Source: Candidatus Tenebribacter burtonii (GTDB lineage Bacteria > Cloacimonadota > Cloacimonadia > Cloacimonadales > TCS61). Taken from it: 42,249 nt of DNA. Location: positions 1-42,249 of the forward strand of contig JAVCCF010000009.1 in NCBI GenBank assembly GCA_030765625.1, given 5' to 3'. The notes below the pieces were generated by a model. It saw nothing but the letters and a program-made list of their open reading frames with translations. It was not told where the DNA came from and did no database searches. The position numbers and the translations under genes were made by a program. Positions 1-42,249 of the stretch are shown in pieces (position 1 is the stretch's first letter; each line of letters begins with the position of its first letter).

Positions 1-884
1 AATTAGGTCTGGGTTATGAAGTGCTACGGAAGATAAAACCGGATCTTATCTATGCTGCATCATCCGGTTTCGGGCATACAGGAGCTGAGTCAAAAAAACC
101 TGCATATGATCTTATTGCTCAAGCTAGAGGTGGTATAATGAGCATAACCGGCTGGCCGGAAACTCCTCCTACTAGAGTTGGCATGTCTACTGGCGATATA
201 ACAGCTGGTATGTTCACAGCAATTGGGATTTGCACTGCCCTTTTTCATAAAGAGAAAACCGGTAAAGGACAAAAGATCGATGTGGCAATGCTGGATTGCC
301 AGGTCGCCATATTGGAAAATGCTCTTGCTCGTTATCAAGTTGATGGCATATCTCCCACACCGATCGGTAATCGTCATCCTACTGTCAGTCCTTTCCAGGC
401 ATTTATGGCTAAAGATGATTATTTCATCCTCCCAATTGGGAATGATAATCTCTGGAAGAAATTTTGTAGTGCAGTAGGTAAAGAGGAGTGGGGCAATGAC
501 ACTAGATTTATAACTAATGCTGACAGAAATGACAATCAAGCAATTTTAATTCCTCTACTCGAAAAGCTATTCTTAACTAAAAATGCTTCCGAATGGGTTG
601 AACTCATCGAAGGATACGGCGTGCCCAGCTGTCTTATAAGCAATATTGAAAAAGTTATGAATGACAAGCAGGTACACGCCCGAAATATGATCGTAGACGT
701 GGATGATGATAAAGCCAGTACAATAAAAGTAGCCGGGAATCCTATCAAGATGACATCAATCCCAGAGGAGAAAAACCGTGGTCCCGCACCAAAACTGGGC
801 GAGCATTCTTTTGAGATTCTAGGAAAGTATTTGGGTTTTGATGAAAATAAGTTGAGGCAATTGAAAGAAGATAGTGTGATATAG
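1..884 (+). CDS. CaiB/BaiF (class III) CoA-transferase family protein, 5'-truncated by the window edge
   Basis: Protein GVLRKIKPDLIYAASSGFG...YDLIAQARGGIMSITG...GDITAGMFTAIGICTALFHKEKTGKGQKIDVAMLD is typical of the family. The frame stays open upstream of the GTG at 21 (LGLGYEVLRKIKPDLIYA), so that GTG is internal. Confidence 0.93.
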   Translation, partial: LGLGYEVLRKIKPDLIYAASSGFGHTGAESKKPAYDLIAQARGGIMSITGWPETPPTRVGMSTGDITAGMFTAIGICTALFHKEKTGKGQKIDVAMLDCQVAILENALARYQVDGISPTPIGNRHPTVSPFQAFMAKDDYFILPIGNDNLWKKFCSAVGKEEWGNDTRFITNADRNDNQAILIPLLEKLFLTKNASEWVELIEGYGVPSCLISNIEKVMNDKQVHARNMIVDVDDDKASTIKVAGNPIKMTSIPEEKNRGPAPKLGEHSFEILGKYLGFDENKLRQLKEDSVI

Positions 885-2171
885 ATGAAATTCATTTCTG
901 AGTGTTCTTTGTCTAAAACTATTTCTCAATTGCATAATAGAGAATTAACTCCGGAAAAATTGATCAATAACCTTTGTGATAAACTGGATAAATGGGATTC
1001 TAAAATAAAAGCATTTCTTCCTGAACCAACCCGACGAGAACGTTTACATCAAGATTTAGAGCTATTATATCAGAAATTCCCAAATGCTAATGAGAGACCG
1101 GTTTTATTTGGTATCCCGATCGGGGTAAAAGATATTTTCCATACTAATGGTTTCGCTACAAGAGCAGGATCGGATCTTCCCCCAGAAGTCTTAAAGGGAA
1201 ATGAATCTGAAGTCATTTCTAAGCTAAAAGAAGCCGCTGCATTGATCATGGGAAAAACTGTTACCACCGAATTTGCATATTTTCATCCTGGAGCCACTTG
1301 CAATCCACATAATTTTAATCATACACCAGGAGGATCGAGTAGTGGTTCGGCAGCAGCAGTTGCAGCAGGTTTCTGTCCCTTAGCACTTGGGACACAGACA
1401 ATCGGTTCAATTTCCAGACCTGCATCTTTTTGTGGAATTATTGGCTTCAAACCAAGTTTTGGTAGAATTCCTACTGCAGGAGTTATCCCATTCTCACAAT
1501 CTGCTGATCATATTGGTTTTTTCACTCAAGATGTGGAAGGAAGCGAAATTGTTTCTTCACTACTATGCGATAACTGGAATAATGATCTTCCTGAAATCGA
1601 AGGAAAACCAATTTTAGGAATTCCCAAAGGAAAGTACTTACAACAAGCTTCATCAGAAATTCTCTCAGGTTTTTATAAAATTATTGATAATTTAAAACAA
1701 CTTGGTTTTATGGTAAAATCAATTAAAATGTTAGATAACATCAATGATGTCAATGATAAACATAAATTAATGAATGCTGCTGAATTCGCTGAAGTGCATG
1801 ATATTTGGTTTAGTAATTATAGAAACAAATATCATCAAGCTTCAATTGATCTAATTGAAATAGGCGGAAGAATTCAATCTAATGTTTTGCATAAAGCAAA
1901 AGAAGGCAGAATCCAGCTTCGAAGTGAGCTGAAACAATTGCAGAAGAAAAACAACATTGATCTTTGGGTATCTCCTGCTGCTGTTACAACTGCTCCTCTA
2001 GGGTTAGAATCCACGGGAGATCCAGCTATGAACTTACCGTGGACTTATGCAGGTGTTCCTACACTATCCCTCCCCTTAGGGCTGTATGATAAACTTCCAT
2101 TTGGAATCCAATTTATCGGAAACTATTATGAAGATGAAATTCTTTACAAACTAATAAAAGACATAGTATGA
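885..2171 (+). CDS. Amidase signature family protein
   Basis: Ser-Ser-Lys amidase signature: GVKDIFHTNG, GGSSSGSAAAVAAG, GTQTIGSISRPASFCGIIGFKPS. The ATG abuts the preceding TAG stop. Confidence 0.93.
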   Translation: MKFISECSLSKTISQLHNRELTPEKLINNLCDKLDKWDSKIKAFLPEPTRRERLHQDLELLYQKFPNANERPVLFGIPIGVKDIFHTNGFATRAGSDLPPEVLKGNESEVISKLKEAAALIMGKTVTTEFAYFHPGATCNPHNFNHTPGGSSSGSAAAVAAGFCPLALGTQTIGSISRPASFCGIIGFKPSFGRIPTAGVIPFSQSADHIGFFTQDVEGSEIVSSLLCDNWNNDLPEIEGKPILGIPKGKYLQQASSEILSGFYKIIDNLKQLGFMVKSIKMLDNINDVNDKHKLMNAAEFAEVHDIWFSNYRNKYHQASIDLIEIGGRIQSNVLHKAKEGRIQLRSELKQLQKKNNIDLWVSPAAVTTAPLGLESTGDPAMNLPWTYAGVPTLSLPLGLYDKLPFGIQFIGNYYEDEILYKLIKDIV

Positions 2172-2366
2172 TTGAAAATTTAATATCGAAAATAAAATCT
2201 TACAAAGAAATTAAGAGAAGAAAATTTCCATGAAATATTTTTTTTCTTGCCAGTGAATTATATTCATTTTCTTTTTGTGATTGATGATGTGTTAATTAAT
2301 TAAATATGGTACTAGTGAATAAATATTCATTAGATTGATGTGTTAAAAAAATGATAAGGAGTTTTT

Positions 2367-3623
2367 ATGAAAGATCTTAACAGCAAAAATTTTGTTCTTG
2401 GGTTTCAGCACATGTTCGTAATGTTTGGTGCTACTGTTTTAGTACCATTGATTACTGGACTTGATGTTGGTGTAACTCTTTTCGCAGCAGGTATTGGAAC
2501 ACTCTTATTTCACGTTCTTACAAAATTTCAGGTACCTGTATTTTTAGGCTCTTCTTTTGCTTTTATTCCAGGGATTATTGCAGTAGCAACGGCTGATGGC
2601 GGTTCATTACCAGAAGCATTAGGTGGAATTGTTATCGCTGGTCTGTTGTATGTGGTTGTAGCTATTATTTTTAAATTTATTGATGTTCGCATATTGCATA
2701 AAATTCTGCCACCGTTTGTTACCGGTCCAATAATCGTTCTTATTGGTTTGATATTGGCTCCGATTGCTATCGCCAATGCAAACGGTTCCTATGCGGCTGA
2801 TATTGTGGAAAAAATTGGTGTTAATGGTTGCTGGCTTGTTGCGTTATTTACTTTTGCTGTTGCAGTTTTTGTTAAAGTCTTCTTTGAAAAAGTAGGAGCA
2901 AAATTATTATCAATGCTCCCTGTTCTTATTGCTCTTATTGCAGGATATATATTTGCAATTATACTTGGAATTGTAGATTTCTCAGCTGTACACAACGCTG
3001 CCTGGTTTGGTTTACCAAAATTTTCTTTACCAGTATTTTCCACACGCTCAATATCAATAATCGTGCCAATAGCAATTGTTACTATTGTTGAACACTTTGG
3101 TGATGTTCTCGCTATAGGTAATGTGGTTGGAAAAGACTTTATAAAAGAACCAGGTATTCATAGAACTTTATTAGGTGATGGACTTGCCACATCTTTGTCC
3201 GCTATGATCGGTGGACCTGCTAATACAACTTATAGCGAGAATACTGGTGCTGTTGCTCTTACAGGAGTTTTCAATCCAATCATCATGAGAATCGCTGCTG
3301 TATTTGCTATAGTACTTTCTTTTGTGCCTAAATTCACAGTAATAATTGAAACTATTCCTGGTCCGGTTATTGGTGGAATCTCTATTCTTCTGTTCGGTAT
3401 GATCTCATCTATCGGTATTAAGAATATGGTTGATAATAAAGTAGATTTCACAAATGCAAAGATACTGATGATAAGTGCTGCAATGCTTGTTCTGGGATTA
3501 GGTGGAGCTAAATTCGCTTTTGGTAATTTCCAATTAGAAGGTTTAGGCCTTGCTGCTATTGTTGGTGTTCTTCTTAATCTGATTTTAAATTTCAACGAGA
3601 TTAAAAAGAAAGAAGTAGAATAG
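2367..3623 (+). CDS. uraA: Uracil-xanthine permease (nucleobase:cation symporter-2 family)
   Basis: FVLGFQHMFVMFGATVLVPLITGLD, FLGSSFAFIPGI, GDGLATSLSAMIGGPANTTYSENTGAVALTGV are NCS2/UraA signatures. Strongly hydrophobic polytopic protein. Confidence 0.93.
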   Translation: MKDLNSKNFVLGFQHMFVMFGATVLVPLITGLDVGVTLFAAGIGTLLFHVLTKFQVPVFLGSSFAFIPGIIAVATADGGSLPEALGGIVIAGLLYVVVAIIFKFIDVRILHKILPPFVTGPIIVLIGLILAPIAIANANGSYAADIVEKIGVNGCWLVALFTFAVAVFVKVFFEKVGAKLLSMLPVLIALIAGYIFAIILGIVDFSAVHNAAWFGLPKFSLPVFSTRSISIIVPIAIVTIVEHFGDVLAIGNVVGKDFIKEPGIHRTLLGDGLATSLSAMIGGPANTTYSENTGAVALTGVFNPIIMRIAAVFAIVLSFVPKFTVIIETIPGPVIGGISILLFGMISSIGIKNMVDNKVDFTNAKILMISAAMLVLGLGGAKFAFGNFQLEGLGLAAIVGVLLNLILNFNEIKKKEVE

Positions 3624-3641
3624 ATTAACTATATACTTTAT

Positions 3642-3674
3642 AAGCCATTTCCATAAATGGAAATGGCTTTTTTT
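3642..3674 (+). terminator. Rho-independent terminator of the permease gene
   Basis: AAGCCATTTCC-ATAAAT-GGAAATGGCTT followed by a T-tract, 18 nt after the stop codon. Confidence 0.9.
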
Positions 3675-3930
3675 ATTATAGAAGTAATCCATTAGATCAA
3701 AACGTTGTTTAAAATTACCTTTTGTTTGTTGTATAACTATTTGATAATGTAGAGAGGTAAGATGACCTATAAAAAATCGGACAGAATGTTATTTATAATT
3801 TTTCCAAAGGTGGTAATTCATACACTTAGGAATGATCTATTAAAGTAGAACATCTCATAAAAGTGGTTACAGCGTCGTAAAAACAACAAATTATAGCGGA
3901 TTAAATAATTTTATTCAAGTCTTACACTAA

Positions 3931-3959
3931 ATAAAAAAGGGTAGATATTAATCTACCCT
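3931..3959 (-). terminator. Rho-independent terminator of the giant-protein/PorV/PorE-like operon
   Basis: On the minus strand: AGGGTAGAT-TAAT-ATCTACCCT followed by TTTTTAT. Confidence 0.8.
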
Positions 3960-4044
3960 GATATTTAAAGAGTATAAAACAATTCCAATAAATATAACTA
4001 ATTATTTAACACTATTGAAAATTAATCAATTATTTATTTACTTA

Positions 4045-5829
4045 TTAATCAGTGTTTTCAAGTACTTTCATTTCAACTCTACGATTTAGAGCTCTTCCTT
4101 CTTCAGTTGCATTATCAGCTATTGGTTTCTTTTCTCCATAACCTTCTGTGATAAAGGATTCTGTATCAATGCCCTTATTAACCAAATACTCAACTACAGC
4201 ATCAGCTCTCCGCTGTGACAATCCCTGATTATATTGATTTGAACCGATACTATCAGTGTGACCACTTATCTCAACTTTTAAACCTGGATTTGATATAAAA
4301 GTTTCATACAACAAATCTAATGTTTTAAAAGATTCTTTTAATAAAACTGTTTTGTTAAAATCAAAATAAATATTGTCTATAATGATTTCTTTCTCAATGA
4401 TCAACTCAGAAAGTAGTATGTTATGCTCTATTTCATCTTGAGTTTCTACTGGAATAGCACCCGATGTAGTCATGTATTTTCCCATTGAAATTTTATATTC
4501 ATACAATCTATCTTTAACTGCAAGTATTTCAAAAGAACCATCTTCTTTGGAGACAATATTACTTCTCATCTTTTCGTTCTCTAATTCAAAAGTAAAACTA
4601 ATTGTTGCTTGAACAGGATTTCTTTCAGGAGAATCATCTGTAACAAGACCATAAATCTTACATCTCTCCATTAGTTCCGGTTCTTCTAATTTCTTTTCAA
4701 GGTTGAAGAAATAGATATCCTCAAAGCCTTTTCCACCTATACGATCAGATGAAAGATATCCTTTTTGAGAATATTCATCTTTAAAGAAATAGCGATCGTT
4801 ACGTACTGAATTGATATGTATCCCAAGATTTTCTGATAAAGACCATTCATCTAATTTATCACCAATATTACTTTTGAAAATATCCAACTTTCCTAATCCA
4901 GGATGACCATCTGAGGCAAAATATAAAGTTTTACCATCAAAAAAAGGTGTTTGTTCATTTCTATCTGTGTTTATGTTAGATCCCAAATTAAGTGGTTCTG
5001 ACCACACACCATTATTCATAGTTGATACATAAATATCCAAACCACCTAAACCTCCAACACGATCACTTACAAAAAATAATAACCCATCATCTTCATACAA
5101 GAAAGGTTGTATTTCAATTCCTTCAGTATTGATCACTTCAATTAATTCAGGAACAGACCAGGCATCATTCTCTTTCACACGTAAAAAGATTGCGCCATTG
5201 TTATTATCATCAAAGTTTCCAAAAACATAAACTGTTTTGTTGTCATCTGAAATAGAACTGAAAGAATCATTAATATCAGATGATAAGTCTTCAGCAATAT
5301 AACTTTCTTGCCAGTAACTATTAACATTTTCAGAAATCCAGATGTTGTTCATTTTCAAATCTGCAGGACGTGCAGAAGTGAAATATAGCATTCTTCCATT
5401 TTCAGCTATCACAGGTGCAAAATCAGAATACTCGCTATTAATGTTTCCACCCAATTTACCCAGCGAATGCAGTGTGTTATTTTTTGAAGACAAATAAATT
5501 CCCTTCCTGATAATATTTAGCATATTCTTTATCTCTTGCGATTGAGATCCAAATTCATATTCTGTAAATATCTTTAATTGCTCATAAGCAAGTTCATACT
5601 TTTGCTGTGCTAAATAAGTTTTACCTAACCAATAATGATATTGTGGGTTCGTAACATAATCCTCATTGGAAAGATCATTCTGTACTGCAGAAATCAATAA
5701 ATCTTCTGCTAATTTATAATTACCTCTTTCATAAAATTCAATTGCTTCATTTACTCTTGTTTCATTAATGCTAAAAAGAGTAGAAATTATTATTGTTATA
5801 AAAGTAATTATCAATAAATATCTTTTCAT
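4045..5829 (-). CDS. PorE-like outer-membrane-associated protein: TPR, PD40 beta-propeller, carboxypeptidase-regulatory-like domain, OmpA C-terminal domain
   Basis: N-terminal TPR (AIEFYERGNYKLAEDLLISAVQND...YHYWLGKTYLAQQKYELAYEQLKIF). PD40 blades (LYFTSARPADL, LLFFVSDRVGGLGGLDIYVS, LYFASDGHPGLGKLDIFKS). CRD-like CKIYGLVTDDSPERNPVQATISF. OmpA domain IYFDFNKTVLLKESFKTLDLL...VEISGHTDSIGSNQYNQGLSQRRADAVVEYL. Start taken at the ATG after GAGGGG (MKRYLL) rather than the upstream GTG at 5841. Confidence 0.88.
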   Translation of the reverse strand: MKRYLLIITFITIIISTLFSINETRVNEAIEFYERGNYKLAEDLLISAVQNDLSNEDYVTNPQYHYWLGKTYLAQQKYELAYEQLKIFTEYEFGSQSQEIKNMLNIIRKGIYLSSKNNTLHSLGKLGGNINSEYSDFAPVIAENGRMLYFTSARPADLKMNNIWISENVNSYWQESYIAEDLSSDINDSFSSISDDNKTVYVFGNFDDNNNGAIFLRVKENDAWSVPELIEVINTEGIEIQPFLYEDDGLLFFVSDRVGGLGGLDIYVSTMNNGVWSEPLNLGSNINTDRNEQTPFFDGKTLYFASDGHPGLGKLDIFKSNIGDKLDEWSLSENLGIHINSVRNDRYFFKDEYSQKGYLSSDRIGGKGFEDIYFFNLEKKLEEPELMERCKIYGLVTDDSPERNPVQATISFTFELENEKMRSNIVSKEDGSFEILAVKDRLYEYKISMGKYMTTSGAIPVETQDEIEHNILLSELIIEKEIIIDNIYFDFNKTVLLKESFKTLDLLYETFISNPGLKVEISGHTDSIGSNQYNQGLSQRRADAVVEYLVNKGIDTESFITEGYGEKKPIADNATEEGRALNRRVEMKVLENTD

Positions 5830-5866
5830 ATTACCCCTCACTTAGTTGTGTAAACAATTGATTTTA

Positions 5867-6826
5867 TCAAAACCTAAAGATTATTTCAAATCTATGAGAA
5901 TCTCGCGACTCTAATAAATCATCTTTTTTTGCTCCATAAGCATAATTTGCTTCTATAATTTTATATCGCAAACCAAATCCAGCAGTAACAGCTCCATCAT
6001 TTACACCAATACGTACTCCACCTTGTGCATTTGAGAGAACATTGTCCCATGATGATTTTTCTTCGGTTTCAATTCCAGCTAATGTTGAACTTACTTCTAC
6101 ATCTTCTCCGATACCGACCCAATATTCTGCACCAGCACAAAAGATAATATCTTCGTCATGCTGCTCCCTTTTAATATCAGAAGTTAAGGTTACTCCATAA
6201 ACAGGATGTATTGCAGCTCCAGCAGTAAATTGAGTTGGTACAGTATCACCAACATATTTTGAATATATGTCTCTAAACATTGCTCCAAAACTTAAATACT
6301 GGTTTAAATCGTAAATAATTCCAATGTCTGAGCCAAAACCAGTTTCAGAATCATCATTGATAGATGAGATAAAAGCTTTTGCGGTAACTCCTATTTTAAT
6401 TTTAGGAGAATCGTAAGCATAGCTTAATCCAATATTATGTTCATAATTACCGAAGGTTCCCACAAAAAGATTATTTTCATCATATCCTTGAAAATCATCA
6501 ACATTTGCATTATTCCAGCTCACAGCTGCATATCCATTTGGTAATCTAAACCCTAAGGCAACAAAATTATACGTTGTGCCAAAATCCTGAATATCAGTTA
6601 TCATAGATCCAAATTCAAATGTTTTCAATCTTGCTAAACCAGCCGGGTTCCAATATGTTGCAGATATGTTATCAATACTTGCAACCCCAGTTCCTCCCAT
6701 CGCCATTGCTTTCGCCCCAGTACCTATTCTTGAATACGCAACTGCAGAATTATTTTCTGCAAATAATAAACCAGATAGACATAGAGTTAACAATACCAGA
6801 GTAAAAATTTTCATTCCTTTATTCAT
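5867..6826 (-). CDS. PorV/PorQ-family (UPF0164-like) outer-membrane barrel protein
   Basis: Signal peptide followed by SAVAYSRIGTGAKAMAMGGTGVASIDNISATYWNPAGLARL, the N-terminal motif of the family. Start taken at the ATG preceded by GGAGG (MNKGMK); the ORF-track ATG at 6838 overlaps the SD. Confidence 0.87.
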   Translation of the reverse strand: MNKGMKIFTLVLLTLCLSGLLFAENNSAVAYSRIGTGAKAMAMGGTGVASIDNISATYWNPAGLARLKTFEFGSMITDIQDFGTTYNFVALGFRLPNGYAAVSWNNANVDDFQGYDENNLFVGTFGNYEHNIGLSYAYDSPKIKIGVTAKAFISSINDDSETGFGSDIGIIYDLNQYLSFGAMFRDIYSKYVGDTVPTQFTAGAAIHPVYGVTLTSDIKREQHDEDIIFCAGAEYWVGIGEDVEVSSTLAGIETEEKSSWDNVLSNAQGGVRIGVNDGAVTAGFGLRYKIIEANYAYGAKKDDLLESRDSHRFEIIFRF

Positions 6827-6845
6827 TTTATCCTCCATAAATATT

Positions 6846-6869
6846 GCAGAGGGGGTTTCCCCCCTCCGC
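6846..6869 (-). promoter_or_regulatory. GC-rich intercistronic hairpin with GAAA (GNRA) tetraloop
   Basis: Minus strand GCGGAGGGGG-GAAA-CCCCCTCTGC: 10 pairs including one G-U, in the gap between the giant gene stop (6877) and the porV-like start (6826). No T-tract follows. Confidence 0.8.
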
Positions 6870-6876
6870 TAATTAG

Positions 6877-9800
6877 TTATTGTATAGCTACTTTTACTAT
6901 TTTTATGTAATCTTGATGACCATTATTTACTGTGATTCGAGCGAAGTAAGCACCCCTTGCTAATTTTGTACCATCATTTGTTTTGCAATCCCATGCTATA
7001 GCATTATCTGATGTTCCATTAAGGGTTCTTACTAATTTACCTGAGAAATCAAAGATCTGAATACTGATATTCGCAGTATTAAGATTTCTTAATCCAGAAT
7101 TAGCCCAGACCATTGCAAATGTCCCACTGTTACCAGCTTGTACTGGATTTGGATAGAAGTGTGCACTAGTTAAAACTGCATCTACTAATATTATTTCCTC
7201 ATTCACAGTAAATGTCCAAATAATTACTTCTTCATTTGATACATTATCTACAGCTGTTAACTTAATTGTATGATTACCAGCGCCAAAATAACCATTATAG
7301 GTCATCATATTTGCTGTAATCGCAATTAAAGGATCGTCATTCGAAATTATCACGCCATCAATTATTAGTTCAAGTCCACTTAAATTGATACCTGCAACAG
7401 CATCTTCGAAAGTAGCTTTGATCTCTACATTAACCTGTTCATCTCCACCAAGATCAACTTCATAACCAATTTCAGGAGAAATGATCGTAAGTAGTGGAGC
7501 TAAGTCATCGATAGTATAAGATTGACTAACTGTTACGTTACTACCGAATTCATCAATTACAGATAATTCATATCTTAAACCAATATCACCATCAAGATTA
7601 GTAGGAATAGAGCTATATGTTATACCTGTAATGGTTTCAACAAAAGCTACATCCCCTTCCACAAGTTGCTCAGCTAATTGACCTTCTTCAAGATATGTTC
7701 TGTATATATTCAAGCTGATATCCGTAATTTCTACACTTGGAACTTCTACTATTTCAGCATCAAATACTAATGTATGCCCTGGATTGTAGATATTTCCAAA
7801 TGTATACATTTCACTTGAAATGCCCAGGATATTCACAGATGGTGCAGGCGCATTAATATTAAATGATAATGTTTCAATCGCCTGGTTTCCAACTTTATCC
7901 ATAACCGTTAACATGATGTCATACAAACCATATTGAAGATCACTAACATTTGTATTAATTGATAGTACATCTTCTCCTGTTGTAATTATAGTGAATTCTC
8001 CTGATGGATCGGTAATTTTTAATTCTGCAGACATTATACCTGATCCAGCATTTCTATCCCTTGCAATCACGTTATCTGTGAAGTTTGCTAATACTGATAC
8101 TACTTCACCAATATTGAACTCTTCCCCATCTTCCGGAGATACAAATGTAATCACAGGTGATAGAGTATCTATACCATAAGACTGGTTAGATTCAGATGTA
8201 TTACCCCAGATATTCGTAGCGAATACCTGTAATCTAACAGCTGTCTGACCTTCAGGAATAATTCCAGCATTCAATACGATCTCATAAATTCCATCTTCAT
8301 TAGGAGACACTGTGGTTGGTCCTTGTATCACCATGTTATCTGGCTCGCAGTATATATTTGCAACAACACCATCAAATGCTAATGTCCCTTCTGGGATAGT
8401 AGCAACAGTGAAGGAAAGAGTGTTAGCATTTTGAGCATTTAACCACCAACCAGCATTCGGTTCAATGAATTGAGCTGTAGGTGCCGGTGCGATTACAACA
8501 AATGTTATAGCTTCTGCTGAAACATTACCAACTTTATCTGTTACTACAAGATTAACATTGTAAGTTCCATATGCAAGATCATTAACATTTGTATTAATTA
8601 ATAGTACATCTTCACCAGTTGTTACAACTGTTGGTTCTCCTGATGGATCGGTAATTGTTAATACGGCAGACAATATACCTGATCCAACATTTCTATCAGT
8701 CTCACTTATGTTATCTGTGAAGGTTACTAATACTGATACTACTTCAACAATATTAAATTCTTCACCATCTTCCGGAGTTACAAATGTAATCTCAGGAGAT
8801 TGTATATCTACACTGTAAGCCTGACTGTTAGTTGATGTAGCTCCATATACATTAGTCGCTACAACTTCTAATGTAACTCCTGCGCATTCTTCTGGTATAG
8901 TTGCTCCTAAGAACACCTCGTAATCATTACCACTTACAGGTTCTAATGTTTGTGGTCCTTGAAGTACATCACCAGATGGTACAGCATAGAATGTTACCAC
9001 TACCTCATCTATCTCTACAGGATTAGTCACTGTAAAGGTAAATGCCTCATTCATTGCAGGACTGAACCACCAGCCACCATTTAACTCATTAAAGGTAACT
9101 GTTGGTACTGGTGTGATCACAACAAATGTTATAGCTTCTGCTGAAACATTACCAACTTTATCTGTTACTACAAGATTAACATTGTAAGTTCCATATTCTA
9201 GATCTTCTACAAGTAACTCGATTGATTGTGAGTCTTCACCAGTTGTTACAACTGTTGGTACTCCTGATGGATCGGTAACTGTTAATACGGCAGACAATAT
9301 ACCTGATCCAACATTTCTATCAGTCTCACTTATGTTATCTGTGAAGTTTGCTAATACTGATACTACTTCAGCAATATTAAATTCTTCACCATTTTCCGGA
9401 GTTACAAATGTAATCTCAGGAGATTGTATATCTACACTGTAAGCCTGACTGTTAGTTGATGTAGCTCCATATATATTAGTCGCTACAACTTCTAATGTAA
9501 CTCCTGCGCATTCTTCTGGTATGGTTGCTCCTAAGAACACCTCATAATCAGTACCACTTACAGGTTCTAATGTTTGTGGACCTTGAAGTATATCACCTGA
9601 TGGTACACCATAGAATGTTACTACAACTTCATCTATCTCTACAGGATTTGTTACTGTAAAGGTGAATGCTTCATTCATTGCAGGATTGAACCACCAGCCA
9701 CCATTTAATTCATTAAAGATAACTGTTGGTAGTGGTGTGATCACTACAAATGTTATTGCCTCTACTGAAACATTACCAACTTTATCTGTTACTATAAGAT

Positions 9801-12800
9801 TTACATTGTAGGTTCCATATGCAAGATTATCTACAAGTAACTCGATTGATAGTATATCTTCAACAGTTGTTACTACTGTTGATACTCCTGATGGATCGGT
9901 AACTGTTAATTCTGCTGACATTATACCTGATCCAACATTTCTATCATCTGTATCTACAATATCAGTAAATGTTGCTAGTACATTTACCACCTCATTAATT
10001 GTAAATTCTTCACCATCTTCCGGAGTTACAAATGTAATCTCTGGTGATTGTGTATCTAAACCATAACTCTGGTTAGATTCAGATGTATTACTCCAGATAT
10101 TCGTTGCAAATACCTGTAATCTAACTGCTGTCTGGTCTGTAGGTACAATGCCTGCGTTCAATACGACCTCATAAATTCCATCTTCATTTGGAGAGAGTGT
10201 AATCGGTCCTTGTATCACAATGTTATCTGGCTCACAGTATACATTTGCAACTACACCATCAAATGCTAATGTCATTTCTGGGAAAGTATCAACAGTGAAG
10301 GAAAGAGTGTTAGCATTTTGAGCATTTAACCACCAACCAGCATCCGGCTCTATGAACTGAACTGTAGGTGCAGGACCGGCGATCTCAAACTCATAACTTA
10401 CAGAACCAACGTTTCCAACATAGTCTGCAATAGTTGCCACAACAACATAATGTCCAGGATAAAGTTCATTACCCGCATCATGAACAAATGATCCGTTGGT
10501 AACTTCACCTTCAATTGGATCACCATTTAGTGTAACTGCTACTGATGCTGCATCAATTCCGCTAGCACCAGTGTAATACCATTGATGACCAAAACCTCCC
10601 TGATTTGTAAGCTTAATGAATCCAGGAACATCTTCAAAGCCAACTGCTATCACTATGTCAGTACCATATGCAAGAGAATCAGCAACGAAATCTAATGGAT
10701 CTTCATCAATGATTGGCAATTCACCTTCACCTGGATCAAACCTACCATTTCCATTTAAGTCAACCCAATCCCAAATGCCGTTGTGATTTTCATCAACCCA
10801 ATCTTGATCTTCGTTAATACCATTTATAGGATCTTCATTAGTTAGGCCATCACCATCATTATCAATTCCATCACCTATTGGTGAAATTGCCCAAACAACC
10901 GGAGCACTATAATCGAAACTATAGGTTTGCTCTGATATTGTGCTGATAGCATAGTTATTTTCGGCATAGACCAATAATCTAACACCAGTTGCCTCAGGTG
11001 ACAATAATTGTCCAAATCCTACCGAGTAATCATAAATATTACCATTAACATTAATGTAATCTAATTCCATTATCTGGAATGGATAAGATGAGCAATGATT
11101 AGTAATTTCATATAATTCAATCCAAACACCGTCATGTGGCATTGTATTACCTTCATCTACTTCTACAGTGAATGTTAAATCTGTATTATTGGTTGGATTA
11201 AGCCACCATCCATTTTCAAATCCAGTAAATGTAATAGCTGGACCATCAAGATTAACGGTGTAATCAACATCGAGAGAATTATACAATGTAACATTATTAA
11301 CTGCATCCCATCTTACGGTGATCTCTCCAACATCTCCATCATCATAACCGAGAGTAAATAATTCATCCATAGTAATTTCATAGGATATTACATCTCCAGT
11401 AACGATTAGGTTTTCATAATTAATAACAAGATCATCACAATAAGATGAATTGAAATGCAATTCAACATCAAATAGATCAGTTTGAAGATCTATAATTGTT
11501 GCTTCTACAGTTCTATTGATCGCTGTAATCTGACCTACACTTGGATTAGAAATAACAGGTGCATTAACATCAACATAGAAGCTTTGTTCAACAATCGCAG
11601 AATAACCATTCATTGTAACAATGGATGTAATAACGTGAAGACCTTCAGGAAGGATTTCACCATCTAAAATGGTTACTCCATAAATACCTGTTATGTCATC
11701 AATATCGTAGAATGTAACAAATTGATCATCAAATGAAATATCTTCATGAACAATTTCAATACCATCAATGAATATTGAAATATCCAGATAATCAGTTGAA
11801 GGAACTACGTAAGTTCCAGTAGCAGGATCATATAATGTATATGCTCTGAAGTTAAAGTCTATAGGATCATTTCCTTCTCCACCCATAGTCCAGAGTTCTG
11901 TTCCATTAATGTATTCAGGATCTGCCCACACAAATTCATTCTCAAGATTCACATTAACAGATTGAATGATTGAATAAATTCCTGTTTGTAATACCATACT
12001 GAATAATGCAATATCATCTTCGATAACTACATCAACATCAGTTTGTATCTCATTATTCACAGTTACAAAGATATCACCATCATCAACTATGCCAGTTAAA
12101 GCAATTGTGAAGTCTGATGATGCAATTGTTTCTTCTGCACTTCCTAAGGATCCCATTATAGCTTCTTGGCCACTTAATGCGAAATAATAATCAAGAATTG
12201 GAAGCTCATCATCGACATGAACAGGTTCAAAGTAAATTGCACCTTCTCCACCATCAAGCGGTACGTTCAATGTCATTGTATCATCTTCTGAAGTCATTGT
12301 TCCATTACTACCTGAACCAGCAGATAATGTATATGATCTTAAAGTTGCTTTCTCAAGTTGAACTTCATTATCATCAAGATAAACTGACCATACATCAATA
12401 TTGCGGCCATAAGCATTTGCAGGTTCTACAACAATGCTTACATCTGCTGTAAAGTTAGTAGGATCACCAACATTTACAATTGGTTCCAGCAATTCTACAA
12501 CAGTAACTTGAGATGCATCTAGAACCTCATTCATTGCAGTAACAAATGGAACTGTTTCAACTACTTGATCAATATGAACAACATCATTATAATAAATAAC
12601 AGCGTCTTCATTGGTTGGAAGAATGAACATTCCACCCATATCATCACTATAAGTTGTTGTTAGTTCTGGCATTACATCTGTATCAACACCATTTAATTTA
12701 ACTGCAACAGCTCTAAGCATGATTGTATTACCAGGAATTCCCATATTGTCTGCATTGAAGTCAGCAGCCCACAGATCCACTTCATTTTCTGTTACAATTG

Positions 12801-15800
12801 GTTCATATGTTTCTGCAAATTGTTCCCAATCTATTCCATTAAGACTGAATTCAAATCTTACATGATCTGTTAAGTTATCAATGCAATCTTTGGTTACAGC
12901 AAATATTTTATCAACATTTGCATATTCCTCATCAAAATCAAAACCGGAAATAATTGCAAATGGTTCTGCAAATGGTATCATGTTGATCAAGATATCTTCA
13001 TAACTTTCGTTACCAACATTATCATAAACGGTTGCTCTCAATAAATAACTATCTATTAGATATCCACTTGTATTCCATACAGTTTCATATGGTTCTTCGA
13101 AATCTTCACCAATAATTATGAAACTTTCACCCTGTTGCACACTGTAAGAGAATACTACTCTTTCAACTCCGGAAGCTTCAAGGTATATCTGACCACCAAG
13201 AGCATCATAGGCTTCTGCAAGAACATCAACTTCCTGACCGATCATTATATCAACCTGATCAGTGAAATCAGTCACTTCATTAACCTCTACAAAGTTTACT
13301 TCTGGAACACCAGTATCGTACAATACGTTAGTGAAAATTGCTTCAGCAACATTACCATCTACTATAGCTAAATCTCTTACAGAGAATCTGAAATCATATC
13401 TTCCATCAGGAACAATTCCATCCAGGTCTGTAAGATCTACGTTGTATACATCACCATTAAAGATGAATGCACTGGCTATATTAAGATCTATCCATTCAGG
13501 ATTGACATCAGAACGGTATTCGAGCATAAATGATGTCTCGTCTACTTCATCATCTGTTACAACACTGAACTCAACCAGATATTGATCACCATTGAACATT
13601 CCATCTGTATCTGGTAATGCAGAAATAATTTCAATTTCGAAATCATTATCTATAGTAACAAGAACAAAATCAACAGGTAGTGCACCATTTTCTGAGAGAG
13701 CTTCATGAGGAGCTACACCAATATGGTATTCACCGCTTGCTAATTCATCTACATTTACTGTAAGTGTTGTACCACCAATACCCAGTGGATCTAATTCACG
13801 CCAATCGGTACTTTCAACAGTTTTTACCAGATATTCAATATTTGGTATGTTCTGTCCATTCTGTTCTTCTTCACCTTCAACTGACGTTACTATTTCTATA
13901 TCACCAGTTATTCTATTTGGAATCTGACCATTAACTGGTAGAATTCCAGCAACTGAGACTATAGTAATTATTGTATTTTCATCTGTTACTTCATAAGCAT
14001 TAGATACATATTCTTCGGTATTTAACACAATGTCTGTAACTGTTGCTCTGAATTCATAATAAGCACCATATTCAAGATCGGCAGGAATTTCCCACTCATA
14101 TGTATATGGAGCTACGTCTATTGCGGTAATGGCAATCCATTCACCATCAACCATTCTATAATCATAAGTTACGGTATTCATACCGGAAAGTAGATCGCTA
14201 GCTTGTGCATTAAGTAACACAACTTCTTCTCTTTCCAGGTTTGTAACTTCTACACCAGCTTTTTCTACAATCATATCTCCAAGTGGTACATCGTTATCCA
14301 CCAGAATATCATCTGAAGATTCAAAGGTTACAGTTTCTTCATGATAGACAGTACCTCCTACAACGGAAGCAACCACTGTAACATCAGTACTGATCACATT
14401 CTCAAATAAATGTGCCAGTTCTTCAGTGATCACTGTAAATGTATGTGATTGTACAGGATCTGAATTAAGTGTAATCACAACTTCATCCACTCGTTCCCAA
14501 TCTGTGAGAACCAATGATACATGCAGATCATCACCATCTTTCATATAATCATTAATACCAATTGTTGAGTTATCAATTTCTGTAGATACAATAGTTGGTA
14601 CTGCTCCGATATCGAATGATTTTGTAAATGGAACAGCAGCTAAGCCAACTCTATCAGTTGCATTAACTGTATAGGTGATGAAATTCATATTTGTAGGAAC
14701 TTCAATCAATTCATCCCAGATTGCAAGAACACCATCAAAGCTGTCAGCAGCTATTGAACCGGTAATTCCATATCCTTCTAAGAATATATCTTCAGCAAGT
14801 AAACCAGAATGTGCATCACTTAAATCTGCAGTTATCTGAATAATTGTACCTTCTGTAATATATTCTGGATAAACGATTGTGTAACCAATATCTGTTATCA
14901 CTGGTAGATCGTTATCAACACCAACAAGCTGCAGTCTTTCAGACATATTCTCGTGGATATCATAAGCTTTAACTAATATCTCTTCAATTCCACTCTCTAC
15001 AGCAACAACAAAGTCAAATGGACCAGCTGTAACTATAGCACCAGTTGTAAATTCAGCATCAGTTCCGATTAATACAGAATTATGATAGAATTCTACATAA
15101 TCTATATCGTTAGGATAAACATTTGTATGAATTTCAGCTTCTACAGAAACATTTGTTTCACCACTTATCCAAACATCCGGACCTGTAATACTTTCCGGAA
15201 TAGTTATACTGAATATCTCCGGTCCTGTATTATCTTCAAGATGAATTATTGGAGTAGTACCACCATTAGCTATGAACTCTTGTAATGTTCGTGTTGTTCC
15301 ATAAATATCTTCAGTTTCTATAACTATCTGAATATATTCATTGAACAGATAATACGGATATACTGTCCAATTGAGTGTAAATGGAGCTTCTATCCAATCT
15401 GGAATTGCTGTACCCTCTTCATCTCCAAAATACATCCATCCAGAAATTGGATTTTGTGATTCATCTACAAATCGATATGAATAACGAACCAAGTGTACCA
15501 TATCTACTGCAATTTCAGGATAAAGCAGTGCATCGAAACTATCGATGCTGATATCATAAGATTCACCTCGTTCAACTGTATCCAAAATCACACCTACTGT
15601 GTCTTTTACACTATATACTGGAATGATCATATCTCTATAAAGATCCAGAAGAATAATAGATTCACTTGTTCCAGCATCATAATAGCTGATCGCTTTTATT
15701 TCATAAGAACCATCAACACGATCGTCAGTATCCCATACACCACTTACTTCTGCTTGATAAATCTGCATGAAATCTATATAAGTCCAATTATCAGGAGTAC

Positions 15801-18800
15801 TAAAGTCTCCTTCATCAAAGCTTATGAAGTCAACGTCGCCAGGTCCTTTATAGAAGAATTCTACTCCTATTGGAAGCACAGCTAGATGTGGAATATAAGC
15901 AAATATCGTAGCTTCATTACCACCAATTAATTCATCGATCTCTGGTGGTGAAGCATTCCAATTTACATAATGAGATACTGTCTCTTCTAACACCTCATCT
16001 TCCACAACTAACATTTGAGTAGCAAGAGGAACCCCATATTGTAGTGTCATGAAGAGAGGTTCAAGTATCATCAGGTTGCCTGTATGATCAAGATAATCTA
16101 CTATATCAATAGAGATAGATAGTGGGATAGACTCTAAACCATTAATAAGATATTGCTGCATTTCTTCTGATGGTGTCCAACTGAAGCCAACAATACCTTC
16201 TACATTATCAACACTTATATCTGTCATCACTGTATCAATAACAGTTGTTGCTTCGTCATACACTATTTGAACGCTTATTGGATCAGCAATATCTACACCA
16301 ATCAATTCATAATAACTAAGTTCAAAATCAATTGTTTCATCATAGACAGCTACCCAATTTGGATGAGAACTAGATGTAAGAACAAGTTCAGCAGGAGCTG
16401 TTCTATCCAAATATAGAGCTTCATATTCTTCAGGTGTTATAGTAGTTGAATTTCCTGCAAAATCTACAGCTGTAACTTCAACTCCATAAATACCATCAGA
16501 AATTTCATCGAAATGAACCTCAAGGAATGTGAGCAAGTCTACTATTCCATCAACACCTGTGCTAGTTGCAAATTTTGTGATATCACCTTCGGAATCGTAG
16601 ATCCTTCCTTCAATATAAGCTATATCATTAATTGCAGGATGTAACGCATCATTAACATATGTCATATTAAACAAGATGCTATCATTTTCAACATTCATTG
16701 TTAAATTATCTTCATAAGTTTCCAGTGGACTTACAATAACACTAACAGCTGGTGCTTCATTATCAAGATACAATTCAGCGAGAGCTGTATAATTGTCATT
16801 ACCTTGATAATCTTCTCCGAGAGCACGAAGATAAATGTGATCGAAGCCTGCTGGCAATGTCCACTCACCACTTTCTACTTCAAACATACCGTTATCTGGT
16901 GGTGTGACTGCAACAGAGTTAATGTTAACCCAGTTTACATCATCAACACTATATTCAAATGTTACAGTTGCAACATCTAATACTTCTGCTAAACCAACAA
17001 TCAAATTGTTATCTGTTGTTGATTGTGCAAACACATATAGATCAGAAACAAGGTCAATACCATCAACACTTAAGAATGTAAGTTCCGGTGCTGTTACATC
17101 ATCATAAATAATAGTAACAATACCAGGATCATCATCTGTATTACCGATCTCATCAGTTGCAGTAACTTTGAATTCATAATAACCTTCTGTTAAACCGGAT
17201 GCATCTAAAGTAACTTCAGTATAATCAACTGTTGTAGCTACATCATCTATTTCAATCCATTCAGATGCTGGTTCAGTTACTGCACGATATTCAAATAGAG
17301 CTGTAACAGCTAGATCGAAATCGAATGGTGTAATATCAAATGCTCTGATAGTAAGAAGTTCTTCCGAGCTATCTACGATGTAATAATTAGCAGCGAGATC
17401 ACCATTGATATAAGTGATTTCCATTTCTGCAAAACTACCATCTACATTAAGTATATATTCTTCTGATATACCATAGTTACCAGCTACATCATACGCATAA
17501 GAACGAAGGAAATACATTGCATCTTCCTCATCATCCTCATCAATAAAGCCATCACCATCGTTATCAATTCCATCATTAATAGGATCTGCGACATCCCAAT
17601 CTACAAGATATTCACCTGAGATCTCATCTGAACCGCCAAGTGAAATCCATTGTCTGTTTTGAGTTGGAATACCATTAATATCAACAGTATCTTGACCACT
17701 ATACTGATATTCAACTCTTATTATATCTTCATCTGCTACCAGTAAGCCATCTACATCTGTAATCATGTGTAATGTGCTACCTGGTTGGATGATCTCTACA
17801 CTTGTAATAGTATTCATCACAGCTGTTGGTGCAGTATTATCAATATGAAGATCTGTTATTTCTGCCAATATATCATAAAGAACTACTCCAAATTCATCAA
17901 GAGCTACTACTCTGAATGAATAAATACCATCTATCAGTAATTCAGTGTTAAGATATGCCATATACGGAGAAGTAATGATCTCTTCGAATCCGTTAGGATG
18001 AACAAAAGCTTCAGCTAATTCATTACCATCAATAACACCATTATCATTAAGATCAGCGGCAAATTTAATATCATCATAAGTTGCAGCTGCACTTAAAATA
18101 ATTTCATCTTCCCAGGCATCTACACCATTCCAAGTGAGTTCTACCAATTCCACAGACCCATTGTATAAATGAATACCCGGAACAAATGACAGATCATCAT
18201 ATCCTGGAAGTTCGTCTCTATAAAGATGCATGTATATAACAGGATCCTCGACTGGAGGAGTTGTGCTTATTTCCTGCCAGCTTCCATCAGCATAATATTC
18301 AAATCTAACTTCATCAACATATTCATCACCTTTAGTGATATCACCAGCAAGATTCAAATATTCACCCACAATATCACCGGTACCATGACTGATAATATCT
18401 GTAACAACTTCATCACTATAGATATATACTTTTAGATCATACATTGCAGTAAGTTCTTCATCAGTTAGGGTTCCATCAAAAGCTATACCATTGCTATCTG
18501 CTACTGCATCACCTTCTAAGTTACCTCTAAAGTCGTTAGCAACAAAGGCATAGTAATGATAACCTTCTTCAACATCAAGCCCTTGATATAAGATATCAAA
18601 CCCATAATAACCATATTCATCAGCTTCATGGTCATATAACAAACCTTCATCCCACATAATACCTTCAGGACCTTCATCAGCTGAATATCCATGATAAAGC
18701 ATTAATGGTGAACTAAGGTCAGTTACAGGATCGGTGATCCAGGCAGGAATATCATCCCACTCTTCACCAATTGCTGTAGTAGAAAGTAAGTCTAATGGGT

Positions 18801-21800
18801 CAACATCATCTTGATGAACACGCATTTTCAATTGAGAACCTTGAGGATCAATAAGCGGATTGTATATTATCTCAATCTCATTTCCTACTAATTCATGTAA
18901 TGTGCTTGTAGGAGAATTAAAATCTCCATAAGCAACTTCTGTAATTGGAACAGATGGAGCTTGATTATCTACATAAACAGGATCAACAATATCAACAACT
19001 GTTACGTTGCCAACGTTATCTTCAATTGTTGCTCTTAAGTAAACATCACCTTCGAATGAGCCGCCAACATAAGCCGCTATCGAGCCACCTTCAGTTTCCC
19101 AATTAGTATATACAATAGTAGAATCTATACCATTAACATTAACACCTACTATCGCTTCAATCCAGGCATCAGCGCCATCAAAACTCCATTCAAGATATGG
19201 AGATGTGGTATCAAGATCATCATCAATATATCCAAACTCATAGATGTTACCCTGACTCCATGTAACAAATTCAGTTCCTTCATTAAACACAACTGTTGGA
19301 GCAAGATAATCTACCTGCATCCATGCATCATGACTATTCACATGCGGAGGCAAAGCTCCGAGGTGTTCATCTGTGATAACCACGAAGAATTCATAAATGT
19401 AATCTGTACCGTCGTAATTCCCACCATTTGTGTAAATGTCTTCTGTTGGCACGATCCTAACAGTTGTTCCAGAAATTTGTGCAATAGGAATGTAACTGGC
19501 ATCTTCTGGGAAGTCAGGATTTATTATTGTATTATTTGTTACAGGATAAACTCCAAGAGTATCACCTGTAGCATTATCAATTTTTGTATACCAGAATCCA
19601 ATACTTGCTGCACCATCAAGGTTGTTAAATTCAGCATCTATTCTGAGATTATACAAATCAGTTATTGGATTATCAGGTCCGAATTCTTCTCCATCTGAAA
19701 TTAGTGTTGCATCATCCCAATTTGGAACATCAAAATTCCACAATGTAAGGCCATAGTATATTTGTGATGCGTAAGTTCCAATAGTGAAGTCATAAGAATC
19801 AGCTTCTGAAGCATTACCGACGTAATCGTAAGCAATTACATCGAGTGTGAAATCACCTGGAACCACTTCGCCATCATAATCCCAATCTACAGAAGCAGTT
19901 TGTCCTACAGGATTAGTTGGTAAATCACCAATTAGAGTTTCAGTATAACCATCTCCTGTAATTACGAATTCTATATAATCAGCATCTGGCCATAAACCAC
20001 AATCAGCAGTGAATGTAGCAACATTAAGTGATGGAACATAATAATCGTAATAAATCGGATCAGGAATAGTAACGTCTTCCGGAACCGGAGCGATATTATC
20101 TGTAACCATAACAGAGATGATCGTATCAGTTACTGCATCAGCAGCATTACTGGTAACTTCTGCTCTTAAGAACCATCTTCTTGTAGCATCAAGCCCGTAA
20201 TGTGCGGCTAATGTATCAGTATAGTTATAACGTTCAAGCATATCCGGATTATCAGCAAGAACATCCCAAACAGCTTCATAAGGAACCGTATAATCTGGAA
20301 GCCCTTCAACTGAGAATAAATCTCCAGTCCAATCTGCATCATTTTCAAATTCATATTCTCCACTATTATCGGTATCGAAATACAATTTGAAATCAACATG
20401 ATTTACCATACTGAGTGGATCACTAACCAGTGCTCTAAGAAGATGAACATCATCATCAGAAGTATTAAATGCATAATCTTGTAATTCATCTACAAATACC
20501 ATAATTTCTGCAGGAGCCCAAGTGTAGAATAAAGGTTCTGTAAATTCACCTGTATTAACTACAAAATCTTCAGTTGTAATATTGATATCATAATAACCTT
20601 CAGCAAGGTTGTGAGCAGAATATGTAGTGAAGGAAAGCTCTACATAACCATCTACTAGATCCAAAACAAAACCAGCATTAAGATCAGCTAAGACAGCTGG
20701 ATCAACCGGAGTTTCCGGTCTTGCAACTATTTCCATAGTAGCATCTCTCAATCCAGAACCATCTACAACACCCTCAACGATATCAGGATCAGCAATAGGA
20801 ATTCTAATGCTTGTCCAATCTGTATCATCGATCAGATCTGTAGGTGGATAACCATATACCACAGCTTCAAAATCTGGAACCGGTTCTTCATTATCAATAT
20901 CGAATTCTATAATATGATCTTTAGTATGTCCATAAATATTACGGTAGTTGATATTAAGATCTGCTGCAACCATAGAAGCAACACCAACATCAAGTTCTGT
21001 TGCTAATACTGTCCAAACAGCATGTCTATCTGTGCCAGTTCCTGTAATTATTGGAGCATTTGTATAGGAATCTAAAACAGTCAAGCTTCCATTCTCAAGA
21101 ACGAACCAGTCATTTAGATCCCAACTATCAATATTCAAGCCATAAATTTCATTTACTAATGTAAAGTCAGCTTCAACAGTGAATGACTCTTCATCAGGAT
21201 TAATTATGCCATCAACATCATACGGATTAGCATAAATTTCTACATTATCTATATCAAAACTTATTCCATCAACAACAACTTCCCAGCTCAATTCATCATT
21301 GAATACCGGTATAGCACCAAATGGATTACGTTTTGTGTGTACTGTGAAATCAAGTACCGTTTCACTATTTATAGTATCATCAGCAATTACAGGGAAGGTT
21401 GCAACCCATTGGCAATAATATAACGATGTAGTGTCTATAACTGCTGCACCAATCGTAACGCCAGGTATTGCATCAATCCATATTTCTTCGATAAATGCTT
21501 CATATTCACAAGTAATATACACCTTAACTTCTGCAGGTACACCATGTGAAATATAGTTTGTTAGAATATCACCTTCCGGTAATTCTGTAAATAGTTCTGC
21601 ACGTCGGATTACTGGGAAGATAGGTCCATCACCAGTGATCTCAACAAATCTATCTGCAACTGTTGGATCATTTCCAACAACATCTGTTAAGGTTACTGTT
21701 ATCAATTGTGATGTAATTTCATCACCATCTAAATGCAGAGTAATATGTAAACTATCTAAAGTTGCAACCCAATGTCCGCCTGTGTAAACAATATCAGCAG

Positions 21801-24800
21801 GATCGACAATGGCAATATTATCAAAGCCGTAAACGGTATAGCCACTTGAAACAATATCAGCAAACTTATAGAGGTCTTCTATTTCAACTGTTGGTTTAGT
21901 TAGAGGATCATCAAAACCGGAAACATCATCAAATGTGATCTCAAGAACTCCTAAAGTATCACCAGGATTAACATAACCTTCTTCTGAATAACCAAGTGTT
22001 TCACTCCAGATATGTATTCCATTAAATACAAATTCAGGTGACGTATTATCAATTATGATGTAACCATCAACATCACCGGAAATATATTCCTGATATGTAC
22101 TAGGACGTGTAGGATCGGTGTAATCGATTCTATAATTAATTTTATATTTGAATGGAAGCGGTCCCTCTGGAATACTTGCATCAACAAATAATGTACCATC
22201 AAGGTAATATACCCCTTCAGTTCCATTATAAGCTAATTCCACCCATGTATCATCAGCATCACCTTGGAAATAATCTTCTAAAACATACAAATGTTCAACG
22301 GTGATAGTAACATCATCACTGAAATTATCTGTTAATTCCAGAGCAATACCAACTCTTCCTTCTGCTCTAAGATAAGGAGAAGTAGTAGTATCGGTATATT
22401 CTCCATAATTACCAGCCGCATCATCAATCTGGAATACTTGTAAAAACTCGATGTTCACATCATTATATTCTGCAACAAAGTGCATTGTAATTGTTGGTCC
22501 AACTTCTTCATAACGCGAAGAAGTTGAATTACCACCAACTGCATAATTATAATGACCAACCAGGTCTTCAACTTTTTCCAATTGTACTACAAGACTACTG
22601 CCATCATTTACTGCAAATGAGTCATCTGCAGTAATTTCCCAAATTGCTTTATCAACAGTTGGATAAGAATGAATAGCAATTGACCATCCGGCAGGAACCG
22701 TTGGTATTGTTGTTGCCAATGTATCAAAGCCAACACCAAAATAGTCTTCTATATATGTTTCGAGGTATATTGCACCCTCTAACCATGTAATACTAAGATC
22801 ACCAGGATCTACTGATAACGCAAATTCAACTTCGTAATCCAATGGAGCTATCGTAGACATTGATAGTTCTGAATAAGTTGTCATATTTCCAATTCCGTAA
22901 GTATCCATATATTTTGGAACTTCCAAGTCTACCTGGATTTCTTCTAAAGATGCAAGCAAGCCAGTGCTGAATGGATCATCGTATTGGAAATCAATTGGTA
23001 CTAATTCACCATCTTCATAAGCATTCCAAACAGATTGGAAATCAGGTATGATATCCCATTCTGCGAAATGTGTATAAATGGTTACAAGAGTTGAATCACT
23101 ACCAATATGAACCCAAATGCCTTCATCGGTTATGGTCACATTGTCCGGTAAAGTCCAAATTTCTGGAACATTATCAATGATATAATCGAAATCTGCTTTG
23201 ATGTTAATCACAGGTAATGTACTCATAACCAGATATTCTGAAATTACATTATGTTCCGGAGCAAACCAGCCGTCAGGATCTATACCACTGTAATCCATTT
23301 CCGGCACTTCTCCGTAAATAGCAACTTCATAATTATCAAGCACAATGATGTCTCTATTATAAGGATAAGGATCTGCTTCAAAACCATATCGTGATTCTAC
23401 ATAAAGTTGGAATGGAATAACTTCATAACCAGCAAGGAATTCTAATGCAGCAATTGCAACATAATCTATAGCTGATTCATCCCATCCATAAGTATAAGTA
23501 CTCGTTCCATCGAGATTATCTACTGGTGTACCAATCAAAGTAGGATCAGGAACTGTTATATCTATAGCCATATAATCTATAGATAGATCAATATCCCAAG
23601 GATCAAGATGATCTGTAATTGCTGTGATCACTGCTTCAATAGTAACTTCAGAAGTAGAATTATCTAATGGAATTACATCTGATACTTCTCCATTAACATA
23701 GAATAGCAGACTACTAACTGTTGGTTGAGTATCAACTTGTTTAGTTAATGAAGCTTCTCCGTTACCTACTTTGTCTGTTGCTGTAACGGTTATTATGCCA
23801 TCATTAACCTCTGTATGCGGAGTAAGCCCTGTAACATCAATTGACCAGGTTGCTAAACCCTCAACGTAAGTATCAGGATTTCCATTAAAATTAATATCTA
23901 TTGTTGTTAGATCAAGATATATATCACCTATATCAACTTCAGCTTCAGGATCAATAACGTTTGCAGTGATTAAGATTACTGGGTAAAGATCTTGATCAAA
24001 TGTAATAGCACTTATTACAGGTTCTACAATATCTATCTGTAATGCACCATCACTAACTTCTGTTGTGAAATCAAGGCTATGATCATATTCATGATAGATA
24101 GTAACAGTAGCAATAACTTCTGCTAAGTGCGGCAATGAGTTGCTATTTACAGCTTCCAGAATAATGCTATTTGCATCTTCATCTAATTCTGTATCTGGAA
24201 TAGTAAGAATTTCACCAGCTAAATAGGTTATTGTACCATAATAAAAATCTGTATTCAGTGAAATATCTAACGAATCAATTCTTTCGGAATCTGTAAGATC
24301 AAATGTTAAATTAGCTTCTTGCCCACTCTTCAACCAATAAGGAACTGCAGGAACTGTGTTGTTAGTAATATCTAAAGCGGTTAACAATGGAATTGGACCG
24401 ATATCCCAGGTTACAGTATCTGAGTTTTCATTTGCCACTTTATCTTCAATAGTGGCAGTGAAATCTAAAATTCTTGTAGGATAATCTGCAAGAATAGTTA
24501 CTTCCCAAAGAGTATAATATTCTTGGGTCAGATATGTTGAACCTGTTATTGTGTGTGGTTCACTTCCCCAAATATCACCATCATACTGATAATTAAGTAC
24601 AATATCACCTGCAAAAGCAGGGTCTATAGTAATATTAACTGTTGTGAATGCAGATTCACCGTTCAAAATATTACCATAACCTCCATCATTATCAAACCAG
24701 TGAATTGATGCACCATCACCAGTTGCACCATCATATGTAAGTTCATAATAATAAGTACCACCTATAATATTTGTAGCAGCATTAACGGTAACTCCAAGGG

Positions 24801-27800
24801 GGAATTGCACATAAACATCCGATATCCATTCCACATCATCACTTCCATTATAAACTTCTAATTCCAAATCCATAGTGGTTCCAGCAATAAATGTGCTTGG
24901 AGAACTATGCATCCAAGAACCGGTAAGATTATCACCAGGTGACAGTGGCGGTGCAGTATAAGTAAGAACCGGAACAATAAGTGGATCCGTATTACAAACA
25001 AGTGTTGCGGTATCAAGGTTCACTCCGGAATGAGCGTCATCATAATCAACTCTAACTGTATAGGTTGTACCTTCTATCATATCCACTGCATCTGCAACAG
25101 GAGCTTGAATTACTATTGTTGGATCGGTAAAATCCACAAAAATCATGCGTGTTTCTGAAATACTGTATTCGTGTCCGGCAACCGGATCGAATCCTAACTC
25201 AATAGTAACAGGAATGCCAATAGCATCACCACTAACGAGGCCAAGATCAGCAAATCCGGTAAATGTTACACCTTCCCATACAGCAGTATGAGGGCCAATA
25301 CCTGTAGTAACTCCAGTTGTGTTAAGAGTTCCGATAGTATCAATACCTGTAAAGGCACTAAAATCTGCAGAATATGTGATCTCATCAACGAAATCTCCAA
25401 GCTCAGGCATTAATCCGGGATAACCTGTGAAGGTTACGCCGAAATCAAATGTAGTAACACCAGTGATAGCAGGATCACCAACATGCGTGGTTGAAACATT
25501 ATAAAGGAATGACATATCTGTAATAACAGGCTCATTCTTCAAGATCATTAATTTTACAAAAGCCTCAGATGAGTCTTCATAGTATGTATCGGCATCAAAA
25601 GGATAAGGTGGAGAATTTGTTCTATTTGGATTTTCACCACCATCAGCATCTAAAGCACGAAGAACCAGAATTGCATCAAGATCTTCATCTAATGTGCTAA
25701 GACCCGAAAGCGCTATATAAAACTCAAACTCTGTGTAACCTTCCCATCCATTTACAGTTGATAATGCACCTATAGGATTAATGCCAGTGATAGTAGCTGT
25801 AACAACAGCATCTGATGGGTCTGTTCCTACAATGTCATTACCATCAATATCGCATATTCCCACACTCCATAATTCTAGGAGATCATCTGCGCCAAATGAG
25901 GCAAGCAGTGGTTCGGTAGTAGTGATAGTGAAACTAAATGTAGGATCACCTGCACTAACAGCAATCTCGGCAATATTAAGATGACCGGCATAGGCAGGAT
26001 CAGGAGTACCGTCACCATCCATATCCCATTCTATTAATGGAGAGCCGTCTTCATTTAGAATTCCAGGGTTCGTATTATCTACATAAATGTTTGTAAAAGC
26101 TGTAGTAGATGGAGGAGCAAGATATCCAGTATCTCCAAATCCATCAATAACAAGTGCCAAATCTACATCTAAAGTGGCAGTTTCTTTTGCCGGGATCATC
26201 AGAGCATAAGCGTCATCCAAGCCGGTAAATATAAATGGACCTTCTGTAATTGCCGCCCAAGGTGAACTAACATCTCCGGTTTGAGTATAAACCAGACTGT
26301 TAAGCGGGTTGCTTACAGTAAGCGTCCATGTATAATCTGTATTTGCTTCAGCAATTTCAAATCCAATTAGAGATTCTTCATCATTACCGTCATTTGCCGG
26401 ATTTGATGAAGAGTTATAAGCCCAGAGAGGATCTCCGGGAGAGATAAATTGAGGAGCTGTAGTAATAGTTGGATCGATCACCGGCCAAAGTGGTTCCGGT
26501 GGAATGATCAGATTAAATTCGTCAGTATCAACCGAAGGTACACCAACGACATCAGCACCATAAACTAAAACTGTTAGATTGCCAACACCAATTTGATATT
26601 CTACTCCGGGATCTAAAGCAGCATCATCTTCACCAAAGTCAGAAGTCACATCCCAGCTAACAGTTAAGACATTACCAACAAAATCACCAGGTAAGGATGT
26701 TAATAAACCTAAATCAAGAGCTGAGGCATCAATTGTTAAGCTGTCAACATTAGCAATATCAGCAACTGTAATGTCAAATGTTACAATATCATCAGTATCA
26801 TAATATAATTCGTTTGGAGGTGCATCATAATATGAATCTACATAGAAATTATGATCACCATCTCCAGCATAGGGAGCTAATTCACTTGTGCCTCCATCAT
26901 GTTCGGAAGTAATAAGAATAGCTGTAATTTCCGGTGCAGTAAAATATTCATTTACTATAGAAATAGGTTTAGGACCTGAAGTCTCAATATTTCCAGAATT
27001 ATCCTGAATAAAGGCGGTTACAGTGTAATCACCTTCAGGGAATAAAAATGGATAACTGCCAGTTAATGGATTCCATTGGAAAGATCCAGTTTCTCCCACA
27101 GAACTAAAAGCCTCTGAATAATTAATAGTATAATCTACATCTGTTGGATCGGTATCTTGATCGAAAGAAGTACTCCCTTGATCACCAAACGAGCCTTGGA
27201 AATAATGAGGGCTGGTATAACCGCTTACTGCACTTTCTACCGTAACCCAATATTTCACAAATTCATGTCTTTCGATAGCTGTATTTTCTACAAACCAGCG
27301 GTCAAGACCAAATTGGAAATAGACCACATCAGATGAGGTCATTATATCACCAGCAGATTCAGTATCATCATTATCTACATCATTAACAAAACGATTAATA
27401 GTATCTGTTTCAGAACCATAGGCAATATTGTGAATAGAAATACCTGCAACAGTTTGATTAATATTAGGAACAAATATAGGTGGAGTATTATCAAGCACTG
27501 CCTGTACTTTATTTATAGCTGTAATACCATCAGCTATAACTGCAACTCCAATTGGCGCTTGACCCACAATCGCTTCGTTGCCGCCATCATCTTGAATACT
27601 TACAAGAGTAAAACCGTAAACACTTTCTGCTTGTGGAGTTCCTAAATATTCTCCATCCCAGGCAAAGGTAATTACATCGCCGACCGCAGATATAATATCA
27701 GTGCTTGTATATGTTATATCTCCAATAAGTGCATCGGTATCGGGTATATTTATACGAATAACAAAACTTGATGCTTCACCTGGAAGACCCCAATCTGGAA

Positions 27801-29421
27801 TTGTTAAATCCATTTCCAGAACATCAGGAGTATCCCAATATGAACCAACAACAGTGGATACAGGTGAAAATCTTAAATAGCCTGTATCATCAATATCTGC
27901 GGCTCCGGTTAAATCTGGGTATTCGCCGTCAACAGCAAAATCATCTCCGGTAGATGTATCTTCTATACCCGAAGGGGTTGTGGCAGAGTTACTACTGTAA
28001 TCTACCAGAGTTACATCAATTGCCAGATCGGCAATATAACCGCCAGTAACATCGCCTTCTTCTATCGTGTAACTGGCATAAATAATAGAATCGCCACCTA
28101 CAACGGCTTTTAATCCAGGTACAGCTATTCCACCGCCAATTGGTGAAAAATCAAAAGTTCCAGTCCACACATTAATACCAGCAGCACCAAAATTAAAAAT
28201 TGCTGTTGCCACATCTCCAATTCCTGCTGTTGCACCTATAACGTCAGGAACAACTCCACCAACTTGGAAGTAAGCCCAATTATTAACATCAGGAAGCGGA
28301 ATTGTAGGGGGTGAATTATCAATAAGAAAACTTGAAGCTATTTGGCTGGTTGCATTATTACCCACATCATCATATATTGTTACGTCTGGTGTCCAATATA
28401 CGCCATCTAAAGAACCTTGTACCAGTTGTCGGTCATCGTATCCTAATAGGTCTACGGGAGGTCCTGCAGGGCCAAAATCTGTTGCAATAAAATTGCCAAA
28501 AAATTCAGAAGTTTGGATTCTCCATTCAGCAATATCAGTAAATACTGCGTTATATGTTCCTTGTACGTATCGTACGGTATCCGGATTACTGGCATTAAAA
28601 TCAGCAATACCATTTCCATCATCATCGTATATTAAAAATAATGAGCCCCAAGCATCTGGTGAAGGGTTTACATTATCTATAGTAAATGGAGTAGTTGCGT
28701 CAGTAGCGGAAGAAATATTATCTAAAACAAAATTACCGGCATCATCTGTAACTTTTAGTTCCGGATTCCAAATAACATTATTTAGACTTCCTGCAATAAG
28801 GGTATTGGTAGAACCACTTAGTGATACGGTAAAAAAATTAGCGTCAAATTCAGTTGTTGAGATTAGCCAGGTTTCTCCATCATCAGATGATACGGTACCA
28901 GCAAAATAAGTTACCTGATCTGAAGCTCCATTAGAAATATCTGCTATTGTGGCTCCCGAAAGTTCACTGTCATCATCAGCAAGGTATAATGTACCAACTG
29001 TAACAATTACTGGTAATATATTATCAACAGTTAAAAGTGCATTGTCTAGCATATAGGTATTACCAGAAGTATTATACGCAATAACTGACACAGTTTGATT
29101 TACAGTATCAATGCCACCTGCAATTACTGTATAGGTATATGTCCAAATACCGATCGAACCACTCATAACAAATGTTCCGGCACCGCCAAGGCTAGTAAGG
29201 TTAGCGGTAGCAGCAGTTATTTGGTCAGGACCCCCATAATCTGGGTCTACCAATGTAACTGTTACTTGTGTTCCTATAATAGCAGTTGAACCAGTAGTTC
29301 CCCAATTTGTTATACCAACATAAATATGATCTGCTGAAATAGCTGGTACTGCAGCAAATAAGCCTGCAGTACTAATCAATAAGACAAGAATTGTAACAAA
29401 AAATTTACTTTTCGTTTTCAT
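6877..29421 (-). CDS. Giant secreted multi-Ig-like repeat surface protein (7,514 aa) with C-terminal type-IX-like/FlgD-Ig-like sorting domain
   Basis: Signal peptide MKTKSKFFVTILVLLISTAGLFAA. More than 20 inter-domain linkers of type [IV]DNTxP (LIDNSPPT, YVDNQAPSV, HIDNTAPTA, YLDNEAPAV). C-terminus HFYPNPVQAGNSGTFAMVWANSG...ISIQIFDFSGKLVRTL...GTKLARGAYFARITVNNGHQDYIKIVKVAIQ. SD AAGGAG before the ATG. Uninterrupted over 22.5 kb. Confidence 0.93.
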   Translation of the reverse strand: MKTKSKFFVTILVLLISTAGLFAAVPAISADHIYVGITNWGTTGSTAIIGTQVTVTLVDPDYGGPDQITAATANLTSLGGAGTFVMSGSIGIWTYTYTVIAGGIDTVNQTVSVIAYNTSGNTYMLDNALLTVDNILPVIVTVGTLYLADDDSELSGATIADISNGASDQVTYFAGTVSSDDGETWLISTTEFDANFFTVSLSGSTNTLIAGSLNNVIWNPELKVTDDAGNFVLDNISSATDATTPFTIDNVNPSPDAWGSLFLIYDDDGNGIADFNASNPDTVRYVQGTYNAVFTDIAEWRIQTSEFFGNFIATDFGPAGPPVDLLGYDDRQLVQGSLDGVYWTPDVTIYDDVGNNATSQIASSFLIDNSPPTIPLPDVNNWAYFQVGGVVPDVIGATAGIGDVATAIFNFGAAGINVWTGTFDFSPIGGGIAVPGLKAVVGGDSIIYASYTIEEGDVTGGYIADLAIDVTLVDYSSNSATTPSGIEDTSTGDDFAVDGEYPDLTGAADIDDTGYLRFSPVSTVVGSYWDTPDVLEMDLTIPDWGLPGEASSFVIRINIPDTDALIGDITYTSTDIISAVGDVITFAWDGEYLGTPQAESVYGFTLVSIQDDGGNEAIVGQAPIGVAVIADGITAINKVQAVLDNTPPIFVPNINQTVAGISIHNIAYGSETDTINRFVNDVDNDDTESAGDIMTSSDVVYFQFGLDRWFVENTAIERHEFVKYWVTVESAVSGYTSPHYFQGSFGDQGSTSFDQDTDPTDVDYTINYSEAFSSVGETGSFQWNPLTGSYPFLFPEGDYTVTAFIQDNSGNIETSGPKPISIVNEYFTAPEITAILITSEHDGGTSELAPYAGDGDHNFYVDSYYDAPPNELYYDTDDIVTFDITVADIANVDSLTIDASALDLGLLTSLPGDFVGNVLTVSWDVTSDFGEDDAALDPGVEYQIGVGNLTVLVYGADVVGVPSVDTDEFNLIIPPEPLWPVIDPTITTAPQFISPGDPLWAYNSSSNPANDGNDEESLIGFEIAEANTDYTWTLTVSNPLNSLVYTQTGDVSSPWAAITEGPFIFTGLDDAYALMIPAKETATLDVDLALVIDGFGDTGYLAPPSTTAFTNIYVDNTNPGILNEDGSPLIEWDMDGDGTPDPAYAGHLNIAEIAVSAGDPTFSFTITTTEPLLASFGADDLLELWSVGICDIDGNDIVGTDPSDAVVTATITGINPIGALSTVNGWEGYTEFEFYIALSGLSTLDEDLDAILVLRALDADGGENPNRTNSPPYPFDADTYYEDSSEAFVKLMILKNEPVITDMSFLYNVSTTHVGDPAITGVTTFDFGVTFTGYPGLMPELGDFVDEITYSADFSAFTGIDTIGTLNTTGVTTGIGPHTAVWEGVTFTGFADLGLVSGDAIGIPVTIELGFDPVAGHEYSISETRMIFVDFTDPTIVIQAPVADAVDMIEGTTYTVRVDYDDAHSGVNLDTATLVCNTDPLIVPVLTYTAPPLSPGDNLTGSWMHSSPSTFIAGTTMDLELEVYNGSDDVEWISDVYVQFPLGVTVNAATNIIGGTYYYELTYDGATGDGASIHWFDNDGGYGNILNGESAFTTVNITIDPAFAGDIVLNYQYDGDIWGSEPHTITGSTYLTQEYYTLWEVTILADYPTRILDFTATIEDKVANENSDTVTWDIGPIPLLTALDITNNTVPAVPYWLKSGQEANLTFDLTDSERIDSLDISLNTDFYYGTITYLAGEILTIPDTELDEDANSIILEAVNSNSLPHLAEVIATVTIYHEYDHSLDFTTEVSDGALQIDIVEPVISAITFDQDLYPVILITANVIDPEAEVDIGDIYLDLTTIDINFNGNPDTYVEGLATWSIDVTGLTPHTEVNDGIITVTATDKVGNGEASLTKQVDTQPTVSSLLFYVNGEVSDVIPLDNSTSEVTIEAVITAITDHLDPWDIDLSIDYMAIDITVPDPTLIGTPVDNLDGTSTYTYGWDESAIDYVAIAALEFLAGYEVIPFQLYVESRYGFEADPYPYNRDIIVLDNYEVAIYGEVPEMDYSGIDPDGWFAPEHNVISEYLVMSTLPVINIKADFDYIIDNVPEIWTLPDNVTITDEGIWVHIGSDSTLVTIYTHFAEWDIIPDFQSVWNAYEDGELVPIDFQYDDPFSTGLLASLEEIQVDLEVPKYMDTYGIGNMTTYSELSMSTIAPLDYEVEFALSVDPGDLSITWLEGAIYLETYIEDYFGVGFDTLATTIPTVPAGWSIAIHSYPTVDKAIWEITADDSFAVNDGSSLVVQLEKVEDLVGHYNYAVGGNSTSSRYEEVGPTITMHFVAEYNDVNIEFLQVFQIDDAAGNYGEYTDTTTSPYLRAEGRVGIALELTDNFSDDVTITVEHLYVLEDYFQGDADDTWVELAYNGTEGVYYLDGTLFVDASIPEGPLPFKYKINYRIDYTDPTRPSTYQEYISGDVDGYIIIDNTSPEFVFNGIHIWSETLGYSEEGYVNPGDTLGVLEITFDDVSGFDDPLTKPTVEIEDLYKFADIVSSGYTVYGFDNIAIVDPADIVYTGGHWVATLDSLHITLHLDGDEITSQLITVTLTDVVGNDPTVADRFVEITGDGPIFPVIRRAELFTELPEGDILTNYISHGVPAEVKVYITCEYEAFIEEIWIDAIPGVTIGAAVIDTTSLYYCQWVATFPVIADDTINSETVLDFTVHTKRNPFGAIPVFNDELSWEVVVDGISFDIDNVEIYANPYDVDGIINPDEESFTVEADFTLVNEIYGLNIDSWDLNDWFVLENGSLTVLDSYTNAPIITGTGTDRHAVWTVLATELDVGVASMVAADLNINYRNIYGHTKDHIIEFDIDNEEPVPDFEAVVYGYPPTDLIDDTDWTSIRIPIADPDIVEGVVDGSGLRDATMEIVARPETPVDPAVLADLNAGFVLDLVDGYVELSFTTYSAHNLAEGYYDINITTEDFVVNTGEFTEPLFYTWAPAEIMVFVDELQDYAFNTSDDDVHLLRALVSDPLSMVNHVDFKLYFDTDNSGEYEFENDADWTGDLFSVEGLPDYTVPYEAVWDVLADNPDMLERYNYTDTLAAHYGLDATRRWFLRAEVTSNAADAVTDTIISVMVTDNIAPVPEDVTIPDPIYYDYYVPSLNVATFTADCGLWPDADYIEFVITGDGYTETLIGDLPTNPVGQTASVDWDYDGEVVPGDFTLDVIAYDYVGNASEADSYDFTIGTYASQIYYGLTLWNFDVPNWDDATLISDGEEFGPDNPITDLYNLRIDAEFNNLDGAASIGFWYTKIDNATGDTLGVYPVTNNTIINPDFPEDASYIPIAQISGTTVRIVPTEDIYTNGGNYDGTDYIYEFFVVITDEHLGALPPHVNSHDAWMQVDYLAPTVVFNEGTEFVTWSQGNIYEFGYIDDDLDTTSPYLEWSFDGADAWIEAIVGVNVNGIDSTIVYTNWETEGGSIAAYVGGSFEGDVYLRATIEDNVGNVTVVDIVDPVYVDNQAPSVPITEVAYGDFNSPTSTLHELVGNEIEIIYNPLIDPQGSQLKMRVHQDDVDPLDLLSTTAIGEEWDDIPAWITDPVTDLSSPLMLYHGYSADEGPEGIMWDEGLLYDHEADEYGYYGFDILYQGLDVEEGYHYYAFVANDFRGNLEGDAVADSNGIAFDGTLTDEELTAMYDLKVYIYSDEVVTDIISHGTGDIVGEYLNLAGDITKGDEYVDEVRFEYYADGSWQEISTTPPVEDPVIYMHLYRDELPGYDDLSFVPGIHLYNGSVELVELTWNGVDAWEDEIILSAAATYDDIKFAADLNDNGVIDGNELAEAFVHPNGFEEIITSPYMAYLNTELLIDGIYSFRVVALDEFGVVLYDILAEITDLHIDNTAPTAVMNTITSVEIIQPGSTLHMITDVDGLLVADEDIIRVEYQYSGQDTVDINGIPTQNRQWISLGGSDEISGEYLVDWDVADPINDGIDNDGDGFIDEDDEEDAMYFLRSYAYDVAGNYGISEEYILNVDGSFAEMEITYINGDLAANYYIVDSSEELLTIRAFDITPFDFDLAVTALFEYRAVTEPASEWIEIDDVATTVDYTEVTLDASGLTEGYYEFKVTATDEIGNTDDDPGIVTIIYDDVTAPELTFLSVDGIDLVSDLYVFAQSTTDNNLIVGLAEVLDVATVTFEYSVDDVNWVNINSVAVTPPDNGMFEVESGEWTLPAGFDHIYLRALGEDYQGNDNYTALAELYLDNEAPAVSVIVSPLETYEDNLTMNVENDSILFNMTYVNDALHPAINDIAYIEGRIYDSEGDITKFATSTGVDGIVDLLTFLEVHFDEISDGIYGVEVTAVDFAGNSTTITPEEYEALYLDRTAPAELVLTSSSHPNWVAVYDETIDFELSYYELIGVDIADPISVQIVYDEATTVIDTVMTDISVDNVEGIVGFSWTPSEEMQQYLINGLESIPLSISIDIVDYLDHTGNLMILEPLFMTLQYGVPLATQMLVVEDEVLEETVSHYVNWNASPPEIDELIGGNEATIFAYIPHLAVLPIGVEFFYKGPGDVDFISFDEGDFSTPDNWTYIDFMQIYQAEVSGVWDTDDRVDGSYEIKAISYYDAGTSESIILLDLYRDMIIPVYSVKDTVGVILDTVERGESYDISIDSFDALLYPEIAVDMVHLVRYSYRFVDESQNPISGWMYFGDEEGTAIPDWIEAPFTLNWTVYPYYLFNEYIQIVIETEDIYGTTRTLQEFIANGGTTPIIHLEDNTGPEIFSITIPESITGPDVWISGETNVSVEAEIHTNVYPNDIDYVEFYHNSVLIGTDAEFTTGAIVTAGPFDFVVAVESGIEEILVKAYDIHENMSERLQLVGVDNDLPVITDIGYTIVYPEYITEGTIIQITADLSDAHSGLLAEDIFLEGYGITGSIAADSFDGVLAIWDELIEVPTNMNFITYTVNATDRVGLAAVPFTKSFDIGAVPTIVSTEIDNSTIGINDYMKDGDDLHVSLVLTDWERVDEVVITLNSDPVQSHTFTVITEELAHLFENVISTDVTVVASVVGGTVYHEETVTFESSDDILVDNDVPLGDMIVEKAGVEVTNLEREEVVLLNAQASDLLSGMNTVTYDYRMVDGEWIAITAIDVAPYTYEWEIPADLEYGAYYEFRATVTDIVLNTEEYVSNAYEVTDENTIITIVSVAGILPVNGQIPNRITGDIEIVTSVEGEEEQNGQNIPNIEYLVKTVESTDWRELDPLGIGGTTLTVNVDELASGEYHIGVAPHEALSENGALPVDFVLVTIDNDFEIEIISALPDTDGMFNGDQYLVEFSVVTDDEVDETSFMLEYRSDVNPEWIDLNIASAFIFNGDVYNVDLTDLDGIVPDGRYDFRFSVRDLAIVDGNVAEAIFTNVLYDTGVPEVNFVEVNEVTDFTDQVDIMIGQEVDVLAEAYDALGGQIYLEASGVERVVFSYSVQQGESFIIIGEDFEEPYETVWNTSGYLIDSYLLRATVYDNVGNESYEDILINMIPFAEPFAIISGFDFDEEYANVDKIFAVTKDCIDNLTDHVRFEFSLNGIDWEQFAETYEPIVTENEVDLWAADFNADNMGIPGNTIMLRAVAVKLNGVDTDVMPELTTTYSDDMGGMFILPTNEDAVIYYNDVVHIDQVVETVPFVTAMNEVLDASQVTVVELLEPIVNVGDPTNFTADVSIVVEPANAYGRNIDVWSVYLDDNEVQLEKATLRSYTLSAGSGSNGTMTSEDDTMTLNVPLDGGEGAIYFEPVHVDDELPILDYYFALSGQEAIMGSLGSAEETIASSDFTIALTGIVDDGDIFVTVNNEIQTDVDVVIEDDIALFSMVLQTGIYSIIQSVNVNLENEFVWADPEYINGTELWTMGGEGNDPIDFNFRAYTLYDPATGTYVVPSTDYLDISIFIDGIEIVHEDISFDDQFVTFYDIDDITGIYGVTILDGEILPEGLHVITSIVTMNGYSAIVEQSFYVDVNAPVISNPSVGQITAINRTVEATIIDLQTDLFDVELHFNSSYCDDLVINYENLIVTGDVISYEITMDELFTLGYDDGDVGEITVRWDAVNNVTLYNSLDVDYTVNLDGPAITFTGFENGWWLNPTNNTDLTFTVEVDEGNTMPHDGVWIELYEITNHCSSYPFQIMELDYINVNGNIYDYSVGFGQLLSPEATGVRLLVYAENNYAISTISEQTYSFDYSAPVVWAISPIGDGIDNDGDGLTNEDPINGINEDQDWVDENHNGIWDWVDLNGNGRFDPGEGELPIIDEDPLDFVADSLAYGTDIVIAVGFEDVPGFIKLTNQGGFGHQWYYTGASGIDAASVAVTLNGDPIEGEVTNGSFVHDAGNELYPGHYVVVATIADYVGNVGSVSYEFEIAGPAPTVQFIEPDAGWWLNAQNANTLSFTVDTFPEMTLAFDGVVANVYCEPDNIVIQGPITLSPNEDGIYEVVLNAGIVPTDQTAVRLQVFATNIWSNTSESNQSYGLDTQSPEITFVTPEDGEEFTINEVVNVLATFTDIVDTDDRNVGSGIMSAELTVTDPSGVSTVVTTVEDILSIELLVDNLAYGTYNVNLIVTDKVGNVSVEAITFVVITPLPTVIFNELNGGWWFNPAMNEAFTFTVTNPVEIDEVVVTFYGVPSGDILQGPQTLEPVSGTDYEVFLGATIPEECAGVTLEVVATNIYGATSTNSQAYSVDIQSPEITFVTPENGEEFNIAEVVSVLANFTDNISETDRNVGSGILSAVLTVTDPSGVPTVVTTGEDSQSIELLVEDLEYGTYNVNLVVTDKVGNVSAEAITFVVITPVPTVTFNELNGGWWFSPAMNEAFTFTVTNPVEIDEVVVTFYAVPSGDVLQGPQTLEPVSGNDYEVFLGATIPEECAGVTLEVVATNVYGATSTNSQAYSVDIQSPEITFVTPEDGEEFNIVEVVSVLVTFTDNISETDRNVGSGILSAVLTITDPSGEPTVVTTGEDVLLINTNVNDLAYGTYNVNLVVTDKVGNVSAEAITFVVIAPAPTAQFIEPNAGWWLNAQNANTLSFTVATIPEGTLAFDGVVANIYCEPDNMVIQGPTTVSPNEDGIYEIVLNAGIIPEGQTAVRLQVFATNIWGNTSESNQSYGIDTLSPVITFVSPEDGEEFNIGEVVSVLANFTDNVIARDRNAGSGIMSAELKITDPSGEFTIITTGEDVLSINTNVSDLQYGLYDIMLTVMDKVGNQAIETLSFNINAPAPSVNILGISSEMYTFGNIYNPGHTLVFDAEIVEVPSVEITDISLNIYRTYLEEGQLAEQLVEGDVAFVETITGITYSSIPTNLDGDIGLRYELSVIDEFGSNVTVSQSYTIDDLAPLLTIISPEIGYEVDLGGDEQVNVEIKATFEDAVAGINLSGLELIIDGVIISNDDPLIAITANMMTYNGYFGAGNHTIKLTAVDNVSNEEVIIWTFTVNEEIILVDAVLTSAHFYPNPVQAGNSGTFAMVWANSGLRNLNTANISIQIFDFSGKLVRTLNGTSDNAIAWDCKTNDGTKLARGAYFARITVNNGHQDYIKIVKVAIQ
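7849..8487 (-). repeat. Giant-protein repeat unit R4 (type A, 213 codons)
   Basis: PAPTAQFIEPNAGWWLNAQNANTLSFTV...SPVITFVSPEDGEEFNIGEVVSVLANFTD...; homologous to R1. Confidence 0.88.
8488..9111 (-). repeat. Giant-protein repeat unit R3 (type B, 208 codons)
   Basis: PVPTVTFNELNGGWWFSPAMNEAFTFTVTNPVEIDEVVVTFYAVPSGDVLQGPQTLEPVSG...; near-identical to R2 at DNA and protein level. Confidence 0.92.
9112..9735 (-). repeat. Giant-protein repeat unit R2 (type B, 208 codons)
   Basis: PLPTVIFNELNGGWWFNPAMNEAFTFTVTNPVEIDEVVVTFYGVPSGDILQGPQTLEPVSG...; near-identical to R3. Confidence 0.92.
9736..10374 (-). repeat. Giant-protein repeat unit R1 (type A, 213 codons)
   Basis: PAPTVQFIEPDAGWWLNAQNANTLSFTVDTFPEMTLAFDGVVANVYCEPDN...; homologous to R4. 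Confidence 0.9.
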
Positions 29422-29482
29422 AAATAATCTCCTTTTTTAATATTATTTTTTTAGTTTCAAACTTAAACATAGAAATTTTCAT
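29405..29482 (-). CDS. Putative 25-aa leader ORF overlapping the start of the giant gene
   Basis: GGAGG, 7 nt, then ATG; MKISMFKFETKKIILKKEIIYENEK with TAA at 29407-29405. Overlaps the giant CDS (start 29421) by 17 nt in another frame. Not in the ORF track because of its size. Confidence 0.45.
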   Translation of the reverse strand: MKISMFKFETKKIILKKEIIYENEK

Positions 29483-29700
29483 AAAATTTCCTCCAAATTT
29501 TCGATAGTATTATAATTTTTTTTATTTTTAAAGTAGAATTCCCCATAGTTAAGAAGAAGAAAATACGTACTTTTTCCATTTTTTATATGGATTTCTTTCA
29601 TTCGTTAAACCTTTTAATAATAGACATTTGTAAAACATAATTCAAAATTTGTAGACCTCCTAATTTGAAACTTACATTTTATTTTTAGTTTCTGGTGACA

Positions 29701-29729
29701 TTTAAATATTAGTTTTGAATAAACGTCAA
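29701..29729 (-). promoter_or_regulatory. Candidate sigma-70-type promoter of the giant-protein operon
   Basis: Minus strand TTGACG (29729-29724), 17-bp spacer, TTTAAA (29706-29701). Predicted 5' leader of roughly 270 nt. Confidence 0.5.
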
Positions 29730-29764
29730 GAAAAAAAACCGATGTAGTTATTTTATTAATCGGT
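29730..29764 (-). terminator. Candidate terminator just upstream of the giant-gene promoter
   Basis: Minus strand ACCGAT-N15-ATCGGT followed by TTTTTTTT. The stem is only 6 bp. Confidence 0.4.
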
Positions 29765-29856
29765 GTTTTCAGGAAGCAATAATTAGAAATATTTCCTGTC
29801 TAATCATGTTTTTACTCTTTAATTTATTAACACATTACCATTTCCAAAAAAAATAC

Positions 29857-29931
29857 CTCACCTCGATCCTCTCCTGCGAGGAGAATGAGAAAAGGATAAT
29901 TATTGTCATTCCCAACTCCGATTGGGAATCT
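29857..29931 (+). repeat. Dispersed intergenic repeat, copy 1
   Basis: CCTCACCTCGATCCTCTCCTGCGAGGAGA...CATTCCCAACTCCGATTGGGAATCT. The last 25 nt are identical to 31806-31830. Confidence 0.8.
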
Positions 29932-30068
29932 GTGATTTGAGAATTTATATATTAAGGAAATTCAAATTATTACTTATTATACTAATTATTATATAGGTTT
30001 TTGCATAATAAAGTGTTTTTTATCATCCTGCCTTCCCCGGTGGAATGGGTAGATTTATAATAATTTAA

Positions 30069-30207
30069 CTTTCGCAATGGTCAAAAAAAAAATCTTGCGA
30101 ATGATTATGTATATTTCAACCATTGCGAAGGTCAAAAAAAAAGACCATTAGACAAGCAAGAGAAATCCGGCATCGTTTGCTTCTCAAGCCGATGCATCAT
30201 TCGCAAG
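30069..30207. repeat. Cluster of interleaved inverted repeats downstream of the parA module
   Basis: TTCGCAATGGT (30071-30081)/ACCATTGCGAA (30119-30129), perfect. CTTGCGAATGAT (30094-30105)/ATCATTCGCAAG (30196-30207), perfect. GGTCAAAAAAA occurs twice. Confidence 0.75.
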
Positions 30208-30257
30208 GTATTCTTAATTAAATGGTTTCTAATATTTTTTAAAATAAAACTAAAACA

Positions 30258-30548
30258 TTATAAAGAATATTTTTTGCTAATAAAGTCTGAGATGATCTGG
30301 TCGAAAAGATCTTCTAATTTGGTTTTATTTAGAATTGCATGAATTTTTAAAGTATTATAATTCTCCTCATTCATCCGAATATTAACTTTTTTCCAAGCTG
30401 ATTTATTTTGTTCGAGGTTTTTTGAATTATTTAATTTTTGAATTGAAGTGTTTTCTGATGTTTTTACTTTTTCTTCTTTGGATAAATTATCTTGGTTTGG
30501 AACATAATGGTTGAATAGACCTTTTTTATTAATAATTTTTTTTGTCAT
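30258..30548 (-). CDS. Small ParG-like protein: basic/polar N-terminal tail plus ribbon-helix-helix-like C-terminus (96 aa)
   Basis: C-terminal KKVNIRMNEENYNTLKIHAILNKTKLEDLFDQIISDFISKK fits an RHH fold. The gene overlaps the 3' end of parA by 4 nt. Confidence 0.6.
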   Translation of the reverse strand: MTKKIINKKGLFNHYVPNQDNLSKEEKVKTSENTSIQKLNNSKNLEQNKSAWKKVNIRMNEENYNTLKIHAILNKTKLEDLFDQIISDFISKKYSL

Positions 30549-31282
30549 TTTTTGCTCCTGTAAACTAATTCTTTAGAAATTTTCAGATAATCCTCTGCTC
30601 CATGTGATGAAGGAGCATATTTTAAGACCGATTTGTTATAGGAAATGGACTCTGCTATAGAGACATTAGTTCTAATAGGTGTTTTAAAAAGTTTATCAGG
30701 AAATTTTTCTGCTATAATTTCTCTAACTTCTTTGCTTAAATTTGTTCTGGAATCAAATTCAGTTAAAAGAAATCCGAGAATATTTATCTTTTTATTAAAC
30801 GTTTCCTTTATTCCGTTTATAGCTTTGAAAAGTTTATTAAGTGATTTTAGGGGTGCAATCTGGCTTTTTATTGGAATAATAATGCTGTCTGCAAGAATTA
30901 AGGCATTCAGATTTAATAGACCCAGATGTGGAGGGCAATCAAGGAGAACAAAGTCATAATCGGAAATATCTTTAAATACATTAGTAAGCAAATAAGGATC
31001 ACTTTCAAGAGTTTCTTCTGCCCAATCGATTGAGGAAGGAATAATTGATAATCCTTCTTTTTCTACAATAACATCATTTATCTCTTTTTTACCGGTTAAA
31101 ATATCATAGATATCAAAACTATCTTCAGTTGGAATACCTAGGAAATCTGTCAATGATGCTTGAGGATCAAGATCAACGATAAGAACTTTCTTCTTAAGCA
31201 TGACCAATCCTGCAGCTATATTCAGAGTAGAAGTTGATTTAGCGACACCGCCTTTTTGGTTAGTTAAAGCTATGATTTTCAT
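30545..31282 (-). CDS. parA: ParA/Soj-family ATPase (short form, no N-terminal HTH)
   Basis: Deviant Walker A NQKGGVAKST; VLIVDLDPQASLTDFLG; YDFVLLDCPPHLGLLNLNALILADSIIIPIKSQ. SD AGAGG. Confidence 0.93.
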   Translation of the reverse strand: MKIIALTNQKGGVAKSTSTLNIAAGLVMLKKKVLIVDLDPQASLTDFLGIPTEDSFDIYDILTGKKEINDVIVEKEGLSIIPSSIDWAEETLESDPYLLTNVFKDISDYDFVLLDCPPHLGLLNLNALILADSIIIPIKSQIAPLKSLNKLFKAINGIKETFNKKINILGFLLTEFDSRTNLSKEVREIIAEKFPDKLFKTPIRTNVSIAESISYNKSVLKYAPSSHGAEDYLKISKELVYRSKK

Positions 31283-31456
31283 TTTTTACCTCTTTTGATA
31301 TATAATTCATAATTAAAACTACTTTGTGAGCAGAACAGGAATCAGCTTCTAATTTACAAATAACACTTTTAAGTTCTTAATGAATCTGCAAACTTAACTT
31401 ATTAATAAGAAACCTCAAATCTAAAATGTAACCCTGCTCAGAATTTATAATCTTAC

Positions 31457-31561
31457 ATCAAGTTGATAAAATAAATAGATCAAAACTACGTCAAGAAGAA
31501 AAAGAGAAAAGAAGAATATAATTTATCAAGATTTCTTGATATATAGATTTCAAGAAATCTT
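31457..31561. promoter_or_regulatory. Cluster of TCAAG-containing dyads around the parA promoter (possible operator/centromere)
   Basis: ATCAAGTTGAT (31457-31467), ATCAAGA-TT-TCTTGAT (31525-31540), and AAGATTTCTTGA (31528-31539)/TCAAGAAATCTT (31550-31561). Confidence 0.5.
31466..31494 (-). promoter_or_regulatory. Candidate promoter of the parA operon
   Basis: Minus strand TTGACG (31494-31489), 17 bp, TTTTAT (31471-31466). Confidence 0.5.
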
Positions 31562-31756
31562 TTCATTCCTCCTGATAGGATTTTTCACCCCGTTTCCAAA
31601 CACATATTTCCTTGTGAATGGTTAACATAAAAATTCTATACTCTATTCTAATTAATCGGTGCAAAATCATGAATATTGTTAGCTCTCATTTGGTAGATAC
31701 TATCCAGAGTATCAAAAACTCGTGAAAACAATTTTCAATAGATAATTTGAATTCCA

Positions 31757-31830
31757 CCTCACCTGGCATCTTCTGTGAGGAGAGGGAGGAAAGAATGATT
31801 GCTGGCATTCCCAACTCCGATTGGGAATCT
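31757..31830 (+). repeat. Dispersed intergenic repeat, copy 2
   Basis: CCTCACCTGGCATCTTCTGTGAGGAGA...CATTCCCAACTCCGATTGGGAATCT. Same orientation as copy 1. Confidence 0.8.
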
Positions 31831-31979
31831 ATTTATATTCTGATTGATAAGTTTAATATTTCAATTTTGGTTGTGTACGCATATGCAACCTGTGAACAAG
31901 AAAAAATTTCATTCCTACAATAAATTTAGGTTGCTAATAAAAGAAGATATAAATATCTGAATTAAGGGAGAATTAAAAT

Positions 31980-32573
31980 ATGAACAAAAAAGATAGGTCA
32001 CAATTGTTAGATCTTGCCAGAAGAAGCATTAAATATTATTTAGAACATGATCAATATTATAATTCAATCACTACCGAAAATAGATCTTTTCTGGAAGAAC
32101 GAGCTGTATTTGTAACTTTACATAAAGATGAAAATCTTCGAGGCTGCATAGGACAGATGCATGCGCAAATGCCACTGTATAAAGCTGTAATAAAAATGGC
32201 TGTTGCTGCTGCATTTGAAGATCCCCGTTTCCCCTCTGTTCGAGAAGAAGAATTAGAAAAAATTGAAATTGAAATTTCTGTATTGTCGCCCATGAAAAGA
32301 ATATCTAATTATAAAAAAATTCGTATGGGAACTGATGGCGTTTGGATAAAAAAAGGTTTTCGCAGTGGAGTTTATTTGCCGCAAGTAGCTGTTGATACCG
32401 GTTGGGATCGTGAGACTTTTTTAAGAAGCTTATGCTCATCTAAAGCTGGTTTACCAGCAGATGCTTACAAAGATGCAAATACTGAAATCTATATTTTCCA
32501 AGTAGAAGAATTTAGTGAGCGACATTCAACAACGAACAAAATAAAAATTAATGCTTATTCTAATTGCCCATAA
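31980..32573 (+). CDS. amrA: AMMECR1-domain protein (AmmeMemoRadiSam system protein A-like)
   Basis: Family hallmark LRGCIGQM...MAVAAAFEDPRFPSVREEELEKIEIEISVLSP...GVWIKKGFRSGVYLPQVAVDTGWDRETFLRSLCSSKAGLP. Confidence 0.9.
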   Translation: MNKKDRSQLLDLARRSIKYYLEHDQYYNSITTENRSFLEERAVFVTLHKDENLRGCIGQMHAQMPLYKAVIKMAVAAAFEDPRFPSVREEELEKIEIEISVLSPMKRISNYKKIRMGTDGVWIKKGFRSGVYLPQVAVDTGWDRETFLRSLCSSKAGLPADAYKDANTEIYIFQVEEFSERHSTTNKIKINAYSNCP

Positions 32574-32618
32574 TGGATTCTCCTGTTCCAAAAGAAAATT
32601 TTCTGTAGCGACTGTAGT

Positions 32619-32637
32619 GACAGATCATTGATCTGTC
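32619..32637. repeat. Perfect 19-bp palindromic element
   Basis: GACAGATCA-T-TGATCTGTC. Confidence 0.8.
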
Positions 32638-32737
32638 GGAGAATAGGCTTAATAATATTCTGCCACTATAAAGAAAAATTCAAATTATCATTCTGTACTT
32701 GCCTGTTGGACCGAAGTTGAGCGGAAGTCGAATGCAG

Positions 32738-32804
32738 GTTCTAAATCCTAGATTTGATCAGATTCCCGTTTCCAAATCAAGTTTAGAACAAGCTTCACGG
32801 GAAT
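32738..32804. repeat. Intergenic element with overlapping inverted repeats (pseudoknot-capable)
   Basis: GTTCTAAA (738-745)/TTTAGAAC (782-789); GATTTG (751-756)/CAAATC (773-778); ATTCCCGT (762-769)/ACGGGAAT (797-804); offsets relative to 32000. Confidence 0.65.
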
Positions 32805-32869
32805 GACAAATAGAAAAATTTGTTTCTGTTTTTTTTGTAAGTATAATTTATCAATGAGTTAAGATTTTA

Positions 32870-32903
32870 AAAAAACAAAGACCCCGAAAAATCAAGGGTC
32901 TTC
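32870..32903 (-). terminator. Rho-independent terminator of the PDZ gene
   Basis: Minus strand AAGACCC-TTGATTTTTCG-GGGTCTT followed by TGTTTTTTT. Confidence 0.85.
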
Positions 32904-32932
32904 TCTTTTGCTAATAACCTTTAGAGAGGATA

Positions 32933-34204
32933 TTAGAGTTCGTCATTTGTGTTTAATATTTCAATATTCAAATCGATATTTTTCATCTCTTCTTTTACTT
33001 TGTTAAGATCATCTCTAACATCATCCAGATCTTCAAGATCAATATGTTTGATCATCTTTATTTTTTCAAATTCATCATGAAAGTCATCGAGGTCTTCAAT
33101 ACTTTTCTCTACACCATCTATCATAATCTTAATCTCACCATCATCAATTGTAACCTCAATATTTTTTTCAGATTTGCTATAATCTCTCTCTCCAATGTTA
33201 ACGGTAATATTTTGTACTTTTCCATCTCTTTCAATTGTGAGGATAAGCTCATCCCCAATTTCTTTGTCTTTTATTGCTTCTCCAATCTCCAGATCTTTTT
33301 CATTTTCTACTGCAATTATGATATCACCATCTTTCAATCCGGCTTTTTCGGCTGGAGATCCTTCAATTACTTCTGTGATTATAGTTTCTATTGTTACTTC
33401 CTCTTCACCATCTTGTATAGTTACTTGCTTGTTTAAATTCAATTGCACACCAATCCACTTATCATTGCCAGGAAGATCATATTGGTAGAATAGGACATTT
33501 TCCGGTGTGTTGAATAAATCAAATGAACCGTCTTTTCCAGAGAAAAAGTAATTTAATTTATCTTCCTTTTCACCCAGAATAATATCGATTTTTTTATTCT
33601 TTTTTCCTCGCAGAATTCCGAGGGTTATTTTGTCTTCCGGTTTGTAATTTTTCAACATTTTCAACAATTGATCTACAGTAAATATCTTTTCATCAGCAAA
33701 GGTTAGAAGCACATCTTCATTTTTCAATCCAGCTTTATCAGCAGGAGAATCTTCCACAACTTCACTGATCATTATTCCAAAAGATTTTTCCAATTTGAAT
33801 TTCTTTTTTGTGTTATCATCCAAATCTTCCAGGAACACACCCATATAGGTTCTTTTTGGAACTTTCTGTATTTTTCTTTCTTCTAAAACCAAGAAACAAA
33901 TATCAGTGCTTTCTCCTCTTTTAAATGTGATTTTAATCCTCTGCTCAGGTTCAAAGAAAGAGAGCATTTTCTTTACTTGATCTATAGTATATATTTTATC
34001 TCCATCGATCATTAAAAGTATATCACCTGCTATTAATCCGGCTTTTGTTGCTGGACTTTCTTCACTAACTTTTTTTATCAGAACACCATATTGTTCTTTT
34101 GAATTTTCACTTAAAACTACTCCCATTCTAACTTTGGATTTTGCGAATAACGGAATACTAATCAACATCGTACTAATTAATGTAATTACTATTGCTTTTT
34201 TCAT
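32933..34204 (-). CDS. Exported protein with three PDZ domains and an acidic C-terminal tail, no protease domain
   Basis: Signal peptide MKKAIVITLISTMLISIPLFA. Three PDZ repeats (KKVSEESPATKAGLIAGDILLMIDG; SEVVEDSPADKAGLKNEDVLLTFAD; TEVIEGSPAEKAGLKDGDIIIAVEN). Confidence 0.9.
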   Translation of the reverse strand: MKKAIVITLISTMLISIPLFAKSKVRMGVVLSENSKEQYGVLIKKVSEESPATKAGLIAGDILLMIDGDKIYTIDQVKKMLSFFEPEQRIKITFKRGESTDICFLVLEERKIQKVPKRTYMGVFLEDLDDNTKKKFKLEKSFGIMISEVVEDSPADKAGLKNEDVLLTFADEKIFTVDQLLKMLKNYKPEDKITLGILRGKKNKKIDIILGEKEDKLNYFFSGKDGSFDLFNTPENVLFYQYDLPGNDKWIGVQLNLNKQVTIQDGEEEVTIETIITEVIEGSPAEKAGLKDGDIIIAVENEKDLEIGEAIKDKEIGDELILTIERDGKVQNITVNIGERDYSKSEKNIEVTIDDGEIKIMIDGVEKSIEDLDDFHDEFEKIKMIKHIDLEDLDDVRDDLNKVKEEMKNIDLNIEILNTNDEL

Positions 34205-34240
34205 TTTTCCCCCATTTGTTCTGTTATACTTCTTTATTGC

Positions 34241-34361
34241 TGGACTTCTCGTCCCGAGAAGTCCACACTGTTTGCTGTTTTCGTTTCGAAAACATTCTTT
34301 TACTTCACTATCAGATCGAAACGATCTGATAAAAACATTTGATTCAATCGAGACGATTGAA
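34241..34361. repeat. Array of four perfect palindromes with TCG-NNN-CGA cores
   Basis: TGGACTTCTCG-TCC-CGAGAAGTCCA (34241-34265); TGTTTTCG-TTT-CGAAAACA (34276-34294); TATCAGATCG-AAA-CGATCTGATA (34309-34331); TTCAATCG-AGA-CGATTGAA (34343-34361). Confidence 0.95.
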
Positions 34362-34389
34362 CCAACTATAACTATAGTAAAAGTTTCAC

Positions 34390-34884
34390 TTAAAAGCTGA
34401 CTTCACGCAGTTGCTTTTTTATCTCCGGTCGATTAAATTCAGAAATAATCATAACAGCTTTTGAATCTTTGGATACATATTTCCGAATTATGTACGTTTT
34501 ATCTTCTTTATATTTTTCAGGATCAATCTTATCTTTCAAGTTTGGATTATGGATAGATGTGTAATAAAATTTACTATTATCCTCAGCAAATTTCGTAAAA
34601 AATTCATCATCCGAATAATTTGCATTGTTAGTTTCCTGAGTAGCTACTCCTTTATTAAAAGCAACTTCATTTACTTTAGACCTGATCTCGGGAAAAATAA
34701 ATAATGAGAGAATGAATACAAACAGACCGCTTGCAAAAGCAATTGAATAGCGGAATTTTCTAATATACTTGCTTTCCCTGCTGTGATATTTTCTTACCAG
34801 TTTGTTTCTCAAAATTTGTTCAAACTGATTATTTTCAATTTTCGGCATTTCCATAGATAATAATTTATTTTCAAGATCTTTCAT
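34390..34884 (-). CDS. Single-pass membrane protein, putative anti-sigma factor
   Basis: N-terminal cytoplasmic-type helix region, one TM segment (YSIAFASGLFVFILSLFIF), C-terminal extracytoplasmic domain. Overlaps the ECF sigma gene. Start taken at the ATG after GGGAGA. Confidence 0.6.
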   Translation of the reverse strand: MKDLENKLLSMEMPKIENNQFEQILRNKLVRKYHSRESKYIRKFRYSIAFASGLFVFILSLFIFPEIRSKVNEVAFNKGVATQETNNANYSDDEFFTKFAEDNSKFYYTSIHNPNLKDKIDPEKYKEDKTYIIRKYVSKDSKAVMIISEFNRPEIKKQLREVSF

Positions 34885-35413
34885 GATCGATCTCCCTTTC
34901 AATCTTCTTTCGTAATTTTTTTAAAATTCTGTGCATTTGAACTTTTACCGTACTTTCTTTCTTTTTCAATATTTCACCGATCTCATTATAACTGAGCTTC
35001 TCGTAAAACCGTAAAGAGATAAGATTCTGTGCATCCAATTTTAACTCAACCATAAATTTTTCAACAATTGAATAATCAATTTTAATTGGTTTTCCTATCG
35101 GCAAATTCCATTCAAAATTATCATGAATCCTTTTTTCGCGTTTCCTTTCATAAAAATACTGACTTAGCTCACTTAAGGCGATACGATATAGCCATGATGA
35201 AAATCCGCAATTTCGTGAATCATAAAAACGGAAAACTGCTAACCGTTTCATCGCTTTAAAAAATACATTAGAAACGATCTCGTTACGCACAGATTCTTCT
35301 TTCACTCTATGAAATATAAAACTATTGATTCTTGGATAATATTTACTATAAAGATAATCAAACTGATTGATATCTTTTTTTGCATTGAGGATCATCTTTC
35401 TTTCTCTATCCAA
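34871..35413 (-). CDS. ECF-type RNA polymerase sigma factor
   Basis: Region 2 FDYLYSKYYPRINSFIFHRV...VFFKAMKRLAVFR; region 4 LDAQNLISLRFYEKLSYNEIGEILKKKESTVKVQMHRILKKLRKKI. Start could be TTG 35413 or ATG 35395. Confidence 0.9.
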   Translation of the reverse strand: MDRERKMILNAKKDINQFDYLYSKYYPRINSFIFHRVKEESVRNEIVSNVFFKAMKRLAVFRFYDSRNCGFSSWLYRIALSELSQYFYERKREKRIHDNFEWNLPIGKPIKIDYSIVEKFMVELKLDAQNLISLRFYEKLSYNEIGEILKKKESTVKVQMHRILKKLRKKIEREIDHERS

Positions 35414-35641
35414 ATTTAATTTCCTATTAATTTCTAATCTCTATAACACTTAATTGAATTATAGGTTACAATTTTTTTTTCTACATACATTTATAGTCAA
35501 ATAAATTATTGTTAATTGCCGGTACAATTAGAATTTATGCTTACATGAATGCGTAATAATTCAAATTCGGAAAAAAAATATTGCATGTTTTCTTTAACTT
35601 CTAATTCTTGCCAGTAATTATTAATATTGAGGAGCGAAAAA

Positions 35642-36877
35642 ATGAGACGAATTGTTATACTAATGCTAATTATCATTCCAATTTTGATTTTTGCGGAGGA
35701 ATATACTCTTGATCAATTGATTAATATTGGATTAGAAAAATCATATGATATTAAACAGGAAAATGTTAACAACTTAAATGCACGAAGTGATCTCCGGAGT
35801 AGTTGGATAGGGTTACTTCCTTCAGCACGCATTTCTGTAGAAAGTTCTAAAAAATATGACACTGGGCTGGATTGGCTAAACAATGCTTCATTTCAATTAA
35901 GCAAAAACATAAGTTTGAACGAACCGAGTTATTATAACATTAGAACTTCTATCTTTAATAAAATAAATGCCGACCTTTCTTTGGAAAGCAGAAAAAAATT
36001 GATCGCTTATACTGTATTTCTTAAATATCTAGCCGTGCTGGAATCACAGAAAAAATTGGATATTCAAAAAGAGAATTTAAAGCTTCAAATAAAAATTACC
36101 GATCAAGTACAAATTCAATTTGAGATAGGTGATAAATCAACTCTGGAATTACAACAGAGCAAAATTTCACAAATTGATTATGAAATAGCTGTGAATGAGG
36201 CAATAAATAGTCTTATGAAACTTCGAAAATCTCTTTTCAGCTATCTTAATATTGACGATGAAGGATTTGATCTTTCTACTCCAAATATTAATACAACAAT
36301 AAGAAATGCTGAGTTTAAAACAAATTATTCCCTTCAGCAAAAAGAGAATTCTTTAAAAACCAGCAAGATTTTATTATTTCAACAAAAGATGAATTTTCTA
36401 CCTTCAATCTCTATGTCATATTCATTATACCATAACGATCCAAATGATATTTATGATTTTGAGAATTATAACAGAACTAGCAATACTCTTTCACTAAACG
36501 CAAGTTACAATATCTTTAATTTATTAGAGACGAGAGAACAGTATTTTCAATTCAAAAGAAATTATGAGCTTTTAGAGATGGATCTTGAAATTACAAAAGA
36601 GAATAATGTAATAGACTTGCAGATCCTTCTCTCTGATCTTGAAACAATAAGACAATCACAAAAATTGTATGAAGATAAACTCGAACTTGCCGAGAAAAAT
36701 TTGCAAATGGCTCAGGAACATTATAAGTATGGAATGATAAGTCTGCTTGATCTTGACCGTTCTAAAATTGAATATCAGAATTCTAGAATGTCGAGCATGA
36801 GTAAGGAATTTGAGCTACTTAAAAAACAAGAAGAGATAAACTTGTTTCTCTCAAATAAAATTTTGGGAAAATGGTAA
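35642..36877 (+). CDS. TolC-family outer membrane efflux protein
   Basis: Signal peptide, then YTLDQLINIGLEKSYDIKQENVNNLNARSDLRSSWIGLLPSARISVE and the C-terminal coiled-coil repeat LAEKNLQMAQEHYKYGMISLLDLDRSKIEYQNSR. Start taken at the ATG after GAGGAG. Confidence 0.9.
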   Translation: MRRIVILMLIIIPILIFAEEYTLDQLINIGLEKSYDIKQENVNNLNARSDLRSSWIGLLPSARISVESSKKYDTGLDWLNNASFQLSKNISLNEPSYYNIRTSIFNKINADLSLESRKKLIAYTVFLKYLAVLESQKKLDIQKENLKLQIKITDQVQIQFEIGDKSTLELQQSKISQIDYEIAVNEAINSLMKLRKSLFSYLNIDDEGFDLSTPNINTTIRNAEFKTNYSLQQKENSLKTSKILLFQQKMNFLPSISMSYSLYHNDPNDIYDFENYNRTSNTLSLNASYNIFNLLETREQYFQFKRNYELLEMDLEITKENNVIDLQILLSDLETIRQSQKLYEDKLELAEKNLQMAQEHYKYGMISLLDLDRSKIEYQNSRMSSMSKEFELLKKQEEINLFLSNKILGKW

Positions 36878-37051
36878 AATTTGGAGAAGTTAGAAACATA
36901 ACTTAAACCCATAGAAGGTGGAAATATTTTTTATATTAGAAGCGGACGTGTTTAATTCATTCATATCATTTGTAATTCCTGATTTATAATTCCTAACTAA
37001 ATTATACTACATTAAGATATACAAAGTGAGTTAAAAAAAGAAAAGCTAAGT

Positions 37052-38407
37052 TTAGAATCTTAATGTAAAACTTGTCTCCACATTTGGTTCTGATTGAGCC
37101 GTGAGTGTGCCTCCGTGCATTCTTAAGATCTGTTTTGATAAACTAAGTCCAATACCGGAACCATCCGGTTTGGTTGTAAAGAAAGGCACGAAAATCTTAT
37201 CGATCACCTCTTTTAAAATTCCTTGTCCATTATCAATAACTTGCACAGCAATCCTGCCACGTTTATCCAAAAAGGCTCTTAATATTATTTTAGCATTTTC
37301 CTTGTTAGAAAGTGCATGTATAGCGTTCTTCACAAGATTAATCAATACCTGTTCGATCAATTCTTCATCGACTGTCAATTCCAAACTGGAGGGTGAAATA
37401 TCTATTACACATTCTATACCTTTCATCTTGAGGTCATTTTCCATCAACAAGTGAACATTATTGAATATTTCTTTCACTGAAATGATATTGAATTTTGGTT
37501 TTGGGATATTGGTCAGATTGCGATAAGATTCCACAAAATGGATTAACCCGGTACTTCTTCTATTAATAGTTCTGAGAGAATTCCGAATATCTATTACAGT
37601 TTCATCATCAATCATCTGAGGCTTGTTATCCGTTGTATCAATATCTTTTAAAAGCTCATTTATTGTTGAAGAAAGTGATGCAATAGGAGTAATAGAATTC
37701 ATTATTTCATGTGTTAGCACTTGAATAAGTTTTTGCCAGGCTGCCATCTCCTGCTCTTCCAATTCAGATTGAATATTTTGGATTGAAACTAGAATAATGC
37801 GTTGCATTCTAATCTTGAATTCAGTAGCATAGATTGCCAGTTGTAACATCATATCGTTATCAATAACCTGCACAAGAATTCGCTCACCGGATTTCATATT
37901 TTTCATTTTTATTACAAGCTCAGAACTGTAACTTTCCAATTCACTTATATTCTTTAACTTATTGATCTGAAATAATTTTTTAGCACTATTATTGATCATT
38001 TCCACTGAACCGTCTTTTTGAAAAGCGATAAGACTTATTCCAATATGCTGGATTACATTCTGCAAGTAATGAAAGTGTTCTTCCTTTTCTGTTCGGATCT
38101 TCTGAAAATCTGATATCACATCATTAAAGGCACCTTTCATTTCATCATAAGCAGTCCCCAAACCTTCCAGTTTAAAACTACGTGAAAAATCGGCATACCG
38201 AATTGATTCTAAAAAGCTTGTTAGATACCTATTAGTTTTTTGAACATATCTGATCAAATCAAGGGTTCGAAAAATTATCAAAACTCCAAGCAGAATCGGT
38301 GTTACATTGAATCCAAATCTAAAAATTGAAATGAACACAGCCATGATCATAATAATGATCAGTATTATGCGAACAACAATATTAACTTTAAAATTTCTAT
38401 AAAGCAT
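37052..38407 (-). CDS. Membrane sensor histidine kinase (NtrY/NtrB-like)
   Basis: Two N-terminal TMs, PAS-like region, H-box VLTHEIMNSITPIASLSS, N-box NLVKNAIHAL, G-boxes DNGQGI and GSGIGLSLSKQILRMHGG. Confidence 0.93.
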   Translation of the reverse strand: MLYRNFKVNIVVRIILIIIMIMAVFISIFRFGFNVTPILLGVLIIFRTLDLIRYVQKTNRYLTSFLESIRYADFSRSFKLEGLGTAYDEMKGAFNDVISDFQKIRTEKEEHFHYLQNVIQHIGISLIAFQKDGSVEMINNSAKKLFQINKLKNISELESYSSELVIKMKNMKSGERILVQVIDNDMMLQLAIYATEFKIRMQRIILVSIQNIQSELEEQEMAAWQKLIQVLTHEIMNSITPIASLSSTINELLKDIDTTDNKPQMIDDETVIDIRNSLRTINRRSTGLIHFVESYRNLTNIPKPKFNIISVKEIFNNVHLLMENDLKMKGIECVIDISPSSLELTVDEELIEQVLINLVKNAIHALSNKENAKIILRAFLDKRGRIAVQVIDNGQGILKEVIDKIFVPFFTTKPDGSGIGLSLSKQILRMHGGTLTAQSEPNVETSFTLRF

Positions 38408-39770
38408 ATTTTTCCAATCTTCTGTATAAGGAAGCCCTGGTTAATCCAAGTTCTTTAGCTGCCTGGCTAATGTTACCATTATTTTTACGTAACGCCTTTT
38501 GAATAACGTCACGTTCAATATCTTCAATATTAAATGTGTTCAATGTCCCTTCATTGCCAACGTTTTGAGGTGCTTTAAGCATGAAGTCGTTTGGCTGTAA
38601 AATCTTTGATTCACTCAAAATGACAGCTCTTTCTACTGAATGCTGTAATTCCCGCACATTTCCCGGCCAGTTGTATTGACGAAGTTTTTTCATCGCAGCA
38701 GAGCTAACACCCTTAATATTCTTTTTATATTTATGAGCAAATTGTTGTAGAAAATGATCAACAAGTAAAGGGATATCCTCGATTCTTTCACTTAGTAATG
38801 GTAGTGTGATTTCGACTGTGTTTATGCGATAAAGAAGATCCTGACGGAAATTCCCTTCCTTAGCCATTTGGTAAATCGGCATATTAGTAGCACAGATCAA
38901 ACGGACATCAATTGATCGAGGTTTATTTGAGCCAACACGAATCACCTCTCTTTTCTCGATCGCAGTTAATAATTTAGATTGCAATGGAAGTGAAAGGTTC
39001 CCTATCTCATCAAGAAAGAGCGTACCCCCTGAAGCAACTTCAAATCTTCCGGGTTTATCTTTTTTTGCATCGGTGAAAGAGCCTTTCATATGACCAAAAA
39101 GTTCACTTTCAAATAATGTTTCACTTATTGCTCCAAGATCAACACTTAAAAATATATCATTTCTGCGAGTGGAATTCCGATGTAATGCTCTGGCAACAAG
39201 TTCTTTTCCTGTTCCATTCTCACCTAATATTAAAACGCTGGCGTCGGTAGAAGATACTTTCTGGATAATATTGAATACTTTATACATTTCGGCTGAATCA
39301 CCAATAAAATCATGAAATGGTTGGTCCAATTTTTTGCATAATTCATTTCTGGTAAGTCTTAGTTTATCTGCTTCAATCAGTGAGCCACGCAATTTTAGAG
39401 CGGAAGATATTGTAGCTAATAATTTTGCATTCTGCCAGGGCTTTAAAACAAAGTCTACAGCTCCGGCTTTTATTGCCTTCACTGCACGCTCAACATCCCC
39501 ATAAGCAGTAATAAAAATCACAACCGCTGAAGGATCTAATTCAAGAATTTTTTCAAGCCAGTAAAAACCTTCCTGCCCTCCAATCATATCTCTTGTGAAA
39601 TTCATATCGAGCAGGATAACATCAAAATTACCTTGCTCCATTAACCCGGGGATCCTATCCGGATTTATTTCAGTATGAATTGACTCAACATGATTCTTTA
39701 ACAGTAATTTTAAACTAAACAGAATATCTTCATTATCATCAATTGCAAGAATCTTACCAAATTTTTTCAT
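38397..39770 (-). CDS. NtrC-family sigma-54-dependent response regulator
   Basis: Receiver domain (ILAIDDNEDILFSLKLLL...VILLDMNF), AAA+ core GENGTGKELVARALH, GSFTDA loop, FLDEIGNLSL, Fis-type HTH GNISQAAKELGLTRASLYRRLEKY. Overlaps the kinase gene by 11 nt. Start taken at the ATG after GGGAG. Confidence 0.95.
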   Translation of the reverse strand: MKKFGKILAIDDNEDILFSLKLLLKNHVESIHTEINPDRIPGLMEQGNFDVILLDMNFTRDMIGGQEGFYWLEKILELDPSAVVIFITAYGDVERAVKAIKAGAVDFVLKPWQNAKLLATISSALKLRGSLIEADKLRLTRNELCKKLDQPFHDFIGDSAEMYKVFNIIQKVSSTDASVLILGENGTGKELVARALHRNSTRRNDIFLSVDLGAISETLFESELFGHMKGSFTDAKKDKPGRFEVASGGTLFLDEIGNLSLPLQSKLLTAIEKREVIRVGSNKPRSIDVRLICATNMPIYQMAKEGNFRQDLLYRINTVEITLPLLSERIEDIPLLVDHFLQQFAHKYKKNIKGVSSAAMKKLRQYNWPGNVRELQHSVERAVILSESKILQPNDFMLKAPQNVGNEGTLNTFNIEDIERDVIQKALRKNNGNISQAAKELGLTRASLYRRLEKYAL

Positions 39771-39855
39771 TTTGTAAGCTCCCAAAGTTCAATTTTCTCT
39801 TTTTTTTTAAAACTATTGCACACTAATTTTTACAAACCAAAACCGTCAACAAAAA

Positions 39856-39897
39856 ACTGTCCGTCACCGTACATGTATTAGTACGTTTCCGAACAGT
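39856..39897. promoter_or_regulatory. Candidate enhancer/UAS dyad for the NtrC-type regulator
   Basis: ACTGTCCG (39856-39863)/CGAACAGT (39890-39897, one mismatch) and CGTAC (39868-39872)/GTACG (39881-39885) share one centre at 39876.5. Confidence 0.5.
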
Positions 39898-39948
39898 ATA
39901 TTGCAATAACAATTCCGTATGTATATGTGTTCTATGTGGTTAAGTGTT

Positions 39949-39964
39949 TGGCACATAATTTGCT
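39949..39964 (+). promoter_or_regulatory. Sigma-54 (-24/-12) promoter upstream of the HlyD-family gene
   Basis: TGGCAC-ATAAT-TTGCT matches the consensus TGGCAC-N5-TTGCW exactly, with GG and GC 12 bp apart. The start codon is 34 nt downstream. Confidence 0.9.
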
Positions 39965-39997
39965 TTAATTAAATTGAATATAAAAAGGAGTTAGGAA

Positions 39998-41248
39998 ATG
40001 GACAGAGCAATTGAAAAGAAAAAATGGCCACCGAAAAAGATAATGTGGTATTCAATAGGTGGAATTATTGTAATTATTATACTTTATAACCTAATATTTG
40101 GAGATCATACTTCTAAATTTAATGTACAAACAGAGCGGATATCCATTGAGGAAGTGCAAAACGACTATTTCCAAGATTATATAACTCAAACAGGTACAGT
40201 GCAACCAATAAGTACTATCTACTTGGATGCCATAGAAGGTGGAAGAGTAGAAGAACTATTAATAGAAGAAGGAACAATGGTTGAAGAAGATGATGTTATA
40301 TTAAGATTGAGTAATACAAATCTTCATCTCGATATAATGAACCGTGAAGCCAATCTTGCTGAACAAATTAATAATCTACGTAATACCCGTCTTTCTATGG
40401 AACAAAACAAACTCAGTCTTAAAAGGCAATTGCTAGATCTTGACTATCAGCTTAGCATACAAAAAAGAAATTATGAAAATAGTATTAATTTATTTAAACA
40501 GAATTATATTTCAGATAAAGAATTTGAAGAAACAGAAGAAAGATACGACTATCTAATGAAAACCCGTGAATTAGTTATTGAAAACCAGGAAGCAGATTCA
40601 CTATTCCGTGAAATTCAAGTTGCACAATTAGAGAACTCAGTAGATCAAATGCAAATGAACCTAGAATTCGTAAGACAAAAATTGGACAATCTAAAAGTGA
40701 AAGCACCTGTTAGAGGTTTATTGGTTTCTGTTAATGCAGAAATTGGTGAAGCAATAGTAAGAGGGCAACGTTTGGGACAAATCCATGTTTTGGATGAATT
40801 CAAGATAAGACTGGAGATAGACGAACATTATATTTCTCGAGTAAATTCAAACTTGATCGGTGAATTCGATTTTACCGGCAACTCCTATGGATTACGAATC
40901 AAAAAGATATACCCTGAAGTTCGTAATGGCCGATTTGGAGTTGATTTAGTCTTTATAGATGTTGTACCAGATCAAATTCGAACCGGACAGACTTTCCGTG
41001 TGAAATTGGAATTAGGTGCATCTCAAATGGCTTTATTAGTACCACGCGGAGCATTTTATCAAAGTACAGGCGGACAATATATATTTGTAGTAGATCCAAC
41101 CGGAAAATTCGCAGTGAAACGCGACATTAGGTTAGGAAGAATGAATCCAAAGTATTATGAGTTACTGGAAGGTCTTGAGGTTGGTGAGAGAGTAATAATT
41201 TCTAGTTATGATAATTTTGGTCGAGCTGAAAAATTAATTTTGAAATAA
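39998..41248 (+). CDS. HlyD/MacA-type periplasmic adaptor (membrane fusion protein)
   Basis: One N-terminal TM; TGTVQPISTIYLDAIEGGRVEELLIEEGTMVEEDDVILRLSN; coiled coil; VKAPVRGLLVSVNAEIGEAIVRGQRLGQI. Confidence 0.92.
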   Translation: MDRAIEKKKWPPKKIMWYSIGGIIVIIILYNLIFGDHTSKFNVQTERISIEEVQNDYFQDYITQTGTVQPISTIYLDAIEGGRVEELLIEEGTMVEEDDVILRLSNTNLHLDIMNREANLAEQINNLRNTRLSMEQNKLSLKRQLLDLDYQLSIQKRNYENSINLFKQNYISDKEFEETEERYDYLMKTRELVIENQEADSLFREIQVAQLENSVDQMQMNLEFVRQKLDNLKVKAPVRGLLVSVNAEIGEAIVRGQRLGQIHVLDEFKIRLEIDEHYISRVNSNLIGEFDFTGNSYGLRIKKIYPEVRNGRFGVDLVFIDVVPDQIRTGQTFRVKLELGASQMALLVPRGAFYQSTGGQYIFVVDPTGKFAVKRDIRLGRMNPKYYELLEGLEVGERVIISSYDNFGRAEKLILK

Positions 41249-41264
41249 AAAAATGGAGGCGAAA

Positions 41265-41954
41265 ATGATTAAGACAGTTGATTTAACCAAATTCTACAGA
41301 ACTGATGAGGTAGAAACTACAGCCCTGAACAATGTAAACATGGAAATAGCAAGTGGTGAATTTGTAGCAATAATGGGTCCTTCCGGATGTGGGAAATCCA
41401 CATTGCTGAACTTAGTTGGATTATTGGATAATCCAAATAAGGGAGAATTACATTTTAATGACATCGAAGTTTCTAAATACACAGAGAGGATGCGTACTAA
41501 TTTGAGAAAATCTAATATTGGATTCATATTTCAAAGCTTTAATCTCATTGATGAACTTACAGTTTATGAAAATGTTGAGCTACCACTTCTATATATAAAG
41601 ATGAGTTCTTCTGAAAGAAAGAAAAGAGTAACAGAAGTTCTTGATAGAATGAAGATCGCTCATAGAGCAAAACACTTTCCTCAGCAGCTTTCCGGAGGTC
41701 AGCAGCAGAGAGTTGCAGTTGCCCGTGCAGTTGTTACAAAACCAAAATTGATATTGGCTGATGAGCCTACCGGTAACCTTGATTCAGCAAATGGAGAAGA
41801 AGTAATGGATCTTCTTACACAACTTAATGAAGAAGGAACAACTATAATTATGGTAACACACTCACCTTCCCATGCAGAATATGCTCATAGAGTTATTCAA
41901 TTGTTCGACGGCCATATCGTTACAGAAAACATTAAAAAAGAATTCCATCTGTAG
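41265..41954 (+). CDS. ABC transporter ATP-binding protein (MacB/LolD-type)
   Basis: Walker A GPSGCGKST, signature LSGGQQQRVAVARA, Walker B LILADEPTGNLD. Start taken after GGAGG. Confidence 0.95.
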   Translation: MIKTVDLTKFYRTDEVETTALNNVNMEIASGEFVAIMGPSGCGKSTLLNLVGLLDNPNKGELHFNDIEVSKYTERMRTNLRKSNIGFIFQSFNLIDELTVYENVELPLLYIKMSSSERKKRVTEVLDRMKIAHRAKHFPQQLSGGQQQRVAVARAVVTKPKLILADEPTGNLDSANGEEVMDLLTQLNEEGTTIIMVTHSPSHAEYAHRVIQLFDGHIVTENIKKEFHL

Positions 41955-41967
41955 TATTAATGATATT

Positions 41968-42003
41968 AAGCTGTTGGTTTGAGCTAGAGCCAGCGGCTTT
42001 TTA
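41968..42003 (+). terminator. Terminator-like hairpin between ABC ATPase and permease genes
   Basis: AGCTGTTGG-N12-CCAGCGGCT, 9 pairs with two G-U, then TTTTTAG. Confidence 0.6.
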
Positions 42004-42078
42004 GTCGTTTTTCAAAAAGAGAATCAGTTATTTAAATTGAAAAATTCGAACAGAATTTGATGATTTTGGGAGCGAGAT

Positions 42079-42249
42079 ATGTTCAAGAATTTTATTAAAG
42101 TTGCTTTAAGGAATTTACTAAATAGAAAATTCTATTCAATTATAAACATTTTAGGGTTAGCCATAGGACTTACCTGCACGATCCTGATCGCACTGTTCAT
42201 CAGAAATGAACTTTCCTATGATAAGCACCATGAAAACTATAAAAGGATC
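42079..42249 (+). CDS. FtsX/MacB-like ABC transporter permease, 3'-truncated by the window edge
   Basis: MFKNFIKVALRNLLNRKFYSIINILGLAIGLTCTILIALFIRNELSYDKHHENYKRI, the typical N-terminus of MacB_PCD/FtsX permeases. Confidence 0.9.
   Translation, partial: MFKNFIKVALRNLLNRKFYSIINILGLAIGLTCTILIALFIRNELSYDKHHENYKRI

Follow-up and report, generated by a model that had tools for sequence, protein, structure and literature searches.

A four-hairpin array in Candidatus Tenebribacter burtonii is very probably one copy of a dispersed REPIN/BIME-like element of Candidatus Cloacimonadota

REP elements are known to stabilise mRNA. What is known of how RAYT transposases recognise and spread them comes, to our knowledge, from a few proteobacterial systems. 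TnpA_REP acts on GTAG REPs as single-stranded DNA, with the tag serving as a guide and the hairpin tip being recognised (PMC8266576), and a similar action of RAYTs has been proposed for REPINs (PMC3116915). Changing GTAG to GTTG abolished cleavage by S. maltophilia TnpA_REP, and an altered loop sequence impaired cleavage in its REPtron Sm (PMC8266576). The P. putida 607 and P. fluorescens 4255 double inverted repeats reach hundreds of copies (PMC3733652). Some TnpA classes have also been reported to lie next to repeats that lack the GT[AG]G tag (PMC6006769).

The stretch of DNA analysed here (the window; 42,249 nucleotides of contig JAVCCF010000009.1) contains, at positions 34241-34361, four perfect palindromes, each with a 3-nt loop closed by CG. 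The original prediction had given them arms of 11, 8, 10 and 8 bp, and they lie exactly where it placed them. Perfect hairpins with arms ≥8 bp and a loop of 3 nt number seven in the window compared with 0.8 expected in Markov-shuffled sequence, and four of the seven fall within the 121-bp array, which puts the palindromes far above chance level. Five occurrences of the motif TCGNNNCGA were counted in the 42 kb, four of them inside the array. Relative to shuffles, the array DNA folds with z-scores of -8.3 and -8.7 on its two strands, and the RNA of the whole gap between the anti-sigma-like and PDZ genes with -6.2; hairpin H1, with a short T run after it, was called terminator-like. No window match to the Rfam 15 covariance models was obtained at gathering score. 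Counted genome-wide, TCGNNNCGA was uninformative alone (183 sites versus 225 for a reversed control), and several of its sites belong to an unrelated attC-like family.

Read on the minus strand, which is that of the sigma/anti-sigma/PDZ genes, the element runs 5'-GTTGG ... CCAGC-3' (Table 1). Its unit of about 128 bp is made of two inverted half-units around a variable spacer, as in a REPIN. Each half-unit has the order 5'-GTTG(G)-hairpin A-GTTT box-hairpin B, and the two become superimposable once the second is read on the other strand; as would be expected of an inverted pair, the model matches both strands of the window copy, the opposite one at 85.9 bits. All four hairpins are closed by CG and carry a TYY loop, which in the direction of the half-unit is nearly always TCT, TCC or TTT, and H1 can be extended to cover 34339-34365 if one mismatch or G-T pair is allowed. 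The TCG-TYY-CGA core and the >> << layout that had been predicted hold across 43 aligned copies, including that of the window. The spacing of 32, 35 and 32 bp, originally presented as symmetric, stands for the window copy by the centres used in that prediction; in the alignment of 43 copies, however, the distance between centres is 29-31 and 31-34 bp inside the halves and 23-48 bp from one half to the other, so that the arrangement is really one of two near-fixed half-units around a variable spacer. The left tag was GTAG in one of the 43 copies, placing the element outside the canonical GTAG REP superfamily (in which the foot of the hairpin carries a GT[AG]G tetranucleotide), and its GTTG tag and association with a RAYT separate it from the CGTC REP superfamily (unpaired CGTC tag, no transposase).

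Table 1. Features of the four-hairpin element and the neighbouring genes (window positions)
Feature	Position	Strand	Remarks
Whole four-hairpin element	34239..34366	-	R1 match 34239-34368; R2 match 34231-34376, E 6.9e-28
5' tag GTTGG, left half-unit	34362..34366	-	GTTG in 25/43 copies, GYTG in 30/43
Hairpin H1, TTCAATCG-TCT-CGATTGAA, arms 8 bp	34343..34361	- (AGA on +)	Helix 1 of the covariation analysis
Hairpin H2, TATCAGATCG-TTT-CGATCTGATA, arms 10 bp	34309..34331	- (AAA on +)	Helix 2: 5/7 pairs changed on both sides
Variable central spacer between half-units	34295..34308	.	H2-H3 centre distance 23-48 bp among copies; other distances vary only 2-3 bp
Hairpin H3, TGTTTTCG-AAA-CGAAAACA, arms 8 bp	34276..34294	- (TTT on +)	Helix 3: 6/7 pairs changed on both sides
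Hairpin H4, TGGACTTCTCG-GGA-CGAGAAGTCCA, arms 11 bp	34241..34265	- (TCC on +)	Helix 4: 7/10 pairs changed on both sides
Tag of inverted half-unit, GCTGG here, GTTGG in most copies	34239..34243	+	GTT start in 39/43 copies
ECF-type sigma factor gene	34871..35413	-	Pfam Sigma70_r2 and r4
Anti-sigma-like gene, upstream of insertion	34390..34902	-	Orthologues in relatives; small protein, no Pfam match, anti-sigma position
Triple-PDZ gene, downstream of insertion	32933..34204	-	Pfam PDZ_2, 3 stretches

Covariation was assessed in a sequence-only alignment (A4; 43 copies, 34 base pairs). Pairing was retained in 94.0% of cells, and 22 of the 34 pairs had changed on both sides. Cells changed on both sides numbered 140 compared with 31.6 expected in shuffles (reached in 0 of 500), a significance that the shuffles overstate because the copies are related; as the structure was moreover read from the same copies, neither covariation figure is a probability. 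Controls in which the partners were slid by 1-3 columns gave 20-46% pairing and 7-28 both-side-changed cells. The excess of compensatory change is very large. Arms drift, yet pairing and loop persist, supporting the proposal that structure rather than primary sequence has been selected. The same data bear on whether the palindromes form an array of operators bound cooperatively by protein on double-stranded DNA, a reading suggested by dyads about three helical turns apart in a mirror layout. Arms that change with pairing kept, and loops that stay pyrimidine-rich, are expected of hairpins and not of double-stranded sites, and the central spacing ranges from 23 to 48 bp without helical phasing, leaving an operator extremely improbable.

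Searching this genome and its relatives recovered further copies, both in the window genome and across its family. The window genome (G000) carries a degraded four-hairpin copy (C39) and a copy with H1 and H2 only (C157). The first covariance model (R1), made from the window copy, the G004 copy, C39, C157 and one copy from another genus, had matches in 22 of 40 family genomes at E up to 0.01. Genome G029 alone gave 77 matches, some in head-to-tail (tandem) arrays, although such counts take in both strands and thus overstate copy number. A second model (R2), built from 43 copies, matched 20 of 125 phylum genomes, 19 of them within the family of the window genome. One element copy was observed in a different family of the same class (G121:C15:64945-65105), which suggests horizontal transfer or deeper ancestry. 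Copies lie largely outside genes: 40 of 53 fell outside ORFs of at least 120 aa, compared with ~21% of random positions (79% overlap such an ORF), and among the 13 that overlap one, several of the ORFs are apparently made by the repeats themselves. The family is therefore dispersed, extragenic, palindromic and multicopy, as REPs and REPINs are, with only three sites in the window genome. Short BLAST matches of the array arms elsewhere in G000 (L034, L036, L037 and weaker ones) were dismissed as chance, the three inspected being without an array.

Two sites allowed presence and absence to be compared. The element at G029:C265, together with ~28 bp of another repeat, is absent from collinear G015, in which the flanks join directly, and at the C39 site a 267-bp insert with the element is present in G000 where the G002 flanks join. 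No consistent target-site duplication was found at these two sites, and the borders were not clean, inserted DNA of other repeats flanking the element. Other repeats and structured sequences were seen in G000. Just past the C39 copy (L033, about 1760-1860), a sequence (CTGAGAATATACTCTTGAACCTGATCTGGATAATGCCAGCG) resembles a TPP riboswitch by eye. Repeated sites of ~120 bp on C180, C9, C22, C2 and C8 (L041, L054, L063, L067, L073) start with CTAATGTTCTGCGTGTGC, end with GACACGCTTGTTAG, contain internal hairpins and are about 1.4-2.6 kb apart where two share a contig; they resemble the attC sites found in integron cassette arrays, and an IntI-like gene below the model cut-off is located at C65:2163-2963.

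The window copy is inside the sigma/anti-sigma/PDZ operon, where it is probably transcribed and may, as a secondary effect, influence mRNA ends. The anti-sigma/PDZ neighbourhood is conserved among relatives, and the records in which relatives of the PDZ protein were found carry the annotation Candidatus Cloacimonadota. In four congeners (G001, G002, G003, G009) the orthologous gap is short and has no array. Among the loci compared only G000 and G004 have one, and in G004 H1 and H3 are intact while H2 and H4 are broken; this pattern suggests that a common insertion has since decayed, rather than upkeep of a locus-specific device. These comparisons count against the original suggestion that the array is present as an RNA hairpin array tuning operon stoichiometry, i.e. 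a locus-specific structure that sets the anti-sigma:PDZ protein ratio through processing, stabilising or attenuating. Its placement between co-directional genes, the strong RNA folding of the gap, the terminator-like H1 with its T run and mRNA stabilisation by REP elements elsewhere would all suit such a structure, but array-free orthologous gaps, two hairpins broken in G004 despite the shared insertion, and the same element at unrelated loci make it highly improbable.

A copy of mobile origin could also have been exapted, its hairpins now acting as a terminator, RNase barrier or mRNA stabiliser for the operon. This does not conflict with the REPIN-like explanation and bears only on what the window copy does at present. 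In its favour are the operon position, the terminator-like H1, the part that REPs are known to play in mRNA stability and the perfect pairing of all four window hairpins. Such pairing would also follow, however, from a recent insertion or from slow decay, and the loss of two hairpins in the sister genome G004 speaks against a maintained function; we consider exaptation unlikely. Beside the array in the G004 gap (L002:2030-2190) lies a second, unrelated insert of ~150 bp (GTCATCCTGAC...AGATTCTTCG), so the gap seems to collect insertions. Elsewhere in the window, positions 6877-29421 of the minus strand form a single ORF of 7514 codons (a giant protein gene), and two copies of another repeat (CCTCACCT...GAGGAGA...CATTCCCAACTCCGATTGGGAATCT; 29858-29930 and 31757-31829) flank a ParA-like gene.

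In G029:C177 a 165-aa gene is situated between element copies. The encoded protein matches Pfam Y1_Tnp, and its only significant PDB sequence match is 4er8, E. coli TnpA_REP (E 7e-7). The same structure, bound to a REP hairpin, was the top Foldseek match of an AlphaFold model, which was used as support only because of its low confidence (pLDDT 62). Thirty RAYT-like loci were compared, of which 11 form a clade with this protein at ≥54% identity, the other 19 being at ≤44% apart from one short fragment. All 11 clade members match NCBIfam NF047646 (REP_Tyr_transpos; member 1 at 91.5 bits, cut-off 80) and H61-x-H63 (the H-x-H motif) and Y131 are invariant, such that the clade protein has the HUH motif, catalytic tyrosine and curated-model match of a RAYT/TnpA_REP. 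Element matches were found beside the gene at all 11 clade loci (on both sides in most) and at none of the 19 other RAYT-like loci (Fisher p 1.8e-8, ignoring relatedness); the source copies of R1 had been chosen before the RAYT was seen. Matches were also more numerous in genomes with the clade (Mann-Whitney p 7e-6), while G061 and G035, both incomplete MAGs, have many matches and no clade RAYT.

The outer tags of the element are mutually inverted, and self-complementary TIRs beside tyrosine transposases have been described (PMC3733652), raising the question of whether this is a terminal-inverted-repeat element of a RAYT relative (TIRYT/TIRtron) and not a REP/REPIN. The clade proteins, however, best match the REP_Tyr_transpos equivalog and TnpA_REP, and each side of the gene has whole elements, dispersed whole as in REPtrons, instead of one TIR per side; a TIRtron is accordingly very unlikely. 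The organisation of a REPtron, a RAYT gene flanked by its own repeat family, was found in relatives but not in the window genome. No cognate RAYT was detected in the G000 MAG, which is incomplete, and its RAYT genes on C5, C19, C50 and C77 were rejected as candidates: they fall into other groups, with at best 28% identity to the clade and different flanking inverted repeats. Because G000 is without a recognisable cognate RAYT, its copies are probably left over from mobilisation that took place earlier or in trans. These Y1 transposase genes of G000 (L088, C19:22832-23125; L087, C77; L089, C50; L090, C5) are each flanked by a repeat family of their own, GTAGGGACGAT...CCTAC on C19, GCAGG...CCTGC on C77 and longer repeats on C5 and C50; the C19 repeat core occurs at seven places in the genome.

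Taken together, the element is dispersed, forms tandem copies, is present or absent at orthologous sites, keeps its pairing by compensatory change and specifically adjoins one RAYT clade. As a small dispersed hairpin repeat that in relatives lies beside its own single-strand transposase gene, the array is best read as a footprint of mobile DNA rather than a control device built for the operon. We conclude that it is very probably a copy of a REPIN/BIME-like element of Candidatus Cloacimonadota, dispersed and non-autonomous, that belongs to a REPtron family. The idea of a hairpin-templated mobile palindrome family, one of those originally put forward, was essentially right, the element being dispersed and linked to a REP-type single-strand transposase.

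By analogy with TnpA_REP biochemistry, the RAYT (HUH plus tyrosine) would bind the element hairpins as single-stranded DNA, use the GTTG tag as a guide and the TYY loops or hairpin tips as the recognition site, nick beside tag and loops, and move the element. Since cleavage was lost upon changing GTAG to GTTG in S. maltophilia, use of the GTTG tag is something we only infer. It is conceivable, if still somewhat doubtful, that this is a REPtron lineage with paired double-hairpin half-sites, in which recognition occurs through CG-TYY-CG tips and a GTTG guide and the stems are free to drift with compensation. Substrate recognition of this kind would differ from that of the systems examined to date, which have a single hairpin and depend on GTAG. 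The family combines four hairpins and a non-canonical tag with tandem arrays, copies by the dozen and clear cognate RAYTs, and offers natural covariation data on what the transposase reads. It also carries RAYT/REP pairing into an uncultured phylum, and it accounts for palindrome arrays that might otherwise be taken for regulatory RNAs.

In a mainly open-access literature search, we found no description of REP/RAYT systems in Cloacimonadota, nor of a family with four hairpins and a GTTG tag. The original prediction knew no named element with this pattern; REP/REPIN/BIME supplies one, although we came across no description of this family itself. REPINs and BIMEs mobilised by RAYT/TnpA_REP (PMC3116915, PMC8266576) are likewise extragenic and dispersed. 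Their two hairpin-bearing units are inverted around a spacer and form clusters in tandem, the cognate RAYT has the repeats on either side, and pairing is kept despite sequence drift. They have two hairpins and a GTAG tag, whereas the element of the phylum Cloacimonadota has four hairpins (two per half), GTTG and a uniform CG-TYY-CG tip throughout. At the level of the single repeat, the S. maltophilia REPtron Sm (group 3 RAYT, PMC8266576) shares a perfect palindrome with a 3-nt interruption and a tetranucleotide directly before it, and differs in having one hairpin per REP, a GCT loop and a GTAG tag. Four hairpins are also present in the A. tumefaciens CGTC-3 dimers (PMC3733652), where a REP dimer is combined with two stem-loops at the spacer ends; there the tag is CGTC and no transposase genes were associated with CGTC repeats in that study, in contrast to an element that flanks a RAYT clade. 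The P. putida 607 and P. fluorescens 4255 repeats (PMC3733652) similarly join a REP to a further stem-loop, are dispersed and occur beside a tyrosine transposase gene, but pair a degenerate GTAG-1 unit with an unrelated stem-loop, whereas both Cloacimonadota hairpins have the TCG-TYY-CGA tip. Given these partial four-hairpin precedents and the existence of repeats without GT[AG]G, the element is a variation on a known REP/RAYT theme: well-supported mobile-element biology and a testable variant REPtron, not an operon-specific regulator.
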